In this document: positions 1-64,000 of the stretch, piece by piece
Position numbering within the stretch: position 1 is the stretch's first letter
Layout: each line of letters starts with the position of its first letter
Assembly: GCF_934924865.1 (NCBI RefSeq)
Contig: NZ_OW235315.1
Location: 1,860,001-1,924,000, forward strand
Origin: Tepidibacter aestuarii
GTDB taxonomy: Bacteria > Bacillota > Clostridia > Peptostreptococcales > Peptostreptococcaceae
Length of the DNA stretch: 64,000 bases
Direction of reading: 5' to 3'
Notes under the pieces: generated by a model
The model's database searches: none
The model's input: the letters and a program-made list of their open reading frames with translations, nothing else
Told to the model about the DNA's origin: nothing
Position numbers and translations under genes: made by a program

Positions 1-768
1 TAGCTTATATAGGTCAGAACTTGTAAGCTTCATTACCTCAGATGCCTCTTTTGCTTTAGAAGCATCCTTCCACAATATACTTGAAAGCCCTTCTGGAGAT
101 ATAACAGAGTATATAGAATGTTCAAGCATAGCTACTTTATTAGATACACCAAGACCCAGTGCTCCTCCACTTCCTCCTTCTCCTATAGCTATAGATATTA
201 CAGGAACCTTTAAAGAGCTCATTTCAAATAAATTCTTAGCTATCGCTTCGGCTTGACCTCTTTCTTCAGCTTCAAGACCACAAAAAGCACCAGGAGTATC
301 TATAAAAGTTATTATTGGCCTATTAAATTTTTCAGCTTGCTTCATAAGTCTTAAAGCTTTTCTATATCCTTCGGGATGCGGCATACCAAAATTTCTTTGT
401 ATATTTTCTTTTACATCCCTTCCTTTTTGATGACCAATTATAGTAACAGGTATATTTTTTATTATACCTATACCTCCCACTATAGCTTTGTCATCTTTAT
501 AGAGTCTATCTCCATGAAATTCTATAAATTCACTACATATATTTTTTATATAGTCCTCAGTTGTAGGCCTATCACCAGCTCTACTTATATTTACCTTTTG
601 CCAAGCAGTTAAATTTTCATATATTTCATTTTTTAGGTTCACAAGCTTGTTACTAAGCATATTTATTTCATCAGATAAATCTATATTATTTTCTTTCGAT
701 ATTTTTTCAAATTCTACAATTTTGTTTTCAAGCTCTATAATGGGCTTATCTATATCTAAACTATTCAT
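1..768 (-). CDS. accA: Acetyl-CoA carboxylase carboxyltransferase subunit alpha (partial)
   Basis: AccA pairs with AccD to transfer the carboxyl group from biotin to acetyl-CoA, making malonyl-CoA for fatty acid synthesis in the cytoplasm. The first 256 codons are visible, starting [17 protein letters not shown], with the ATG at 766-768 and an AGGAGGT-type site just upstream. The frame is open to the window edge, where the sequence still matches the AccA C-terminal part ([20 protein letters not shown]). Compared with the usual 310-320 residues, about 60 are outside the window. It is the last visible gene of accB-accC-accD-accA, only 12 bp after accD. Confidence 0.95.
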
Positions 769-780
769 ACTTAGACCTCC

Positions 781-1632
781 TTAATACCCATGCATTTTCA
801 ATATTTGTTGGATTTTATTTTTCATATTTTTTCTACTTACAATCAAATCTAAAAATCCATGTTCTAGTAAAAATTCAGATTTTTGAAAGCCTTCTGGAAG
901 GTCTTGTTTTATCGTCTGTTTTATAACTCTAGGACCAGCAAACCCTATTAAAGCATTTGGCTCTGCCATTATAACATCTCCAAGCATGCCAAAACTAGCT
1001 GTTATTCCACCAGTCGTAGGATTTGTGAATACAGAGATATACGGTAATCCATTTTCACTAAGTTTATTCAAAGCTTGAGAAGTTTTTGCCATTTGCATTA
1101 AGGATATTATACCTTCTTGCATTCTTGCTCCTCCAGATGCACATACTATTATAACAGGTAATTTATTGTCTATACCATGCTCAATAGCCCTAGTTATCTT
1201 TTCTCCTACTATATAGCCCATACTTCCCATCATAAACTCTGAATTCATTACACAAAGTATAACATCTATACCATTTAACTTACCGGCACCAGTTATAACA
1301 GCATCTTTTTCTTTACTTTTAGCAGTATATCTTTCTAACTTTTCTTCATATTCGGGAAATTCCAATATATTCATAGAAACTAAATCTGTGTCTAGCTCTT
1401 CAAATGTTTTTTCATCTATCAGTAAATCAACTCTCTTTCTAGCAGAAAGTTTAAAATGATGATCGCATTTAGGACATAAGCTCATATTTTCTTCTACTTC
1501 TTTTATAAAAATATTACTATTGCAACTTTCACACTTTATCCAAAACTTCTCATCAACATTTTTACTATTAAATTTTCTATTAACAGATACTTGTGCATAT
1601 CCTTTTTCTTTACTCAATAATTTTTTAATCAT
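781..1632 (-). CDS. accD: Acetyl-CoA carboxylase carboxyltransferase subunit beta
   Basis: AccD is the zinc-ribbon-bearing half of the carboxyltransferase that makes malonyl-CoA together with AccA. The 283-residue product has the expected four-cysteine zinc finger at the N-terminus (C34, C37, C53, C56) followed by the crotonase-like carboxyltransferase fold, including the SGGARMQEG segment. Its length is normal for the family. It sits between accC and accA on the same strand, so the four acc genes are very likely one transcript. The start follows a GAGGTG site. Nothing is missing or odd. Confidence 0.97.
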   Translation of the reverse strand: MIKKLLSKEKGYAQVSVNRKFNSKNVDEKFWIKCESCNSNIFIKEVEENMSLCPKCDHHFKLSARKRVDLLIDEKTFEELDTDLVSMNILEFPEYEEKLERYTAKSKEKDAVITGAGKLNGIDVILCVMNSEFMMGSMGYIVGEKITRAIEHGIDNKLPVIIVCASGGARMQEGIISLMQMAKTSQALNKLSENGLPYISVFTNPTTGGITASFGMLGDVIMAEPNALIGFAGPRVIKQTIKQDLPEGFQKSEFLLEHGFLDLIVSRKNMKNKIQQILKMHGY

Positions 1633-1668
1633 ATTTCACCTCTATAAATTTATGCCTATGTTATATTT

Positions 1669-3015
1669 TTATTTATTCATAAACTCATTTTCTATAAATT
1701 TAGTATGGTGTTCATCTTTCATAAAAACCTCACTTGCCACTAATTTTTTCTGAAATTCTAAATTAGTTTCTACGCCTTCTATAATCAACTCATCTAATGC
1801 TCTTTTCATTCTATTTATACATTCTTCTCGATTGTTTGCCCAACATATAAGTTTTCCTATCATAGAATCATATAAAGGAGGTATAACATATCCACCATAT
1901 ACAAAACTATCAAATCTTACTCCAAGTCCTCCTGGAACATGAATAGACTCCATTTTACCTGGACAAGGTCTAAAATTATCAAAAGCATCTTCAGCGTTTA
2001 TTCTACACTCTATTGCATGACCATTAAATTTTATATTTTCTTGAGAATAAGGAATTTTCTCTCCTGATGCTATTAATATTTGTAATTTTATCAAATCAAT
2101 TCCAGTTATCATTTCAGTAATAGGATGCTCTACTTGAATTCTAGTATTCATTTCTATAAAATAGAAATTTCTATCATTATCAACTATAAACTCAACAGTC
2201 CCAGCGCCTATATAATTTACAGACTTAGTTGCCTTTATTGCTGCATCATATAACTCATTTCTAGTTTTATCGTTTAAATACGGTGAAAGACATTCTTCTA
2301 TAACTTTTTGATTTCTTCTTTGCATAGAACAATCTCTATCTCCAAAATGAACTGCATTTCCAAATGAATCTCCAAAAACTTGTACTTCTATATGTCTAGG
2401 GTTTTTTATATATTTTTCCAAATACATTTCATCATTTCCAAATGCAGACAATGCTTCAGCTTTGGCTATATTGAAATTAGCTACTAATTCTTCTTCATCA
2501 TTAGCAACTCTCATTCCTTTACCTCCGCCTCCACTTGACGCCTTTATAAGAACTGGGTATCCAATTTCTTCCGCTGTTACAATCGCATCTTCTATATTTA
2601 AAATTATACCTTTTGATCCAGGAACAACAGGTACATTAGCTTTTATCATAGTATCCCTAGCTGTTGATTTATCTCCCATCTTGTCTATTTGATCATAATT
2701 TGGGCCTATAAATATAATATTATTTTCTATACATTTTTTTGCAAAAGTAGAGTTTTCAGATAAAAAACCAAACCCTGGATGAATTGCATCACATTTCATT
2801 TTCATTGCCAAATATATTATATTATCTATATTATTATAACTTTTACTTATATTATTGGGACCTATACATATAGATTCATCCGCCATATATCTATGTAGCG
2901 ATTCCTTATCTGCTTGAGAATATATAGCAACAGTTTTTATCCCCATTTCTTTGCATGTTCTTATTATTCTAACAGCTATTTCTCCCCTATTTGCAATAAG
3001 TAGCTTTTTTATCAT
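1669..3015 (-). CDS. accC: Acetyl-CoA carboxylase biotin carboxylase subunit
   Basis: AccC uses ATP and bicarbonate to carboxylate the biotin on AccB. The 448-residue protein begins MIKKLLIANRGEIAVRIIRT, the classic biotin carboxylase N-terminus. It carries the ATP-grasp glycine loop GGGGKGM at residues 162-168, the CSMQRRNQKVIEE segment and the catalytic EMNTRIQVEHP motif. Length is as expected for a stand-alone biotin carboxylase rather than a pyruvate carboxylase. It lies 15 bp after accB and 36 bp before accD on the same strand, so co-transcription is likely. Confidence 0.97.
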   Translation of the reverse strand: MIKKLLIANRGEIAVRIIRTCKEMGIKTVAIYSQADKESLHRYMADESICIGPNNISKSYNNIDNIIYLAMKMKCDAIHPGFGFLSENSTFAKKCIENNIIFIGPNYDQIDKMGDKSTARDTMIKANVPVVPGSKGIILNIEDAIVTAEEIGYPVLIKASSGGGGKGMRVANDEEELVANFNIAKAEALSAFGNDEMYLEKYIKNPRHIEVQVFGDSFGNAVHFGDRDCSMQRRNQKVIEECLSPYLNDKTRNELYDAAIKATKSVNYIGAGTVEFIVDNDRNFYFIEMNTRIQVEHPITEMITGIDLIKLQILIASGEKIPYSQENIKFNGHAIECRINAEDAFDNFRPCPGKMESIHVPGGLGVRFDSFVYGGYVIPPLYDSMIGKLICWANNREECINRMKRALDELIIEGVETNLEFQKKLVASEVFMKDEHHTKFIENEFMNK

Positions 3016-3030
3016 AATATCCTCCTTTAA

Positions 3031-3483
3031 TTATCCGTTAACTTTAATCTTAAATAAAGGTTGATCGTATTCGACTAATTCTTCATTTTCTACTAATACC
3101 TCTATAATCTCTCCATCAACATCGCACTCTATTTCATTCATAAGCTTCATAGCTTCAAGAATACATAAAGTATCACCTTTTTTCACTTGATCTCCAACAT
3201 TAACATAATTACCAGCCTCTGGACTTGAAGCTGAATAAAAAGTTCCCATTATAGGTGCATTTACTATGTATGTGTTCTTATCCGTTTCAAATTCTTCAAT
3301 TTTTTCGTTGTTAAGTGTACTTACTTCTTGTTTTGATTCATCTTTTACATCAGCGGATAAACCAGTAGTCTTAACATCACCTTTTTGTATAGATAATTTT
3401 AAATCATTCATTTCTATATCAAATTTATTTATGCTAGTTTTATCTATTGCCATAATTAGTTCTTTAATTTCATTTATATTCAT
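3031..3483 (-). CDS. accB: Biotin carboxyl carrier protein of acetyl-CoA carboxylase
   Basis: AccB carries the biotin that shuttles carboxyl groups between AccC and AccD/AccA. The 150-residue product has a variable acidic linker (about residues 35-70) and a C-terminal biotinyl domain with the EAMKLMNE motif. The biotinylated lysine is K113. This is the first gene of the acc operon. The ATG is preceded by AAGGAGGT, and immediately upstream lies a FapR-like palindrome and a strong promoter, so the operon is probably controlled by malonyl-CoA through FapR. No fapR gene is in the window. Confidence 0.96.
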   Translation of the reverse strand: MNINEIKELIMAIDKTSINKFDIEMNDLKLSIQKGDVKTTGLSADVKDESKQEVSTLNNEKIEEFETDKNTYIVNAPIMGTFYSASSPEAGNYVNVGDQVKKGDTLCILEAMKLMNEIECDVDGEIIEVLVENEELVEYDQPLFKIKVNG

Positions 3484-3498
3484 AAATTATACCTCCTT

Positions 3499-3556
3499 TT
3501 TATACCTGGTACTAATACTATATCATATTATACCATATTATTATTTACAGATACAA
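3499..3556 (-). promoter_or_regulatory. Promoter and FapR-like operator of the acc operon
   Basis: Read on the minus strand, a -35 box TTGTAT (3551-3556) is followed after 18 bp by -10 box TATAAT (3527-3532). Just downstream, around the expected transcription start, lies TTAGTACCAGGTATAAA (3499-3515). It resembles the FapR operator half-sites TTAGTACC/GGTACTAA, with two mismatches in the second half. Placement over the start region fits repression. FapR is known to regulate fatty acid synthesis genes in Firmicutes; its action here is inferred from the motif only. Confidence 0.65.
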
Positions 3557-3656
3557 TAAAAAAGTCTTTATTATAAACATTTTCAATATAGACTTTTTGG
3601 AAATTCATAGATATTTTAATCTACTATTCATTATAAAAAAGTTAACATTATACTAT

Positions 3657-3680
3657 TTGGTAAACTCATTGGTAAACTCA
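3657..3680. repeat. Tandem 12-bp repeat
   Basis: TTGGTAAACTCA occurs twice head to tail in the short intergenic region between the cheR terminator and the acc promoter. Function unknown; it may be chance in AT-rich sequence. Confidence 0.5.
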
Positions 3681-3722
3681 TATAAGCGATAAATAATTAT
3701 TTAATTTCCTTCATATAAAAAG

Positions 3723-3750
3723 ATACTGTTGACTAATTAGTCAACAGTAT
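3723..3750 (-). terminator. Rho-independent terminator after cheR
   Basis: A perfect 14-bp-arm palindrome (arms ATACTGTTGACTAA and TTAGTCAACAGTAT) lies directly after the cheR stop. On the minus strand it is followed by CTTTTT, and on the plus strand by a T-run, so it could work both ways. It separates the cheR transcript from the acc operon. Confidence 0.85.
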
Positions 3751-3753
3751 TTT

Positions 3754-4527
3754 TTAACTTGACTTACCATAAAAAAATGTTTTTATAGGTTTTAAATTGT
3801 ACTTGTTTGGCATTATTATTTGTTCAGTACTTCCAACAAATAAAACCCCATTGTTGTTTAATGATTTACTAAAATTTGAGTATATATCCGCTTTAGCTTC
3901 TTCTGTGAAATATATCATTACATTTCTACAAACTATCAAATCACAATTATCTATATATTTATCTTCTAATAAATTATGTCTTTTAAATGTAACTCTATTT
4001 TTTATCTCTTCTTTTATTACAAACCTATCTAATCTTTTATCAAAATATCTATTTATAAATTCTTTAGGTAAATTTCTCAAACTTTTTTCTTGATACATAC
4101 CTAATTTAGCCTTTTCCATGGCCTCTTTATCAAGATCAGTTGCAATAATGTTAATCTTATTTAAAGGCATAAATTTACTAAGCAACATAACTAACGAGTA
4201 AGGTTCCTCACCTGTAGAGCAAGCAGCACTCCATATTCTCAGATTTTTATTTTTGCTCATAAGTTCAGGAAATATTATTTTTTCCATAACTGACCATTGT
4301 TCTAAATTCCTATAAAATTCTGACACATTTATAGTCATATAATTTATAAATTCATTGAATAAATCCGGGTTTCTATTTATAGCATCAAAATATTTTTCAA
4401 AATCATCATACCCATTTCTCATAGCTAATGACTCTAATCTTCTACTCATCTGCTTTTCTTTATATAAAGAAAGATTTATTCCTGTTTTTTTATAAATTCT
4501 ATCTTTAAAAAGATCATATCCTTTCAT
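3754..4527 (-). CDS. cheR: CheR-type protein-glutamate methyltransferase
   Basis: CheR methylates glutamates on chemotaxis receptors with S-adenosylmethionine. The 257-residue protein has the N-terminal helical CheR domain followed by the SAM-binding domain. The motif IWSAACSTGEEPYSL is at about residues 98-112, and the conserved TINVSEFYRN segment is near residue 65. Length is normal. Its ATG overlaps the TAA of the S1-like gene by one base, so the two are translationally coupled. No other chemotaxis gene is nearby, so this is an isolated CheR within a housekeeping operon. Its receptor partner is unknown. Confidence 0.92.
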   Translation of the reverse strand: MKGYDLFKDRIYKKTGINLSLYKEKQMSRRLESLAMRNGYDDFEKYFDAINRNPDLFNEFINYMTINVSEFYRNLEQWSVMEKIIFPELMSKNKNLRIWSAACSTGEEPYSLVMLLSKFMPLNKINIIATDLDKEAMEKAKLGMYQEKSLRNLPKEFINRYFDKRLDRFVIKEEIKNRVTFKRHNLLEDKYIDNCDLIVCRNVMIYFTEEAKADIYSNFSKSLNNNGVLFVGSTEQIIMPNKYNLKPIKTFFYGKSS

Positions 4528-5570
4528 TAAATGTTTTCGTCCTCCCCATTTATGTTCATAGTAAGTTCTACCTTTTCATTTTCATTATCAATATTTATTA
4601 TCTTAACATTAACATCTTCGTCGACTTTAACTACATCTTTTGGATTTTTAACAAATTCATAAGAAAGATTAGATATGTGTACAAATCCATCTACTATCTC
4701 GTTTAATTTTACAAAAGCTCCATAATCTTTAACTACCTTTACCTTACCACTTACAATATCTCCTACATTGTAATTTTCAACAAACTCATCCCAAGGTCTT
4801 TTTTGTAATGCTTTTATACTAAGAGCAAGTCTTTGATTTTCTTTATCTAAAGATATAACCTTAACCTTTACTAAATCTCCTATTTTATATTCACATTCGT
4901 GCTTTCTAGACCAAGATAACTCAGAATTATGAACAAGTCCTACAAAGCCATCTAAATCTACAAATACTCCATAATCTTTTATATCTTTTACTGTACCTTC
5001 TAATAAATCTCCAGGTTTTGTATTTTCCATAAAATCCAATTTCTTCTTTTCTTCCTCTTTAATTAAAAGATTTTTTCTTGAAAGAACAAATCTTTTTTTA
5101 CTTGAATCTATATCTATAATTTCACAACTCATGATTTTATTTTTATATTCTTTAAGATCTATGTTATTAATATATTTAGTATTTATATGACTAAGTGGAA
5201 TAAATCCTCTTATACTTTTATAACTTACTATAAGCCCACTCTTAGATTCATCAGTTACCTTAACATCTATAATTTGACCCTTTTCTAATTCGTTCCATAT
5301 TTTTACTTCTTGAGCTCTTTTATTAGAAACTATTACATCTCCTGAATTTCTATCCATTTTTATGACTTTAACATTGATAGAATCTCCAACTTTTATTTCT
5401 TCATCCTCACAAACCTCTGATTTAGGAAGAACACCATCAGTCTTATAATTTAGATCTACATAGTATTCATCATACTTTTCTAAAATAACCTTACCTTCTA
5501 CATTCTGACCTACTTTTATAGTTTTGAATAGATTTTCTTCATTAAGTAGCTGTTCCATTTCATTATTCAT
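4527..5570 (-). CDS. Ribosomal protein S1-like protein with four S1 domains
   Basis: The 347-residue product consists of four S1 RNA-binding domains at about residues 19-85, 97-166, 186-254 and 269-338. The third and fourth are the best conserved (KDYGVFVDLDGFVGLVHNSEL and KDYGAFVKLN). It is the clostridial short form of S1 (RpsA-like) and probably binds mRNA on the ribosome. In several clostridia this protein is fused to IspH; here it is a separate gene 30 bp downstream of ispH, which supports the assignment. It is coupled to cheR by a one-base overlap. Confidence 0.9.
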   Translation of the reverse strand: MNNEMEQLLNEENLFKTIKVGQNVEGKVILEKYDEYYVDLNYKTDGVLPKSEVCEDEEIKVGDSINVKVIKMDRNSGDVIVSNKRAQEVKIWNELEKGQIIDVKVTDESKSGLIVSYKSIRGFIPLSHINTKYINNIDLKEYKNKIMSCEIIDIDSSKKRFVLSRKNLLIKEEEKKKLDFMENTKPGDLLEGTVKDIKDYGVFVDLDGFVGLVHNSELSWSRKHECEYKIGDLVKVKVISLDKENQRLALSIKALQKRPWDEFVENYNVGDIVSGKVKVVKDYGAFVKLNEIVDGFVHISNLSYEFVKNPKDVVKVDEDVNVKIINIDNENEKVELTMNINGEDENI

Positions 5571-5600
5571 TTATCCATCTCTCCCTTGCATTTATTTTAA

Positions 5601-6440
5601 TCAAATATTTTTTATAAATTTTATTACATCTTCTATTATCCAACTAGGAGTTGATGCTCCTGCTGTTATACCAACAAAAGAATATTTTTTTATATCATCT
5701 TCATCTAAATCACTTACAGTCTCTATATGGAATGTTTTAACATTATCCTCACATATATTAACCAATTTCTGAGTATTTGAACTATGCTTACCTCCAATTA
5801 CAATCATACAATCGACTTCTTTTGAAAGTTCACTTGCTGACTTTTGCCTATCTCTAGTTGCCAAACAAATAGTATTGTGTATAGTAACATCGTCTAAAAT
5901 CTCTTTTAATTTTCCACTTATTTCTTGATACATATTCAGGTTTATAGTGGTTTGTGCAACGACACAATACTTTTTATAATTTCTAGGAATTTCACTTAAA
6001 TCCTCTATATTTTTTATGATTATGGCCTCATTATTACACCAACCATTTATTCCTACAACTTCTGGATGAGATTTATCTCCTACAATTATAATCTTATAAT
6101 CTTTATTATAATATTCATTTGCTATATCTTGTATTTTTTTTACAAAAGGACAAGTAGCATCTATAATCTTAAGATTTTTATCTACAGCATCTTTATATAT
6201 ATTTTTTGATACTCCATGAGATCTTATTATAACCTTGGACTTTTGACCTACTTTATCTAATACATCTACGACCTTTAAACCTTTATCTTCATATATTTTT
6301 ACAGCTTGTTTATTATGTATAAGAGGACCTAGAGAATAAACATTCTCCTCATTTATCGTTTCTAGTTCACCCCAAGCCATATCCATAGCTCGTTGAACTC
6401 CAAAGCAAAATCCAGCATAATCAGCAACCTTAAATTTCAA
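5601..6440 (-). CDS. ispH: 4-hydroxy-3-methylbut-2-enyl diphosphate reductase
   Basis: IspH makes IPP and DMAPP in the last step of the MEP isoprenoid pathway with a [4Fe-4S] cluster. Counting from the upstream ATG, the three cluster cysteines are C14 (AGFCFGVQRA), C99 (IDATCPFVKKI) and C194 (NTICLATRDRQ). I place the start at the TTG at 6438-6440, because the ATG two codons upstream (6444-6446) abuts the AGGAGG site with no spacing, whereas the TTG has about seven bases. It lies between plsC and the S1-like gene. Confidence 0.93.
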   Translation of the reverse strand: MKFKVADYAGFCFGVQRAMDMAWGELETINEENVYSLGPLIHNKQAVKIYEDKGLKVVDVLDKVGQKSKVIIRSHGVSKNIYKDAVDKNLKIIDATCPFVKKIQDIANEYYNKDYKIIIVGDKSHPEVVGINGWCNNEAIIIKNIEDLSEIPRNYKKYCVVAQTTINLNMYQEISGKLKEILDDVTIHNTICLATRDRQKSASELSKEVDCMIVIGGKHSSNTQKLVNICEDNVKTFHIETVSDLDEDDIKKYSFVGITAGASTPSWIIEDVIKFIKNI

Positions 6441-6452
6441 ATACATCCCTCC

Positions 6453-7046
6453 TTATTCTGTATACTTTTTAATATTTTCACCTATAATATCTAAAACCTG
6501 TTGGCTTAAACCTTCATAATCCTTTGAATTTAACTTTTGTCCATAATACGAATCAAAGCTTATCGGTTCATCTATGTATATGGTAATTTTGCTAAACAAT
6601 TTATACGTAGCTATTATAGATACAGGACAAACTTTAGCCTTTCCTCTAATTGCCAACATGCTTGTTCCAGCTTTTGCTTTTCCTAAACCTTCTTGTTTCA
6701 TTCTAGTACCTTCTGGAAATATTCCTAAGGCTCCATTAGATTTTAATATTTTAAGAGCTGTTTTTATGGTAGATATATCTGTTTTACTTCTATCAACTGG
6801 GAAAACATTTATATTTTTTAAAAAGTATCCAACTATTTTAATTTTAAAAAGTTCTTTTTTTGCCATATAAGAAACTTTTCTTGGCATAAGAGAGCCTATT
6901 AACATAGGATCCAGGTTATTTTTATGATTTGAAGCAAATATTAGAGGTTCATCCATAGGAACATGTTCTTTACCTATTACTTCTACTTTATAAAATATAC
7001 TTATAATTGGAATAAATATACCTTTACATATCTCGTATAATCCCAA
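6453..7046 (-). CDS. plsC: 1-acyl-sn-glycerol-3-phosphate acyltransferase
   Basis: PlsC acylates lysophosphatidic acid to phosphatidic acid at the inner face of the membrane. The 197-residue protein has the HX4D catalytic motif (H41 and D46 in SNHKNNLDPM) and the substrate motif FPEGTR at 110-115. A short hydrophobic N-terminal stretch (GIFIPIISIFY) fits membrane association. The start codon is TTG, supported by AGGAGG eight bases upstream. It follows cmk by 12 bp in the same operon, an order common in clostridia. Confidence 0.93.
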   Translation of the reverse strand: MGLYEICKGIFIPIISIFYKVEVIGKEHVPMDEPLIFASNHKNNLDPMLIGSLMPRKVSYMAKKELFKIKIVGYFLKNINVFPVDRSKTDISTIKTALKILKSNGALGIFPEGTRMKQEGLGKAKAGTSMLAIRGKAKVCPVSIIATYKLFSKITIYIDEPISFDSYYGQKLNSKDYEGLSQQVLDIIGENIKKYTE

Positions 7047-7058
7047 ATAACTCTCCTC

Positions 7059-7706
7059 CTATTTCATATATTCCATTATATCAGAAACTACTTCTTCTAT
7101 GTTTTTGCTAGTAGTATCTATTTCTACAGCATCATCTGCTTTAATCAAGGGGGCAAAAGATCTTTTTGAGTCTATTTCATCTCTATTTTTAATATCATTA
7201 ACTATATCATCTAAATTTATATCGTGCCCTTTTCCTTTTAATTCCTTATATCTTCTTCTTGCTCTTTCATTTATACCAGCTGTTAAATAAAACTTAAGAT
7301 TCGCATCTTTAAATACATAACTCCCAATATCTCTACCATCCATTATTACAGAGTATTTTTTTCCCATTTTTCTTTGAAGGTCGACCATTATTTCTCTTAT
7401 TTCCTTTATTTGTGCAATTTTCGAAACATTTCCACTTACACTTAAAGTCCTTATTTCTTCATTTACAATTTCATTATCTAAATATATATTATTATCTTTA
7501 AAGTCTATTTGAGTTTTTTTAGCCATTTCTATCAAAGCTTTTTCATCATCAATATCAATTTCATCTCTGATAGCTTTGTACGTAATAGCTCTATACATTG
7601 CACCTGTATCTATATAGTTTATATTCAGTTTATTTGATATTATTTTTGCAATAGTACTCTTTCCCGCCCCGGCTGGTCCATCTATCGCTATAACCATATT
7701 ATTCAT
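7059..7706 (-). CDS. cmk: Cytidylate kinase
   Basis: Cmk phosphorylates CMP and dCMP using ATP. The Walker A motif GPAGAGKST is at residues 10-18, followed by the typical NMP-binding region (INYIDTGAMYRAIT) and the DGRDIGSYVF segment. I choose the ATG at 7704-7706 because AAGGAG lies eight bases upstream. A GTG three codons earlier overlaps that Shine-Dalgarno site and cannot use it. The start overlaps the end of aroH by eight bases, implying translational coupling. Length is then 215 residues, normal for the family. Confidence 0.95.
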   Translation of the reverse strand: MNNMVIAIDGPAGAGKSTIAKIISNKLNINYIDTGAMYRAITYKAIRDEIDIDDEKALIEMAKKTQIDFKDNNIYLDNEIVNEEIRTLSVSGNVSKIAQIKEIREIMVDLQRKMGKKYSVIMDGRDIGSYVFKDANLKFYLTAGINERARRRYKELKGKGHDINLDDIVNDIKNRDEIDSKRSFAPLIKADDAVEIDTTSKNIEEVVSDIMEYMK

Positions 7707-8082
7707 TAGATTCACTCCTTATACTTAAATCCGTTCTCAATTTTTTTGCCTCATTCAAATAAATATGAACTATTTTATTTTTTTCTTTCTCTGTGTTTAC
7801 ATGTATTAATACTCTTATGCATTTATTTAAGCTATTTTTTATATACTTCTCTTCAAAGTTCAAAAGAGGTATATCATTAAGACCTAATAATTCTCTTACA
7901 GCAACCGAAGGATATACTTCATCTAAATCCCTTGTCATAGTAAATATAATGCTAATTATATCTTCTTGTTTCAAATTATTCATATCTATTATTTTCTGTA
8001 TTAATATTTTTGTTTCATTTAATATACACGTTTTTTCATTTTTTTCTACAGTAGTCGCACCTCTTATAGCTAATGTCTTCAT
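7699..8082 (-). CDS. aroH: Chorismate mutase, AroH type
   Basis: This converts chorismate to prephenate for phenylalanine and tyrosine synthesis. From the ATG at 8080-8082 the protein starts MKTLAIRGATTVEKNEKTCI, very close to the N-terminus of Bacillus AroH, and is 127 residues long, as expected for this trimeric form. An upstream ATG would add seven residues, but the GGTGAT site fits the chosen start. It overlaps cmk by eight bases. It is not in an aromatic biosynthesis operon, only in this mixed housekeeping cluster. Confidence 0.9.
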   Translation of the reverse strand: MKTLAIRGATTVEKNEKTCILNETKILIQKIIDMNNLKQEDIISIIFTMTRDLDEVYPSVAVRELLGLNDIPLLNFEEKYIKNSLNKCIRVLIHVNTEKEKNKIVHIYLNEAKKLRTDLSIRSESNE

Positions 8083-8117
8083 TTTATCACCATCGCAAAT
8101 CAATATTATATCAAATT

Positions 8118-9323
8118 TTATACACTTATACCAGCTAGATAGCCTGTTGAGAAGGCAATTTGAAGATTATATCCTCCAGTTAGACCCTCTATATCAATCA
8201 CTTCTCCAGCATAATGAAGATTTTTTATAACCCTAGACTCCATAGTAGATGAATTAATAGATTTAACACTTATTCCTCCTGAAGTAACTATAGCTTCATT
8301 TATACTTTTTGTTCCTTTACAATTTAATTTTAATTCTTTTATACTATCTACTATCTTATTTTCTTCTTCTTTTGTTAAATTATTTGGTTTTTTATCAATA
8401 TTCAAGTATTCTAATAACTGTTTTGTAAAGTTAACTGGAAGAATTTCTTTTAAGTTGTTATATATGCTTTTGTTATTATTCTTTCTTATAATTTTACGTA
8501 CTTCATCTTTTGAAACATTCGGAACAAAGTCAAGGTTTAATTCAATACTCCCATCTTGTAAATGTTTATTTATATAAGAAGATAAGTTAAGTATAACAGG
8601 CCCCGTTAATCCAAAATGTGCAAATAAAATATCCCCATCCATACTTATCTTTTTATTTTTAAAATATTTTGCAGATACCTTAATATTTTTTAATGAAATT
8701 CCCTGCAAATTTTTTATCCAATCTTCACTAAATACAAGAGGTACTAAAGATGGATATATTTTAGTTATATTCTCTCCATACTTTTTTAGTATACTATGAA
8801 TTCTACCATCAGATCCTGTCTTAGGGTAAGAATGTCCACCAGTAGCAATTATTACTTTGTCAGCTTTTATAATATCGTTATCATTTAAAATAACACCTTT
8901 AATCTCTTCGTCTTCAATAATAATATCTACAAGTGTTTTTTCATATATCACTTTTACTCCAACTTCATCCAGCTCATCATGTAAAGCTTTTATTATTATA
9001 TCAGACTTATCTTTTTCAGGATAAACTTTAAAATCTTCTTCTATTTTAAATTCTACATCACGTTTTTCAAAAAATTCCACAAGATCTAGATTAGTAAAAG
9101 TATACAAGCTACTATATAAAAATTTAGGATTTCTTATTATTTTATCTAAAAAGTCCTCTATATCTCTCATATTAGTTATATTACACCTTCCACCTCCTGT
9201 GATTTTTAACTTTTTGCCCAATTCTTTATTTTTTTCTATTAATATTACTTCATGATTCCTAGCAGCTGCTATGGCAGACATCATCCCTGCCGGTCCACCA
9301 CCAATTACAATAACTTTACTCAT
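8118..9323 (-). CDS. BaiN/HI0933-type NAD(P)/FAD-dependent oxidoreductase
   Basis: A flavoprotein of the HI0933 family. From the chosen ATG it starts MSKVIVIGGGPAGMMSAIAA, a Rossmann FAD-binding motif, then LGKKLKITGGGRCNITN. The C-terminus, EVIDIEGLTGGYNLQIAFSTG, is the family's second FAD motif. The length is 401 residues. An upstream in-frame start at 9353 is rejected because GGAAGGTG lies six bases before the ATG at 9321-9323. The substrate is unknown; the BaiN name comes from a bile-acid study on a relative and should not be taken as function here. It overlaps the phosphatase gene by eight bases. Confidence 0.88.
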   Translation of the reverse strand: MSKVIVIGGGPAGMMSAIAAARNHEVILIEKNKELGKKLKITGGGRCNITNMRDIEDFLDKIIRNPKFLYSSLYTFTNLDLVEFFEKRDVEFKIEEDFKVYPEKDKSDIIIKALHDELDEVGVKVIYEKTLVDIIIEDEEIKGVILNDNDIIKADKVIIATGGHSYPKTGSDGRIHSILKKYGENITKIYPSLVPLVFSEDWIKNLQGISLKNIKVSAKYFKNKKISMDGDILFAHFGLTGPVILNLSSYINKHLQDGSIELNLDFVPNVSKDEVRKIIRKNNNKSIYNNLKEILPVNFTKQLLEYLNIDKKPNNLTKEEENKIVDSIKELKLNCKGTKSINEAIVTSGGISVKSINSSTMESRVIKNLHYAGEVIDIEGLTGGYNLQIAFSTGYLAGISV

Positions 9324-9936
9324 ATTTTTCACCTTCCAAGTGACTTGTATCATTAGTCTTTATTATTACTGGTCCATAACTTCTAAATTCCACTATATTT
9401 AAAGCTGTATTGTCTTGTTTTATCCTATATATATTTGATAATTCACTTTCTAATAAGCTTAATAATAATACTTTTATAGACATCCCATGTGATACTAACA
9501 CTATATTAGAATTTTCATGCTTTTTATTTAATTCATTTATACAACCCAACAATCTTTGTTTTAACTTATATAGATTTTCTGCTTTAGGTATTAACGCATT
9601 ATGAGGTTCGTTTCTCCAAATAGTATAAATATCTGGATAGTCTCTTTTTATTTCTTCTATTGTAAGACCTTCCCAATCACCAAAATTTATTTCTCTAAGA
9701 GATTCTTTATATTCTACCTTTTTACTCAAAGTATTAGAAATTATTTCAGAGGTTTGAATTGTTCTGCCAAGGTCACTACTATATATATAGTCTATGTTGT
9801 ATTTTGAAAGCTTTTCAGCAAGTTTTTGAGCTTGTTCAATTCCATTTTCAGTTAGTTTTGAATCTCCATGACCTTGAGTTCTACCATCTATATTCCAAAA
9901 AGTTTCTCCATGCCTTATTATAAAAAATCTATTCAT
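9316..9936 (-). CDS. Histidine phosphatase family protein
   Basis: A cytoplasmic phosphatase of the phosphoglycerate mutase-like superfamily. The catalytic RHGE motif is at residues 8-11 (IIRHGETFWN). The second histidine lies in VLVSHGMSIKVLL, and the SDLGRTIQTSEI segment is also typical. Length 206 fits CobC/PhoE-like phosphatases. There are no cobalamin genes nearby, so a specific alpha-ribazole phosphatase role is not supported. It is the first gene of the run that ends with cheR, about 80 bp downstream of the rpiR-type gene. Confidence 0.88.
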   Translation of the reverse strand: MNRFFIIRHGETFWNIDGRTQGHGDSKLTENGIEQAQKLAEKLSKYNIDYIYSSDLGRTIQTSEIISNTLSKKVEYKESLREINFGDWEGLTIEEIKRDYPDIYTIWRNEPHNALIPKAENLYKLKQRLLGCINELNKKHENSNIVLVSHGMSIKVLLLSLLESELSNIYRIKQDNTALNIVEFRSYGPVIIKTNDTSHLEGEKYE

Positions 9937-10019
9937 ATATATCCTCCTATTGTCTATTATAATTCCAACTAAATATTATATAATAAATAACTCCAAACAA
10001 AAAGAAATAGGAAAATTTC

Positions 10020-10883
10020 CTATTTCTCATCGTAAACATGATATTCTTTCCATATAGTTTCTAATTTATCAAAATACTCTTTTATTTCTTCTTTTTTTCT
10101 CATCCCTATAGCTACTATTATTGCGTTTGCAACACTCAAAGGAGCAACTAAAGAGTCCACAAACGATGCCATATTACTCTTAACCGGAATAATTTCTTCA
10201 GATATAGATGCAACAGGTGCAAGCACACTGTCTGTTAATGATATTATGCTAGCTCCTTGATTTTTAGCATAATTTGCAAGCTCAAATGTTCTTTTTGAAT
10301 ATCTTGGAAAACTTATAGCTATTACCAAATCATCTTCTGTAACTTTAAGAATTTGCTCAAATACATCACTTATTCCATAACTTACTATATTCACGTTATC
10401 TAAAATTATATTTAAATAAAAACCTAAATATTCAGATATAGCAGTTGAACTTCTAAGACCTACTATATATATCTTCTTTGCTTTTAATATCTTATTGATC
10501 CCTCTTTGAAAACTTTCTTCATCCAGCTCTTCTATAGTTGTCTTTATATTTTCTATGTCTGATTTCAATACTTTTTTAAGTATAGTCCAATCATTAGAAT
10601 ATTCTTTATTAGACATTTCTACTCTTTGAACAGTTGTAAGTTTTGTCTTTATAAGCTCTTGTAGCGATTTTTGAAGCTTAGGATATCCATCGAATCCTAA
10701 TGCATTAGCAAACCTAACTACAGTTGACTCACTTACACCTACTTTTTCACCTAATTTACCAGCTGTCATAAAAGCCGCTTTGTCATAGTTCGCAAGTATG
10801 AACTGAGCAATAAGTTTTTGACCTTTACTTAATTTGGGAAATTGTTCTTTTATAATGACAATTAAATCTCTAGCTTCTTCCAT
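10020..10883 (-). CDS. RpiR/MurR family transcriptional regulator
   Basis: A 287-residue DNA-binding regulator with an N-terminal RpiR-type helix-turn-helix (about 1-77, including KLGEKVGVSESTVVRFANALGF) and a C-terminal SIS sugar-phosphate-binding domain (about 125-260). It follows korC by seven bases, so it appears to be the last gene of the korDABC operon. RpiR proteins usually sense phosphosugars. Why one is attached to a 2-oxoacid oxidoreductase operon is not clear from the sequence. Confidence 0.9.
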   Translation of the reverse strand: MEEARDLIVIIKEQFPKLSKGQKLIAQFILANYDKAAFMTAGKLGEKVGVSESTVVRFANALGFDGYPKLQKSLQELIKTKLTTVQRVEMSNKEYSNDWTILKKVLKSDIENIKTTIEELDEESFQRGINKILKAKKIYIVGLRSSTAISEYLGFYLNIILDNVNIVSYGISDVFEQILKVTEDDLVIAISFPRYSKRTFELANYAKNQGASIISLTDSVLAPVASISEEIIPVKSNMASFVDSLVAPLSVANAIIVAIGMRKKEEIKEYFDKLETIWKEYHVYDEK

Positions 10884-10890
10884 ATAAAAC

Positions 10891-11436
10891 TTAACTCCTA
10901 TTTAATATATTTTTTATCAACATTTTCCCTTCATCAAAAGCTTTTATATTTAAGTGTTCACTTCCTTGAGGTACTCTTGCTAATATTGCTTCTTTTAAAC
11001 TTTCGTCTTTGATATCCTCAATAAGTTCTTTAATAGCTCCTAATGCAACTATATTCGAAACCATTTGCTTTCCTATTTTTTCTTTAGCTGTATCTATTAT
11101 AGGTATCTTATAACAAAAGTCAGTATCTATATTATCCCCTATATTAACACAAGAATCAACCAGCAATATCGATTTTTTCTTCATATTTTTTGCATATTTA
11201 TCAAAAGATTTTTGTGTTAGGCATAAAAGCAAATCTGGATCATTAACTTTTGGATAATTTATATCTCTATTACTTATTATAACCTCTGACTTACTAGCAC
11301 CGCCTCTAGCCTCTGGCCCATATGATTGACTTTGAACTGCATTAAATCCATTTTTTATAACACTTTCAGCTAATATTATACCAGCAAGTATCAACCCTTG
11401 CCCTCCTGATCCTGTTAATCTCAATTCCTTTCTCAT
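10891..11436 (-). CDS. korC: 2-oxoacid:ferredoxin oxidoreductase gamma subunit
   Basis: Gamma subunit of a four-subunit enzyme that oxidatively decarboxylates 2-oxoacids to acyl-CoA with reduction of ferredoxin. The 181 residues contain the family start LRLTGSGGQGLILAGIILAE and the SYGPEARGGASKSEVIIS segment. Its start overlaps the end of korB by four bases. Overall subunit make-up (delta, alpha, beta, gamma) and the alpha sequence favour 2-oxoglutarate oxidoreductase, but a branched-chain 2-ketoacid enzyme (Vor) cannot be excluded. Confidence 0.9.
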   Translation of the reverse strand: MRKELRLTGSGGQGLILAGIILAESVIKNGFNAVQSQSYGPEARGGASKSEVIISNRDINYPKVNDPDLLLCLTQKSFDKYAKNMKKKSILLVDSCVNIGDNIDTDFCYKIPIIDTAKEKIGKQMVSNIVALGAIKELIEDIKDESLKEAILARVPQGSEHLNIKAFDEGKMLIKNILNRS

Positions 11437-12260
11437 ATAGACATCTCCTTTTTAAACATATCTATAATTTTAAAATATTCCTCTATATATTCAGGTTCAT
11501 GGACATCTTTAAATTCTCCCATAAATATTTTATTTTCTATATCATCTTTATTTAATTTATCTTTAGCTGATATATCAATAAATTTATCTTTCATACCTTT
11601 TATTAAATCAACTGCACTACCTTTTTTATTTTTTCTTCCATAATAAGTAGGACAAACGCTTACCCCTTCTACCAGAGAAAAGCCTTTATGATCAATTCCT
11701 TTTTTTACATATTCAATCATTTTTTTAACATGATATACAGTAGATCTAGCTACATAAGTAGCTCCTGCACCTGATGCTAGTTCACAAATGTCAAATGCCT
11801 TATCTATATTTCCATAAGGTGCTGTAGTACCTTTTTCTTTATTTGGAGTTGTAGGAGAATATTGTCCACCTGTCATTCCATATATATTATTATTGAATAT
11901 AATAGTTGTTATATCTATGTTTCTTCGACATGCATGTATTAAATGATTTCCACCAATAGCACTGGCATCCCCATCTCCAGATATAACTATAACTTTTAAA
12001 TCAGGATTTGAAACTTTAAGACCGGTTGCAAATGCGATTGCTCTTCCATGTGTTGTATGTAAAGTATTAAAATCCATGTACCCAGCTGCTCTTGATGAAC
12101 ATCCTATACCAGACACTATGCATACTTTATCTTTATCCAAATTCAATTCTTCTATTGCAACTGCTATACTTCTCATCAATATTCCATGCCCACATCCTGG
12201 ACACCAAATATGTGGAAGTCTATCTACTCTAAAATTATTTTTTATTATTTTGCTAGGCAT
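11433..12260 (-). CDS. korB: 2-oxoacid:ferredoxin oxidoreductase beta subunit (TPP-binding)
   Basis: This subunit binds thiamine pyrophosphate and a [4Fe-4S] cluster. The WCPGCGHGILMRS motif is near residue 19, and the TPP motif ISGDGDASAIGGNH with the downstream NNNIYGMTGGQYSPTTP segment is present. Length 275 is usual. A GGGGG site precedes the ATG, which lies within the end of korA (16-bp overlap). It works with korA, korC and korD as one complex feeding low-potential electrons to ferredoxin. Confidence 0.93.
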   Translation of the reverse strand: MPSKIIKNNFRVDRLPHIWCPGCGHGILMRSIAVAIEELNLDKDKVCIVSGIGCSSRAAGYMDFNTLHTTHGRAIAFATGLKVSNPDLKVIVISGDGDASAIGGNHLIHACRRNIDITTIIFNNNIYGMTGGQYSPTTPNKEKGTTAPYGNIDKAFDICELASGAGATYVARSTVYHVKKMIEYVKKGIDHKGFSLVEGVSVCPTYYGRKNKKGSAVDLIKGMKDKFIDISAKDKLNKDDIENKIFMGEFKDVHEPEYIEEYFKIIDMFKKEMSI

Positions 12261-13396
12261 TTTTCCAATACCCCCTTTACGTAATCATTTATGTGCTCAG
12301 GAGTTATAATTTCTCCATTTGCCTTATTGACTCCATAAATATTACAATCCTCTTTAACTATTCTCTCTATTTCTTGTCTTACTTGACCCAAATTCATCTC
12401 CGGAACAAATATCATATCTTTGTTTTTACTTATTTGTTTTATTTTTTCCTCTGGAAATGGCCATATTGTTTTTAAAACAAACATACCTGCTTTTATACCT
12501 TCATTCCTAAGATTTTCAACTGCCTCTTTAGTAGATCTTGCCATACATCCAAATGTAACAAATAAGATATCAGAATCATCAATTAAATATTCTTCATATA
12601 TCAATATATCATCTAAATTTGAATTTATTTTTCCCATTAATCTGTTTAATAATCTTTCTGCTTCATTAGTGCTATTAACAGGAAATCCTGTTTCATCATG
12701 CACAAGTCCTGTTACATTATATCTGTAGCCTTCTCCAAAATTAGCCATGGCAGGAACCAAATCTTCAGTATATTCATATGCTTTGTACTCATTAGGTTCT
12801 ACTTTAGGTTTTTTTCTATCTATTACAACCATATCTCCTTGATTTGGAACTATTACTTTCTCTCTCATATGTGCTATAACTTCGTCCATTAATAATATTA
12901 CAGGCGTTCTATATTTTTCTGAAAAATTGAATGCTTTTACAGTAAGCTCAAACGTCTCGCTAACACTCGTTGGTGATAATACTATTATTGGATGGTCTCC
13001 ATGAGTACCCCATTTTGCCTGCATTACATCCCCTTGTGATGGACAAGTTGGAAGTCCCGTACTTGGTCCTCCTCTTTGCACATTCACTATTACACATGGT
13101 ATTTCTGTGATGCATGCATACCCTATATTTTCTTGTTTTAATGAAAATCCTGGGCCACTAGTTGCTGTCATTGATTTTAATCCCCCTAATGATCCACCAA
13201 TAACAGCTGCCATGCTGGCTATTTCATCTTCCATTTGTATAAATTTGCCTCCAATTTTCGGAAGCATTACAGCTGATAATTCTGCAATTTCAGTTGAAGG
13301 TGTTATTGGATAACCGGCAAAAAATTTCATACCAGCATAAATAGCTCCATGTACACAAGCTTCATTACCTTGAAGAAGTTTTATATTATTGTGCAT
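12245..13396 (-). CDS. korA: 2-oxoacid:ferredoxin oxidoreductase alpha subunit
   Basis: The 383-residue alpha subunit has the N-terminal domain I (GNEACVHGAIYAGMKFFAGY, then PITPSTEIAE) and the TSGPGFSLKQENIGYA region that form the active site with KorB. The central part (EYLIDDSDILFVTFGCMARS) is domain II. No N-terminal gamma-domain fusion is present, consistent with the separate korC gene. The start follows AAGGAGG and overlaps the end of the ferredoxin-like korD by 11 bases. Confidence 0.92.
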   Translation of the reverse strand: MHNNIKLLQGNEACVHGAIYAGMKFFAGYPITPSTEIAELSAVMLPKIGGKFIQMEDEIASMAAVIGGSLGGLKSMTATSGPGFSLKQENIGYACITEIPCVIVNVQRGGPSTGLPTCPSQGDVMQAKWGTHGDHPIIVLSPTSVSETFELTVKAFNFSEKYRTPVILLMDEVIAHMREKVIVPNQGDMVVIDRKKPKVEPNEYKAYEYTEDLVPAMANFGEGYRYNVTGLVHDETGFPVNSTNEAERLLNRLMGKINSNLDDILIYEEYLIDDSDILFVTFGCMARSTKEAVENLRNEGIKAGMFVLKTIWPFPEEKIKQISKNKDMIFVPEMNLGQVRQEIERIVKEDCNIYGVNKANGEIITPEHINDYVKGVLEKCLAK

Positions 13397-13613
13397 ATGC
13401 TTTATCCTCCTTACACATTACATTTTCTAAGTATATTGCATAGTCAGGACATCTCATTTCACATAATCCGCATTTTATACATTTGTCTTCTTGCATTATA
13501 TGTACCTTATCATTTTTTATTTCCAAAATTTTTTTAGGACAAAATTCTACACATATTCCACAACCCTTGCACCAATCACGTTTTATAACTAATTGTTTAT
13601 CATCCCCTGGCAT
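13386..13613 (-). CDS. korD: 2-oxoacid:ferredoxin oxidoreductase delta subunit (2x[4Fe-4S])
   Basis: A 75-residue ferredoxin-like subunit with two CxxCxxCxxxC clusters, CKGCGICVEFCPKKI and CIKCGLCEMRCPDYA. It passes electrons from KorB to ferredoxin. The start is placed at the ATG 13611-13613, giving MPGDDKQLVIKRDWCKGCG, because TTGGGGGT precedes it. The longer reading frame upstream lacks such a site and has an unlikely basic extension. It is the first gene of korDABC. Confidence 0.9.
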   Translation of the reverse strand: MPGDDKQLVIKRDWCKGCGICVEFCPKKILEIKNDKVHIMQEDKCIKCGLCEMRCPDYAIYLENVMCKEDKAYAQ

Positions 13614-13801
13614 TTTTTTACCCCCAATGCATTTTAAAATCTTTATTAACTTCATATTATCAAATTTTTTGATATATTGCAATTTAAATTTCATTTTTGT
13701 TTTCAAGCCCTTCATTTTGAAGTCAAACTTTCTTTATTCTAAAAATTCCAAACGTGACAATTCCAATATTTTACACGTATTTATTCTATATTTTTGAACA
13801 T

Positions 13802-13836
13802 AAAAAAAATAGCCCCTTGATAAAAGAGCTATTTTC
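13802..13836 (-). terminator. Terminator after mnmM
   Basis: On the minus strand the stem AAAATAGC...GCTATTTT starts at the stop codon and runs into eight T. It ends the rluB-like/GNAT/mnmM transcript and separates it from korD. Confidence 0.85.
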
Positions 13837-14410
13837 AATCAACTTTTTTCTCCACCAATATAAGTTGCGGAGGGTTATTTTTTTGATTTTTAAAACTACA
13901 TTTCAATACATCAAATTTTCTTTGTTCTAAGTTAAACAATAACTTTTCTACAGCTTCTTTTTCTTCTAACCCGCCCTCATGTCCTACATATATACAAATG
14001 CTTAATACTCCATTTTTTTTCAAAAGATCAAGTGACTTTTTTAATGCTGCAACAGTTGTGTCTGCTTTAGTTTTTATATTATGATCTAATTTAGGCAAAT
14101 ATCCTAAATTGAAAAATATAGAATCCACTTTTTCATTTATATACTTATCTATATTTTCATGTCCATCTAATATCAACGTAACATTATCGAATAAATTTTC
14201 TTTTTTTAATCTTTTTTCTGTATTTTCTATAGCTTCTTTTTGTATATCAAACCCATAAACCTTACCTGTTTTCCCTACCTTTTCCGATAGATATTGTGTA
14301 TCATATCCATTACCAACAGTAGCATCTATAACTACACAGCCTTCTTTAATTATGTCTTTGTTTATTAGTTTTGTAAAATCAGTTACATTAGTTAAATATT
14401 TAGATCTCAA
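13835..14410 (-). CDS. mnmM: MnmM (YtqB)-type class I SAM methyltransferase
   Basis: Probable tRNA-modifying methyltransferase of the YtqB/MnmM family, which methylates the wobble uridine side chain in Firmicutes. The SAM motif VVIDATVGNGYDTQYL and the family signatures VYGFDIQKEAIENT, FFNLGYLPK and NNPPQLILVEK are all present. I place the start at a TTG (14408-14410) preceded by TAGGAGG with about six bases spacing, giving 191 residues; the Shine-Dalgarno overlaps the stop of the GNAT gene. The longer upstream frame has no site. The assignment rests on motifs from memory. Confidence 0.8.
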   Translation of the reverse strand: MRSKYLTNVTDFTKLINKDIIKEGCVVIDATVGNGYDTQYLSEKVGKTGKVYGFDIQKEAIENTEKRLKKENLFDNVTLILDGHENIDKYINEKVDSIFFNLGYLPKLDHNIKTKADTTVAALKKSLDLLKKNGVLSICIYVGHEGGLEEKEAVEKLLFNLEQRKFDVLKCSFKNQKNNPPQLILVEKKVD

Positions 14411-14420
14411 ATTTTTCCTC

Positions 14421-14858
14421 CTAATCTTTTTTATTACTCCTGCAAGGATTTTCAAAAAAATCTGCAAGTTTTATATATGAATATTCATTTTCATCTATAT
14501 CTATATCTAATAAAAAATCTCTATTATATAATTTATCAAAACCTATATTCTTATAAAAATTCATTTGTCCGCACTCTTTAACCATAAATATTTTTATTCC
14601 ATTAATATCTGCCATATTTAATAAAGATTTTATAAGCCCATCTTTTAAAACCATTTCTAGTGTCTTATCAAATATATTTATTGTGCTTAAAAAAGCTATA
14701 TTATTTTTTATCTCATATCCTGCAAACCCTAAAAGTTCTTCATTTTCATATGAGCATAATATATTTTGTTTTATTTTGCTATAATCTAAATTTTCTTTTT
14801 CTAAAATGCTTTTAATTCTAATTTCACTTTTTTCATACATTTTACAAATACTTATCAT
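14421..14858 (-). CDS. GNAT-like acetyltransferase
   Basis: A small protein of 145 residues with a GNAT-like pattern: a central strand segment ENEELLGFAGYEIKNN, a possible acetyl-CoA loop region, and the C-terminal FYKNIGFDKLYNRDFLL that is typical of the fold. The canonical glycine loop is weak, so the call is tentative. The ATG at 14856-14858 has AGAGGTGA upstream; a GTG three codons earlier overlaps that site. It lies between the pseudouridine synthase and mnmM and is likely co-transcribed. Substrate unknown. Confidence 0.65.
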   Translation of the reverse strand: MISICKMYEKSEIRIKSILEKENLDYSKIKQNILCSYENEELLGFAGYEIKNNIAFLSTINIFDKTLEMVLKDGLIKSLLNMADINGIKIFMVKECGQMNFYKNIGFDKLYNRDFLLDIDIDENEYSYIKLADFFENPCRSNKKD

Positions 14859-14873
14859 TATTTTCACCTCTAA

Positions 14874-15581
14874 TTATAAAGATTTTAAATAATTTATTTC
14901 GTTTTGAGTTAAGTTTCTATATTTTCCAACTTTAAGATTTCCAAGTTCTATATCTCCTAGAGCTGTTCTTTTTAAAGATAAAACAGGATGACCTATTGCT
15001 TTACACATTTTTCTTACCTGTCTGTTTTTGCCTTCATGTATTTTGATTTCACACATACTTTGTTTTTCTTCTTTTTTTATAACTTTGAATTCTGCTGGTG
15101 CAGTTACATAGTCTTCTATTTTTAATCCAGATTTAAATTGTTTTATTTTAATTTCATTAGGTACCAACTTAAGTCTTGCTAAATAAGTTTTAACAACTTC
15201 ATGCTTAGGATGAGTTAATCTGTATGTAAGGTCTCCATCATTAGTTAATATTAAAAGCCCAGATGTTTCATAGTCAAGCCTTCCAATAGGATATATTCTT
15301 TCATCAATATCTTTAACCAAATCAAGTACTGTTTTTCTATTAAACTGATCTTTTACAGTTGTAACATAGCCTTCTGGCTTATTTATAAGTATATATACAT
15401 TTTTTTGTTCTATATTTATTATTTTGCCATTGACTTCTACTTCATCTTGATTTTCATCAACATCTATTCCTAGTTCTTCTACTATCTTTCCATTAACTTT
15501 TACTTTTTTATTTTTTATTAACTCATCAGATTTTCTTCTTGAAGCCACTCCGCATAATGCCATATATTTATTTAATCTCAT
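14874..15581 (-). CDS. RsuA/RluB-type pseudouridine synthase
   Basis: Modifies a specific uridine in rRNA. The 235-residue product has an N-terminal S4 RNA-binding domain (RLNKYMALCGVASRRKSDEL) and the catalytic motif GRLDYETSGLLILTNDGD, whose aspartate (in GRLD) is the nucleophile. The conserved KNRQVRKMCKAIGHPVLSLKR segment lies near the C-terminus. Length and Gram-positive context favour an RluB-like enzyme, but the exact target cannot be read from sequence. It heads the operon with the GNAT gene and mnmM. Confidence 0.9.
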   Translation of the reverse strand: MRLNKYMALCGVASRRKSDELIKNKKVKVNGKIVEELGIDVDENQDEVEVNGKIINIEQKNVYILINKPEGYVTTVKDQFNRKTVLDLVKDIDERIYPIGRLDYETSGLLILTNDGDLTYRLTHPKHEVVKTYLARLKLVPNEIKIKQFKSGLKIEDYVTAPAEFKVIKKEEKQSMCEIKIHEGKNRQVRKMCKAIGHPVLSLKRTALGDIELGNLKVGKYRNLTQNEINYLKSL

Positions 15582-15635
15582 ACTAATTCTCCTTTTCTAA
15601 TTTGTTGCTAAGATATATTTTTTTATAATGGATAT

Positions 15636-15675
15636 GAGATTATGCTCCTTTTAACTTATAAGTAAGCATAATCTC
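15636..15675. repeat. Perfect 11-bp inverted repeat in a divergent intergenic region
   Basis: Arms GAGATTATGCT and AGCATAATCTC flank an 18-base loop that itself contains ACTTATAAGT. It lies about 55 bp upstream of the pseudouridine synthase start and about 180 bp from the divergent permease. No T-run follows, so an operator or 5' leader structure is more likely than a terminator. Confidence 0.6.
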
Positions 15676-15853
15676 TGTAGTGAATTTAAAAAAGTTTCCC
15701 CTTTAATAATAAAGACTTTTTTATTATATAGTTATATATGTTTTTTTTCTATAGATTTTAACCAATTTATGTTGTGAAAGGCCTAATATAATGTTAAAAT
15801 ACCTCTTATATCATATATTTCAAATATCGAAGTTATTTTGTAGGAGGTTTGTA

Positions 15854-16945
15854 ATGCTTTCAAGATATAAAACTAAACATATAATTTTTTTACTGTTAAT
15901 ATCATTAATCATCTTTAAATTTGTAAATAATCCCGAATTTTTTATCCAAAGATTTAACTCTGCGATTTCTTTGATAAGTCCTTTTATTTGGGCTGTTTGT
16001 ATTGCATATCTTCTCAACCCAATAATGGTTTATTTTGAAAAAAGATTTAATATGAGAAGATCTTTTAGTATAATGCTAATTTACTTTCTATTAATAAGTA
16101 TTATAAATTTTACCATTACTATACTATCTCCTAAAATAATCGATAGTATAAATGATTTATCTAAAGATCTTCCAGTATATATGTCTACAGTTCAAGAGTG
16201 GATAAACGAAAATATCATAAAATCCAAATTACTACAATATAGTAATCCTTTCTTAAAAGAAAATTTAAAGGAAATAATAAATGAAGTATTAGGCTTTTTA
16301 AATATTACATCTAGTAATTTAGTAACTCAAGCTATAAATATTACTTCTAATTTATTTAATGCTATACTTGGAGTAATAATTTCTATTTATCTATTAAAAG
16401 ATAAAGAAAACCTTATATACAATATTAAAAGACTTTTATATGCAATTTTAGGAAAATTCAAGTCAGATAAAGTTGCAGATTTTTTTAAGATAGTAAATAA
16501 GATTTTTTCTCAGTACATAATAGGAAAATCTATAGATTCCTTAATAATAGGTATTATATGTTTCGCTGGTTTATTAATGCTTAAAGTTCCTTATTCTCTT
16601 TTGATAAGCATAATAATATGTGTATCTAATATGATTCCTTACTTCGGTCCATTTATAGGAGCTGTGCCTGCTGTTCTTATTACTTTAATAAATAATCCTA
16701 TACAAGCTATTTGGGTAGCTTTATTTATACTACTGCTTCAGCAATTTGATGGTCTTTACCTTGGACCTAAAATATTGGGAGATAAAGTAGGCCTGAACCC
16801 CTTATGGATTATAGTTGCAGTTATATTAGGTGGAGGACTATTTGGTATTGCAGGCATGTTTTTAGGTGTTCCTGCAATGGCTATTACAAAAATACAACTT
16901 GAGAAATATATAGATATAAAACTAAAAAATAAAAATATAGTGTAA
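15854..16945 (+). CDS. AI-2E family transporter (YtvI/PerM-like permease)
   Basis: A multi-pass membrane protein of 363 residues from the chosen ATG (MLSRYKTKHIIFLLLISLII), with hydrophobic segments throughout and the family signature regions IYLLKDKENLI, VSNMIPYFGPFIGAVPAVLI and LGPKILGDKVGLNPLWIIVAVILGG (given here in part). The start at 15854 has AGGAGG six bases upstream; an ATG 21 codons earlier lacks a site. Members transport diverse or unknown solutes, so no substrate is assigned. It is a single-gene unit ended by a strong terminator. Confidence 0.88.
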   Translation: MLSRYKTKHIIFLLLISLIIFKFVNNPEFFIQRFNSAISLISPFIWAVCIAYLLNPIMVYFEKRFNMRRSFSIMLIYFLLISIINFTITILSPKIIDSINDLSKDLPVYMSTVQEWINENIIKSKLLQYSNPFLKENLKEIINEVLGFLNITSSNLVTQAINITSNLFNAILGVIISIYLLKDKENLIYNIKRLLYAILGKFKSDKVADFFKIVNKIFSQYIIGKSIDSLIIGIICFAGLLMLKVPYSLLISIIICVSNMIPYFGPFIGAVPAVLITLINNPIQAIWVALFILLLQQFDGLYLGPKILGDKVGLNPLWIIVAVILGGGLFGIAGMFLGVPAMAITKIQLEKYIDIKLKNKNIV

Positions 16946-16952
16946 ACAAATT

Positions 16953-17003
16953 AAAAGAGTTATTTCACTTTAGAAATTAATTTCAAAGCGAAATAACTCT
17001 TTT
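16953..17003 (+). terminator. Terminator after the AI-2E family permease
   Basis: Long stem built from AAAGAGTTATTTC and GAAATAACTCTTT, with an extra CTTT/AAAG section and a T-run, just after the stop. Confidence 0.88.
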
Positions 17004-17059
17004 TATACAAAAAAGTGAAAAACTTCAAATATATAATTTGCTCCATTGGTTAAATTAAT

Positions 17060-17135
17060 ATAAAGCGAAACTTAATTTAGATGGAATTTTCACTCTATCT
17101 GAATTTATAGCTACGTAAGTGCTCTTTGGGTAAAG
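17060..17135 (-). repeat. Truncated copy of the 149-bp structured repeat (copy C)
   Basis: Read on the minus strand this matches the last 75 or so bases of the full copies at 53082-53230 and 63216-63364: the ACTTACG segment, the terminal hairpin and the ending TTAAGTTTCGCTTTAT. The 5' half is missing. It lies between a terminator and the 49-codon gene at 17160, opposite in orientation to that gene. The hairpin is kept with two mismatches. Confidence 0.85.
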
Positions 17136-17159
17136 TATAGTTTGAAAGGAGGTAAATCA

Positions 17160-17309
17160 ATGTATAGATATACTAAAAACAAATCATGTAATGATAGATT
17201 AGAATTTGCTGATGAATTGAATCTACCTAATTCTCAACATCCAAAACAAACAGGTTCTGTAAGCCAGAACACAAGTAGACCGCTACCTAAAAAGTATAAG
17301 AAAAAGTAG
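17160..17309 (+). CDS. Small basic hypothetical protein (49 aa)
   Basis: A short frame of 49 codons starting MYRYTKNKSCNDRLEFADEL and ending RPLPKKYKKK. Its reality is supported by AAAGGAGGT six bases before the ATG and by a strong terminator immediately after the stop. It is hydrophilic, rich in Lys, Asn and Ser, with no membrane segment. I do not recognise the family. Small sporulation-related proteins have this kind of make-up, but nothing here proves that. Confidence 0.7.
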   Translation: MYRYTKNKSCNDRLEFADELNLPNSQHPKQTGSVSQNTSRPLPKKYKKK

Positions 17310-17311
17310 AG

Positions 17312-17355
17312 AAATAAAAATGGGCTATTTAATTAAAATAAGCCCATTTTTATTT
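17312..17355. terminator. Bidirectional terminator
   Basis: Near-perfect long stem with arms AAATAAAAATGGGCT and AGCCCATTTTTATTT. It ends the 49-codon plus-strand gene and overlaps the 3' end of the minus-strand frame at 17333-17557. Confidence 0.88.
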
Positions 17356-17557
17356 CTATAAAGTAAACTACAACTCCAATAATTAGATCTGGTATTAATC
17401 CAATTAAGACACCTGCTATAATAGAGAATAAGCCTTGAGATACCATAATATTGGTAAGTGCAAGCTCCCCTGCAGCATAGTTTCCCCTACCTACTATAAA
17501 TATAAATATTTCATGCAACATATACCCAAGTTGATACAAATACAGTTTCTTAAGCAT
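17333..17557 (-). CDS. Hypothetical small membrane protein (possibly decayed)
   Basis: A 74-residue frame, with a hydrophobic stretch near the N-terminus and a long one at the C-terminus (LFSIIAGVLIGLIPDLIIGV). No clear Shine-Dalgarno site precedes the ATG, which overlaps the stop of an 11-codon frame (MSLKETLIHNA). The last codons are inside a terminator stem. Together with the frameshifted fragment just upstream (17616-17880), this may be residue of a larger broken locus. No family recognised. Confidence 0.4.
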   Translation of the reverse strand: MLKKLYLYQLGYMLHEIFIFIVGRGNYAAGELALTNIMVSQGLFSIIAGVLIGLIPDLIIGVVVYFIEIKMGLF

Positions 17558-17615
17558 TATGTATTAAAGTTTCTTTTAAAGACATTTTCTTAAGTTCTTC
17601 TTCATGTGTATCATC

Positions 17616-17880
17616 TTATAAAAACTTATTACTCATTATCATCATTATTATAGACACAACAGTACCAGTTATACCAATAGTTTTGCCTAAGTTTTTTATC
17701 CCTAAATCATTTACGTCTATTTGAAAAAGTAGCATAACTCCTAAAGTAAAACCTACAAATATAAAATCCACTATGAGTTGTTTTATATCCTATACTATCA
17801 ATTTTTTGATGTCCCTTAGCCTTATTATAAAGAGCTATATCAACTTCATCCCCTTCTTCAATTTTACTTTTTCCTCTTAT
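17616..17880 (-). pseudogene. Frameshifted membrane protein fragment, DUF3592-like
   Basis: Two minus-strand frames join into one plausible protein: RGKSKIEEGDEVDIALYNKA, then after a shift near 17780 a hydrophobic part including IVDFIFVGFTLGVMLLFQ and IGITGTVVSIIMMIMSNKFL. The GDEV-xx-LYN pattern followed by a membrane segment resembles DUF3592 proteins, but this is a memory-based guess. There is no start codon upstream; a stop precedes the frame. I read it as a decayed gene lacking its N-terminus. Confidence 0.5.
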
Positions 17881-17952
17881 ATTTTAAAATTTAAATCTTG
17901 TAGCAATTTAAATTTTTATATCATAACTTAATATAAGAAAGGAGGAATAGGT

Positions 17953-18225
17953 ATGTTTTTTTATAATCGTCAGCAACCACCAGGACCTCCACCATCATAT
18001 ACACCAAAAAAACCAAGTTCAGGTCCAGGTTTAGCAATGGTCGATCCAGGAGCTATAAGATTCTGCCGTTATAAATTCACTTATATTTGGCTTGAAAATG
18101 GACGCAGCTTTTGGACTTGGCTAGTATTTGTTGGTCCTACATCTATAGCTGGATTTAGATGGATGAGAGGCGGTTGGAGATTTTGGGGAACAGATATTAG
18201 AAATATAGATAGTTTTTACTGTTAA
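17953..18225 (+). CDS. Proline-rich small hypothetical protein
   Basis: A 90-residue protein with a Pro/Ser-rich N-terminus (QQPPGPPPSYTPKKPSSGPG) and an aromatic C-terminal half with many Trp, Gly and Arg (WLENGRSFWTWLVFVGP and FRWMRGGWRFWG). AAGGAGG precedes the ATG and a strong terminator follows the stop, so it is a real single-gene unit. Similar small aromatic proteins occur in spore-forming clostridia and may be exposed or coat-associated, which I infer only from composition. There is no signal peptide. Confidence 0.75.
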   Translation: MFFYNRQQPPGPPPSYTPKKPSSGPGLAMVDPGAIRFCRYKFTYIWLENGRSFWTWLVFVGPTSIAGFRWMRGGWRFWGTDIRNIDSFYC

Positions 18226-18226
18226 T

Positions 18227-18258
18227 TAAAAATACCAGTCAAAAGACTGGTATTTTTT
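18227..18258 (+). terminator. Terminator after the proline-rich protein gene
   Basis: Stem AATACCAGTC/GACTGGTATT with an AAAA loop and a T-run, starting a few bases after the stop. Confidence 0.9.
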
Positions 18259-18297
18259 GCATATTGAGCCATGCCTTAGCATGAAGCGAATTTTTGA

Positions 18298-19098
18298 TTA
18301 CATATTTTTAGCTTTTTTGGTACATTCTCTCATAGCTTTCATAACAGCAGTTCTAAGTCCATACTCTTCTAGAGTGGCCACTGCTTCTATAGTAGTACCT
18401 CCCGGTGAGCACACCATATCTTTAAGCTCTCCAGGGTGTTTTCCAGTCTCAATAACCATTTTTGCTGATCCTAAAACAGCTTGAGCCGCCATTTTGTATG
18501 CTTTATCTCTAGGCATACCGTCTGCTACAGCAGCATCTGCCATAGCTTCAATAAACATAAACACATATGCTGGAGAAGATCCACTAGTTGATATAAATAC
18601 CTCCATTAACTTTTCATCTATAATCTCTATTTTACCAAAACTTTTAAATATATTAACTACTTCTTCAACCTCTTCTTTTGATATATTTTTATTAGGACAT
18701 ATACCTGTCATACCCTCCCCCACAAGTGCTGGCGTATTAGGCATAGTTCTAACCATTTTTATATCTTTTCCAAATGCATCTTCTACATCTTTGATAGTTT
18801 TTCCAGCTGCTATAGTAACTATAGCAACATCTTCTTTAACAAAATCCTTTATCTCATCAATTACAAGATTATATACATTAGGTTTTACAGATAATACTAT
18901 AATATCTGATGTTTTTGCTACTTCTTTATTATCCATTGTAGTCTTTACCCCATATTCATTTGAAACAAGATCTAAACTACCTTTATATCCATCAGCCACA
19001 ATTATACTTTCAGGCTTTAATAATCCAGATTTAACTACTCCACCAATCATTGCTCTTCCCATATTTCCACAACCTATAAATCCAATCACCTTATCCAT
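18298..19098 (-). CDS. proC: Pyrroline-5-carboxylate reductase
   Basis: Reduces 1-pyrroline-5-carboxylate to L-proline with NAD(P)H. The 266-residue protein has the N-terminal Rossmann motif KVIGFIGCGNMGRAMIGG and the C-terminal signature SPGGTTIEAVATLEE preceded by HPGELKDMVC. It follows hypD by about 50 bp on the same strand. The product of the hydroxyproline dehydratase HypD is exactly this enzyme's substrate, so it probably acts here in hydroxyproline use rather than biosynthesis. TGGAGG precedes the ATG. Confidence 0.95.
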   Translation of the reverse strand: MDKVIGFIGCGNMGRAMIGGVVKSGLLKPESIIVADGYKGSLDLVSNEYGVKTTMDNKEVAKTSDIIVLSVKPNVYNLVIDEIKDFVKEDVAIVTIAAGKTIKDVEDAFGKDIKMVRTMPNTPALVGEGMTGICPNKNISKEEVEEVVNIFKSFGKIEIIDEKLMEVFISTSGSSPAYVFMFIEAMADAAVADGMPRDKAYKMAAQAVLGSAKMVIETGKHPGELKDMVCSPGGTTIEAVATLEEYGLRTAVMKAMRECTKKAKNM

Positions 19099-19149
19099 AG
19101 TAAACCTCCAAATTTAAAATAATTATCTATATTATATCACTTAATTATA

Positions 19150-21519
19150 CTAAAAAGCTTGTTCTGTTCTTTCTATTATCTCATCTTGTAATGATTTACT
19201 TAAGTTATGGAAATGATCACTGTATCCTGCAACTCTAACTATTAAATCCTTGTATTCTTCTGGATTGTTTTGAGCGTCTATTAATAATTGTCTATCAACT
19301 ACGTTAAATTGAATATGATGTCCATCCATAACAAAATAAGATTTAACTAATGCAGCCATATTCTCAAGACCTTCATCACCAGCAACAACTGACGGAGTAA
19401 ATTTTTGATTTAATAAAGTTCCACCTGTTCTTAAATGGTCCATCTTAGCTGCTGATTTAACTACAGATGTTGGCCCATTTCTATCTGCTCCTTTAGCAGG
19501 AGATATACCTTCTGATAAAGGCTTATTAGCTAATCTTCCATTAGCGCTAGCAGTCATTACTTCTCCAAAATAAACATGACATGTAGTAGGAAGCATATTT
19601 ATTCTATAATATCCGCCCTTCATATTTCTTCTATCTGTAACTTCATTATAGAATGCATTAAATGCATCTAGCATTAGTTCATCTGCATAATCATCATCAT
19701 TTCCATATTTAGGAGTTTTATTTAAAACAATATTATGAATTTGTTCATAGCCTTCGAAATTATTGTCTAAAGCTTCCATTAACTCGTTCATACTAAATTT
19801 CTTTTTATCATATACATTGTATTTTATAGAAGATAAACAGTCAGTTATAGTTCCTATCCCCACACCTTGAATATAGTTTGTATTATATCTTGCTCCTCCA
19901 GCATTATAGTCTTTAGCCTTTGAAATACAATCACTAACTATTATAGATAAAAATGGAGATGGCATATTTTTAGCATAAATACTCTCTATTATATTGTTTC
20001 CTGCAATCTTTATATCTACAAAATAATTTAATTGCTTTTTGAATGCTTCAAACAATTCTTCATAACTTTTGAAATCTTCAGCTTTTCCTGTTTTTATACC
20101 TAATTGTTTACCAGATATTTTATCATATCCATCATTAAGAGTTAGCTCTAGTATCTTAGGTAAATTCAGATAACCAGTTAGGATGTATGCTTCCTTTCCA
20201 TACGCTCCAGTTTCAACACACCCACTAGTACCCCCTTCTCTAGCATCTTCTATACTTTTTCCTGCATTAAGTAACTCTTGTATTATAGCATCTGTATTAT
20301 AAAAAGCAGGCTGACCCCATCCTTTTCTAGATATCTCACAAGCTCTTTTTAAAAATTTATGAGGAGTTTTTTTGCTTATTTGAACATTAGAACTCGGTTG
20401 TAATAGCTTCATTTCATCCATAGTATCTAATATTAAATAACTAACTTCATTTATACCATCATGCCCATCAGATGTAATACCTCCGGTGTTTATATTAGCA
20501 AAATCAGTATACGTTCCACTTTCTTTTAGAGTTATACCTACTTTTGGGGGAGCTGGTTGATTATTAAATTTAACCCATAGACATTCTAATAATTCTTTAG
20601 CATTATCAGAAGTTAAAGTACCTTCTTCAACTTCCTTCTCATAGAAAGGATTTAAATGTTGATCAAGTCTTCCTGGACTAAATGCATCCCATATATTTAA
20701 TTCTGTAGTAACTCCAATATGAACAAACCAATACATTTGAATAGCTTGATAAAATGTTTTAGGAGCATGTGATGGAACAACTTCACAGTTTTCAGCTATT
20801 TTAAGAAGTTCTTTCTTTCTTACTTCATTGGTTTCTTTACTTGCCAACTCTTTTGCATATTCAGAATAACGTTTTCCATAAATCATTATAGCATCGCAAC
20901 AAATACTCATCGCTTTAAGCTGATTTTCTTTTTCGTATGCTTCCTTATCATTCATATAATCTATCTTAGATAAAGATTCTTCTATATCTTTTTTGAAATC
21001 TAAAAATCCTTTTTTATACATTTTACCATCTGCAACAGTATGACCTGGTCCTCTTTGTTCCATAAATTCAGTAAATATTCCATTTTCATAACAATTTATC
21101 CAGTCAGAAGTCATATGATCATATATCATTTTTCTTATAGAGCGATTCTCCCAGTATGGAATAATTTTTTCTTCTTGAATTTTTCTAGTTTCGTCATTCA
21201 CCCTAAAAGATATTTTTTCTCTAGAATCCATAACTGTGAAATCTTCTAATGTATGACAACAAAGTTCTGGAAAAGTAGGAGATGATTGAGGCCCTTCTCC
21301 TTTTTCACCTACTATTAATTCGTCTTCATTTATGCAAAGTGTTCTGTTCTCCATAAAATACTTAAACGCCAAAGCTCTAACAACTGGAACTGCTTCAGTG
21401 CCAGCATATTTTTTATAAGCTTCAGTCATTAATGTTGCTCTTTCTATTGAAATATGTGGCTGAACACTCATACTTTGTTCTCTAAGTTTTTTAACCCTTT
21501 CATTCATACCTCTTCTCAT
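19150..21519 (-). CDS. hypD: trans-4-hydroxy-L-proline dehydratase (glycyl radical enzyme)
   Basis: Dehydrates trans-4-hydroxyproline to pyrroline-5-carboxylate by glycyl radical chemistry. The 789-residue length, the start MRRGMNERVKKLREQS and the overall sequence match HypD of clostridia. The catalytic thiyl cysteine is C434 in GGTSGCVETG, with the conserved glutamate E436, and the glycyl radical residue is G765 in VRVAGYSDHF. The activating enzyme gene lies four bases upstream and proC downstream, which strongly supports the substrate over choline or glycerol dehydratases. Oxygen-sensitive, cytoplasmic. Confidence 0.95.
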   Translation of the reverse strand: MRRGMNERVKKLREQSMSVQPHISIERATLMTEAYKKYAGTEAVPVVRALAFKYFMENRTLCINEDELIVGEKGEGPQSSPTFPELCCHTLEDFTVMDSREKISFRVNDETRKIQEEKIIPYWENRSIRKMIYDHMTSDWINCYENGIFTEFMEQRGPGHTVADGKMYKKGFLDFKKDIEESLSKIDYMNDKEAYEKENQLKAMSICCDAIMIYGKRYSEYAKELASKETNEVRKKELLKIAENCEVVPSHAPKTFYQAIQMYWFVHIGVTTELNIWDAFSPGRLDQHLNPFYEKEVEEGTLTSDNAKELLECLWVKFNNQPAPPKVGITLKESGTYTDFANINTGGITSDGHDGINEVSYLILDTMDEMKLLQPSSNVQISKKTPHKFLKRACEISRKGWGQPAFYNTDAIIQELLNAGKSIEDAREGGTSGCVETGAYGKEAYILTGYLNLPKILELTLNDGYDKISGKQLGIKTGKAEDFKSYEELFEAFKKQLNYFVDIKIAGNNIIESIYAKNMPSPFLSIIVSDCISKAKDYNAGGARYNTNYIQGVGIGTITDCLSSIKYNVYDKKKFSMNELMEALDNNFEGYEQIHNIVLNKTPKYGNDDDYADELMLDAFNAFYNEVTDRRNMKGGYYRINMLPTTCHVYFGEVMTASANGRLANKPLSEGISPAKGADRNGPTSVVKSAAKMDHLRTGGTLLNQKFTPSVVAGDEGLENMAALVKSYFVMDGHHIQFNVVDRQLLIDAQNNPEEYKDLIVRVAGYSDHFHNLSKSLQDEIIERTEQAF

Positions 21520-21523
21520 TAAA

Positions 21524-22426
21524 CTAACCCCCTATTTTAATTTTAAAGTTATGTTTTTCAAATATATTTTTAATTTCTTCTATCCTTTCATCAGATGGTT
21601 TAGACATTAATTCATCCTCATAGTTAATATTTAATCTTTTATATTTGTCTTTACCTATTTCATGATAAGGTAATAAGTTTATGCTACTTATATTTAAATT
21701 TTTTATAAATTTAAGCATGTTTTCAATATTTTCATCATCACAGTTAATACCTTGTATTAACGGTATTCTAAGATTTATATTAGCTCCTCTTTCAGATAGC
21801 ATAACTAAATTTTTCAATATAAGTTCATTAGGCTTTCCTGCATATTTTTCATGTCTTTGTGAATTCATTAACTTAATATCGTATAAAAAGAGATCAACAT
21901 AATCAATAATTCTTTCGTAACTTTCAAACGGCGCATATCCACAAGTATCAATAGCTACATGTATTCCTTTTCTCTTACAATTCTTAACTATCTGCTCAAC
22001 AAAATCTATTTGACTCATTACCTCTCCACCAGATAAAGTAACTCCCCCTCCAGATTCTTCATAAAACACTTTGTCTTTTTCTATCTCTTTCATCAATTCA
22101 TTTACACTATATTCTTTTCCTACTAATTCTCTAGCGTTATTAACACAAAAATCAATACAATTTTCACAATGGCTACAAATACTATAATCATTTATAATTT
22201 TATCTTCATTAATTTTTATGCAATCATGCGGACATCTTTTTTCACACTCTCCACATTTGCTGCATTTTTCTTCATTATACATTATTTCACTCTTGTATCT
22301 TTGACTTTCAGGATTATGACACCAAATACAAGTAAGTGGACATCCCTTAAAAAATACAGTAGTTCTAATTCCAGGTCCATCATGAACACAGTATTTTTGA
22401 ATATTTATTATTTTAGCATTCTTCAA
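21524..22426 (-). CDS. hypE: Glycyl radical activating enzyme for HypD
   Basis: A radical SAM enzyme that installs the glycyl radical on HypD. The CxxxCxxC cluster motif is C29, C33, C36 (FFKGCPLTCIWCHNPE), followed by an inserted ferredoxin-like part with two more CxxCxxC clusters (CSKCGECEKRC and CSHCENC). The 300-residue length fits activases with auxiliary clusters. The start codon is TTG with AGGGG nine bases upstream. It precedes hypD by four bases, so the pair is translated together. Confidence 0.93.
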   Translation of the reverse strand: MKNAKIINIQKYCVHDGPGIRTTVFFKGCPLTCIWCHNPESQRYKSEIMYNEEKCSKCGECEKRCPHDCIKINEDKIINDYSICSHCENCIDFCVNNARELVGKEYSVNELMKEIEKDKVFYEESGGGVTLSGGEVMSQIDFVEQIVKNCKRKGIHVAIDTCGYAPFESYERIIDYVDLFLYDIKLMNSQRHEKYAGKPNELILKNLVMLSERGANINLRIPLIQGINCDDENIENMLKFIKNLNISSINLLPYHEIGKDKYKRLNINYEDELMSKPSDERIEEIKNIFEKHNFKIKIGG

Positions 22427-22455
22427 TTAAATCATCCCCTTGACAAGCGAAGATC

Positions 22456-22488
22456 AAGTTCAGATAAAACATAGTTTCATCTGAACTT
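22456..22488. promoter_or_regulatory. Long hairpin between ppnP and hypE
   Basis: Arms AAGTTCAGAT/ATCTGAACTT plus an inner AAAC/GTTT give about 15 pairs with a three-base loop, about 30 bp before the hypE start. No U-tract follows on the minus strand, so it may be a processing or attenuation structure rather than a plain terminator. Confidence 0.6.
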
Positions 22489-22501
22489 TAATTATAATCT
22501 T

Positions 22502-22783
22502 TTACTTATATAAACATACATAAGCAGTTTCTTCATTTACCTCTACATTGAATTTTTCATTAGCTTCTACTATAAAAGTTTCATTTTTATTAAATTCTTT
22601 CCATTCATCACAGCCAGGAAGCTTAACTAACATTTTCCCACTTGTTACAGTCATAAATTCTTTCTTAGAAGTTGCAAACTCATATTTCCCAACTGCCATA
22701 ACTCCAATAGTAGCTGGTCCTTCGTTAGTTTGGAATGCAATCGATTTAACATTTCCATCAAAATATTCATTAGTTTTAAACAT
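22502..22783 (-). CDS. ppnP: Pyrimidine/purine nucleoside phosphorylase (PpnP)
   Basis: A single-domain cupin of 93 residues that splits nucleosides with phosphate, releasing base and ribose-1-phosphate. The family start FKTNEYFDGNVKSIAF, the central KYEFATSKKEFMTVTSG segment and the C-terminal ETAYVCLYK fit PpnP (formerly DUF1255). GGAGATG precedes the ATG. It lies upstream of hypE on the same strand, separated by a hairpin, and close to a purine degradation island, which suits a role in base salvage. Confidence 0.9.
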   Translation of the reverse strand: MFKTNEYFDGNVKSIAFQTNEGPATIGVMAVGKYEFATSKKEFMTVTSGKMLVKLPGCDEWKEFNKNETFIVEANEKFNVEVNEETAYVCLYK

Positions 22784-23021
22784 GTGATCATCTCCTATTA
22801 TTATAATTAATATGAATAATTTACCTCTTAATGCTTTAATTATACTACAAGTTTGTTATTTTTTCTATAATTTTTTCATTTTTGTAAATTTTTTATTTTA
22901 AAATGAATTTAATTGCAGTTTTATGAATTCCTAACAATATTATATGAAGTTTTTTCATTTTTATGTATTTATCCAAAATATGAAAATTCTAACCCTCTAC
23001 TTTTCTAAGACCAAATATAAA
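22784..23021. other. AT-rich intergenic region upstream of ppnP
   Basis: Very AT-rich sequence between ppnP and the intron remnant. No gene seen. It probably holds the ppnP promoter, but I cannot single one out. Confidence 0.5.
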
Positions 23022-23103
23022 ATCGAGTAGCTAGAAAATATGATAATTAGTCCTATTTTCTTTACTCTCACAGAACCGGACTTACGTTTACCGTATCCGG
23101 CTC
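23022..23103 (-). mobile_element. Group II intron remnant: domains V and VI
   Basis: On the minus strand, 23103-23073 forms a domain V hairpin. Arms GAGCCGGA/TCCGGTTC carry the catalytic AGC triad, followed by an upper TACG/CGTA stem with a GTAAA loop and the two-base AG bulge. Next comes a domain VI-like stem (AGAAAATA/TATTTTCT) and the typical 3' end CTACTCGAT. No reverse transcriptase or 5' domains remain in the window, so only the tail of the intron survives. Confidence 0.8.
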
Positions 23104-23240
23104 CTGAAATTTTTCTCCAAACTAATAATAGTTTTACAACAACCCAACTTCGTATCATCTTTAATAAGTGACGTAACTTCCAAGATTTCACTGACACAAA
23201 GTAGCCCGTATTCTCTTGCTATGATAGCACCAGGTTTCAT
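23104..23240 (-). pseudogene. Fragment of a PEP-utilising enzyme (PpsA/PPDK mobile domain)
   Basis: The minus-strand frame encodes KPGAIIAREYGLLCVSEI followed by LEVTSLIKDDTKL. This matches the swivelling phosphohistidine domain of PEP synthase and pyruvate phosphate dikinase (SHGAIIAREYGIPAV and later ...IIKDGQ). The conserved histidine region is lost; a stop lies just upstream, and the frame runs into the group II intron tail. It seems to be what is left of a gene once carrying the intron. Similarity is by eye only. Confidence 0.5.
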
Positions 23241-23393
23241 GTCTATTCAATCACGTTCAGTCCAAAGATAGATTTTTTAAATTTGTCTACTTATTTCATT
23301 TTCCAATCTAAACTTGATATTTTACCTACTAGGTACAAACTGTATAATCTAAGAATGGTAATATCACTTGAACTTTAGTTTTATATATACAAA
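23241..23393. other. Intergenic region, no gene seen
   Basis: Sequence between the enzyme fragment and the ygeY terminator. Short palindromes are absent and no start with a Shine-Dalgarno site is found. Probably decayed DNA from the lost gene. Confidence 0.4.
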
Positions 23394-23422
23394 AGCTCTG
23401 ATGCCAAAACCACACCAGAGCT
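23394..23422 (-). terminator. Terminator at the end of the purine operon
   Basis: Stem AGCTCTG/CAGAGCT with a further GTG/CAT pairing, followed on the minus strand by TTTTG, about 30 bp after the YgeY stop. Confidence 0.75.
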
Positions 23423-23453
23423 CAATAAAATTGTTTAATTGATATCCTAAGAT

Positions 23454-24626
23454 TTATAACTTATTAATTAAATTTGTATAAAAGCTACATGCATCAATTA
23501 TCTGATTTACTTTACAATTTTCATTAGTCATATGAGCTAGCTTATATTCTCCCGGGCCAAAACCTATGGAAGGTATCCCCATACTTACCGGAGTTACTGC
23601 ATTGGTGCTAAAATCCCAATAATCATATTTAGGAGCACAGTTGAACGTTTCACTATATGAATCAATACAAGCTTTGGAAAGTTTATGTTCCAAATCTATT
23701 TCCCACGCTAAATGAAAAGGCTCATATCTAATATCCATTCCAGCCCAGCTTTTTCTATGAATTGTTCCTATCTCCCAGGATGCGTTTTTACCTTCGATGA
23801 TCTTATCCATCTCTGCTTTAATTGTATCTTCAGTTTCTCCTAGCACCATCCTTCTATCCAAATATACTTCGCATTCAGACGGAACAGCATTTAGAGAGAC
23901 ACTTACAGATGAAATCTGAGACATTACAAGAGTTCTTCTTGGGCCATCCTTTTTCAACAGATCATTATTAGTCTTTTCTACGCGTTGTATAATTTCTGCC
24001 ATTTCATAAATTGCATTATTTCCCTTTTCAGGTGCTGAACCATGTGCTGAAACCCCTTTTGTTTTAATAGAAATTTGCACTTTACCTTTATGCCCTGTTA
24101 CTATTTTGTTACCAGATGGTTCGCAAGTAATAAAGAAATCTGGCTTAATGTTACATTCTTTAAACATATGCTTAAGATTTTCTCCATCACAATCTTCCTC
24201 AAATACCGTACAGGAAACGAAAATTGTTTTTCCTGTATCTAACCCTAATCTCTTCGCAATAGCACCAGCATATACTGAAGCAGCGGCTGCAGACTTCATA
24301 TCAACGGAACCTCTACCATAAAGCTTATCATTGACAATCTTACCACTAAAAGGTGGAACATCCCATTTTTCTTCGTCCTTTACTTCAACAGTATCAATAT
24401 GGGAGTCAAACATGATTGCACTTTCACCATTTCCAATTTTCCCAACAACATTGCCCATAGAATCTATGATTACTTCATCATATCCAAGATCTCTCATTTT
24501 TTTCTCAATAATCCTAACAATCTTTTCTTCTTGTCCTGAATAACTTTTTATTCTTACTAGGTCCTGAGTAAATTTCAGTAAATCATCTCTAGTTTCCTCA
24601 ACTATATCTATAATTTGTTTTTTCAT
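23454..24626 (-). CDS. ygeY: YgeY family M20 hydrolase, first copy
   Basis: A zinc-dependent M20-family amidohydrolase of 390 residues in the selenium-metabolism-linked YgeY group. The metal motifs MFDSHIDTVE, GRGSVDMKSAA and FEEDCDGE, and the GVSAHGSAPEKG dimerisation segment, are visible. YgeY belongs to gut bacterial urate degradation clusters and is thought to cleave an open-chain nitrogenous intermediate. It is the last gene of this island and a second, more diverged YgeY lies at 32499-33710, so the two may act on different intermediates. Confidence 0.88.
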   Translation of the reverse strand: MKKQIIDIVEETRDDLLKFTQDLVRIKSYSGQEEKIVRIIEKKMRDLGYDEVIIDSMGNVVGKIGNGESAIMFDSHIDTVEVKDEEKWDVPPFSGKIVNDKLYGRGSVDMKSAAAASVYAGAIAKRLGLDTGKTIFVSCTVFEEDCDGENLKHMFKECNIKPDFFITCEPSGNKIVTGHKGKVQISIKTKGVSAHGSAPEKGNNAIYEMAEIIQRVEKTNNDLLKKDGPRRTLVMSQISSVSVSLNAVPSECEVYLDRRMVLGETEDTIKAEMDKIIEGKNASWEIGTIHRKSWAGMDIRYEPFHLAWEIDLEHKLSKACIDSYSETFNCAPKYDYWDFSTNAVTPVSMGIPSIGFGPGEYKLAHMTNENCKVNQIIDACSFYTNLINKL

Positions 24627-24664
24627 AATACCATCCCCATCTTGTATTAAATTTATATATTTAT

Positions 24665-27226
24665 TTATTTCTTTCTGCTATATGGCGTATCTTCCAGTGG
24701 AAGTTTTGTTCTATGTTTTCCATCTAGCTCATAGTAAGCTCCTTGTACTGCAGGAGCTGTAGGAATTGTGGCTATTTCACCAATACCCTTTGCTCCATAT
24801 GCTAAGGGGCTTTGGTTCTTCTCTACAATTATACTCTTTATTTTAGGAACCTCTGTGACTCTAAATAATCCTAAAGTTCCAAATTTAGCTGTTGGAACAC
24901 CTTTATTCAGCGGATAATCTTCTGTTAAAGCGTAACCCAATCCCATTACCACACCACCTTCAATTTGACCTTCAACATTTATAGGATTTATAGCTTTTCC
25001 AATATCATGAGCTCCTATTACTTTTTGAAGTTTTCCATTGTCGTCTAATACGACAACATGTGTAGCATATCCATAAGCTATATGACTTACAGGATTTGGT
25101 TTATGTGAACCCATTGGGTCTGTTATACCTTCGTATTCGGCATAGAAATCTTGTTCTTCTAGGTCTATCAAGGTCTTCCCTGTATCTAATAATTCTTTTA
25201 ATTTTAATGCAGCTCTTCTTGTGGCTTCTCCTGTGAATAGGGTTTGTCTTGAAGCAGTAGATGTTCCAGAGTTTGGAGTTTTAGCTGTATCTGGAGCATC
25301 AGCAACCACTAAGTTTGGTGACAACTTAGTTGTTTCACACACAATTTGAGTGGTTACAGTTGCCAGTCCTTGCCCCATACAAGCAGCACTGGTTCTTATG
25401 TAAACTTTTCCACCTAAAACTGTTAATCTACATCTTCCTATATCAGGAACACCTACACCAAGGCCACTGTTTTTAAATGCACATGCTATACCTGTATAAG
25501 GATGCTTTTCATATTCTTCTTTTACTGCTAGTAATGTTTCTTCCATTGCAGTTCCTTCGTCTGCTACCTGACCATTTGGAAGTATCTCTCCTGGTCTTAT
25601 GGAATTTCTATATCTAATCTCCCATGAAGATATACCTACTTTTTTAGCTAAAAAATTCAAGTTACTTTCTGTGGCAAAAGCTGATTGGGTGACGCCAAAT
25701 CCTCTAAATGCCCCTCCTGGAGGATTGTTTGTATATACTGCTATACCTTCAATATCTACATTTTGATAGTTGTAAGGCCCTGCAGCATGGGTACATGCCC
25801 TTTGAAGAACAGGCCCACCCAATGATGTATATGCTCCTGTATCAGCTATGATCTCTGCTTTCATCGCAGTAAGCTTTCCATTTTCATCACATGCAGTTGT
25901 AAATTCCATTTCCATTGCATGCCTCTTTGGATGAATCATAATACTTTCTTTCCGAGAAAGTTTCACTTTTACAGGTTTCTTTGTATTCCATGCTAGCAAT
26001 GCTGCATGGTGCTGAACACTCATGTCTTCTTTCCCACCAAATGCACCGCCAACCAGCTTACTGATTACTCTAACCTTTTCCTTTGGAATACTTAGTAATT
26101 CTGACACCTCTCTTTGTTCATCGTATATTCCTTGTGCTCCTGTATATAATAATATGCCGTCTTCTCCATCAGGCATACCAATTGCACATTCCGGTTCAAG
26201 GAATGCATGCTCCGTGAAAGGAGTTGAATATTTACTTGTTACTACATATTTTGAATTTTCTATTGCTTCGTTAGCATTTCCTCTCTTTAATACTTCCTTT
26301 CTCAATATATTTCCATTTTTATGAATCTTTGGAGCACCTTTTTTCATTGCCATTTCTGGTGAAGTAAGGGGTTCTAGCTCTTCATATTCTACCTTTACAA
26401 GATTTAGACCTTCTTTTAAAGCCTTTTTACTTGTAGCTGCCACTAATGCTATAGCATCTCCTACATATTTTGTTTCTTCTCCTTCTTCTATCATAGCTGG
26501 CCAGTCTTTTACTAAATGACCAATATATCTTTTTCCTGGAATATCCTTTGCAGTAAGTACGGCAACAACTCCTGGATGTTTTTTAGCATCTAAAGTATCT
26601 ATTTTTTTAACCAATGCTCTTGGATACTTTGACCTAACTGCCGAACCATAAAGCATTTCATTTATATACATATCATCAACATACTGACCTGTACCAAGTA
26701 CTTTATTCTTGGCATCTGTTCTATGCATTTTTTCCCCTACAAAACCTTTACATTCAATCTTTAGAACCTCAGTTTTTTCTCTAAAGAGTTTTGCAGCCAT
26801 TTGGATAGCTTTTACTATTTTTATGTATCCAGTGCATCTACATACATTTCCCTTTATTGCTTTTTTTATTTCTTCCTCTGTAGGATTTAAGTTATTATCC
26901 AAAAGTGATTTTGCACTTATAACCATACCAGGTATACAAAAGCCGCACTGCACTGCTCCTGCTTCTGCGAATACAAAAGTATATACATCCCTTTCCTTAT
27001 CTGAGAGACCCTCTACAGTTGTTATTTCTTTTCCAACAACTTTACTCGTTTTTAAAATGCAAGATTTGATTTTCTTTCCATCAACCAGTATAGTGCAAGT
27101 GCCACAAGTACCTTCCGAACATCCATCTTTTACAGATATAAGCCCTAGATCTTCTCTTAAGTATTCAAGTAAACTTTTATCTTCTTTTGTATTTACACTT
27201 TTGCCATTTACTATAAATCCATACAC
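24665..27226 (-). CDS. Selenium-dependent xanthine dehydrogenase, fused [2Fe-2S]/molybdopterin protein
   Basis: An 853-residue molybdenum hydroxylase. The N-terminal part (about 1-150) is a [2Fe-2S] module with CSEGTCGTCTILVDG, CGFCIPGM and GNVCRCTGY. The rest is the molybdopterin-binding domain with GGAFGGKEDMS, AFRGFGVTQSAF and the catalytic glutamate in YGAKGIGEIATIP. No FAD domain is present. The architecture matches selenium-dependent xanthine dehydrogenase, in which selenium is a labile cofactor and not selenocysteine. The start is GTG with AGGGGGG upstream. Likely oxidises a purine in this pathway. Confidence 0.88.
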   Translation of the reverse strand: MYGFIVNGKSVNTKEDKSLLEYLREDLGLISVKDGCSEGTCGTCTILVDGKKIKSCILKTSKVVGKEITTVEGLSDKERDVYTFVFAEAGAVQCGFCIPGMVISAKSLLDNNLNPTEEEIKKAIKGNVCRCTGYIKIVKAIQMAAKLFREKTEVLKIECKGFVGEKMHRTDAKNKVLGTGQYVDDMYINEMLYGSAVRSKYPRALVKKIDTLDAKKHPGVVAVLTAKDIPGKRYIGHLVKDWPAMIEEGEETKYVGDAIALVAATSKKALKEGLNLVKVEYEELEPLTSPEMAMKKGAPKIHKNGNILRKEVLKRGNANEAIENSKYVVTSKYSTPFTEHAFLEPECAIGMPDGEDGILLYTGAQGIYDEQREVSELLSIPKEKVRVISKLVGGAFGGKEDMSVQHHAALLAWNTKKPVKVKLSRKESIMIHPKRHAMEMEFTTACDENGKLTAMKAEIIADTGAYTSLGGPVLQRACTHAAGPYNYQNVDIEGIAVYTNNPPGGAFRGFGVTQSAFATESNLNFLAKKVGISSWEIRYRNSIRPGEILPNGQVADEGTAMEETLLAVKEEYEKHPYTGIACAFKNSGLGVGVPDIGRCRLTVLGGKVYIRTSAACMGQGLATVTTQIVCETTKLSPNLVVADAPDTAKTPNSGTSTASRQTLFTGEATRRAALKLKELLDTGKTLIDLEEQDFYAEYEGITDPMGSHKPNPVSHIAYGYATHVVVLDDNGKLQKVIGAHDIGKAINPINVEGQIEGGVVMGLGYALTEDYPLNKGVPTAKFGTLGLFRVTEVPKIKSIIVEKNQSPLAYGAKGIGEIATIPTAPAVQGAYYELDGKHRTKLPLEDTPYSRKK

Positions 27227-27227
27227 T

Positions 27228-28622
27228 TTAGTCCCCCCTCTTTAGGTGCTTTCTATGTATATATTTTCCTATTGCTTCTTTTTCCACTAATTTCGAATCC
27301 TTAACTATATGATTTCCTCTTAAAAATACATGCTGAACCTTTCCCTTTATTTCGTATCCTTCATATGGAGTATAATCAACCTTTTGTATTTGATTCTTTG
27401 CAGTAATTATTTCCCTTGGCTCTGGATTCCAAATTACTATATCTGCATCACTGCCCACTGCAACGGTGCCCTTTTCAGGGAATATTCCGAAAATTTTAGC
27501 TGGATTAGTAGATGTTAGTGCTATCATTTGGTTGATACTTATCTTACCAGTGAGTACTCCATAGGTATACATAAGTGAAAGTCTATGTTCTACACCAGGC
27601 GCTCCATTTGGTATTTTGCTAAAGTCATTTATCCCTATATCCTTTTGTCCTTTGTAATTAAAAGAGCAATGATCTGTTCCAACTGTACTTATATAACTAT
27701 TTCTAATCCCATTCCAAAGGCCTTCTTTATCTTCTTCTTTTCTTAGAGGTGGTGAAATTACAAATTTTGCTCCTTCGAAATCTTTACTATCTTTATTTCC
27801 ATAACACCTATCATCTAAAAACAAATATTGAGGGCAAGTTTCTACATATATCTCTTGCCCTTTGTTTTTAGCTTCAACGATTGCATCTAAGCCCTCTTTA
27901 CTACTTAAATGAACGATATAAACGGGAGCGTTAGCTACTTTTGCTATTGATAAAAGTCTTCTTATAGCTTCTCTTTCCATCTCTTTAGGTCTTGTTATTG
28001 GGTGATAAGCAGGAGAAAGATGACCTTTTTCCCTTTCTTCTTTCACTAAGACATCTATTATATCTCCGTTTTCACAATGAAATCCTATGAGTGCCCCAAC
28101 CTCATTACTTCTTTTAAGTGCCTTAAATATGGTGCCGTCATCTACTTGAAGACTACCTTTATAGGCCATATACATCTTAAACGAAGTAATACCTACTTTT
28201 ATCATTTCTTCCATTTCTTTAGAAATATCTTTATTCCAATCAGTTATGGCCATATGGAAACCATAGTCACAAAACGCTTTTCCTTCAGCCTTCTTATTCC
28301 AATTTTTCAAAACACTTTTTAGGCTGTTCCCTTTATTTTGTGTGGCAAAGTCTAGTACTGTAGTGGTTCCACCTACAATAGCAGCCTTTGTACCACTTTC
28401 GAAGTCATCTGCTGTTACAGTATTTCCTACTTCCAAATCAAAATGAGTATGAGTATCTATAGCTCCAGGCAAAACATAACATCCATATACTTTTAATACC
28501 TCATCATCATCACATTCTATATTGTTTCCTATGGCAACTATTTTTCCCTCTTCAATACGTACATCAGAATCATACATATCTTCTGCAGTTACTATTTTTC
28601 CCCCTTTAATAACTATAGCCAT
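27228..28622 (-). CDS. hydA: Dihydropyrimidinase/hydantoinase
   Basis: A binuclear-metal cyclic amidohydrolase of 464 residues that opens hydantoin-like or dihydropyrimidine rings. The metal motif GAIDTHTHFDLEVG, the carbamylated-lysine segment SFKMYMAYKG, and later VHLSSKEG and TDHCSF are all in place. The start is set at the ATG 28620-28622, giving MAIVIKGGKIVTAED, because AAAGGAG lies eight bases upstream; a longer frame is not supported. It sits between the PreA-like and fused XDH genes, as in purine and urate degradation clusters, where it would open an imidazole-derived ring. Confidence 0.92.
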   Translation of the reverse strand: MAIVIKGGKIVTAEDMYDSDVRIEEGKIVAIGNNIECDDDEVLKVYGCYVLPGAIDTHTHFDLEVGNTVTADDFESGTKAAIVGGTTTVLDFATQNKGNSLKSVLKNWNKKAEGKAFCDYGFHMAITDWNKDISKEMEEMIKVGITSFKMYMAYKGSLQVDDGTIFKALKRSNEVGALIGFHCENGDIIDVLVKEEREKGHLSPAYHPITRPKEMEREAIRRLLSIAKVANAPVYIVHLSSKEGLDAIVEAKNKGQEIYVETCPQYLFLDDRCYGNKDSKDFEGAKFVISPPLRKEEDKEGLWNGIRNSYISTVGTDHCSFNYKGQKDIGINDFSKIPNGAPGVEHRLSLMYTYGVLTGKISINQMIALTSTNPAKIFGIFPEKGTVAVGSDADIVIWNPEPREIITAKNQIQKVDYTPYEGYEIKGKVQHVFLRGNHIVKDSKLVEKEAIGKYIHRKHLKRGD

Positions 28623-28652
28623 AAGGAAGTCTCCTTTCTCTAATATACTCAA

Positions 28653-29741
28653 CTAAATATATGATATTCTAAGAGCATTCTTTGGACATTTTGTTACACA
28701 TAATCCACATCCAAAGCATTTACTTTCATCTATGTTCAATCTATCATCTATTGTGATTGCATCATACACGCAACTTATTCTACATTGACCACACTTGGTA
28801 CATTTTTCATGCTCTACTACTGGTGGCATAGAATGTGTTCTAAATTCTCTATGGTTAGATTTTTTTATTGCTAATCCTACAATCTCATTTACATCTTTAT
28901 ATCCTTTTTCATTTAAAAATTCATTTAATTCTTTGGAAATTTTGCGGTAAATATCTGGTCCTTTTAGAATTGCTTCTGTACATACTTGTATTCCACAAGC
29001 CCCTGCCATCATAAGTTCAGCTGCATCTTTACCACATGTTACTCCACCAACTCCAATAATTGGAATATTCACTACCTTTGAAGCTTCATAAATACATCTT
29101 ACTGCAAGCGGACGAATAGGTGCCCCTGAAAGCCATCCATAACCTGTTTTACTTCCCATTATTGGATATCCTGTATTAACATCTATTGCCATACATGGAC
29201 CAAAAGAATTTATCATTACTAATGCATCTGCTCCTGCATTTTCAACTGCTTTAGCTATAGTTTGAATATCCGTATGTGGACTCATTTTCATCATTACGGG
29301 AACATCTAAAACATCTTTAGCAGCCTTTAGAGCTTCAACTATAGGAGTTACATCTGTTCCTACATAGTGAGTAGAAAGCTCTACTGCATCAGCATATGGT
29401 TTAACAAGAGGTGCAAGTTCTTTTATTTGATCTTTTGTATATCCCATTCCTATTATAAGAGGTAGTCCAGCTTCCTTAGCTTTTTTATATTCCTTCTCTA
29501 TCCATTGTTCCTTTGGAATTTCTGACCAAAGCTCTGTATTTAAAAATCCACTATTTGTTCTTGCCATACATGGACGAGGAACGTATGCAGGATTTAAGGA
29601 TATTGTCTTTGTTACTATCCCCCCTGCTCCTCCTTTTGCAGCAGCTATACACATTTTGGCATCTTTAGCTCCAGGTCCTGCTGCTGTCATTATAGGATTA
29701 GGAAATTCTAAACCACATATATTTACACTTAGGTTTGCCAT
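28653..29741 (-). CDS. PreA-like dihydroorotate/dihydropyrimidine dehydrogenase with two [4Fe-4S] clusters
   Basis: A 362-residue flavoprotein. Residues 1-290 form the dihydroorotate dehydrogenase-like TIM barrel (LSVNICGLEFPNPIMTAAGP, MMKMSPHTD and IGVGGVTCGKDAAELMMAG). The C-terminus holds two ferredoxin clusters, CTKCGQCRISC and CFGCGLCVTKC. This resembles the catalytic half of dihydropyrimidine dehydrogenase (PreA). In this operon it may reduce or oxidise a purine-derived ring, taking a place held by the larger YgfK in other bacteria. The ATG at 29739-29741 has AAGGGGG upstream. Confidence 0.85.
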   Translation of the reverse strand: MANLSVNICGLEFPNPIMTAAGPGAKDAKMCIAAAKGGAGGIVTKTISLNPAYVPRPCMARTNSGFLNTELWSEIPKEQWIEKEYKKAKEAGLPLIIGMGYTKDQIKELAPLVKPYADAVELSTHYVGTDVTPIVEALKAAKDVLDVPVMMKMSPHTDIQTIAKAVENAGADALVMINSFGPCMAIDVNTGYPIMGSKTGYGWLSGAPIRPLAVRCIYEASKVVNIPIIGVGGVTCGKDAAELMMAGACGIQVCTEAILKGPDIYRKISKELNEFLNEKGYKDVNEIVGLAIKKSNHREFRTHSMPPVVEHEKCTKCGQCRISCVYDAITIDDRLNIDESKCFGCGLCVTKCPKNALRISYI

Positions 29742-29782
29742 AAACAAATCCCCCTTATTTATTATTTTCATAGTTTATAGCT

Positions 29783-31117
29783 TTAAATTCTATCCCAAAG
29801 TTTTGATGATAACTCTCTAGATTTTTCATAGATTTTTTCTTCATCTATATCTACTAATTTTCTATCCTTCATAACTACTTTCCCATTAATAATAGTTGTT
29901 TCTACATTTCTTCCTGACATGCCAAACAATATATGAGCATCATAGTTATTTTCATTCATAATTGTTAGAGGATTATAATCAACAATAATTATATCCCCAT
30001 GTGCTCCTTCCTTTAATACGCCAACAGGTTTGTTAAAGTACTCAGATGATATCTTCCTATTATTTTCAAATAACATCTGTGGCATTTCTGTCCAAGCTAC
30101 ACTTGGATTACAAAGATTGTGCTTATGTATTATGTTTCCTACCTTCAATGATTCAAACATGTCACTTGTATATCCATCAGTTCCCAGTCCTAATAATACG
30201 CCTCTCTTTATCATTTCAATGACAGGTGAACAGCCTACTGCATTTCCCATATTAGATTCAGGATTATGTACTACATTTGTCTTAGTCTCCTTTAATAGTT
30301 CAATCTCTCCATCATTCACATGTATACAATGAACAGCTATAGTTTTTTCTCCAAGGATATTAAAATCCATAAGCCTTTTTACTACCCTCTTCCCATATTT
30401 TTTTAGTGAGTCATATAAGTCATCTATGCCTTCAGCTGTATGAATATGAAAACCTCCATTTATATTAGATTTTTCTTCTACACATTTATAAAGAGTTTCA
30501 TCAGATAAGGTAAATGATGCATGAAGTCCAAACATACCCCTTAGCATGTCATCCTCAAGACTATTTGCCTTCTTCATAAATTCTATATTTTCACTTACTG
30601 CATCCTCCATAACATCTTTTCCATCTCTATCAGATACCTCATAACAAAGGCAACTTCTAACTCCTAGTTCCTTTGAAACCTCACCTATAGTAAATAAACT
30701 CTCTCTGACAGCTCCTTGACTTGCATGATGATCAAATATAGTGGTAGTACCATTTTTTATACAATCTATATAAGTAGTATAAGCGCTATATTTTACATCT
30801 TCTAAATTAAGGGCTTTGTCTATTTTCCACCATAGTCCCTCTAATATTTGTGTAAAATTCTTAGGTACTGAACTTTTTGAGGGCATACCTCTTGCAAAAG
30901 CACTATATATATGGTGATGGGTATTTACCATGCCAGGCATTATAACCTTCCCTTTTGCATCTAAAAACTCTCTATAATGATATTTTGTTTTTATATCCTC
31001 TGTTTTTCCTATTTCTATGATTACATTGTCTTTTACTGCAATGCAGCCATTTTCTATGTAAGGCATATCTTTATCCTGAGTTATGACTTTCCCATTTCCT
31101 ACAAGTAACATTTGCAT
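29783..31117 (-). CDS. ssnA: SsnA-type amidohydrolase
   Basis: A metal-dependent amidohydrolase of 444 residues related to guanine deaminase, in the selenium-linked SsnA group. The metal motif MVNTHHHIYSAFARGM, the FHIHTAEG segment, AVHCIHVN, and LGTDGYTSDMFE are visible. I start it at the ATG 31115-31117 (MQMLLVGNGKVITQD), which has AGAGGG four bases upstream; the ATG six bases further is an alternative. The long frame upstream of this runs into degraded sequence. The gene lies in the purine island beside the PreA-like gene. Confidence 0.88.
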   Translation of the reverse strand: MQMLLVGNGKVITQDKDMPYIENGCIAVKDNVIIEIGKTEDIKTKYHYREFLDAKGKVIMPGMVNTHHHIYSAFARGMPSKSSVPKNFTQILEGLWWKIDKALNLEDVKYSAYTTYIDCIKNGTTTIFDHHASQGAVRESLFTIGEVSKELGVRSCLCYEVSDRDGKDVMEDAVSENIEFMKKANSLEDDMLRGMFGLHASFTLSDETLYKCVEEKSNINGGFHIHTAEGIDDLYDSLKKYGKRVVKRLMDFNILGEKTIAVHCIHVNDGEIELLKETKTNVVHNPESNMGNAVGCSPVIEMIKRGVLLGLGTDGYTSDMFESLKVGNIIHKHNLCNPSVAWTEMPQMLFENNRKISSEYFNKPVGVLKEGAHGDIIIVDYNPLTIMNENNYDAHILFGMSGRNVETTIINGKVVMKDRKLVDIDEEKIYEKSRELSSKLWDRI

Positions 31118-31490
31118 CAGTCCCTCTATATTTTTATTAAAATTCCTCATGTCTTTTATATAAAAAATTCGCTTTATACTACCGCATAGTTCATGTTTCC
31201 AACGAGTCCTACGGGCTCCGTTCTCAAAATTCACATGAGTTCATAACGACAACAAGCCTCACGACTCTGTTGCTTAAAATAGTTGATGCTGCAGTACTTT
31301 CAGCAATACTATCCATAACTTGAGAATCATATAATTTCCTATAGAGTAGAGTATTAAATTAATCCTTACAAATATGGTATTTACAAGATAAAGCTGAAAG
31401 AAAATATTATAAATCATATTTATCCAATCATCATTAGAATGGATAAACATGATTTAATTTTTTTAACTTTTAATTGCATTATCTTCTTTT
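31118..31490. other. Intergenic region with GC-richer, possibly mobile remnant
   Basis: Between ssnA and the carbamoyltransferase. Around 31170-31270 the sequence is clearly less AT-rich than its surroundings (CGAGTCCTACGGGCTCCG, then CCTCACGACTCTGTTG) and can be read as short protein pieces only, such as ENGARRTRWKHELCGSIKR on the minus strand. This looks like the decayed end of an inserted element, but I cannot name it. The rest is AT-rich with no gene seen. Confidence 0.4.
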
Positions 31491-32474
31491 TTATTTACCA
31501 CCCATCGTTAGAGTCATTACTGCCTTAGCTGTATGTAATCTATTTTCTGCTTCATCATAAACTATAGAATGAGATCCATCTATAACTGAATCTTCTACTT
31601 CATTTCCTCTATCAGCAGGTAATGCATGCATATACATTACATTCTTATCAGCTGTAGACATGATTTTTTCTGTACATTTCCAATTCCTATATGATTCTAA
31701 TAGATCATCCACAACTTTATCACTCTTATTATTTACCCAACTACCCCAGTTCTTAGGAATAACAACATGAGCATCTTTATAAGCTTCTTCCATATTATGT
31801 GTGATTCTAAATGAACCACCATGTTTTTCAGCATTTTCTTTAGCTTGTTTGATAACCCAATCTGGTAAGTCATATCCTTCTGGATATGCAAGGGTTACAT
31901 CCATACCGTATCTCGGGAATAGCAATGCTTGAGTAGCAGGAACTGAAATAGGCTTTTTATGACTAGTTGCATAAGCCCAGATAATTGAAACTTTAAGTCT
32001 TTTCATATCTCCTACTTTTTCTTGAATAGTCATTAAATCAGCAATACCTTGCATTGGATGATACAAGTCACATTGTAAGTTCATTACTGGAACAGTTGAC
32101 CATTTAGCCATTTCGCTTAAATATTTGTTACCAACTTCCCATACGCAGTTTCTACATGCTATCCCATGGCCAAATCTTGAAAGAATGACAGCTGTGTCTT
32201 TACCAACTTCCCCGTGTGAAATTTGCATTGTACTTGTATCAAGAAAATTACCGTGTCCCCCTAATTGAGCTATACCTGCTTCCATTGAATTTCTAGTTCT
32301 TGTTGATTGTTCAAAAAACATTAAAAAAGCTGTTTTATTTTTTAAATATGAAGTATCAAGCCCCATAGCAAATTTTCTCTTAAGATCATATGATACATCT
32401 AATAAGGTGTCTATTTCTTCTTTACTCCATTCTTGTAAAGTTATGAAATGCTTTCCCCTAAATATAGTTTGCAT
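31491..32474 (-). CDS. ygeW: YgeW-like carbamoyltransferase
   Basis: A 327-residue member of the aspartate/ornithine carbamoyltransferase superfamily. The carbamoyl phosphate motif STRTRNS and the NLQCDLYHPMQGIADL and WAYATSHKKPISVP segments match the YgeW group, as does the YMHALPADRGNEVEDS region (HxLP motif). It is shorter than E. coli YgeW (about 396 residues). In urate-degrading clusters it is expected to work in the phosphorolytic direction, releasing carbamoyl phosphate. No carbamate kinase is visible nearby. It lies between ssnA and the second ygeY. Confidence 0.85.
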   Translation of the reverse strand: MQTIFRGKHFITLQEWSKEEIDTLLDVSYDLKRKFAMGLDTSYLKNKTAFLMFFEQSTRTRNSMEAGIAQLGGHGNFLDTSTMQISHGEVGKDTAVILSRFGHGIACRNCVWEVGNKYLSEMAKWSTVPVMNLQCDLYHPMQGIADLMTIQEKVGDMKRLKVSIIWAYATSHKKPISVPATQALLFPRYGMDVTLAYPEGYDLPDWVIKQAKENAEKHGGSFRITHNMEEAYKDAHVVIPKNWGSWVNNKSDKVVDDLLESYRNWKCTEKIMSTADKNVMYMHALPADRGNEVEDSVIDGSHSIVYDEAENRLHTAKAVMTLTMGGK

Positions 32475-32498
32475 TAAAATTTCTCCTTTCTTTTTTGA

Positions 32499-33710
32499 TT
32501 ATTTAGCGTATTTATTAACATAGATTTTTGGAATAACAGCATACATAGCTGCACATTTAACTAATTCATCTTTCCAAGTTCTTTCATTTGGAGCATGGGC
32601 TTGATCTTCATGCCCTGGCCCAAATCCAATACATGAAATTCCATATCTGCCCATTATAGAAACACCATTTGTTGAAAAAGTCCATTTGTCTACTAAAGGC
32701 TTATTATTAAATAATTCTTCATATGCCTTAACCACTGTTTGACATGCTCCATGTTCTTCTTCTACAACCCAAGCTGGAAAGTAACATTCTGTTGGGTAGA
32801 CAAGGCCAGTGTAAGCAGGTTTTTCATAGTTATACATTGAAACTTCTGCATTAACTGATTTCACTCCAGGTAAGTTTCTAATTTCTTGTAAAGCACCTTC
32901 CCAAGTTTCACCCCAAGTTAACCTTCTATCTATTGAAATAGTACAGCTATCTGCAACAGCGCATCTTGATGGTGATGTGAAGAATACTTCTGAAACAGTT
33001 AAACTCCCTTTTCCTAAAAATTCATCTACGTATAGATTTTCATGTAATGCCTTTAATTGATTTAAGATTGGAGCCATCTTGTAAATGGCGTTTTCCCCTC
33101 TTTCTGGAGCTGAGCCGTGACAGCTTAAACCTTTCGTAGTCACTTTTATTTCCATTCTACCTCTTTGCCCTCTATAAACATTTAAAGAAGTAGGTTCAGT
33201 AATTACTACAAATTCAGGTTTAATTCCACTTTCATTTATAAGGTATTGCCAGCAAAGTCCATCACAATCTTCTTCTTGAACTGTACCAGTAATGATTAAT
33301 GTATAATCATCTTCTAGTCCCAGGTCTTTAATGATTTTGCCAGCATATACCATGGAAGCCATTCCGCCTTCTTGATCACTAGCGCCTCTACCAATAATAA
33401 TTTCATCATCTTCATATCCTTTATACGGCTCATATTCCCAAAGACTAGAATCACCTACACCAACAGTATCAATATGGGCATCCATAGCAATTATGTGTTT
33501 ACCATGACCAATATATCCTAATATGTTACCCATTGGGTCGATTTCAACTTTATCAAAACCTACTTTTTCCATTTCTTCTTTTATTCTTAAAATAACTTCT
33601 TTTTCTCTACAGCTTTCACTGGGAATAGCTATCATATCTCTAAGAAATTTTGAAATATTATCTTTGTACTCTTGTGCTTTTTCAAGTACTTTATTGAATT
33701 GGATATTCAT
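32499..33710 (-). CDS. ygeY: YgeY family M20 hydrolase, second copy
   Basis: A 403-residue M20-family hydrolase with [28 protein letters not shown] and [12 protein letters not shown] metal motifs and the [19 protein letters not shown] segment. It is clearly paralogous to the gene at 23454 but differs along the whole length, including the C-terminal [17 protein letters not shown]. Being 24 bp from the ygeW-like gene and directly downstream of the three-subunit xanthine dehydrogenase, it is the better match to the ygeY partner of ygeW. Likely cytoplasmic, zinc-dependent. Confidence 0.88.
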
Positions 33711-33716
33711 TTTTCT

Positions 33717-34616
33717 CTACTCCTTTATAATAAAATTCGTATAGTTTCTACGCACTGACTGTAGTGCCCCCCATTTTATCTCATTCAACAAGAAATTTTC
33801 TACTAATTCCAATGAAACGTGTTTTCTATATTCCTTTCCTGACCTTTGATCATCTATAGGTGTTATTGATTTTGAATACATATCTTTTATATTTAAAAGA
33901 TTTTTTTCAATTCCTTTTTGGTCTAATCCCTTTAAGTTATTTTCTATTTCTCTATCTCTAATAACAGTTGGTGCTACAGATCCAAAAGCTATTCTAATAT
34001 CTTTAATGTTCTTATTTTCTATATTTGCAAGTCCAATAAAAGAAGCTTTTGAAAGGGAAGTTGCTTTTCTTGTTCCCACCTTTTTATGAAACACTATATC
34101 AAAATGATCAAGTGGAATGATTATTTCTTTTAATAGTTCATTTTCTTTTAAATGATTTTTTCCTGGTGCATATATAAAATCTTCAATATTTAGTTGTCTT
34201 TCCATATCTATGTTTTTTAATATCAACTTGGCATTCATAGCATACAAGATAGGTAGCATGTCTGCTGCAGGGGAGGCATTACAAATATTACCTCCAATGG
34301 TTGCTATATTCCTTATTGCAGGTGATGCCATGTTTAATAGTATATTCTTTATATATTCTGGCATAATTTCACTTTCAGCCATTTCTACAAGGGTACAATT
34401 TGATCCTATTTTTAAATAATTTTTGTCTATTTCTATTCTTTTTAGTTCCTTTAAATGCCCAATAAAAAGTACATCTTGTTCAAACTTCGGAGAAACTCCA
34501 GACCAGTTTTTCCTTTTTACCATAAGATCCGTTCCCCCAGCAAGTAGTATTACTTTTTTGCTTTGTCTAATCTCTAATGCTTCCCTAAGGCTTTGAGCTC
34601 TATAGCTATTTACCAT
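33717..34616 (-). CDS. xdhB: Xanthine dehydrogenase family FAD-binding subunit
   Basis: The FAD subunit of a three-component molybdenum hydroxylase, 299 residues. It has the CoxM/XdhB motifs LLAGGTDLMVKRKN near residue 25 and the second FAD motif IATIGGNICNASPAADMLP near residue 108. It takes electrons from the [2Fe-2S] subunit and passes them to NAD or another acceptor. The start overlaps the end of xdhC by seven bases. Since the fused dehydrogenase at 24665 lacks an FAD domain, this subunit could serve both enzymes, which I only infer. Confidence 0.92.
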   Translation of the reverse strand: MVNSYRAQSLREALEIRQSKKVILLAGGTDLMVKRKNWSGVSPKFEQDVLFIGHLKELKRIEIDKNYLKIGSNCTLVEMAESEIMPEYIKNILLNMASPAIRNIATIGGNICNASPAADMLPILYAMNAKLILKNIDMERQLNIEDFIYAPGKNHLKENELLKEIIIPLDHFDIVFHKKVGTRKATSLSKASFIGLANIENKNIKDIRIAFGSVAPTVIRDREIENNLKGLDQKGIEKNLLNIKDMYSKSITPIDDQRSGKEYRKHVSLELVENFLLNEIKWGALQSVRRNYTNFIIKE

Positions 34617-35086
34617 AATCCCTCACCTATCTTTATAGCAGTTTTAACTCCCTCAATAATCATGTTATATCCTGTACATCTACATAAATTACCTGAAAGA
34701 GCATCTCTTATTTCTTCTTCGTTTGGTTTTGGATTTTTTCTTAAGAGCGCTTCCGTAGCCATAATCATTCCTGGCGTACAAAATCCACACTGAACTGAAC
34801 CTGCCTTTTCAAAAGACTCTTGTAAAACCTTAAATCTTTCCGTTTCTCTATATCCTTCCATAGTCGTGATATTACTTCCCTCTATTGTTCCTATTGGGAT
34901 AAGACATGAATTTATAAGTTTGTCGTCAATGATAATTGCACATGCTCCACATTCTCCCTCTCCACAGCCCTCCTTTGTTCCCTTTAGCTTAAAATCTTCT
35001 CTTAATATATCCACAAGTCTTCTTAGTGGATCTGTTTTTATCACAACCTCTTTCCCATTTAAAGTAAAACTAATATTACTTTCCAT
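34610..35086 (-). CDS. xdhC: Xanthine dehydrogenase [2Fe-2S] subunit
   Basis: A 158-residue iron-sulfur subunit with two [2Fe-2S] clusters: the plant-ferredoxin type in CGEGECGACAIIIDDKLINSC and the helical-type in CGFCTPGM with LSGNLCRCTGYNMI. It links the molybdopterin subunit to the FAD subunit. The gene overlaps both neighbours (11 bases with xdhA, seven with xdhB), so the three subunits are translated as one unit. Length and motifs are standard. Confidence 0.94.
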   Translation of the reverse strand: MESNISFTLNGKEVVIKTDPLRRLVDILREDFKLKGTKEGCGEGECGACAIIIDDKLINSCLIPIGTIEGSNITTMEGYRETERFKVLQESFEKAGSVQCGFCTPGMIMATEALLRKNPKPNEEEIRDALSGNLCRCTGYNMIIEGVKTAIKIGEGLW

Positions 35087-37217
35087 TTTTCATCAACTCC
35101 ATTAAATATTCTGGTGTTATTGGTATTTTCTTTATTGGAATACCAATAGCATTTTGTACTGCTAAGGCAATTGCAGCCGGAGCACCTACAAATGTCAGTT
35201 CTCCAAGTCCCTTTGATCCAAATGGTCCATGTTCATATGGATTGTCTATTAACTTAATCTTTATATTTGGGAAATCTTTTGATGTTGGAATAATATAGTC
35301 TGTCATACTTTTTTGTAGAAGCTTTCCATCTTTGATATCCATTACTTCAATTGTTCCATATCCAAGTCCTTGTATTATTCCTCCTTCAATCTGCCCTTGT
35401 ACTATTTGTTCATCTATAGCCTTTCCTATATCATATACAGCCCATATTCCTGTGGTCGTTATTTCATACGTAATAGGATCAATTTCAACTTCCACAACAT
35501 TTGCTCCCCAAGAATATGCTTCATACGCATTCCCTTCTAATTTTTCTGCATCCCATTTCATATTTTCAGGATATTTATATGTCTTTTTTATTTCAATTTC
35601 TGAGAATTGATTCCATTGCTCTTTCATTTCCCTTGCTCCATCTTCTAAAAGCTTTCCAACAATTATAATAGTTCTAGAAGCAGCTGTTGGTCCGGAATCA
35701 GGTACATTGTCCGTATCAGGATTTTTAAAAATAATATGTTCTATAGGTATTTCAAGTGCATGTGAAACTATTTTTTTTAATGTAGTGCTGGCTCCCTGGC
35801 CCATTTCTACATTAGAAACAAAAATCTCAACCTTTTCATTTAAATATTTTTTTAATTTTATTTTAGCTTTTATAATCTCTTGTTCCCCATTTCCAGTAAA
35901 TCCACATCCATGAAAAAATAAAGAACATCCAATACCTTTTAATTTATCTGGATTTTTTTCGTTTTTTTTACGTTTTTTTGTATAGTCTGAAATCTTTTCG
36001 ATTTCGCTAATTATTTCATCCAGTTTGATATCATATTGAAATAAACCTTGTGTAGAAGAAGTATCTCCTCTTTTCAAAAGGTACTTCTTTTTTAACTCTA
36101 TCGAATCTATATCCAATTGGTCTGCTATATTTTCCATATGTATTTCCATAGCAAAGATAGCCTGCGGACCACCAAATCCCCTAAATGCCCCTGATACAAC
36201 ATTATTAGTTGCAAAAGCTCTTCCTCTAACCCTTAAATTCTGTATATTATAAACACCAGTAACTGAAAACATCTCTCTTTGCAAAACAATACTAGAAAGT
36301 CCTGCATAGGCTCCAGCATCTATTTTTATATCAATATCCCTTGCAATAATTATGTTATTTGAATCAAAATACGTCTTTATTTTTATTATTGAAGGATGTC
36401 TTTTTGTTGTACATTCAATATCTTCTGATCTATCAAGTAATAATTTTACTGGTCTTTTTACTTTCACAGCAGCTATAGCTACATGCCCTCCAATAAGAGA
36501 CGTATACTCTTCCTTTCCTCCAAATGCCCCTCCTGTTGTACTTTGTATAACCCGTACTCTCTTTTCATCCCAACCAAGTCCTTGAACAACTGCATCTTTA
36601 ACATAATAAGGACACTGCATTGATCCATAAATCGTTACCTTTTCATTTTCATATATTCCGATCATACCTTGAGTTTCTAAGTATGCATGCTCTTGATATC
36701 CAGTTTTGTATTCACCTTCAATAAAATTTATGGATTCCTTAATAATTTCATCTATATTTCCTTTTTTATATTCGTAATCTACAAAGCATTTTTGATTTTG
36801 AAATATAGGTTTTTTAACTTCATTTTCTGCATCTTCTATACTTAAAATAGGATCAATATCTTCATATATCACCTTAATTTCTGAAATAATATTAAGAATT
36901 ACATCTTTCTTTGGGCCTACTACTAAAAGGATTGGTTCTCCAACATAATTCACTACATCTTCCGCAAAGAAAGGTTGATCGTCAAATACAGTTTTTACTC
37001 TATTTCTGCCTAAAACATCATTTTTGTCTACAATATAATATCCTTTAGGTAAATCTGGAATTTCTATAGAAAGGATTTTAGCTCTAGGCCTTGAAGACCT
37101 TAAAGTTTTTGCATATACTAAATCTTCAAAATCCATATCGCAAAGATATTCTGCATCTCCTCTAATTTTAGGCCCGGTATCAAATCGCTTAATAGATTTG
37201 CTTATTTCTTCAACCAT
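35076..37217 (-). CDS. xdhA: Xanthine dehydrogenase family molybdopterin-binding subunit
   Basis: The catalytic subunit of the split molybdenum hydroxylase, about 713 residues from the chosen ATG (MVEEISKSIKRFDTGPKIRG). Moco-binding segments TTGGAFGGKEEYTS, AFRGFGGPQAIFAME and NVEMGQGASTTLKK, and the active-site glutamate in FGSKGLGELTFVGAP, are visible. The ATG 51 bases upstream is an alternative start, but the AAGGGGG site suits the one chosen. It is the first gene of the minus-strand island. The substrate is probably a purine, but family members also oxidise other heterocycles. Confidence 0.9.
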   Translation of the reverse strand: MVEEISKSIKRFDTGPKIRGDAEYLCDMDFEDLVYAKTLRSSRPRAKILSIEIPDLPKGYYIVDKNDVLGRNRVKTVFDDQPFFAEDVVNYVGEPILLVVGPKKDVILNIISEIKVIYEDIDPILSIEDAENEVKKPIFQNQKCFVDYEYKKGNIDEIIKESINFIEGEYKTGYQEHAYLETQGMIGIYENEKVTIYGSMQCPYYVKDAVVQGLGWDEKRVRVIQSTTGGAFGGKEEYTSLIGGHVAIAAVKVKRPVKLLLDRSEDIECTTKRHPSIIKIKTYFDSNNIIIARDIDIKIDAGAYAGLSSIVLQREMFSVTGVYNIQNLRVRGRAFATNNVVSGAFRGFGGPQAIFAMEIHMENIADQLDIDSIELKKKYLLKRGDTSSTQGLFQYDIKLDEIISEIEKISDYTKKRKKNEKNPDKLKGIGCSLFFHGCGFTGNGEQEIIKAKIKLKKYLNEKVEIFVSNVEMGQGASTTLKKIVSHALEIPIEHIIFKNPDTDNVPDSGPTAASRTIIIVGKLLEDGAREMKEQWNQFSEIEIKKTYKYPENMKWDAEKLEGNAYEAYSWGANVVEVEIDPITYEITTTGIWAVYDIGKAIDEQIVQGQIEGGIIQGLGYGTIEVMDIKDGKLLQKSMTDYIIPTSKDFPNIKIKLIDNPYEHGPFGSKGLGELTFVGAPAAIALAVQNAIGIPIKKIPITPEYLMELMKNGK

Positions 37218-37460
37218 ACATTCCAAAACCCCCTTCTGAACAAATTTTATATTTCCTTCTATTCCCATAAAAACATCTTTTTAATATATAATAAAATTTT
37301 GACTATTATATACCTTGTTCTATAAATTTATTTAACTTACTTTTCATCATTAGCATATTTGGTTCATATACTATTTTTATATAACAGTCACTTGCAAAAA
37401 AAGTGTTTACTAAGAAGACCAGTTCATGAATGATATTTTTATAAAGGAGGATATAAAAAG
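37218..37460. promoter_or_regulatory. Divergent control region of the purine island
   Basis: About 240 bp between xdhA and the divergent guanine deaminase. AT-rich; promoters for both directions must lie here. I looked for a purine riboswitch aptamer and see none. No clear operator found. Confidence 0.5.
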
Positions 37461-37925
37461 ATGTATGACTTTATGTCAATAGCTATTGAAGAAGCTTTTT
37501 CTGGAATTAAAAATAATGATGGCGGGCCATTTGGCGCAGTTATTGTAAGGAATGGAGAAATTATCGCAAAAGCTCATAACGAGGTGATTAAGACAAATGA
37601 TCCTACGTCCCATGCTGAAATAGTTGCAATAAGGCGAGCTTCAAATATTTTAGGTAGATTTGATCTATCGGATTGTGAAATTTATTCTTCTTGTGAACCA
37701 TGTCCTATGTGTTTTGCAGCAATTCATTGGGCAAAAATAACAAAACTATATTATGGTTGTACAAGAGAAGATGCCGCAAAAATAGGATTCGATGATCAAT
37801 ATATTTATGATGTTATTAATGGAACTGAAAAAAACAAAAAGGTTCAAGTAACACAAACTTACAGGAATTTGTGTCTTGAACCTTTTAAAGAATGGGAGCT
37901 AAAAATAGATAGAGTACAATATTAA
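37461..37925 (+). CDS. guaD: Guanine deaminase (cytidine deaminase-like fold)
   Basis: Converts guanine to xanthine, the entry to purine degradation. The 154-residue protein is the short zinc-dependent type, with the zinc histidine and catalytic glutamate H51 and E53 in SHAEIVAI and zinc cysteines C81 and C84 in EPCPMCFAAIHW. The C-terminal TQTYRNLCLEPFKEWE fits Bacillus GuaD with its domain-swapped tail. AAAGGAGG precedes the ATG. It is divergent from xdhA and its product is the substrate expected for the neighbouring dehydrogenases. Confidence 0.92.
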   Translation: MYDFMSIAIEEAFSGIKNNDGGPFGAVIVRNGEIIAKAHNEVIKTNDPTSHAEIVAIRRASNILGRFDLSDCEIYSSCEPCPMCFAAIHWAKITKLYYGCTREDAAKIGFDDQYIYDVINGTEKNKKVQVTQTYRNLCLEPFKEWELKIDRVQY

Positions 37926-37940
37926 ATAGGAATAAAATAA

Positions 37941-37967
37941 GGCTAACAGGAATTTACCCGTTAGTCT
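37941..37967 (+). terminator. Terminator after guaD
   Basis: Imperfect stem CTAACAGG/CCCGTTAG followed by TCTTT, about 15 bp after the stop. Confidence 0.65.
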
Positions 37968-38035
37968 TTGGTATACCCACATACATAAAAAAATAAATAC
38001 TTTTTTACTTGAAGAAAACTTATGAGGTGATAAAA

Positions 38036-38503
38036 ATGGACCAAAGCTATATCATATTACTTATTATTTTAACTTTGAGTTTGTTCATAAAAAATGATTC
38101 ATTATCAATTTCAGCTTCAATACTAATTTTATTAAAACTATTAAAACTAAATTCAATTTTCCCTAAATTAGAAGCTAATGGTCTAAAGATAGGTATAATA
38201 GTTTTAACAATAGGGATTCTTACTCCAATTGCAGCAGATAAATACTCACTAAAAGATATATTGGTCTCTATAAAATCTCCTCTGGGAATATCAGCAATAG
38301 TTGCAAGTTCACTAATTATGATGTTTACCGGTCAAGGATATGAACTACTAATATCAAGCCCATCAATTGTAATACCTATAGTTTTGGGATCTATTTTAGG
38401 TATAGTTTTATTTAAAGGTATACCCATTGGCCCTTTAGTATCAGCAGGTGTAACATTAATTATATATAACTTATTTACATTTATACAAAAATTATTACCA
38501 TAA
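38036..38503 (+). CDS. DUF441 family membrane protein
   Basis: A 155-residue integral membrane protein with four or five hydrophobic segments (IILLIILTLSLFI, LKIGIIVLTIGILTPIAA, ISAIVASSLIMMFTGQG, IVIPIVLGSILGIVLF, LVSAGVTLIIYNLF). Segment order and the GIPIGPLVSAG loop match DUF441/YeaL. The start at 38036 has GAGGTGAT upstream; a longer frame beginning 27 bases earlier is not supported. Function unknown. It sits alone after the purine island. Confidence 0.88.
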   Translation: MDQSYIILLIILTLSLFIKNDSLSISASILILLKLLKLNSIFPKLEANGLKIGIIVLTIGILTPIAADKYSLKDILVSIKSPLGISAIVASSLIMMFTGQGYELLISSPSIVIPIVLGSILGIVLFKGIPIGPLVSAGVTLIIYNLFTFIQKLLP

Positions 38504-38588
38504 ATCGTTTAAATAATTTGTATTAAGTAAAAGCCATGACAAAATCTATAGTGTAATTCAGAAAATATGTATTTTAGTAAATATTAAA

Positions 38589-38608
38589 CCCCCTAAAAAA
38601 TAAGGGGG
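38589..38608. terminator. Hairpin between convergent genes
   Basis: CCCCCT/AGGGGG stem with an A-rich loop, between the ends of the DUF441 gene and hcp. There is no clear T-run on either side, so termination strength is uncertain. Confidence 0.55.
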
Positions 38609-38658
38609 CCGTAAAGTTCATTATTATTCACAAATATTTGTATATAAAGTTTGTCTCT

Positions 38659-40311
38659 TTAACAATGTTGTTGCAGTGAGTTCTTCAAATCATCATGTGG
38701 AGTACTTATAGGTTTTATACTAAAAGTATCCACTAGATATTGTAATACATTAGGAGATATAAAGGCCGGTAGACTTGGTCCTAGATACATTCCATTTATT
38801 CCAAGAGATAATAATGCTAAAAGATCTGCAACAGCCTTTTGTTCATACCAAGAAAGCACTATAGTAAGTGGTAAATCATTTACATTTGTGTCAAATGCAT
38901 CTGCAAGAGATGAAGCAATTCTAACCGCCGAATATACATCATTACACTGTCCCACATCTAATAATCTAGGTAATCCTGCTACTGTTCCAAAGTCCAATTT
39001 ATTAAATCTATACTTACCACAAGCTAATGTTAGAATTACACAATCTTTAGGAACCTGTTGAGCAAATTCAGTATAATAATTTCTTCCTGGCTTCGCTCCA
39101 TCGCATCCACCTATTACGAAGAAATGTTTTATCTTTCCTTCCTTTACTGCGTTTACTATAGTTTCAGCATGAGATAATGTTTCATGATGTCCAAATCCTA
39201 CCAAAATTTCCTTTTCTTCTTCATCTTCTTTAAATCCACCTAATTCTAATGCTTTATTTATTATTTCACTAAAATCTTTTGTACCATCTTCATTAACTTT
39301 AATATTCTTAAGGCCATCCCAACCTACAACATTAGTAGTAAATATTCTGTCTTTATATGATCCTCTTGGTCTCATTAAGCAGTTAGTAGTCATTAAAATA
39401 CATCCAGGTATATCATCGAATTCCTTCTGCTGATTTTGCCACGCTGAACCGTAGTTACCTACTAAATGTTTATATTTCTTTAATAATGGATATCCATGAG
39501 ATGGTAGCATTTCTCCATGTGTATAAATATTTATTCCTTTTCCTTCTGTTTGTTGAAGTAACATTTCTAAATCTCTTAAATCGTGACCTGATACAACTAT
39601 GAATGGTCCTTTTTTAATATTTACATTAACTTTGTGTGGAGATGGATTTTCATATGTTTCAGTATTTGCTTCATCTAAAATTCTCATTACTTCTATACTC
39701 ATTTCTCCAGTTCTCATTGTCATTCGAATCAGATCTTCTAGAGTTAAATTATCATCTGTAGTAGCTTCTAATCCTAAGAAATAAAAATGATCTACTTGAT
39801 CACTGTGATAATTTATAAATCTTGCTTGATGACCATAAGCACTCATACCCTTTAAACCATAAAGTATAGTAGATCTTAAAGAACGAATATCAGCATCAAG
39901 ATTCTGATCATACATAATCCCAGCTTTTACTGAGTCCTTTAACATTGCTTCCTTAGTGTCACTAAGATCATATGTAGCTGGATCAGGGTATTGTCCAATA
40001 GGTGCTTTACTTCTTAGACCTTCTTTTATTTTTTGTGATTCTTTTAATAACTTTACATGAACCTCTGCATCAAAATTTACATTAGTCAATGTAGTAAATA
40101 ATCCATTCTCTACAAATTTCACAATCTCTTTATCAATAATCTGCCCCTCTTCAATCAAAGGCTTTGCATAACATGATATACCTTTTAATTGGTATATTAG
40201 TAGATCTTGTAAATTGGCTATTTCTGGTGTTTTACCACATACTCCACTTTTTGTACAACCTTTTCCTCCCATTGTTTGTTCACACTGATAACAAAACATT
40301 GCATTTTCCAT
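38659..40311 (-). CDS. hcp: Hydroxylamine reductase (hybrid-cluster protein)
   Basis: Reduces hydroxylamine to ammonia and/or nitric oxide to nitrous oxide; in anaerobes it protects against nitrosative stress. The 550-residue protein has the N-terminal [4Fe-4S] cysteines C7, C10, C19 and C25 (CX2CX8CX5C), the pattern of strict-anaerobe class Hcp. The hybrid-cluster ligand regions GYGSAWQNQQKEF-type, IGGCDGAKPGRNYY and LACGKYRF are present. GAGGTG precedes the ATG. It is divergent from a NifX-like gene and near a desulfoferrodoxin-type regulator, a set that suggests redox or NO stress defence. Confidence 0.95.
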   Translation of the reverse strand: MENAMFCYQCEQTMGGKGCTKSGVCGKTPEIANLQDLLIYQLKGISCYAKPLIEEGQIIDKEIVKFVENGLFTTLTNVNFDAEVHVKLLKESQKIKEGLRSKAPIGQYPDPATYDLSDTKEAMLKDSVKAGIMYDQNLDADIRSLRSTILYGLKGMSAYGHQARFINYHSDQVDHFYFLGLEATTDDNLTLEDLIRMTMRTGEMSIEVMRILDEANTETYENPSPHKVNVNIKKGPFIVVSGHDLRDLEMLLQQTEGKGINIYTHGEMLPSHGYPLLKKYKHLVGNYGSAWQNQQKEFDDIPGCILMTTNCLMRPRGSYKDRIFTTNVVGWDGLKNIKVNEDGTKDFSEIINKALELGGFKEDEEEKEILVGFGHHETLSHAETIVNAVKEGKIKHFFVIGGCDGAKPGRNYYTEFAQQVPKDCVILTLACGKYRFNKLDFGTVAGLPRLLDVGQCNDVYSAVRIASSLADAFDTNVNDLPLTIVLSWYEQKAVADLLALLSLGINGMYLGPSLPAFISPNVLQYLVDTFSIKPISTPHDDLKNSLQQHC

Positions 40312-40508
40312 TTTTTCTTCACCTCTTTAGAATATTTCTTATTTTTTTCTAATAATATACTATGTGCATAATTTAATATTTAGCCTTTCTTCAACTTCAT
40401 ATTTAACTAAAACACAGTGTCTTCACTATTATTGCCTAATATAGATATAATAATTCCACTAATTAAAATGCAGCATTAGATATATCTTAATATTAAGTTG
40501 TTTAACTC
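40312..40508. other. AT-rich region upstream of hcp
   Basis: Holds the hcp promoter, not confidently located. No gene seen. Confidence 0.4.
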
Positions 40509-40554
40509 TTGACATATATCATATGCTCCTATATTATTTTATAAAGAGCATATG
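40509..40554 (+). promoter_or_regulatory. Promoter with embedded inverted repeat upstream of the NifX-like gene
   Basis: A consensus -35 TTGACA (40509-40514), a 17-bp spacer and a -10 TATTAT (40532-40537). The arms CATATGCTC (40520-40528, in the spacer) and GAGCATATG (40546-40554, past the start site) form a perfect 9-bp inverted repeat that brackets the -10 box. This geometry is typical of a repressor operator. The protein is unknown; the nearby XRE-type regulator at 41143 is a candidate. Confidence 0.75.
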
Positions 40555-40612
40555 CCAACAATTTTACAAGTGTGTCATGCTGATTTAAGTATTTTATAGG
40601 GGGAATAATTAT

Positions 40613-40969
40613 ATGAAAATTGCATTACCATCTCGAAAGAATCTTATAGACGATCATTTTGGTCACTGCGAGTACTTTACTATTTTTACAGTTGATAAAG
40701 ATAATAAGGAAATAATTTCTCAAGAAACTATTTCATCACCAGAAGGATGTGGTTGTAAATCAAATATAGCACAAACTTTATCAGATGTAGGTGTCTCAGT
40801 TATGCTTGCAGGTAATATGGGTGATGGTGCCGTACGTGTATTAAACAACGCTGGAATTGAAGTAATACGCGGATGTTCAGGGGATCTTAAGACTGTAGCA
40901 CTTAAATGGCTTGAAGGTGCTATTTTGGATTCTGGTGATTCATGTCATGCACATGAATGCCATAACTAA
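40613..40969 (+). CDS. NifB/NifX-type dinitrogenase iron-molybdenum cofactor family protein
   Basis: A 118-residue protein of the NifX/MTH1175-like family, which binds iron-sulfur or iron-molybdenum cluster precursors. It starts MKIALPSRKNLIDDHFGHCE and has the conserved LAGNMGDGAVRVLNNAGIEV segment. A cysteine cluster (EGCGCKS) and a His/Cys-rich tail (CHAHECHN) could bind metal. No nitrogenase genes are nearby, so this is the orphan form found in many anaerobes. GGGGG precedes the ATG. Confidence 0.88.
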   Translation: MKIALPSRKNLIDDHFGHCEYFTIFTVDKDNKEIISQETISSPEGCGCKSNIAQTLSDVGVSVMLAGNMGDGAVRVLNNAGIEVIRGCSGDLKTVALKWLEGAILDSGDSCHAHECHN

Positions 40970-41014
40970 ATCAATCAAAAATAATACTCTTATGGTTACA
41001 ATAGAAAAAATGTA

Positions 41015-41050
41015 TATAGACTGAAGTGGGTATACCCATTTCAGTCTATA
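41015..41050 (+). terminator. Terminator-like palindrome after the NifX-like gene
   Basis: 36-bp near-perfect hairpin (arms beginning TATAGACTGAA and ending TTCAGTCTATA, inner TGGGTATACCCA). The T-run after it is weak. Confidence 0.7.
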
Positions 41051-41142
41051 CCATATTTTAATTCCCACAACTTTCACATAATCTTTACATAGTTTTTTAG
41101 TAGATTCAAATTATATATGATTTTATAATCAAATTTTTTATT

Positions 41143-41727
41143 TTATATTGTTTGATAGAATAATCCATCATTTATACAGTAGAAATACAATCTACCATGG
41201 CCCTGTTTACGAAATCTAAACTCCATATTCCATTCAGGATATTGCTTTACAATAAGAGCTCTATCTCCTCTAACATAAGCTATAAAAGAAATATAATGTT
41301 CTTTTTTCATCTCATGTTTAGAAGTTACATATAATTCATCTTCTACAGGCTCTATTTCAAGCATATGATCATTATCTGATTTTTTTACTTCTAATGGTTC
41401 TATTTTTTTTGAGCAACACATTATAGTTGCATCCCCTGTAGCTGTCATTAAGTTATTACATTGTGGACATACATAAAACTTTAACTTATTCATATTTCCT
41501 CCTACTAATTCGTTTAAATTTATTTCACCTGATAAAATTCCATCAACACTTACCTCTAATATCTGTGCTAGTTCTGGAAGTAAAGAAATATCAGGACATC
41601 CTTGTCCTCTTTCCCACTTGCTTATTGTTTTGTCACTTATGTTCATAACATCTGCAATTTGTTTTTGTGTCATATTTTTTTCTTTTCTTAATTGACATAT
41701 TAATTTACCAATTCTCTTACAGTCCAT
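41143..41727 (-). CDS. XRE-family regulator fused to a desulfoferrodoxin-like domain
   Basis: A 194-residue protein from the ATG at 41725-41727 (GAGGTGG upstream). Residues 5-65 form an XRE helix-turn-helix (MTQKQIADVMNISDKTISKW). The C-terminal part resembles two-centre superoxide reductase: a Cys4 centre (C87, C90, C104, C105) and a second region with H121, H138, H144 and C184. The usual fifth ligand histidine after the Cys (NLHG in desulfoferrodoxins) is absent here (INDG). So it is probably a redox or metal sensor rather than an active reductase, which is my inference. Close to hcp and the NifX-like gene. Confidence 0.82.
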   Translation of the reverse strand: MDCKRIGKLICQLRKEKNMTQKQIADVMNISDKTISKWERGQGCPDISLLPELAQILEVSVDGILSGEINLNELVGGNMNKLKFYVCPQCNNLMTATGDATIMCCSKKIEPLEVKKSDNDHMLEIEPVEDELYVTSKHEMKKEHYISFIAYVRGDRALIVKQYPEWNMEFRFRKQGHGRLYFYCINDGLFYQTI

Positions 41728-41805
41728 TAATACCACCTCTTATACTAACTTTAAACTACTTAGAAATTTAATTCAATCAACGAATCGTAGAGTATATGTT
41801 TTTAA

Positions 41806-41961
41806 GAAGCTTTACATGCCCTTCTTATAAGGATCTATACAGAATGGATGCCTTCTACAGGATATCAGCATGAGTGTGCACCAGATATTGAAGTTTTTCC
41901 TCCAGGAGATATGACCGCTCCGGATTACAGATGTGAAATTTGGATTCCTATTAAGAAGTAA
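41806..41961 (+). pseudogene. C-terminal fragment of an AraC/GyrI-type effector-binding protein
   Basis: The plus-strand frame reads RIYTEWMPSTGYQHECAPDI followed by EVFPPGDMTAPDYRCEIWIP and IKK. That is the end of the GyrI-like ligand-binding domain found at the C-terminus of AraC-family regulators. A stop codon lies immediately upstream in frame and no start or DNA-binding domain is present. The remainder of the gene is gone. Identified by motif memory. Confidence 0.7.
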
Positions 41962-42184
41962 AAAGAGTAAAATAAACAAGAAATATAGACTCACAAAATT
42001 ATCGAATTAATAGTGTATAGTAGCTTTCCAACTGAAATTGGGGCTACTATTTTTTTATATTTTACCTATAGAATCATTGGCATACAGTTAAACAAAAAAA
42101 TAACATAGATTGTTTGAACATTTATACATTTCACCTCTTATTTTCACCTATGTGAAAATGTTTTTTAAAAAATATTAGTAATAA
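41962..42184. other. AT-rich intergenic DNA
   Basis: No gene seen between the AraC-type fragment and the double-palindrome promoter region. A short GTAGC...GCTAC palindrome near 42020-42050 may be the terminator of the lost gene. Confidence 0.4.
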
Positions 42185-42229
42185 TTGAAAAATTTCCAAT
42201 TTAATGATATAATTACAGTCGTACTGTAA
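42185..42229 (+). promoter_or_regulatory. Promoter with 17-bp palindromic operator (site 1)
   Basis: -35 TTGAAA (42185-42190), 17-bp spacer, -10 TATAAT (42208-42213). The perfect palindrome TTACAGTCGTACTGTAA (42213-42229) begins on the last base of the -10. Such a position would block transcription when bound. The nearest downstream gene is the POT transporter, almost 500 bp away. Confidence 0.75.
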
Positions 42230-42269
42230 AACAAATATCAATCAGAACGTATTTTTTATATTTAAACTA

Positions 42270-42291
42270 TATAATTACAGTTATACTGTAA
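42270..42291 (+). promoter_or_regulatory. Second -10/palindrome unit (site 2)
   Basis: A repeat of site 1: TATAAT (42270-42275) followed by the perfect palindrome TTACAGTTATACTGTAA (42275-42291). Flanking bases are also shared with site 1 over about 35 bp, so the unit arose by duplication. Palindrome centres are 62 bp apart, close to six helical turns. The -35 is poor here. Confidence 0.7.
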
Positions 42292-42340
42292 AATAAATAT
42301 TAAATAATATTATATTATAAAGAGAATTTTCTACAGGATA

Positions 42341-42360
42341 AATATTATTTCGATAATATT
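42341..42360 (+). repeat. Perfect UUCG-loop hairpin
   Basis: AATATTAT-TTCG-ATAATATT, an 8-bp stem with a UUCG tetraloop, downstream of the two operator sites. Could be part of a structured 5' leader. Confidence 0.55.
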
Positions 42361-42658
42361 CAGTCTTAATACTTTATAGTACTAAGAAATTTAAGTAGAT
42401 ATTCTTTAAAAGATTGAATAAGTTTAGATTCATACGTTGTTATGCACAATCTCTTCTGTTTAGGTATATGAATTTTAAGTAACTAAAAATTTAACAATAC
42501 CTTTTTTACAGAAGAATTGTATATATATAATTAGAAACTATATATAATAAATAGTTTCATAATTAGTAGTTATGCATTTTTAGAGTAGAAAAAGGGGGGT
42601 AGTAGATATTAGCAATAAGATAAAGTACGTTTTCTATAGTGAATTAACTGTTGGTTTT
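42361..42658. other. Long leader or intergenic region before the POT transporter
   Basis: About 300 bp of AT-rich DNA with no open frame that has a Shine-Dalgarno site. If the 42208 promoter drives the transporter, this is a long untranslated leader. Confidence 0.4.
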
Positions 42659-42673
42659 ATGAAAACGATTTCC
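42659..42673 (+). promoter_or_regulatory. Possible CcpA (cre) site
   Basis: ATGAAAACGATTTCC matches the cre consensus WTGNAANCGNWNNCW at all but the last base, 46 bp upstream of the transporter start. Catabolite control of peptide uptake would be sensible, but single motif matches are weak evidence. Confidence 0.45.
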
Positions 42674-42718
42674 AAAAACGATAAGTGAAACTTATAAATT
42701 TATGTTAGGAGGAGAATT

Positions 42719-44086
42719 ATGAGTGAAATTACAGTAAAAAATAAAAGACCTTTTGGTTTTTATGTTTGCTCTATCGCATTTGTGTTAGAAAGAATGGCGT
42801 ATTATTCTGCCAAAGGTATGATGTTTTTCTTTATTTCTTATACTTTAATAACAGGTGGATTAGGTCTTACTAAAGTTGAAGCTGCACTAATACAATCAAA
42901 TCTTGTTGCATTTACATATCTTGCACCACTTATCGGAGGATATATCACTGATAGATATATAGGAGCCAGATATTGTGTTCCAGTAGGACTACTTTTAATG
43001 GCTGGAGGATACTATGCTGGGTCAACTGCAACAGACCTTGCTGGTATGCATATGTTAGTAATACTTGTTTCTATAGGTACTGGTCTTTTTAAGGGTAACG
43101 TGTCTGCACTTACTGGGTCTTTATTTACAGATAAAAAACAACTAGACTCAGCTTTTTCAACACAATACTCTTTTGTTAATATTGGTGCTTTTATAGGTAC
43201 TACAGTTCTAGGAGCTCTTTATATGACAACTTTTAAACAAGGTGATGTTTTAGGTTTTAGACCTGTTTTCCAAATCTGTAGTGCTATATGTGTAGTTAAT
43301 GCTATTTGGTTCTTATTTGGTACAAGATTCCTTGGAGAAGTAGGAAAAAAACCATTTAAAGCTGGAAAGAATGCTAAAGAAAAAGTTGAAACTGAATCTA
43401 AACCATTAACAAAATCTGAAAAGAAAAAAGTTTTTGCTATCGTACTTGTATCTATGTTTTCAGTAGTATTCTGGGTGTTCTGGTACTTAACTTATTTAGC
43501 AGCTTATGATTACGGTGGTCAATTTATAAATATGGTTGTGAATGGATTTGAAGTTCCTCTTTTATGGTTTGATTCATTAAATTCATTTACATGTATTGCT
43601 CTTGGACCAGTACTTGGTGCACTTTGGTTTAAATTATCAAAAAGACCTCAAGGTGATCTTAGTTTATTTAAAAAATTAGCTCTAGGTCTTGGTTTCCTTG
43701 GTATAGCTTTCTTAATGCTAGTGTTTGCAGAAATTTCAAGAGGTGTTGGTGCAGATGCTACATCTAAAGCGAGCCTTATTTACCTAGTGGCATTTGGATT
43801 ACTTTTAAGTATAGGTGAAATGCTATTCTCACCACTTGGTAATTCTTTTGTAACTAAATATGCGCCAGCTAGAATTTACTCTGTTTTACTTGGTGTTTGG
43901 ACTTTTGCTACATTCTTAGCTGGAAAATCATATGGATATCTATATGCATTTGTTTCAAAATTCTCTGTAATACAAGCATATGTTGCGATTCCAATCGTTT
44001 TATTCATATGTGCAACACTTTTATTCTTCTTCGATAAAAAGCTAGTAAAATTGCTTGAAGATGAAGAAACGGAACAAACTGCATAA
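42719..44086 (+). CDS. POT family proton-dependent oligopeptide transporter
   Basis: A 455-residue major facilitator protein that imports di- and tripeptides with protons. The signature of the first helix, FVLERMAYYSAKGMM (E24, R25, Y28, Y29), corresponds to the ExxER...YY proton/peptide motif, and the PLIGGYITDRYIGARY loop and GTGLFKGNVSALTGSLF are typical. About 12 membrane helices with a lysine-rich central loop around residues 205-240. AGGAGG precedes the ATG and a strong terminator follows. Expression is probably regulated by the upstream palindromes and the cre-like site. Confidence 0.92.
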   Translation: MSEITVKNKRPFGFYVCSIAFVLERMAYYSAKGMMFFFISYTLITGGLGLTKVEAALIQSNLVAFTYLAPLIGGYITDRYIGARYCVPVGLLLMAGGYYAGSTATDLAGMHMLVILVSIGTGLFKGNVSALTGSLFTDKKQLDSAFSTQYSFVNIGAFIGTTVLGALYMTTFKQGDVLGFRPVFQICSAICVVNAIWFLFGTRFLGEVGKKPFKAGKNAKEKVETESKPLTKSEKKKVFAIVLVSMFSVVFWVFWYLTYLAAYDYGGQFINMVVNGFEVPLLWFDSLNSFTCIALGPVLGALWFKLSKRPQGDLSLFKKLALGLGFLGIAFLMLVFAEISRGVGADATSKASLIYLVAFGLLLSIGEMLFSPLGNSFVTKYAPARIYSVLLGVWTFATFLAGKSYGYLYAFVSKFSVIQAYVAIPIVLFICATLLFFFDKKLVKLLEDEETEQTA

Positions 44087-44126
44087 AGTTTTAAAGTAAT
44101 AATTTGACATTATAATTTTATTTTTT

Positions 44127-44162
44127 AAAATGACTACTTTTTTCAAAGTAGTCATTTTTTTT
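44127..44162 (+). terminator. Terminator after the POT transporter
   Basis: Stem TGACTACTTT/AAAGTAGTCA with a TTTC loop and T8, about 40 bp after the stop. Confidence 0.9.
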
Positions 44163-44503
44163 GGCAAATTTTCATACTAATGAAAATCAGGTATAGGAAT
44201 ATTAATTAAGGAGTAATATAGAAAATAATTAATTATACATTTTGAGAATTAGTAAACAGAATAGTCATAAGATAAATGTTCATTAGAGTGTGCCCTATTA
44301 ATGGTACAAGCATAACTTTATGTTAGTATATTATTGTAGACACACAAAGCCGAACACTTTAAAGTATAAATTTAAGTTATAAAAGGCATTCTGTTTTCAT
44401 AGTTTGCTACTGATAGTATATTTGAGCATATGTAATAAGAGTATATGTATTAAACTTCTCTTAAAAAATATGAATAACTCATATGACTACTATTATTAAT
44501 TTT
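44163..44503. other. Intergenic DNA, nothing recognised
   Basis: 340 bp between the POT terminator and the convergent nitroreductase end. No coding frame with a ribosome site, no strong hairpin, no repeat shared with other parts of the window. Confidence 0.5.
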
Positions 44504-45043
44504 TTACCAATTTTCATAATGTATTATATCTTGAATTTTCTTGCGAGGACGCTCTTTTGGTTCCTCATCTGCATAACCAACTGGAATAATACCTACTACA
44601 TATTTGTCTGATGGTATATTTAATATTGGCCTGATTTCTTCTTGGGTAAACCACGCAACCCAACAAGTACCTAATCCTAAATTATCAGCTTCAAGCACTA
44701 TATGTTCTATTGCAATAGATGTATCTCTAATTATAATCTTAAGCTCTGGCTGTGGACTATTCTCATCCAGTAATATATCTACATCATCATTTATTCTTGC
44801 ACGTATATCTGCAACACACACTATATGAACTGGAGCAATTCTCATCCATTTTTGATCATGAGATGCTTCTGCTAGTTTTTGTCTAGTTAATTCTGATTTA
44901 ACTACAATAAAGTGCCAAGGTTGAGTGTTACTACCAGATGGAGCAAGTCTTGCACTTTCAAGTAGCTGAAAAATTTTTTCATCCTCTACCGGCTTATCCA
45001 TATATTTTCTTATACTTCTGCGCATTTCAATTTGTTTAATCAT
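44504..45043 (-). CDS. Nitroreductase family protein
   Basis: An FMN-binding oxidoreductase of 179 residues. The N-terminal RRSIRKYMDKPVEDEKIFQL and ARLAPSGSNTQPWHFIVVKS are the standard family motifs for FMN and dimer contacts; GLGTCWVAWF and IIPVGYADEEPKERPRK lie in the C-terminal half. The electron donor is presumably NAD(P)H and the natural substrate is unknown. It lies downstream of a WYL regulator and a second nitroreductase on the same strand, probably regulated together. Confidence 0.9.
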   Translation of the reverse strand: MIKQIEMRRSIRKYMDKPVEDEKIFQLLESARLAPSGSNTQPWHFIVVKSELTRQKLAEASHDQKWMRIAPVHIVCVADIRARINDDVDILLDENSPQPELKIIIRDTSIAIEHIVLEADNLGLGTCWVAWFTQEEIRPILNIPSDKYVVGIIPVGYADEEPKERPRKKIQDIIHYENW

Positions 45044-45119
45044 AACATTAACCTCCTATAGTTTTCTAAATTTATTTTCCAATATAAATGTCTATTAATA
45101 TTCGCTTTGTTCCATATCT

Positions 45120-46094
45120 CTAAAATTTAATTTCATAAATTCTATTTAATTGCTTTAACTCTTCTTTAAATTTTTCTCGAATCCACAAAGGCTCCAAAAT
45201 TTCTATACCATTAAAAAATCTAAAGGCAAGTGAAACATAAAAATCAGTATTAGTTGTTTTTACACCAATTATGTAACTATCACCATCTTCTCTAATTTCT
45301 CCATACTTAAAAAATACATAATCTTTTATATTAGGATATATATTCTTCTTTATTCTTAACTTTATAAGTATGCTATTTTTATTTTCGTAAGCATTTTTAA
45401 AACAGCAAGTACTATAATAATTTGTCATATTGAAATCCTCAGGTGAATCAAATACTTCATCTAATACAGAAATATTATTTATGCTTTCAATATTTAAATG
45501 AATCTTTGAATTACTCAACTCTGAAAATGCAACGATGTACCATATACCATCTTCAAACACAATACCGTAAGGTCTTATTATCTGCTCCTCTAGATTTTTA
45601 GGTATATTTCCATTATAAGTCACCTTTAATTTAAAGTTATGTTTAAGTGCCTGTTTTACAATATCAAAAACATAAGAATTTTCAATATTAATGTCATTAG
45701 ATTTTATATCAAAAACTATTTTTTTTTGAACATCATCAAAATCTTTTTTAAAACATTCATTTACAATGTTTTCAATCTTTAAAAAAGCAGAGTTAGCAGA
45801 AGAAGCATAGCCTGGAATATTAATTATATCAAAAATCTTTTTAGATAGAAGTAAGGCAAATACTTCATCTTTATTAAACATTATTGGTGGTATGAAATAA
45901 TCATCTAATATTTCATACCCACCTTCGCTACCTGGATAAGATATCACAGGTACATTGATTTCACTTAGAGCTTGCATATCTCTATAAATAGTTCTAATAT
46001 CAACCTCGAAAATCTCTGATAATTCTTTTGCCGTCATTTTTTTCTTATTCTTTAAGGCTAAAATTATAGCCATTAGTCGTTCTATTTTTTGCAT
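45120..46094 (-). CDS. YafY-type WYL-domain transcriptional regulator
   Basis: A 324-residue regulator with an N-terminal HTH_11 domain (KKKMTAKELSEIFEVDIRTI then YRDMQALSE, residues 17-45) and a WYL domain (about 145-225) including KLKVTYNG and RPYGIVFEDGIWYIVAFSE, where the W-Y-I replaces the canonical WYL triplet. WYL proteins bind nucleic acid or small ligands and control stress or metabolic genes. It is seven bases downstream of one nitroreductase gene and upstream of the other, so it likely controls this small operon. Confidence 0.9.
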   Translation of the reverse strand: MQKIERLMAIILALKNKKKMTAKELSEIFEVDIRTIYRDMQALSEINVPVISYPGSEGGYEILDDYFIPPIMFNKDEVFALLLSKKIFDIINIPGYASSANSAFLKIENIVNECFKKDFDDVQKKIVFDIKSNDINIENSYVFDIVKQALKHNFKLKVTYNGNIPKNLEEQIIRPYGIVFEDGIWYIVAFSELSNSKIHLNIESINNISVLDEVFDSPEDFNMTNYYSTCCFKNAYENKNSILIKLRIKKNIYPNIKDYVFFKYGEIREDGDSYIIGVKTTNTDFYVSLAFRFFNGIEILEPLWIREKFKEELKQLNRIYEIKF

Positions 46095-46100
46095 ACTAAA

Positions 46101-46613
46101 TCACCACTTATAAAAATGTACTTTTGACTCATTATATCTATTTGATGGTTCTTTTAGTTCCCCAGGATAGCCAATAGATATAATAGAAACAGGAATTATT
46201 TCTTCTGGTAATCCTAATATATCTTGAACCTTTTTAGTTCTTGTCTCTACAGGATATATACTAATCCAAACTGCACCGAGACCTTTTGCATGTGAAGCTA
46301 ATAGTATATTCTGAGTAGCAGCAGAGCAATCTTGAACCCACAGATTAGGTTTCCCCTTATAAACATTTAAATCTGCACAAACTGCAATCGCTACAGAAGC
46401 ACCCATAAGTGGAGTGGCAGCCTGCTTTGCCTCAACTATTTTACTCATTTGTTCTTTATTTCTTATAACTAAGAACTCCCAAGGTTGCATATTATTTGAT
46501 GACGGTGCAGCCATTGCAGCTTTTAAAAGTTCTTTTACTATTTCATCAGAAACTTCCTTTTCCTCATATTTTCTTATACTTCTTCTTTCTAAAATAGCTT
46601 GTATAGTATCCAT
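46101..46613 (-). CDS. Nitroreductase family protein
   Basis: A 170-residue FMN-dependent oxidoreductase. It starts MDTIQAILERRSIRKYEEKE, then the AAMAAPSSNNMQPWEFLVIRNKEQ region (FMN and dimer contacts; given partly), GLGAVWISIYPVETR and VSIISIGYPGELKEPSNRY. It belongs to the same superfamily as the gene at 44504 but is distinct. GGAGG precedes the ATG. First gene of the three-gene unit with the WYL regulator. Substrate unknown. Confidence 0.9.
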   Translation of the reverse strand: MDTIQAILERRSIRKYEEKEVSDEIVKELLKAAMAAPSSNNMQPWEFLVIRNKEQMSKIVEAKQAATPLMGASVAIAVCADLNVYKGKPNLWVQDCSAATQNILLASHAKGLGAVWISIYPVETRTKKVQDILGLPEEIIPVSIISIGYPGELKEPSNRYNESKVHFYKW

Positions 46614-46699
46614 AATAAGGCCTCCCTATATTTCTTTTAAGTCACAAGTGATTCGTAACCTTTTGCGATCTTTACTAATTTCATATTAATAATAACATA

Positions 46700-46729
46700 A
46701 TAACACTGACATAAACCTGTCAGTGTTAT
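46700..46729. repeat. Strong 12-bp inverted repeat upstream of the nitroreductase operon
   Basis: Arms ATAACACTGACA and TGTCAGTGTTAT with a six-base loop, about 90 bp before the nitroreductase start. It could be an operator for the WYL regulator or an old terminator from the decayed gene next to it. No T-run directly follows. Confidence 0.6.
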
Positions 46730-46789
46730 TATTAATATATTTTTTATTAACATTAGCTTCAAATGATTTTTCTCCTTTTAGTTCGTATA

Positions 46790-47110
46790 TTTTCTCTTCC
46801 ATTACCTGGATTGAACCAAACTCTTCTTACATTATTATATTTTCATATTTGTCCATCACCTAGGCTTCCTATTTCAAACAACGCTCCATCAAGCCCAGTT
46901 GCGCTGTTACGGCTACTATTATAATCAATATCCTTTAAAATCCATTTTCTACTTTTGAAACATCCTTAAAGTCCTTGTCTGTGACTCTGTTAAGTTCCTT
47001 GTCAATGAATGTGAATCTTTCGCTTGGAAGCCATGCTACTGCATAGTTTCCGCTATCAGAACTTGTTTATAGCTTTTTGAGACTCCATTTTTTTCTGAAA
47101 TTAAGTGCCT
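46790..47110 (-). pseudogene. Decayed gene of unknown family
   Basis: Protein-like pieces can be read in different minus-strand frames in the right order: ALNFRKKWSLKKL, then SSDSGNYAVAWLPSERFTFI with DKELNRVTDKDFKDVSKVEN, then KWILKDIDYNSSRNSATGLD with GALFEIGSLGDGQI, then KYNNVRRVWFNPGNGREN. Each piece ends in a stop, with frameshifts between. I do not recognise the protein. The base composition here is less AT-rich than the surroundings. Confidence 0.5.
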
Positions 47111-47244
47111 CCAAATCGTCAACACATATGATATGTATTAAAAATTTCTACTATTTTAATGATAACCTAAACTCTACATCAAATTAACCCTGAATAACTT
47201 GCCATTTTATTTATTACTATCAATCTATACTTAAACTAACTTAC

Positions 47245-47430
47245 TTAAAAATTCAATTTTAAACATTCTATATTTACCAAATGCTTTTTTAAAATATCTT
47301 TATTTCCCAAATCTATTTTTTCTTTTCTTATTAATTTGGTTATATAGCTTATATTATTTTTTATTAAATCATTATTTGTAATATCGCCATGGCTCTGTAC
47401 GATAATATCTGCGCCTATTTCTAAATACAA
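47245..47430 (-). pseudogene. C-terminal fragment, possibly of an MBL-fold hydrolase
   Basis: A 61-codon frame with no proper start: YLEIGADIIVQSHGDITNND, then LIKNNISYITKLI. The SHGDI motif with the following helix resembles the C-terminal end of metallo-beta-lactamase-fold hydrolases. There is no Shine-Dalgarno site. It is probably the remains of a truncated gene directly downstream of the VOC gene. Confidence 0.4.
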
Positions 47431-47441
47431 AAAAAAATGAT

Positions 47442-47876
47442 TTAGTATCCTCTTTCATTTATATCTATCTCACATTCTTTTTCTCCTAAGTCTTGAGCAA
47501 ATCTTAATAAATAACCATCTGGATCCATAATTAAAAATTCTTTCTGTCCTATTAATTTATTATTTGCTCTATACCAATTCTCTTGCATTTTTATTTTAAT
47601 TGGATAGTCATGTATTTTTTTGTATAATTCATCAACATTATCTACTGATATCTGAAAGTTAATTCCTCTACCGAAAGGATATGATAAACTTCCAGTCTCC
47701 CAATGCCCATTTATCTCTTCAATCATAATTTGAGAATCATTTATAGATATTAAAGCAAACTTATCATCTTTTCGTTCATACTCTAACTTAAATGAAAGAA
47801 TATTTAAGTAGAAATAAAGACTTTTGTTTATATTTGAAACAGATAATTCTGGTATTAACCCATTAAATTTAAACAT
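47442..47876 (-). CDS. VOC (glyoxalase/bleomycin-resistance) family protein
   Basis: A 144-residue protein with paired beta-alpha-beta-beta-beta units typical of the vicinal oxygen chelate fold: PELSVSNINKSLYFYLNIL at the N-terminus and EFLIMDPDGYLLRFAQDLGE at the C-terminus, with the metal-region glutamate replaced by the F-A-Q segment. Length and the missing metal ligand suggest a bleomycin-resistance-like binding protein rather than glyoxalase. GAGGTG precedes the ATG. No partner genes are intact nearby. Confidence 0.85.
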   Translation of the reverse strand: MFKFNGLIPELSVSNINKSLYFYLNILSFKLEYERKDDKFALISINDSQIMIEEINGHWETGSLSYPFGRGINFQISVDNVDELYKKIHDYPIKIKMQENWYRANNKLIGQKEFLIMDPDGYLLRFAQDLGEKECEIDINERGY

Positions 47877-47946
47877 AATAATTCACCTCATTCCCATATA
47901 TATCCTAATATAGCATATTTCCTATTTTTTGTATATTTACGCTATA

Positions 47947-47977
47947 AAAAAACAGTAGCTTTGATTGGCTACTTTTT
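47947..47977 (-). terminator. Terminator-like hairpin
   Basis: Stem AGTAGC/GCTACT with an eight-base loop and T-runs on both strands, about 70 bp upstream of the VOC gene. Confidence 0.65.
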
Positions 47978-48055
47978 TCATGATCTTTAGTAATAACTCT
48001 ACAGTTATTTAGCACAGTTACCATATTCATCCCAAAATAAATTGAATTGCTAAAA

Positions 48056-48088
48056 AAGATGACTCCTGTTCAATACAGAAATCATCTT
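48056..48088 (-). terminator. Terminator after the GH18/SLH gene
   Basis: Stem AAGATGA/TCATCTT with inner CTGT/ACAG; on the minus strand it is followed by TTTT. Lies about 130 bp beyond the stop. Confidence 0.65.
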
Positions 48089-48221
48089 AGTAATGCTGCC
48101 TAGGCTTTTTTTAATTGTCCTTGACAAAAGGTACATTTAATTACATACTCTTTTTTATTTTTTTAATCCCAAATAAATCAACATAATTTTCTCTTGTTCC
48201 ATTATATACCTTACACTGACT

Positions 48222-49949
48222 TTAATGTTCTACACTATTTTTAATAAGATCCCATACTTTTAAATTACATTCATCATCTCCAAAGTTTGGAATATTCCCT
48301 ATTCTCCAGACAGAAATTCCCTTTACACCCATTAATCTAGCTAAATCCATCTTTAATCCTATACTTTTTTCATCTTCATACCATATTTTATTAGTAACAT
48401 TATTATCTGAGTTATAATAAGTTATATATGGATTTTTTGATTTATTTCCATACTGTATTTTAATATTTCTCCCACTATCTTTTTCAGTTTTTATTCTATC
48501 AGCAATTTTATTGTAGTCTGGAGTATATGCTTTTTCATTAATAACTATATTATTTAAAGTTTTCCACTGGATAGAATCAAACGAAATTTGAAGCCATACC
48601 TTATCTAAATTAGATACTCCATAATCTTTATTTGTAATTTCACTTAATGCATAATAAATGTCTTTAATAGGAGCTGGTGGAGTCTCTGTATAACCTATAT
48701 CCATTTCTTCTTTTGTTAAAGTTTTTGCTCCATAATCATGAGCCATTAATATTACCTTATCCGCAATTTCACCTATGCTTTTATAATCATAGCCTTTAAA
48801 GTTTGCTTTTGGATGCACTGCTACATACAATTTCTTATTTTCTTTATTTAGTTCATTCTTTAATTCACTTAAAAATTCATTAAGTGGTCTTTGAGAAGAT
48901 TGATTTCTTAAATTTTCAAAATCAATAACAACTCCATCAAACGAAACTTTTTCTCCTTCTTTTTCTGTAAGAAGTATTTTGCTTATAATTTCTTTAACCA
49001 CTATTTTTTTATTTTCAGGACTATTTATAATATATTCTACTAAACCAATATTACCTACTTTCATTTCATTACTTGCAAATACATTAAGCTGTACAGAAAT
49101 ATTATTTTCTTTTGCTTCATTTACTACATTAGAAAAATCATCTGGAAGCTTAAAGTTATTATTATTCTTATTTGTTGTATTTAGAATAATCTTTTTTTCG
49201 TTAGAATCATATTCTAATCTACTCCATCCAAAACTCATCGAATCAAATTTTTTCAAATCATTATTATTTTTTATTTCTTTAAATTGCCCATAAGAGCTTA
49301 TAGCATAAAAGCCATGTAGTTCATTTATTTTGCTATTTATTTTTTCTTCTAATCTAGTAAGCATTGCTGCTGCTTGAGATCTTGTTGCACTGCTTTGTGG
49401 TTCAAATTTCTTATTTCCCATACCATTTATTATATCCATATCCTTAGCAATAAGAATATGTCCACTATTTTCATTTACATCGTCAAAAGGTTTAACACCT
49501 TTTAAATCAACCTCTATGTTTTTTGCAAGAGTATCATATCCTAAGCTTCTTATAATCATTATAGCCATTTCTTCTCTTGTTATTGCTTTATTAAAATCAG
49601 AGTTTTTATCAGATTCCATTATTATGCCATGACTTACTGCTGTTTCTATATAAGAATCATACCAATTAGAACTTTCTACATTTTTAGATACTAACTCCCA
49701 ATTCATTATTCTAACTAAAAAAGCAATAAATTCACTTCTTTTTACTGTGTCATTTATACCAAATTCATTATCTCCTATTCCATTTGTAATGCCTTTATCC
49801 TTTAAATTATAAATATACTCCTTTGCCCAATAATCTTCTGGTACATCTTTAAAAGTAAAGTTTTCATGGCTTTGAGCAAAAGAAAAAATAGGTATCAATG
49901 TAAATATTAAAAGAAAGATTATAATATTTTCATTTGTTTTTTTATTCAA
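48222..49949 (-). CDS. Secreted SLH-domain protein with GH18 glycosidase domain
   Basis: A 575-residue cell-surface protein. A signal peptide (IIIFLLIFTLIPIFSFAQS) is followed by three SLH domains (about 32-205, with FKDVPEDYWAKEYIYNLKDK and a third ending ATRSQAAAMLTRL) that anchor it to the cell wall. From about 210 is a GH18 catalytic domain with the acidic motif FDGVVIDFENL (final Glu is the likely acid) and ISVWRIGNIP at the end. Similar proteins hydrolyse peptidoglycan or spore cortex. Start codon TTG with AAGGGGTG upstream. Confidence 0.88.
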   Translation of the reverse strand: MNKKTNENIIIFLLIFTLIPIFSFAQSHENFTFKDVPEDYWAKEYIYNLKDKGITNGIGDNEFGINDTVKRSEFIAFLVRIMNWELVSKNVESSNWYDSYIETAVSHGIIMESDKNSDFNKAITREEMAIMIIRSLGYDTLAKNIEVDLKGVKPFDDVNENSGHILIAKDMDIINGMGNKKFEPQSSATRSQAAAMLTRLEEKINSKINELHGFYAISSYGQFKEIKNNNDLKKFDSMSFGWSRLEYDSNEKKIILNTTNKNNNNFKLPDDFSNVVNEAKENNISVQLNVFASNEMKVGNIGLVEYIINSPENKKIVVKEIISKILLTEKEGEKVSFDGVVIDFENLRNQSSQRPLNEFLSELKNELNKENKKLYVAVHPKANFKGYDYKSIGEIADKVILMAHDYGAKTLTKEEMDIGYTETPPAPIKDIYYALSEITNKDYGVSNLDKVWLQISFDSIQWKTLNNIVINEKAYTPDYNKIADRIKTEKDSGRNIKIQYGNKSKNPYITYYNSDNNVTNKIWYEDEKSIGLKMDLARLMGVKGISVWRIGNIPNFGDDECNLKVWDLIKNSVEH

Positions 49950-50032
49950 GTTTTCTCACCCCTTCTTATATATTTATCATATCATCTTTTTTTACATTCT
50001 TTCTATAGTTAATTTACTCCTATTTGCATAGC

Positions 50033-50977
50033 TCATGCTTTAATTTCATAATAATCCATAGTCGATGTCTCCGTGAAGCCGCAGGATTTATAAAGATTAA
50101 GGGCTTTAGAGTTTTCAGCAGCCACTTGAAGCATAACCTCACTCGCATTCGATTCTTTTAGCTTTTCTATAGCCATTATTAGAATTGCTCGTCCAAACCC
50201 TTTTCCACGATGCTTAGGTAATACGCCTAAGCCATAAATGCCACCAATCCCAGAGATCAATTGAAGATTTACTTTTCCAATGATCTGTTGATCTTTTTCT
50301 GCAAGATAGATCGTCATCCCCTTCTTTTCTTCCTCTTCGGGTAGTATCATGTCTTCATTTGATATGATCATTTCTACTTCTTCCGAAATGATATCTGCCT
50401 CATCATTAAAATAAATTGCATTTTGTCTAGCAATCTCAAGAGCATCTGCATTGCTCGCTTTTCTAAAAGTGATTCCATGTAACTTCTTTTTAAGTGATTC
50501 TAAATTACTTTCTTTGAGATACATTTCATATTCTGAATGCTTGTACTGTGCTCCAGTTCCTTTTATAAACTTCTGTCCAGAGTTTGACTTTCTGTCACTT
50601 AATAGAAGCATACTGCCTAAATTTCTTCGCTTCCACTCTGCTGTAACCAGTTTACTTAATGTCTTAAAAACACCTTGTCGTCGGTATTCAGGGTGCACCA
50701 TACCATTCACTTCTATCGATGACCCTGCCCCTCCAAAACTACAAACCCCCATATAGCCAATAATCTCTTGTCCATCAAAATACATAAACTCATTTATGTT
50801 TTGAATACTAGAGATTTTACCATTTTCAAAGGTGATTCCCATTTTATAATCAAGCTCCAGCTTTAGAGCTGTTTGATCTTCGTGGATGCATTGTTCTTGA
50901 AGCTTATTGATCAAATCATACTCCTCATAATCAATGGTCTCCTTAAGTTTAATCCAAGGCTTCTGTATAGTTTTCAT
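50033..50977 (-). CDS. GNAT family N-acetyltransferase, two-domain
   Basis: A 314-residue protein with two GNAT domains: one at about 65-150 (GYMGVCSFGGAGSSIEVNGM then VHPEYRRQGVFKTL) and one at about 173-312 (GIYGLGVLPKHRGKGFGRAI and ALNLYKSCGFTETSTMDYYE). Both acetyl-CoA loops look intact. The substrate is unknown. GGAGGTG precedes the ATG. The coding sequence is visibly richer in G and C than adjacent genes, which suggests recent acquisition from another Firmicute. Confidence 0.88.
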   Translation of the reverse strand: MKTIQKPWIKLKETIDYEEYDLINKLQEQCIHEDQTALKLELDYKMGITFENGKISSIQNINEFMYFDGQEIIGYMGVCSFGGAGSSIEVNGMVHPEYRRQGVFKTLSKLVTAEWKRRNLGSMLLLSDRKSNSGQKFIKGTGAQYKHSEYEMYLKESNLESLKKKLHGITFRKASNADALEIARQNAIYFNDEADIISEEVEMIISNEDMILPEEEEKKGMTIYLAEKDQQIIGKVNLQLISGIGGIYGLGVLPKHRGKGFGRAILIMAIEKLKESNASEVMLQVAAENSKALNLYKSCGFTETSTMDYYEIKA

Positions 50978-51502
50978 TCGAACACCTCCATAGTATTTTT
51001 ATGATACCTTTAGTTAAGTAACTTATTCCATTATACAATATTTACCATATATTGTATTGAACTATTTTATAACAGAACAAAAACACTCCCGCCCAGCATG
51101 TCTACTCAAGTGGGTTAAGTCCATAATTTGACTAATCTATAATGAATCGTATACCTAGAGTCGAAGTAAATGCTACTTATTATTTTAGTACAACATTTTC
51201 GAGATTAATTAATTAGTATAAAGCTAATTTATGATAAAATTTAAATAGTAAGCGTTAAAAAAATAGAAAGGTAGTTTATACAAAATAATTCATATATATA
51301 GTAGCTATTAACGTTATAAATACTGCCATATAAGAATAAATAGAGTAGTTAATAAAAAATGATCTCCATTGTATTAATACTTATAATAAGTAACGTATTC
51401 TTTGTTATGTAATATTTTCCATTTGCTGTATCAATAGTCAAAAATGAAAATGTTAAGAATACAATTTACTATTTTTGTATTTAAACTCCAAACCACTAGA
51501 AT
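50978..51502. other. Long AT-rich intergenic region
   Basis: About 520 bp with no coding frame carrying a ribosome site. A short GC-richer patch (CACTCCCGCCCAGCATG near 51087) stands out. No large repeats found. Confidence 0.45.
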
Positions 51503-51538
51503 TTATTCTACAGCTTTACTCTGCTCTTTTAAATTCAT
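51503..51538 (-). other. Eleven-codon open frame with a good Shine-Dalgarno site
   Basis: On the minus strand GAGGAGT lies seven bases before an ATG encoding MNLKEQSKAVE and a stop. Either a leader peptide or the surviving start of a deleted gene. A TTACAGTTGTAA palindrome lies about 75 bp upstream. Confidence 0.4.
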
Positions 51539-51611
51539 TTTTATTACTCCTCAAAAGTTATTTATTATTTCCTGAGAAATATTTATTTTATTTTTCTTAA
51601 TTTTCTAATTT

Positions 51612-51623
51612 TTACAGTTGTAA
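51612..51623. promoter_or_regulatory. TTACA-N2-TGTAA palindrome
   Basis: TTACAGTTGTAA fits the TACA-NN-TGTA box recognised by BlaI/MecI/CopY-family repressors. It lies between the 11-codon frame and the YhhN gene. No such repressor is seen in the window. Confidence 0.5.
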
Positions 51624-51676
51624 TCTGACCTTCTTTTTATATTGCTTTCTTCACACTATGTTTTATTATTTTAGTG

Positions 51677-51714
51677 ATTACATATTTGTAATACGCATAT
51701 CATATAAATATACT
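51677..51714 (+). promoter_or_regulatory. YhhN gene promoter with palindrome over the -35
   Basis: -35 TTGTAA (51686-51691), 17-bp spacer, -10 TATACT (51709-51714). The palindrome ATTACATATTTGTAAT (51677-51692) covers the -35 box, so a bound protein would block the polymerase. It lies about 50 bp before the gene start. Confidence 0.65.
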
Positions 51715-51760
51715 AGAAAAATTATGTTTTATTTATATTTAATAATTGGGGAGCGATAGT

Positions 51761-52465
51761 ATGAATAATATTCAAAGAGTTCTGTTATCAATTTATCTAC
51801 CTATAACTATTTTTATTCTTATTCTTGATAATCTCTATCCAGGAGAAAACCTTGTTAGTTATATCAAATTTTCCACTATCATAACGCTATTTTTAGTTGC
51901 TCTTCGTATTAAGAAAAAATATTATGAACAAAAATTTTTGAACCTATCCATTTTTTTTATAGTCATTGCGGATTTTTTCTTAGTTTTTTGTAACACTATT
52001 CCAGAATTGAGCAGAAGAGTAGTTTTCTACGGGATAATCGGGTTTATGCTAGCTTATCTATCTCTTATCATAGCTTTTCAGAAAAATTTTAAAATTGGTT
52101 CAGGTGAACTTTTAGCAATTGTACCTGTGCTTGGTATTTTTATACCAATATTTGTAAAGCTCTATCCCTATGTCCCAGGGGCAATGTTTTATGGAGTAAT
52201 TATATTTGGCTTAGTGCTATGTTACATGGTCTGGACTTCTATTAGTACACTTTTTAGAGGATATTTCACTCCAAAGATTTCCCGTTATGTAGCACTGTCA
52301 GGGTTCCTTATGTTAGTATGTGATATGGGAGTTGCTAACGAACTATTCAACCCAGCTTTTGCTGGTCAGTTTGTGCCATGGCTTAAAAATATTATTTGGG
52401 TTTCATATATTCCAGCATGGACTCTTATAGTGTATATTTTAGCCGATGATAACCTATTACGTTAA
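51761..52465 (+). CDS. YhhN family membrane protein (lysoplasmalogenase-like)
   Basis: A 234-residue integral membrane protein with about eight hydrophobic segments. Features of the YhhN family include the IVIADFFLVF segment with its conserved Asp, the following RVVFYGIIGFMLAYLSLIIA and LVCDMGVANELFN near the end. Relatives cleave the vinyl ether bond of lysoplasmalogens, lipids present in anaerobic clostridia; that function is inferred. The ATG at 51761 with GGGGAG seven bases upstream is preferred to a TTG five codons earlier. Confidence 0.78.
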   Translation: MNNIQRVLLSIYLPITIFILILDNLYPGENLVSYIKFSTIITLFLVALRIKKKYYEQKFLNLSIFFIVIADFFLVFCNTIPELSRRVVFYGIIGFMLAYLSLIIAFQKNFKIGSGELLAIVPVLGIFIPIFVKLYPYVPGAMFYGVIIFGLVLCYMVWTSISTLFRGYFTPKISRYVALSGFLMLVCDMGVANELFNPAFAGQFVPWLKNIIWVSYIPAWTLIVYILADDNLLR

Positions 52466-52576
52466 TATTTTAATCTCCTACTATTTGTTTTCAATCTTTC
52501 TATCGACTTCTTTTTTCAAATTCTTTTATCTGTTTATTCACTTCAACTCAATATTGAATAGTTCACTTAATGCAAT

Positions 52577-52597
52577 AGGGACAGTTCTCCTGTCCCT
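52577..52597 (+). terminator. REP-like hairpin, probable terminator after the YhhN gene
   Basis: AGGGACAG/CTGTCCCT stem with a five-base loop and TTGTTTT after it. The GGGACAG...CTGTCCC palindrome is of the type widely scattered in Clostridia and linked to REP-associated transposases. None is in the window. Confidence 0.65.
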
Positions 52598-52614
52598 TGT
52601 TTTATCTACTTCTA

Positions 52615-53036
52615 TCAATTGCATAAAATAGTTTGTGCTATTCCTATAAGGTATTCACTTTCTCTGCGTATATAATTTATTACCGTCACTGCTACAGGGT
52701 TATCAGATACGGATTTACTCTCCTCTAACATTTGTTCTAGCAAATCTACAAATTGTTGACTTTGTTGTAAGGCAAAGTTAATCAAATACATTATTTGCTG
52801 ATGCATTATAGGACCTAAATTTCCATTAGATCTAATTACTGTTTCAATATATCTTACTGCTCTTCCTTCAGTTTTATAAAAGTTTTTTTCAAACCCCTCT
52901 AGTTGTTTAACAAATTCATCTTCTAAGTTATTTACAATTTTACGTATAACAACAGTATGCTCAGCTTCCTGTCTTTTCCAAAATTCCATTTCATCTAAAG
53001 CCCTATGAATATTTTTTCTCCATAATAAAATCTCAT
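52615..53036 (-). pseudogene. DUF2935-like protein with a probable frameshift near its start
   Basis: The clear part, from the ATG at 52987-52989, reads MEFWKRQEAEHTVVIRKIVN and continues for 124 residues, resembling the helical DUF2935 family (metal-binding, often spore-associated; function unknown). That ATG has no ribosome site. An ATG at 53034-53036 has GAGGGGG six bases upstream and begins MRFYYGEK. One extra base in the A6 run at 53012-53017 would join it to KNIHRALDEMEFW, giving 140 residues. So either a recent frameshift or a sequencing error. The repeat copy A lies just upstream. Confidence 0.6.
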
Positions 53037-53081
53037 AATATACCCCCTCATAAGTTCTTTGATTATAAAGGTTTTCGATTC

Positions 53082-53230
53082 ATCCGAAAGCTAAAAGTTC
53101 TAAATCTACATCCTTTTAAGGGTAGAGATAAGAACTTAACAACTTCTGGATTAGCTTACCCAAAAGGGCACTTACGCAACTAAAAATTCAGTTGGAGTAA
53201 AGACTCCACCTGATTTAAGCTTTGCTTTAT
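53082..53230 (+). repeat. 149-bp structured repeat, full copy A
   Basis: Begins ATCCGAAAGCTAAAAGTTCT and ends GCTTTAT. It is about 90% identical (134 of 149 by hand count) to the reverse complement of 63216-63364. Predicted pairings are an outer AUCCGAAAGCU/AGCUUCUGGAU-like helix, a nested AAGTTCT/AGAACTT hairpin, a short ACC/GGG-type hairpin and a terminal TGGAGT/ACTCCA hairpin. It sits between the DUF2935-like start and the broken alkD gene. Confidence 0.9.
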
Positions 53231-53358
53231 ATTATTAGATATACAAAAATAACGTGTGTAATAATATTTCTTAACTACTTTGTATTTAGTGGTATACTAT
53301 GTTTAAAATAAAGAAAAATAATATTCGTTTTTGGAAATATCATAAGGAGGTTTACAAC

Positions 53359-53571
53359 TTGTACCATCAGCTTATTGATTCATTTTATAATAATAGAAAT
53401 ATTGAACAAGGTGAAAAAATGGCAGCTTATATGAAAGATAATTTTTCTTTTTTAGAAATACAAAAAAACAATCGAGTTCAACTTCAAAAAGAATTTATTA
53501 AACAAGCAAAAAAAGATAAAAACATTGATTGGGACTTTGTTTTTATGCTTTGGGATTTGCCAGCTGGGTAA
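53359..53571 (+). pseudogene. Truncated DNA alkylation repair protein (AlkD-like)
   Basis: The frame encodes IEQGEKMAAYMKDNFSFLEI followed by DWDFVFMLWDLP. This aligns by eye with the first quarter of Bacillus AlkD (KAEPMARYMKNHFLFLGI ... LWDLPEREF) and stops three codons later. Normal length is about 230 residues; only about 70 are left, so the HEAT-repeat core is missing. The best start is a TTG at 53359 with AAGGAGG eight bases upstream. It is non-functional as a glycosylase. Confidence 0.75.
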
Positions 53572-53645
53572 AATCATTTATAAAGTCTAATCCACTACAA
53601 CCTCTTAGCGTACGTGAAGCAAGCAAACACTTATAGTTTATATCA

Positions 53646-53684
53646 AAAAAATACACTACTTAATTTATAAGTAGTGTATTTTTT
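53646..53684. terminator. Bidirectional terminator
   Basis: Perfect 11-bp stem ATACACTACTT/AAGTAGTGTAT flanked by A- and T-runs, directly after the stop of the small minus-strand gene at 53689. Confidence 0.88.
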
Positions 53685-53688
53685 AACT

Positions 53689-53856
53689 CTATCTATTATT
53701 TATACAAGCTATTTTACTAACTGTGTCTTCAAATTCCTTCATAAGAGCAAATCCATTTTCTCTTAAAAACTTTTCTGCCATAAGCATCACTTTTAAATCT
53801 TTTTCTGTGATTTTTTCTTCGAACTCCTTATTTATTTTATTAGTTCTTATCCCCAT
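53689..53856 (-). CDS. Small hypothetical helical protein (55 aa)
   Basis: Minus-strand frame of 55 codons starting MGIRTNKINKEFEEKITEKD and ending VSKIACINNR. GAGGTGAGG precedes the ATG and a strong terminator follows the stop, so it is very likely expressed. Charged and helical, with a possible amphipathic segment (LKVMLMAEKFLRENGFALMK). No family recognised; no membrane segment. Confidence 0.65.
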   Translation of the reverse strand: MGIRTNKINKEFEEKITEKDLKVMLMAEKFLRENGFALMKEFEDTVSKIACINNR

Positions 53857-53940
53857 ATATCCTCACCTCTATTTTCAATTATACCAGAACATTAGTTCTT
53901 TAAAAATATAAATTTTTATATTAGAGGTTACTATACCTTT

Positions 53941-54855
53941 TTAATATAAATCTTCTACACTTAAATACCTTTCTCCAGTATCAGGAGCTATTACAACTAC
54001 ATTTTTTCCTTTTCCTAATTTTTTGGCTACTTCAATAGCTCCAAATATAGCTGCTCCACAAGATACTCCAACAAATATACCTTCTTTTTTAGCAAGTTCT
54101 CTTGATGTGTTATAAGATTCTTCAGTTGAGACAGTAATAACTTCATCTATTATATCTGTATTCAACACTTTAGGCACAAATCCAGCTCCTATTCCTTGGA
54201 TCTTATGAGGTCCAGGACTTCCTCCAGATAAAACAGGAGAATCCTTAGGTTCTACTGCATAAACTTTAACATTAGCTATATTTTCTTTTAAAACTTCACC
54301 AATACCAGTTATAGTTCCACCCGTTCCAACCCCTGATACAAATGCGTCTATATTAGAATCTAAATCTTTAATAATTTCAAGAGCTGTTGTTTTTCTATGC
54401 ATATTAGGATTATCCATATTTTCAAATTGGCTAAGAATTACATAATCATCATTTTCGTTAACGAGTTCATTAGCTTTATCTATTGCACCCTTCATTCCTT
54501 TTGATCCATCTGTAAGTACAATTTGAGCTCCATATGCTTTTAATATTTTTCTTCTTTCCACACTCATTGTTTCTGGCATAACTAAAATAACTTTATATCC
54601 TTTGTATGCTCCTACCATGGCAATTCCTATACCAGTATTCCCACTAGTTGGTTCAACTATAGTATACCCAGTTTTTAATTGCCCTTTTCTTTCCATTTCT
54701 TCTATCATATTAAGTGCTACTCTATCTTTAACAGAACCTCCTGGGTTAAAAGATTCAAGCTTAACATAAATGTTAGCCATATCTTCATTAACTAATTTAT
54801 TAAGCTTTATGATAGGAGTATTTCCTATAAGCTCACCTATATTATTATAAATCAC
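53941..54855 (-). CDS. cysK: Cysteine synthase A
   Basis: O-acetylserine sulfhydrylase, making cysteine from O-acetylserine and sulfide with PLP. The PLP lysine is K43 in NPGGSVKDRVAL. The substrate loop EPTSGNTGIGIAM and the SGVGTGGTITGIGE phosphate-binding loop are intact. Length 304 is typical. The start is GTG with GGAGGG upstream. It lies downstream of cysE on the same strand; together the two genes perform the two steps from serine to cysteine. Confidence 0.96.
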   Translation of the reverse strand: MIYNNIGELIGNTPIIKLNKLVNEDMANIYVKLESFNPGGSVKDRVALNMIEEMERKGQLKTGYTIVEPTSGNTGIGIAMVGAYKGYKVILVMPETMSVERRKILKAYGAQIVLTDGSKGMKGAIDKANELVNENDDYVILSQFENMDNPNMHRKTTALEIIKDLDSNIDAFVSGVGTGGTITGIGEVLKENIANVKVYAVEPKDSPVLSGGSPGPHKIQGIGAGFVPKVLNTDIIDEVITVSTEESYNTSRELAKKEGIFVGVSCGAAIFGAIEVAKKLGKGKNVVVIAPDTGERYLSVEDLY

Positions 54856-54968
54856 AAAAATCCCTCCTTATTTTTATTAGAATACTTTATTAAATAACAT
54901 AATTATAATTTATTATTTACAATATCAAAATAATAATTAACCTTATTTTTCAAAATAAAAATCATATT

Positions 54969-55505
54969 TTATAATTTTTCATCTACCCTAATTCCATTTC
55001 TTTTTACTATTTTTCCTGGAATTCCTACAACTGTACAGTTTTCAGGAATATCTTTTAATACAACTGCATTAGCTCCAATTTTTGAATTATCTCCTATGTT
55101 TATAGGGCCTAATATTTTTGATCCTGCTGATATTATAACGTTATTCCCTACAGTTGGATGCCTTTTTCCTGTATCTTTTCCTGTTCCTCCTAAAGTTGAT
55201 CCATGAAAAATAGTAACATTATCTCCTATTTCTGCGGTTTCTCCTATTACTATACCCATTCCGTGATCTATAAAAAGTCCTTTTCCTATTTTGGCTCCAG
55301 GATGTATTTCTATTCCAGTTAAAAATCTACTTATAGTAGATATTATTCTAGCTATAACAAATAAATTTTTATTATATAAAAAATGTGAACATCTATGAAT
55401 TAAAATAGCATGAAGACCTGGGTAATTAAGTATGACCTCAAATGTGCCTCTAGCTGCTGGATCCTTTTCTTTAATAACATTTATTTCCCTAATTATAGTT
55501 TGCAT
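54969..55505 (-). CDS. cysE: Serine O-acetyltransferase
   Basis: Acetylates serine to O-acetylserine, the first step of cysteine synthesis. From the ATG at 55503-55505 (GGGGAGG seven bases upstream) it is 178 residues, the short form found in many Firmicutes. The left-handed beta-helix hexapeptide repeats ([20 protein letters not shown]) and the [20 protein letters not shown] catalytic region are clear. About 110 bp upstream of cysK. The promoter region has several matching palindromic half-sites, suggesting control by a cysteine-sensing repressor. Confidence 0.95.
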
Positions 55506-55554
55506 AGTAGTTCCTCCCCAAATAATTTCTAGCGTCATTTTTATTAATCTCACT

Positions 55555-55610
55555 TATCAATATGATAATTATACCAATATGATATATCATATTGATAAAA
55601 ATATCAATAT
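55555..55610 (-). promoter_or_regulatory. cysE promoter with repeated palindromic half-sites
   Basis: On the minus strand an extended -10 TGGTATAAT (TATAAT at 55568-55573) lies between ATATTGATA-type half-sites. A perfect 20-bp palindrome, CAATATGATATATCATATTG, occupies the spacer (55575-55594); further related half-sites lie at 55555-55567 and 55601-55610. This looks like an operator array for a repressor, possibly CymR, the usual cysteine regulator in Firmicutes; the link is inferred. Confidence 0.65.
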
Positions 55611-55685
55611 ATTTTTTAGTATTATCTCTTTTTCTAGTAATAATTTTCATTTCATTATTAATAAACTAGCTTTTATGCATCAAAA

Positions 55686-55731
55686 AAACAATGCTATTAA
55701 AATATTTATAGTATTTTAATAAACATTGTTT
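55686..55731 (-). repeat. Terminator-like hairpin, copy 1
   Basis: AAACAATG...CATTGTTT outer stem and inner ATTAAAATA/TATTTTAAT, followed on the minus strand by T7. Its sequence is clearly related to the hydrogenase terminator at 56182-56232, but no gene ends here. Inner stem bases differ while pairing is kept. Confidence 0.75.
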
Positions 55732-55752
55732 ACTTAAAGATTATTTAATTTT

Positions 55753-55848
55753 ATCCGAAAGTTAAGAGTTTTAAGACTCCACCTTCCTAAGGCTATAGAT
55801 AATAACTCTATATCTTCTGGATTAGTTTAACTAAAATTTTCACTTTAT
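55753..55848 (+). repeat. Internally deleted copy of the structured repeat (copy D)
   Basis: Matches the full copies from ATCCGAAAG through CTTCTGGATTAG, then jumps to the end TTTCACTTTATGTCAA, missing about 53 bp that include the terminal hairpin. The 5' hairpin arms are changed (AGAGTT/AACTCT), but still pair. It lies about 90 bp upstream of the 56-codon gene at 55939. Confidence 0.8.
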
Positions 55849-55938
55849 GTCAAAGATAACTTTATCCACAAATTTCTTAGAGTAAAATCAAAATTTTTAC
55901 ATAAAATAAATTAGATTATATATAAAGGAGATGTTTGT

Positions 55939-56109
55939 ATGGCTGGTAAAAACAAACAATTTAATAAACAGGATAAAAAGATTGCAGAAAAAATAGAAAA
56001 TATGAATCTAGAGACTGGAAATGAACTGCGTGTAGATGAATATCAAACAAATGTTGGATACAGAAAGCAGAATAATAAGCAAGGCCCAAAGGCAAGAATA
56101 GATCAGTAA
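55939..56109 (+). CDS. Small hydrophilic hypothetical protein (56 aa)
   Basis: Starts MAGKNKQFNKQDKKIAEKIE and ends NNKQGPKARIDQ. AAAGGAG lies seven bases before the ATG and a strong terminator follows, so the gene is real. Rich in Lys, Asn and Gln with no cysteine and no hydrophobic segment; such composition is common in small spore proteins, but I do not recognise a known family. Confidence 0.7.
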   Translation: MAGKNKQFNKQDKKIAEKIENMNLETGNELRVDEYQTNVGYRKQNNKQGPKARIDQ

Positions 56110-56139
56110 AAAAATAGGAGCGAGAGCTCCTATTTTTTT
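56110..56139 (+). terminator. Terminator after the 56-codon gene
   Basis: Stem AATAGGAGC/GCTCCTATT with a GAGA loop and T7. Confidence 0.9.
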
Positions 56140-56181
56140 ACCTTATAAATTTTCTGATTTATAAATAAATTTTTCCAAAAA

Positions 56182-56232
56182 AAACAATGCTCATTAGAAC
56201 ACTTAATAGTAGTGTTTTAATAAGCATTGCTT
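56182..56232 (-). terminator. Terminator of the hydrogenase operon (hairpin copy 2)
   Basis: Long stem-loop starting AAACAATGCTCATTA on the plus strand, with an inner AACACT/AGTGTT stem. On the minus strand it is followed by T8, just after the hndD stop. Related in sequence to 55686-55731. Confidence 0.85.
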
Positions 56233-56239
56233 GCTTAAC

Positions 56240-57973
56240 TTAAAATTTTTTCCTTGCTATATAGTGGGTATGTAACAATTCATGGCTTAATGACCCATTT
56301 GGCTTTCCTAAAAATTCATCATATATCTTGATTATATATGGATTTTTATGTGATTTTCTAATAGGCAAAGATTTATCCTCATCATATATAGCTTTTGATC
56401 TTTCTTTTCTAATATCAATTTTTTCTTTTATTTTTGCATCAACTATTGGCTGCCCCCCACCTGTTACACAACCACCTTGACATGCCATCACTTCAATAAA
56501 GTCATATTGTTTTTCACCTTTTCTTATTGATTCTAATAATTCTTTAGCATTACTTAATCCATGAGCAACAGCAACTCTAATATTTCTACCATCAGGTAAT
56601 TCTACTGAAGCCTCTTTTATTCCTTCTAGTCCTCTAGCAGCGGTATATTCTATTTCCTCTATTTCTTTTTCAGATACAACTTCAAATATAGTTCTTAAAG
56701 CAGCTTCTGCAACGCCTCCAGTCGTTCCAAAAATAACTGCTGCGCCAGTAGCTTCTCCAAATGGATGGTCGAATTCTTCATCGTTTAAATTTCCAAAGTC
56801 AGTACCTACCTCTTTTATCATTCTTGCTAATTCTCTTGTAGTCAATATAAAATCTACATCCTGCATTCCATTATTAGATAATTCTTCTCTTTCACCTTCA
56901 AATTTTTTACCAACACAAGGCATAATTGAAACTACAACTATATCTTCAGGATCAATTCCCATTTTCTGCGAAAAATAGCTCTTAATTACTGCGCCTTGCA
57001 TTTCGCTAGGTGATTTACATGTAGATAAATTTTGAATCATATCTGGATACTTATGTTCAACAAACTTTACCCAACCTGGACAGCATGATGTCATAAGAGG
57101 AAGTCCTTCTCCCTTACTTAATCTATTTAACAACTCTGTTCCTTCCTCCATTATAGTAAGGTCCGCTGCAAAATTAGTGTCAAATACCTTATCAAAGCCT
57201 AACCTTCTTAATGATGCGACCATTTTACCTGTAACCCTACTACCAATAGGTATACCAAATTCTTCACCTAAAGCTACTCGTATTGCTGGTGCTGTTTGAA
57301 CAACTACATATTTACTAGGATTTTCAATTGCCTTCCAAACACCTTTTATATCTTCTTTTTCATGCAACGCACCTACAGGACAAGCAATTATGCATTGACC
57401 ACAGTTAATGCAAATCGAATCCTTTATGGGTCTTTCATATATAGGTCCAACCTTAGTCTCAAACCCTCTTTGCGAAAAATTTATGGCATTTACACTTTGG
57501 ATACTTCTACAAGTTGCCATACATCTACCACAAAGAATACACTTTTGCGGGTCTCTTACTAATGAACTAGAATAATCTAGTTTTGCATTACTCTTTTCTC
57601 CCGTATATCTAATATCCCTTATATTTAATTCCTTGGCTATTCTCTGCAAATCACAATTTTCACTTCTAATACAAGTTGTACACTCTCTTTTATGATTTGA
57701 TAGCAATAATTCTACTGCCATTTTTCTTACTTCTCTTACAGATTGGGTATTCGTTTTTACTTCCATCCCATTTTCAGCAACAAGTGTACATGATGCTATT
57801 ATTTTTTGCCCCACTTCTACTACACAAACTCTACAACTAGACACTTCATTAATTTCTTTTAAATAGCATAATGTTGGTATATTGATTCCAGCTATTTTTG
57901 CTGCTTCAAGCACAGTAGTTCCTTTAGGTACTTCTATATTGATTCCATCTATATTAAATCTTACCATTCCCAT
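56240..57973 (-). CDS. hndD: [FeFe] hydrogenase catalytic subunit, HndD type
   Basis: Forms or oxidises H2 at the H-cluster. From the ATG at 57971-57973 it is 577 residues: an N-terminal [2Fe-2S] domain (CYLKEINEVSSCRVC), a His-Cys3 cluster region (HKRECTTCIRSENC), two [4Fe-4S] clusters (CILCGRCMATC and CINCGQCIIAC), and the H-cluster motifs TSCCPGW, MPCVGKKFE and EVMACQGGCVTGGGQP. A GTG three codons earlier overlaps the AGAGGTG site. Last gene of hndABCD; the complex probably couples H2 to NAD(P)H and ferredoxin. Confidence 0.96.
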   Translation of the reverse strand: MGMVRFNIDGINIEVPKGTTVLEAAKIAGINIPTLCYLKEINEVSSCRVCVVEVGQKIIASCTLVAENGMEVKTNTQSVREVRKMAVELLLSNHKRECTTCIRSENCDLQRIAKELNIRDIRYTGEKSNAKLDYSSSLVRDPQKCILCGRCMATCRSIQSVNAINFSQRGFETKVGPIYERPIKDSICINCGQCIIACPVGALHEKEDIKGVWKAIENPSKYVVVQTAPAIRVALGEEFGIPIGSRVTGKMVASLRRLGFDKVFDTNFAADLTIMEEGTELLNRLSKGEGLPLMTSCCPGWVKFVEHKYPDMIQNLSTCKSPSEMQGAVIKSYFSQKMGIDPEDIVVVSIMPCVGKKFEGEREELSNNGMQDVDFILTTRELARMIKEVGTDFGNLNDEEFDHPFGEATGAAVIFGTTGGVAEAALRTIFEVVSEKEIEEIEYTAARGLEGIKEASVELPDGRNIRVAVAHGLSNAKELLESIRKGEKQYDFIEVMACQGGCVTGGGQPIVDAKIKEKIDIRKERSKAIYDEDKSLPIRKSHKNPYIIKIYDEFLGKPNGSLSHELLHTHYIARKKF

Positions 57974-57998
57974 AATTTTCACCTCTCATTCCTATAAA

Positions 57999-59792
57999 TT
58001 ACATCTTAACAATGGCTTTAAATCTACATACATGCATACACATTCCACATCTTACACATAAATCACTATCTATCACATGAGGCTCCTGTAGTTTACCACT
58101 AATAGCACCAATATTACAGTTGCGTGTACATAATCCACATCCTTTACATTTATCCTCTAAAATAACATATTTTACAAGAGATCTACAAACCTTAGATGTA
58201 CATTTCTTATCTTTAACATGGGAATTATATTCATCTCTAAAATAATTTAAAGTTGAAAGTATCGGATTAGGAGCAGTTTGACCAAGTCCACATAAAGATC
58301 CCTTTTTGATACCTACTGCCAATTCTTCAAGTTTATCTAAATCTTTAGTCTCTGCTTTCCCCTTTGTAATATCTTCAAGAATTTCAAGTAACCTCTTAGT
58401 TCCGATTCTGCATAGAGTACATTTACCACAAGATTCATCCTTAGTGAAATCCAAAAAAAATCTCGCTACGTCTACCATACAGTTATCTTCATCCATAACT
58501 ATCATTCCTCCTGATCCCATCATTGAGCCAAGAGCAGTTAATGTATCATACTCAATAGCAGTATCGATATATTGTTCTGGGATACATCCTCCTGAAGGTC
58601 CTCCGGTCTGAACTGCTTTAAATTCCTTGCCATTCGGTATACCTCCACCTATATCAAAAATAGCTTCTCTTAGGGTAGTACCCATAGGAATTTCTATGAG
58701 TCCTGTATTAGTAATTTTTCCTCCTAAAGCAAATACTTTAGTTCCTGGACTTTTTTGTGTTCCTATACTTCTAAACCACTGTGATCCTTTTAAAATTATA
58801 GGTGCTATATTAGCAAGAGTTTCTACATTATTTATAATTGTAGGTTTACTCCAAAGACCGCTTATTGCTGGAAATGGTGGTTTAGCCATTGGCATTCCCC
58901 TTTTGCCCTCAATAGACTGCATAAGAGCAGTTTCTTCTCCACATACAAAAGCACCAGCTCCAAGTCTTAACTCTATATCAAACTTAAATCCTGTCCCTAG
59001 AATATTTTCTCCAAGCAAACCATACTCTCTAGATTGTTTTATAGCTATTTCAAGTCTTTCAACAGCTAAAGGATATTCTGCTCTGATATATATAAACCCC
59101 TTACTTGCTCCAATAGCATATCCCCCTATGCTCATAGCTTCTATCACAGAATGAGGGTCTCCTTCAAGAACTGATCTATCCATAAATGCACCTGGGTCTC
59201 CTTCATCTGCATTACAAATTATATACTTCTCATCACTATCCTGTGATGCTGCAAATCCCCATTTAGTGCCTGTTGGGAAACCTCCTCCCCCTCTACCTCT
59301 TAGTCCAGATTCTTTAATAACATCTATAACCTCAAAAGGTTTCATTGAAGTTAATACCTTTCCAAGTGCACTATATCCATCAAAAGCTATATATTCATCT
59401 ATATTTTCCGGATCGATGATACCACAATTTCTCAAAGCTATTCTTATTTGTTTTTTGAAAAAATCTAATTTGTTTAAATTTCTTACTTTCCCTTCTCCGT
59501 CTCCAGTTTTATATACTAACCTTTCAAGTATTTTATTTTGAATAAAGTGAGATTCTACTAGTTCTTTAATATCATCATCTTTTACTTTGCTATACAAAAC
59601 TCCTTCTGGATAAACCACTACCATAGGTCCTAATTCACAAAGTCCTAAACATCCCGTTTTTAGTACTTCAATTTCATTGTTTAATTTATGTTTTCTTATT
59701 TCTACCTTTAACTTTCTAAAAATATCTGCTGATTCAGGAGAAGTACATCCTGTTCCTCCACAGACAAGTATTTGAGAACGGTAAACCTCCAT
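57999..59792 (-). CDS. hndC: NADH-quinone oxidoreductase NuoF-like hydrogenase subunit, HndC type
   Basis: The flavin subunit that exchanges electrons with NAD(P)H. The 597 residues comprise an N-terminal thioredoxin-like [2Fe-2S] domain (CGGTGCTSPES, TGCLGLCELGP), the NuoF core with the nucleotide/FMN-binding GLRGRGGGGFPTGTKWGFAA and ICNADEGDPGAFMDR, the ESCGKCTLCRIGTKRLLEIL cluster, and two C-terminal [4Fe-4S] clusters (CKGCGLCTRNC and CVRCGMCMHVC). This make-up matches electron-bifurcating-type hydrogenases. It lies 26 bp before hndD. Confidence 0.95.
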   Translation of the reverse strand: MEVYRSQILVCGGTGCTSPESADIFRKLKVEIRKHKLNNEIEVLKTGCLGLCELGPMVVVYPEGVLYSKVKDDDIKELVESHFIQNKILERLVYKTGDGEGKVRNLNKLDFFKKQIRIALRNCGIIDPENIDEYIAFDGYSALGKVLTSMKPFEVIDVIKESGLRGRGGGGFPTGTKWGFAASQDSDEKYIICNADEGDPGAFMDRSVLEGDPHSVIEAMSIGGYAIGASKGFIYIRAEYPLAVERLEIAIKQSREYGLLGENILGTGFKFDIELRLGAGAFVCGEETALMQSIEGKRGMPMAKPPFPAISGLWSKPTIINNVETLANIAPIILKGSQWFRSIGTQKSPGTKVFALGGKITNTGLIEIPMGTTLREAIFDIGGGIPNGKEFKAVQTGGPSGGCIPEQYIDTAIEYDTLTALGSMMGSGGMIVMDEDNCMVDVARFFLDFTKDESCGKCTLCRIGTKRLLEILEDITKGKAETKDLDKLEELAVGIKKGSLCGLGQTAPNPILSTLNYFRDEYNSHVKDKKCTSKVCRSLVKYVILEDKCKGCGLCTRNCNIGAISGKLQEPHVIDSDLCVRCGMCMHVCRFKAIVKM

Positions 59793-59804
59793 ATTAATCC
59801 CCCT

Positions 59805-60206
59805 TTAATCATTCTCTAATGTATAATCATTAAGAATTTTATCTTTAACCACATGCATTACATACTCATCTCTAACAGTTCCTACTAGTACATGACTAGC
59901 TACAACTCTACGTGCTTTAAATGGTGACATTTTCACATATGTAACCTTCTCTTCTCCTGGTCTTATTACTTCAACAATTGGCTCTAATTTACATACACCT
60001 ATACATCCAGTCTTAGCTACAACTACATTAGATAATCCTAACTTTTCAACTTCATCTAATATAGATTCATAGACTTCCTGTGCACCTGCAGCTATTCCAC
60101 AAGTGGCCATTCCTACTACAATCCTAGCACTTTTTCTATCTATGCCCTGATTCACTATATCAAAAGTTTTCTTTTTTATTTCTTCAAGGTCTTGTATAGT
60201 TTTCAT
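59805..60206 (-). CDS. hndB: [2Fe-2S] thioredoxin-like ferredoxin subunit, HndB type
   Basis: A 133-residue thioredoxin-fold ferredoxin with cysteines in VGMATCGIAAGAQ and VAKTGCIGVCKLEP that would hold a [2Fe-2S] cluster. This is the small accessory subunit between HndA and HndC and probably relays electrons in the complex. It lies 12 bp upstream of hndC. Start follows GGGGGG. The residue pattern lacks the first CxxxxC spacing of classic 2Fe-2S ferredoxins (only one Cys in the first loop), as is usual for this subunit type. Confidence 0.9.
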   Translation of the reverse strand: MKTIQDLEEIKKKTFDIVNQGIDRKSARIVVGMATCGIAAGAQEVYESILDEVEKLGLSNVVVAKTGCIGVCKLEPIVEVIRPGEEKVTYVKMSPFKARRVVASHVLVGTVRDEYVMHVVKDKILNDYTLEND

Positions 60207-60239
60207 TACTTCCCCCCCAAATTAAATACTATAATCTCA

Positions 60240-60743
60240 TTATCTATATTCTTCAATTATCCTAATTACATCATCTGGAATTAATCTTCCATATACCTTA
60301 TCATCTACCATAAGAATAGGAGCTAAACCACACCCTCCAAGGCATCTAGCTGCTTCTACAGTAAATTTTCCATCTTTAGTTGTCTTTCCAACCTCTACTT
60401 CTAGTACACTACACAATCTATCTAAGATATCTTGTGCTCCTTTTACGTAACATGCTGTACCTAAACAAACTTTAATTATATGTTCACCTTTTGGTTCTAA
60501 ATTAAACTGTGTATAAAAGGTTGCAACTGCGTAAACTTCAGACATAGGAATATCCAATTCTTCTGAAACTATTTGTAAAATTTCTTCTGGTAAATAACTG
60601 TATATTTTTTGCATTTCATGAAGCACAGGAATCAAACAACCTTTTATATCTTTATGATTCTTGATAACTTCTTTTACTTTTTTTAGTCCTATATCTTCTC
60701 CTGTGCAACTACAACACAATCTCTCTTCAGTCAATAAAATCAT
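60240..60743 (-). CDS. hndA: NuoE-like hydrogenase subunit, HndA type
   Basis: A [2Fe-2S] thioredoxin-like subunit of 167 residues, related to NuoE. Cluster cysteines lie in CLGTACYVKGA and ARCLGGCGLAPILMVDDKVY. An N-terminal helical part (LIPVLHEMQKIYSYLPEEIL) is the NuoE helix bundle. The ATG used here is only two bases from the GGAGG site; a TTG nine bases downstream has better spacing and may be the real start. First gene of the hndABCD hydrogenase operon. Confidence 0.93.
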   Translation of the reverse strand: MILLTEERLCCSCTGEDIGLKKVKEVIKNHKDIKGCLIPVLHEMQKIYSYLPEEILQIVSEELDIPMSEVYAVATFYTQFNLEPKGEHIIKVCLGTACYVKGAQDILDRLCSVLEVEVGKTTKDGKFTVEAARCLGGCGLAPILMVDDKVYGRLIPDDVIRIIEEYR

Positions 60744-60869
60744 CTCCTCCGTATTTAGGGTTTTAAAATATTTATATATTGCTTGTATAATTTATTAAAT
60801 ATATTTAGCATCAATTATCATCTGTAAAAAATACTTATGCTTAAAATAAAAAAATATTCTTTATAGCAA

Positions 60870-60924
60870 AAAATACTTGACAAGAAAACAGAATTAAATT
60901 TCCTGATTTCCAGTCAAGTATTTA
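60870..60924. promoter_or_regulatory. Wide inverted repeat upstream of the hydrogenase operon
   Basis: Arms AAATACTTGAC (60871-60881) and GTCAAGTATTT (60913-60923) are a perfect 11-bp pair around a 31-base loop, about 130 bp upstream of hndA. It could be a pair of operator half-sites or a second terminator after pckA (a T-run follows on the minus strand). Confidence 0.55.
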
Positions 60925-60979
60925 TTTAATTTCATATAGTAAATTGAATACTAGGCAAAACTAATATAATGCACAAAAA

Positions 60980-61001
60980 AAGCTGGGATATATCCCAGCT
61001 T
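60980..61001 (-). terminator. Terminator after pckA
   Basis: Perfect palindrome AAGCTGGGATA/TATCCCAGCTT overlapping the pckA stop codon, followed by T7 on the minus strand. Confidence 0.92.
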
Positions 61002-62520
61002 ATATAGAAACCGCTACTTCTTCTTTTCCATCTTCAAATTTAGCAAACCACTGTTCTCTTTCTTCTCTTAATTTACTAGCTATTACTTCATACTCTTCTT
61101 CACTATAATAATTTCTTGGATTATATTTTTTGATATCTATTCCATCTACATCCTTAGGTACTAGATATCCCCATTCTTTATCCAATTCCCATTCAATATT
61201 TTCTTTTGCTATTTCTTTCATTATAGTAGTTGAAACTTTAATAGTTATTTTTTCTCCCTTAAATTCTTCTTTAGCTCCAACAGCACCTGTATTTAGTATA
61301 AAACACTCTATATCTGGATTTTTCTTTAATATTTGGTATAATCTACATCCTTCCTTTACTTCAGGTCCTATTATAAAAGGATTAGTACCTACACATCTTT
61401 TTGATTGTCCTGCTTTTGTAGGATCTCCAGCAGAAGTTTCTATTGACTCCCCAAGCATAAATGCGTTAACAGCTTGTGGAACCTCTAATTTCATAACAGG
61501 TGGAACTATATCATTTCTTCTTGTTATAAATATAATCTTATTTGCTTTTTCTATATCTATACTATCATCTGTATTCGATATTTCTTCTCTTAAAACTACC
61601 CCTCTTCCATTAGCTGTAAGAGTTGTATCATCAAAATCTACTTTTCCATCTGCAGCTACTTTTACATTTTCAAATATTGAATTTTCACTTGTAGCTGCTT
61701 TATATAAAACTTTTTGTCCTTCATCAAGACCTTCTGTCTTTATAAAAAATCCATTTTCACTTCCCGCACAATATCCGTTCTCATCCATAAATACAACATC
61801 ATCTTGTCTTACTATAGCTTTTTCTTCTCCGCTAAGACCATGATCATGTATTGTAAGAGTAGTTTTACCTGTTCCACTTAATCCAAACATTATAAATCCT
61901 ACATCTTTTAAATTTTCATTCTTATCTTTTACTCTTAATACTTTACTACCTGCGTGTAATCCAAGTCCACCCATTTCTTTTACTTTATACATAGCTTTTC
62001 TTAAGAAAGACTTTTTAGCTTCACCAAAATAATCACTACCTAATATGTAAGTAATTCCTTCTTCTGGATATACTATCATAATTCTTTCTGGCCATTCGGG
62101 AACATATATACTAATTAAATCTGGATTTTCTGAATCTACAGGATCAAATAAAGTATTATTCCACATATAAGCTATTCTACTATATTCTTTAGTTATGTAT
62201 AGTCTACAATTAAAAGAAAGTTTATCATACATTCCCATTTTTCTATCTATTCTAACTACATCTTTATTTTTTAAGTAATCTTTAACTTCGTTAACAATTT
62301 TGTCTGCTTTTTCTCTACTAATCGCTTGTTGGTCTATTCCTAATGGTATATCATCTACAACATATGTATTCTTTGCACTTCTATTTCTTACTTCAGTAAC
62401 ATAACACGGACTATTAAATTCTGTTGTACTTTCCATATCTATACTCATATTTCTTAACTCTTTAACATTAGGATTTGTTATTACATTTTTAAATAGTTCA
62501 TCATTCATTAAGTATGTCAC
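61000..62520 (-). CDS. pckA: Phosphoenolpyruvate carboxykinase (ATP)
   Basis: Interconverts oxaloacetate and PEP with ATP/ADP. The 506-residue protein contains the P-loop FGLSGTGKTTLT and the metal/ATP region DDVVFMDENGYC. Further family segments are LGSDYFGEAKKSFLRKAMY and ITRRNDIVPPVMKLE. The start is GTG with GGAGGGG about six bases upstream; an ATG four codons on is too far from the site. A monocistronic unit with its own terminator. In anaerobes it may run in either direction between glycolysis and the C4 acids. Confidence 0.94.
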   Translation of the reverse strand: MTYLMNDELFKNVITNPNVKELRNMSIDMESTTEFNSPCYVTEVRNRSAKNTYVVDDIPLGIDQQAISREKADKIVNEVKDYLKNKDVVRIDRKMGMYDKLSFNCRLYITKEYSRIAYMWNNTLFDPVDSENPDLISIYVPEWPERIMIVYPEEGITYILGSDYFGEAKKSFLRKAMYKVKEMGGLGLHAGSKVLRVKDKNENLKDVGFIMFGLSGTGKTTLTIHDHGLSGEEKAIVRQDDVVFMDENGYCAGSENGFFIKTEGLDEGQKVLYKAATSENSIFENVKVAADGKVDFDDTTLTANGRGVVLREEISNTDDSIDIEKANKIIFITRRNDIVPPVMKLEVPQAVNAFMLGESIETSAGDPTKAGQSKRCVGTNPFIIGPEVKEGCRLYQILKKNPDIECFILNTGAVGAKEEFKGEKITIKVSTTIMKEIAKENIEWELDKEWGYLVPKDVDGIDIKKYNPRNYYSEEEYEVIASKLREEREQWFAKFEDGKEEVAVSI

Positions 62521-62826
62521 TTTTACCCCTCCACCATTTTATGTGTTATATTATTATTAATTACAGTATAGAGTATAACATACTTTTTGCATTTGTATAT
62601 CATTCTTATAAAACAAAAAATAAAATAAAGTATATTTTATATATATTTTTTTTTAATAAAAAATATTTTAAAATTACTTTTATAAATTAAGTGATTATAT
62701 GTATGATATGTTCTGTTTATTACATTTCTTTATTTCTACTAGGAAATTATCTTTGTTTTTATTATATAAAAATAAAGATAATTTAAATGTGTATTTCAGT
62801 AATATATTCAAAATATAATTTTGTAT
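62521..62826. other. Very AT-rich intergenic DNA upstream of pckA
   Basis: About 300 bp, more than 80% A+T by eye, with no gene. It includes the pckA promoter, not resolved, and the hairpin at 62744-62784. Confidence 0.5.
62744..62784. terminator. Terminator-like hairpin after the 62.8-kb membrane gene
   Basis: Arms AAATTATCTTT/AAAGATAATTT with inner TTTTTAT/ATAAAAA. Lies 43 bp after the stop of the gene at 62827. Confidence 0.75.
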
Positions 62827-63198
62827 TTATTTCGGCATAACTATTATATAACCGATAGAATTTATTAATATTAAAATAATATATACTAAATTCATATAGT
62901 CTAATAATTCTCCACCGGTTCTTTGTTTATTTTTTTTAGTTCCATATTCGATTTCTGTCATAGATCCTGATAGATTCGCATATATTGTTTGATCGTCTCC
63001 TCCAATTCCTATCAATCCTAAATCTGACTTTACATTAAATATGTTGAACAATAATAATGCTAAATATATACCCCCCCATACCATAAAGAATAATTCTAAA
63101 TCATTAGGTTGACTCTTAAATAAAAAATATAGTTCTATAGCTATAAATGCAATCGTAAATATAATTATCCTTTTTACTTTTTTAATAAATTTTAGCAT
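62827..63198 (-). CDS. Hypothetical membrane protein
   Basis: A 123-residue protein with three hydrophobic segments (IIIFTIAFIAIELYFLF, ELFFMVWGGIYLALLLFNIF, VYIILILINSIGYIIV) and a soluble glycine-rich loop between the second and third (IGIGGDDQTIYANLSGS). GGGGGA precedes the ATG. The full repeat copy B ends about 15 bp before the start, in the same orientation, so the repeat would form its 5' leader if transcription comes through. No family recognised. Confidence 0.75.
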   Translation of the reverse strand: MLKFIKKVKRIIIFTIAFIAIELYFLFKSQPNDLELFFMVWGGIYLALLLFNIFNVKSDLGLIGIGGDDQTIYANLSGSMTEIEYGTKKNKQRTGGELLDYMNLVYIILILINSIGYIIVMPK

Positions 63199-63215
63199 AT
63201 TAATCCCCCATTGAC

Positions 63216-63364
63216 ATAAAGCGAAACTTAATTCAGATGAAGTTTTTACTCCAACTGAATTTTTAGTTGCGTTAGTGACCTTTTAGGTAAGCTAATCCAG
63301 AAGCTGTTAAGTTCTTATCTCCAGCCTTAAGAGGATGGAGTTTTAGAACTTTTAGCTTTCGGAT
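63216..63364 (-). repeat. 149-bp structured repeat, full copy B
   Basis: Minus-strand copy with the same length and ends as copy A (starts ATCCGAAAGCTAAAAGTTCT, ends GTTTCGCTTTAT and is followed by GTCAATG). It lies between the decarboxylase stop and the start of the membrane-protein gene. Terminal hairpin arms AATTCAG/CTGAATT are perfect here, with TGGAGT/ACTTCA kept by a G-U pair. Confidence 0.9.
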
Positions 63365-63417
63365 ACACTTTGACTTTACCATTTCTTTATTATATTCATA
63401 AATACTATTAATGTCTT

Positions 63418-64000
63418 TTACTTCAATTCCATTTCCACAAAACTTTTTATTTTAGACAGCAATAGGTCAACTTCCTCTATGCTTGTTCTGTAATTTGAAA
63501 AACATGCTCTTACGCAGTGTTCTCCCATAAGGTTTGCCGGAGACAAGAAAAATTCTTCTTCTATTTCCATTAAAAAAGCTTCATTTCTAATCAACCCTTC
63601 GTCAAATGCAAAACAAACTGCACTTGTTTGGGGTTTATGTAATAGCCTTACTCCATCTATGTTCTCAATCTCTTTGGCAAAATAAGATGCCATCTCTATA
63701 TTAGAATCTACAACCTGAGAAAGTTTTTTAATCCCATATGTTTTAATAGCAAACCATGTTTTTATAGCCCTTGAAGTCCTAGTTGACTGTATTCCGTAGT
63801 CCAGATAATTTATAGGCGCATTATCATCAAATTCCGCTATACCTGTTCTATACGCATTGTATAAATGTCTTTTGTCTTTTACAAGCACACATCCAGCCTC
63901 TGTTGGAACAAAGAACCACTTATGAGGATCAACTGAAATTGAATCCGCTTTTTCTATTCCATTTAGAATCTCCCTCCCTCTTTTTGAAAGTATCGCACCG
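63418..64000 (-). CDS. Pyridoxal-dependent (group II) decarboxylase, partial
   Basis: C-terminal 194 or so residues of a PLP-dependent amino acid decarboxylase-like protein; the N-terminal part is beyond the window. The PLP-binding lysine lies in ISVDPHKWFFVPTEAG, followed by STRTSRAIKTWFAIKTYG and a C-terminal domain with CVRACFSNYRTSIEEVD. Such enzymes act on aromatic amino acids, glutamate or aspartate; the substrate cannot be told from this part. The frame is open from the window edge to the stop at 63418. Confidence 0.88.
   Translation of the reverse strand, partial: GAILSKRGREILNGIEKADSISVDPHKWFFVPTEAGCVLVKDKRHLYNAYRTGIAEFDDNAPINYLDYGIQSTRTSRAIKTWFAIKTYGIKKLSQVVDSNIEMASYFAKEIENIDGVRLLHKPQTSAVCFAFDEGLIRNEAFLMEIEEEFFLSPANLMGEHCVRACFSNYRTSIEEVDLLLSKIKSFVEMELK

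Follow-up and report, generated by a model that had tools for sequence, protein, structure and literature searches.

A folded, gene-less repeat with TTTAT ends in Tepidibacter aestuarii and other Bacillota, probably a non-autonomous mobile element

The stretch analysed here (the window) comprises 64,000 nucleotides of Tepidibacter aestuarii contig NZ_OW235315.1, from position 1,860,001 to 1,924,000. It holds four copies of a dispersed repeat, placed as the original prediction had claimed, and the family proved much larger than claimed, with at least 40 copies in the genome. The two full copies have the same length (149 nt) and are 90% identical in a repeat search of the window, in agreement with the earlier estimate of about 90%. 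All four copies were recovered with a covariance model built on the window genome's own copies (R1), including the one that had been described as about 53 nt shorter and the one without its 5′ half. A fifth R1 match, on the reverse strand at 63292–63393 (E 0.001), mirrors the 63216 copy. The features are as follows.

53082–53230 (+): full copy of the long class (repeat search; R1 match 53079–53233, 134.5 bits), preceded by TTC at 53079–53081
53079–53083 (+): left pentanucleotide TTCAT (TTC + AT), read as a decayed TTTAT target site, TTTAT standing here in 16 of 22 aligned copies of the same genome and in 38 of 40 copies of genome G037
53082–53092 (+): 5′ strand of helix H1, ATCCGAAAGCT (covariation)
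53141–53151 (+): 3′ strand of H1, AACTTCTGGAT (covariation)
53095–53101 (+): 5′ strand of helix H2, AAGTTCT (two-sided changes in 7 of 7 pairs)
53131–53137 (+): 3′ strand of H2, AGAACTT (covariation)
53105–53126 (+): hairpin H3, TCTAC...GTAGA (two-sided changes in 7 of 7 pairs)
53152–53156 (+): linker TAGCT, of which AGC (53153–53155) pairs with the right tail (helix H4c) and, with the preceding GGAT, makes up the proposed internal guide
53157–53176 (+): about 20 nt specific to the long class, with a small CCC/GGG hairpin (class comparison)
53178–53221 (+): right-end hairpin, H4b and H4 (AACT, ATTCAG, TGGAGT / ACTCCA, CTGATT, AGCT; covariation)
53224–53230 (+): right tail GCTTTAT, whose last five letters (TTTAT, 53226–53230) belong to the element (end survey, tail-linker helix)
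63216–63364 (−): second full copy of the long class (repeat search; R1 match 63213–63367, 156.6 bits)
55753–55848 (+): copy with an internal deletion of about 53 nt (R1 match 55750–55851, 80.7 bits)
17060–17134 (−): 3′ part of a copy, the 5′ half missing (R1 match 17057–17134, 44.5 bits)

Elsewhere in the window, a group II catalytic intron model (RF00029) matches at 23022–23105 (−) with 43.7 bits, and the interval between 22427 and 23453 contains no open reading frame (ORF) of 150 or more amino acids.

The element folds into two domains, a 5′ domain made up of H1 (AUCCGAAAGCU/AGCUUCUGGAU type), H2 and H3, and a 3′ domain made up of H4b and H4, for which a hand-drawn secondary structure was used. 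Both full window copies beat each of 200 shuffles in folding, on either strand (z −3.75 to −6.53). Among 22 copies of the window genome, two-sided changes occur in 14 of 41 pairs with 91% of cells paired, which none of 500 shuffles equalled. With 51 distinct sequences the pairs with two-sided changes rise to 39 of 41 (345 double-change cells, at most 58 in slid controls), and with 57 distinct sequences they number 38 of 41 (429 double-change cells, at most 75 slid), with a covariation score of 0.490 against at most 0.104. The sequences of alignments A5 and A6 were chosen by hand as diverse sets and fitted to the model, which biases them towards it, the margin being large nonetheless; A5 includes one misplaced reverse-strand row (L088 1560–1694). 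The letters of the helices vary with pairing kept (for example in L105, L109 and L191), and a G-U pair is conserved in 42 of 52 distinct rows with letters. The nested helix and hairpins of the original prediction are thus real and covary, and compensatory changes have kept the two-domain fold intact among widely diverged copies. No Rfam family (4227 models) matched the element in the window at gathering score, or in seven loci up to E = 3; together with the covariation, this bears out the suggestion of a new structured family. The closing helix proposed by RNAalifold (AGCUAA/UUAGCU) fits Tepidibacter and, by inspection, not other families, and was rejected. Pair-keeping and pair-breaking transitions among Tepidibacter copies stand at 96:62 in paired sites and 126:64 in unpaired sites, giving no excess of the former, as it should be if copies decay once inserted; the asymmetry of G-U and A-C, tried as a discriminator between RNA and DNA, gave no separation. 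Extra sequence is present in the apical loop of H4 in L096, L200 and L227 and in the linker region of L185, with the ends kept, and such insertions within the element may mark cargo sites.

The linker that follows H1 covaries with the right tail and so closes the right hairpin with a further helix, H4c. In Tepidibacter, AGU pairs with ACU(UUAU) and AGC with GCU(UUAU); at the covarying position, 45 distinct copies comprise 22 U-A, 18 C-G and 5 others (Fisher p = 9e-11 for the linker-tail association in 41 of the 45, kinship ignored), and the helix has a covariation score of 0.336 against at most 0.113 when slid, with 93.3% paired. By inspection, other lineages carry the linker/tail combinations AUG/CAU, AAC/GUU and AAG/CUU. 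Over the wide set the helix scores 0.418 against at most 0.171 slid, with 74.8% of cells paired, the alignment of such short linker and tail stretches by the covariance model being imperfect; the +2 slide control pairs 78.2% with far less covariation, and the number of pair types is not above that of shuffles. Because the 3′ strand of H1 (GGAU) is contiguous with the linker, the two make one stretch, GGAU-(U)-AGC, which is nearly complementary to the right end joined to the left end over a single TTTAT, and we infer that it acts as a guide.

The element carries no gene. It is inserted immediately 3′ of a pentanucleotide resembling TTTAT, and its right end is a TTTAT of its own. For the analyses of ends, ORFs, orientation and identity, 72 of 87 R1 match rows were used, with cut-off, second, reverse and weak matches omitted. 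The pentanucleotide TTTAT stands on the left in 38 and on the right in 39 of 40 copies in G037, a genome of another family, with AT-rich, unpatterned flanks directly outside the ends; the corresponding counts are 14 and 15 of 20 in the Tepidibacter congener G003, and 16 and 19 of 22 in the window genome. In two lineages the element's own right end is mostly TTGAT (20 of 25 copies in JAUYTY01, 7 of 9 in LGGM01), and the left letters there are TTTAT in 13 of 25 (TTGAT in 1 of 25) and 4 of 9 copies, respectively. As left and right letters differ and vary independently, a target duplication was rejected: the left letters come from the target and the right letters are the element's own. The ends show no long terminal inverted repeat by inspection. 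The TTTATGTCAA noted earlier after the right end is present at two window copies, and elsewhere the bases after TTTAT look free. Among redundant loci, 9 of 61 occurrences of TTTATCCGAAA directly follow a right-end tail, so that the ends of older copies are reused as targets; G037 also holds a head-to-tail pair of copies (L057).

A sodium:solute symporter gene in Tindallia (locus L199) is split by a copy of the element, the only clear intragenic insertion. The left half matches PF00474 positions 2–195 (E 1e-17), and the right half positions 233–406 (E 4e-4, with 19.9 bits below the curated cut-off of 22.8). Removal of the element with one TTTAT kept gives a frame of 477 codons, the longest obtained; shifting the joint by 1–2 bases gives frames of 259–351 codons, and with the element in place no frame spans the site. 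It is because of this reading frame that the empty site is read as a single TTTAT. No uninterrupted close homologue was found in the six genomes searched, five of which gave only distant ones (22–27% identity), with an additional short piece at 68% identity, the sixth being Tindallia itself. Most other ORFs ‘restored’ by joining the flanks look spurious, and L199 alone was kept. Copies lie in either orientation and mostly between genes: 72 of 85 examined insertion points fall outside any 100-codon ORF even with the flanks joined, so that the earlier description of the repeat as lying next to broken genes is not established.

The window genome consists of a chromosome of 3.63 Mb and a second contig of 38 kb. 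Of its 89 candidates 40 were scored, and all of these match R1 at E ≤ 0.001, one of them on the small contig; 40 copies is therefore a lower bound. They fall into size classes of about 149 and 129 nt, the long class having the extra 20 nt or so. At the same threshold, with 150 candidates scored in each genome, there are at least 110 copies in G003, at least 92 in G037 and 32 in G079. Consensus blastn matched 12 of 61 genomes, namely 4 of 4 Tepidibacter, each with many copies, six from other families of the order, and two from other Peptostreptococcaceae genera with single marginal matches (E 4e-4 and 8e-4). Under stricter filters, R1 matched 33 of 297 genomes (24 of 135 genera) in the order and, at E ≤ 1e-4, 30 of 398 genomes (24 of 267 genera) in a sample of the phylum. 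A pattern scan of named genomes gave 90 stretches, and R1 (E ≤ 0.01) was positive in 80 of the 80 listed, a check that bears mainly on the rest of the element since the scan pattern is part of the 5′ domain. The hosts, named by record labels and in many cases metagenome-assembled genomes (MAGs), include Tindallia, Thermincola, Desulfosporosinus, Gracilibacter, Paradesulfitobacterium, Anaerosolibacter and Anaerovibrio. Divergent copies from G490, used as query, led to two copies on a Pseudalkalibacillus plasmid (E 6e-10 and 1e-9), a 3′ part on a Peribacillus plasmid (E 0.003) and a stretch of 34.6% G+C in a Klebsiella-labelled record (E 0.006), so that relatives of the element are present on two Bacillales plasmids. 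When four divergent family members were compared with plasmids by blastn, three gave no match and the fourth gave only these three records. The Klebsiella-labelled record (L408, CP079755.1 220561–222631, a plasmid labelled Klebsiella grimontii) holds a Bacillales-like copy, and its label or assembly may be wrong. Carriage by phages or viruses was rejected, as neither of two viral-contig scans yielded any stretch and three phage searches were without a match. In the window genome, L004 (C2:7008–7153) and L005 (C1:1803347–1803492) look identical including their near flanks, which points to a segment common to both replicons.

Near-identical copies (up to 99%) sit in unrelated flanks. Median and maximum identities are 95.0% and 99.3% for 40 G037 copies, 94.8% and 99.2% for 7 Tindallia copies, 91.7% and 99.2% for 25 JAUYTY01 copies, and 85.6% and 95.5% for 13 short-class copies of the window genome, which suggests recent activity in the other genomes and older activity in the window genome. 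The orientation of neighbouring genes is even (++ 43, −− 40, −+ 21, +− 17 and 3 far, for 124 of 132 copies placed). With the replication strand inferred from local GC skew, the leading strand holds 17 of 39 copies in the window genome (counted by hand on 39 of 40 matches, the C2 copy left out), 33 of 75 in G003 (75 of 110) and 39 of 73 in G037 (73 of 92), the latter two among the matches listed. The lack of strand bias indicates that the repeat behaves as a mobile element and not as a leader RNA. Composite transposons were also rejected, as 12 regions with neighbouring copies had no common cargo by blastn except for a tandem gene duplication in G037. One region of that genome (L299, C1:672000–686000) carries five same-strand copies within 9 kb, part of which is a 1.9 kb block duplicated in tandem (76% identity).

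We conclude that the repeat is probably a non-autonomous mobile element of about 125–160 nt that has spread through Bacillota and is moved in trans by an enzyme, one of the two readings offered by the original prediction. The copy numbers and spread, the sharp TTTAT ends, the symporter insertion, the near-identical copies and the covariation support this reading, as do the tail-linker helix, the lack of orientation preference and the reuse of right ends as targets. By analogy with single-strand transposition of the IS200/IS605 type, an enzyme supplied in trans would recognise the folded strand. The two hairpins would abut at GGAT-(T)-AGC. With GGAT binding the left TTTAT (through AT-CC) and AGC the right one (through GCT), both TTTAT would meet at one junction, where strands would be cut and joined at these letters; individual copies would then decay freely. 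Several results count against this reading: the strand bias expected of a single-strand (lagging-strand) mechanism is absent; the one clear intragenic case comes without an uninterrupted close homologue and with a right half below the PF00474 cut-off; and the wide-set tail-linker helix pairs less than its +2 slide. The left cleavage point would, moreover, lie inside the base of H1, which overlaps the target letters. The IS608 layout differs in this respect.

The IS200/IS605 family is the closest known system in its way of working. As described in the accessible text of PMC7290912, its members insert 3′ of a fixed penta- or tetranucleotide, lack long inverted repeats and target duplication, have subterminal hairpins and leave ends-only copies (PATEs); for group A IStrons the sequence preceding the insertion is TTGAT, ATTAT or TTTAT, according to the accessible part of PMC4227781. 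Our element resembles them in its insertion 3′ of a pentanucleotide, its folded ends and the lack of target duplication, and differs in having TTTAT-like letters at both ends. It could accordingly be a PATE, the joined left and right ends of an ordinary IS200/IS605 element served by a known TnpA in trans, and Y1_Tnp matches do occur in 18 of 19 further repeat-bearing genomes (the exception, G097, is 75% complete). We regard this as unlikely. None of 83 fetched TnpA/TnpB loci is bounded by the element, and a TnpA/RAYT partner was rejected for these loci; they include 30 of the 97 Y1_Tnp matches from the 19 further genomes, the other 67 lying outside the set. Only three hold a significant copy (L172, L166 and L145), and none of these bounds the gene. 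On visual comparison, 25 of 34 TnpB loci have a 3′ region that seems unrelated to the element, a complete-looking IS200-like locus (L063) has different ends by eye, and hairpin-like palindromes found by fuzzy search in L121 and L173 are unmatched by R1. TnpB is missing from the whole window genome, as the original prediction had said of the window, and from 5 of 8 genomes and more besides; it was found among the first eight repeat-bearing genomes only in G001 and G002, and in 11 of the 19 further ones. These observations, with the even distribution over replication strands, do not support the proposed homology to an IS200/IS605 right end or omega RNA; the likeness in way of working stands. None of the outcomes that the original prediction had named as refuting it was observed.

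The same search weighs against the preferred reading, that of an element moved in trans, since no mobilising enzyme was found among the loci and genomes searched and two genomes (G001 and G038) carry the repeat with no Y1_Tnp match. The window genome has a single partial Y1_Tnp match (profile positions 10–56 of 121, 23.6 bits, in an open frame of 138 aa), which by eye we take to be the remains of a RAYT gene. Y1_Tnp proteins of about 250–340 aa are abundant in many repeat-bearing genomes, G101 for example having 25 matches, and L145 encodes one of 257 aa with an element copy nearby. In the accessible text of PMC6006769, REP sequences are scattered palindromic repeats that such a Y1 enzyme is believed to mobilise in trans; they are short hairpins tagged GT[AG]G that flank the RAYT gene. 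The present element is instead two-domain and 125–160 nt long and does not flank such a gene, a copy lying near only L145 among the fetched Y1 loci. Bacterial MITEs are likewise short, gene-less and multi-copy, whereas here the ends are direct TTTAT and, by inspection, lack terminal inverted repeats of 15–30 bp; the inverted repeats and target duplication of a MITE moved by a DDE transposase are absent, and the pentanucleotides differ within lineages.

It appears quite improbable that the repeat is an RNA element, propagated through reverse splicing or through being copied back into DNA, with GGAT-AGC resembling an internal guide for both junctions. The RNA-like fold with its conserved G-U pair, the internal stretch complementary to both ends and the lack of replication-strand bias would suit it, but both strands fold well, copies insert in either orientation relative to genes, and no reverse transcriptase or ribozyme link came up in an analysis of less than genome-wide scope. 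That the repeat is a regulatory or structural RNA of the host (a leader, a terminator or a small RNA) which simply occurs in many copies is very improbable despite the strong conserved fold and the position mostly outside ORFs, given the even orientation relative to neighbours (on which a cis-regulatory RNA was rejected), the sharp TTTAT ends, the insertion inside a gene, the many truncated copies and the lack of an Rfam match.

By size, TTTAT motif and behaviour, the closest described repeat is bcr1, compared here by description only. In the accessible text of the sources, bcr1 belongs to the group A interspersed repeats (bcr1–bcr3) of the B. cereus group, is 147–167 bp long, occurs in tens of copies and is intergenic with a conserved secondary structure (PMC2267715); it is listed among bacterial MITEs (PMC3733652) and described as confined to the B. 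cereus group (PMC6542083). The two are alike in length, copy number, intergenic position and conserved fold, and the TTTAT motif of bcr1 is found at the element's ends in G037, G003 and the window genome; the element differs in that it occurs in many other Bacillota. In the open-access papers searched we found no description of the element family. A bolder version of the preferred reading, possible and rather doubtful, would see in the repeat a novel class of mobile elements without genes. A single internal guide, GGAT-(T)-AGC, would pair with both ends and hence with the TTTAT junction, and the nucleic acid itself would unite donor and target; such elements, served by an enzyme, would have moved across Bacillota, and bcr1 would be their branch in B. 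cereus.

A wide family with defined ends, a defined fold and at least 110 copies in one genome makes the question of its mobilisation testable, and the element would account for numerous intergenic hairpins that lack annotation in Bacillota genomes, and for some breaks in their assemblies. Among the neighbours of its copies are a tmRNA gene (L007 548–897) and a purine riboswitch (L053 1385–1486).
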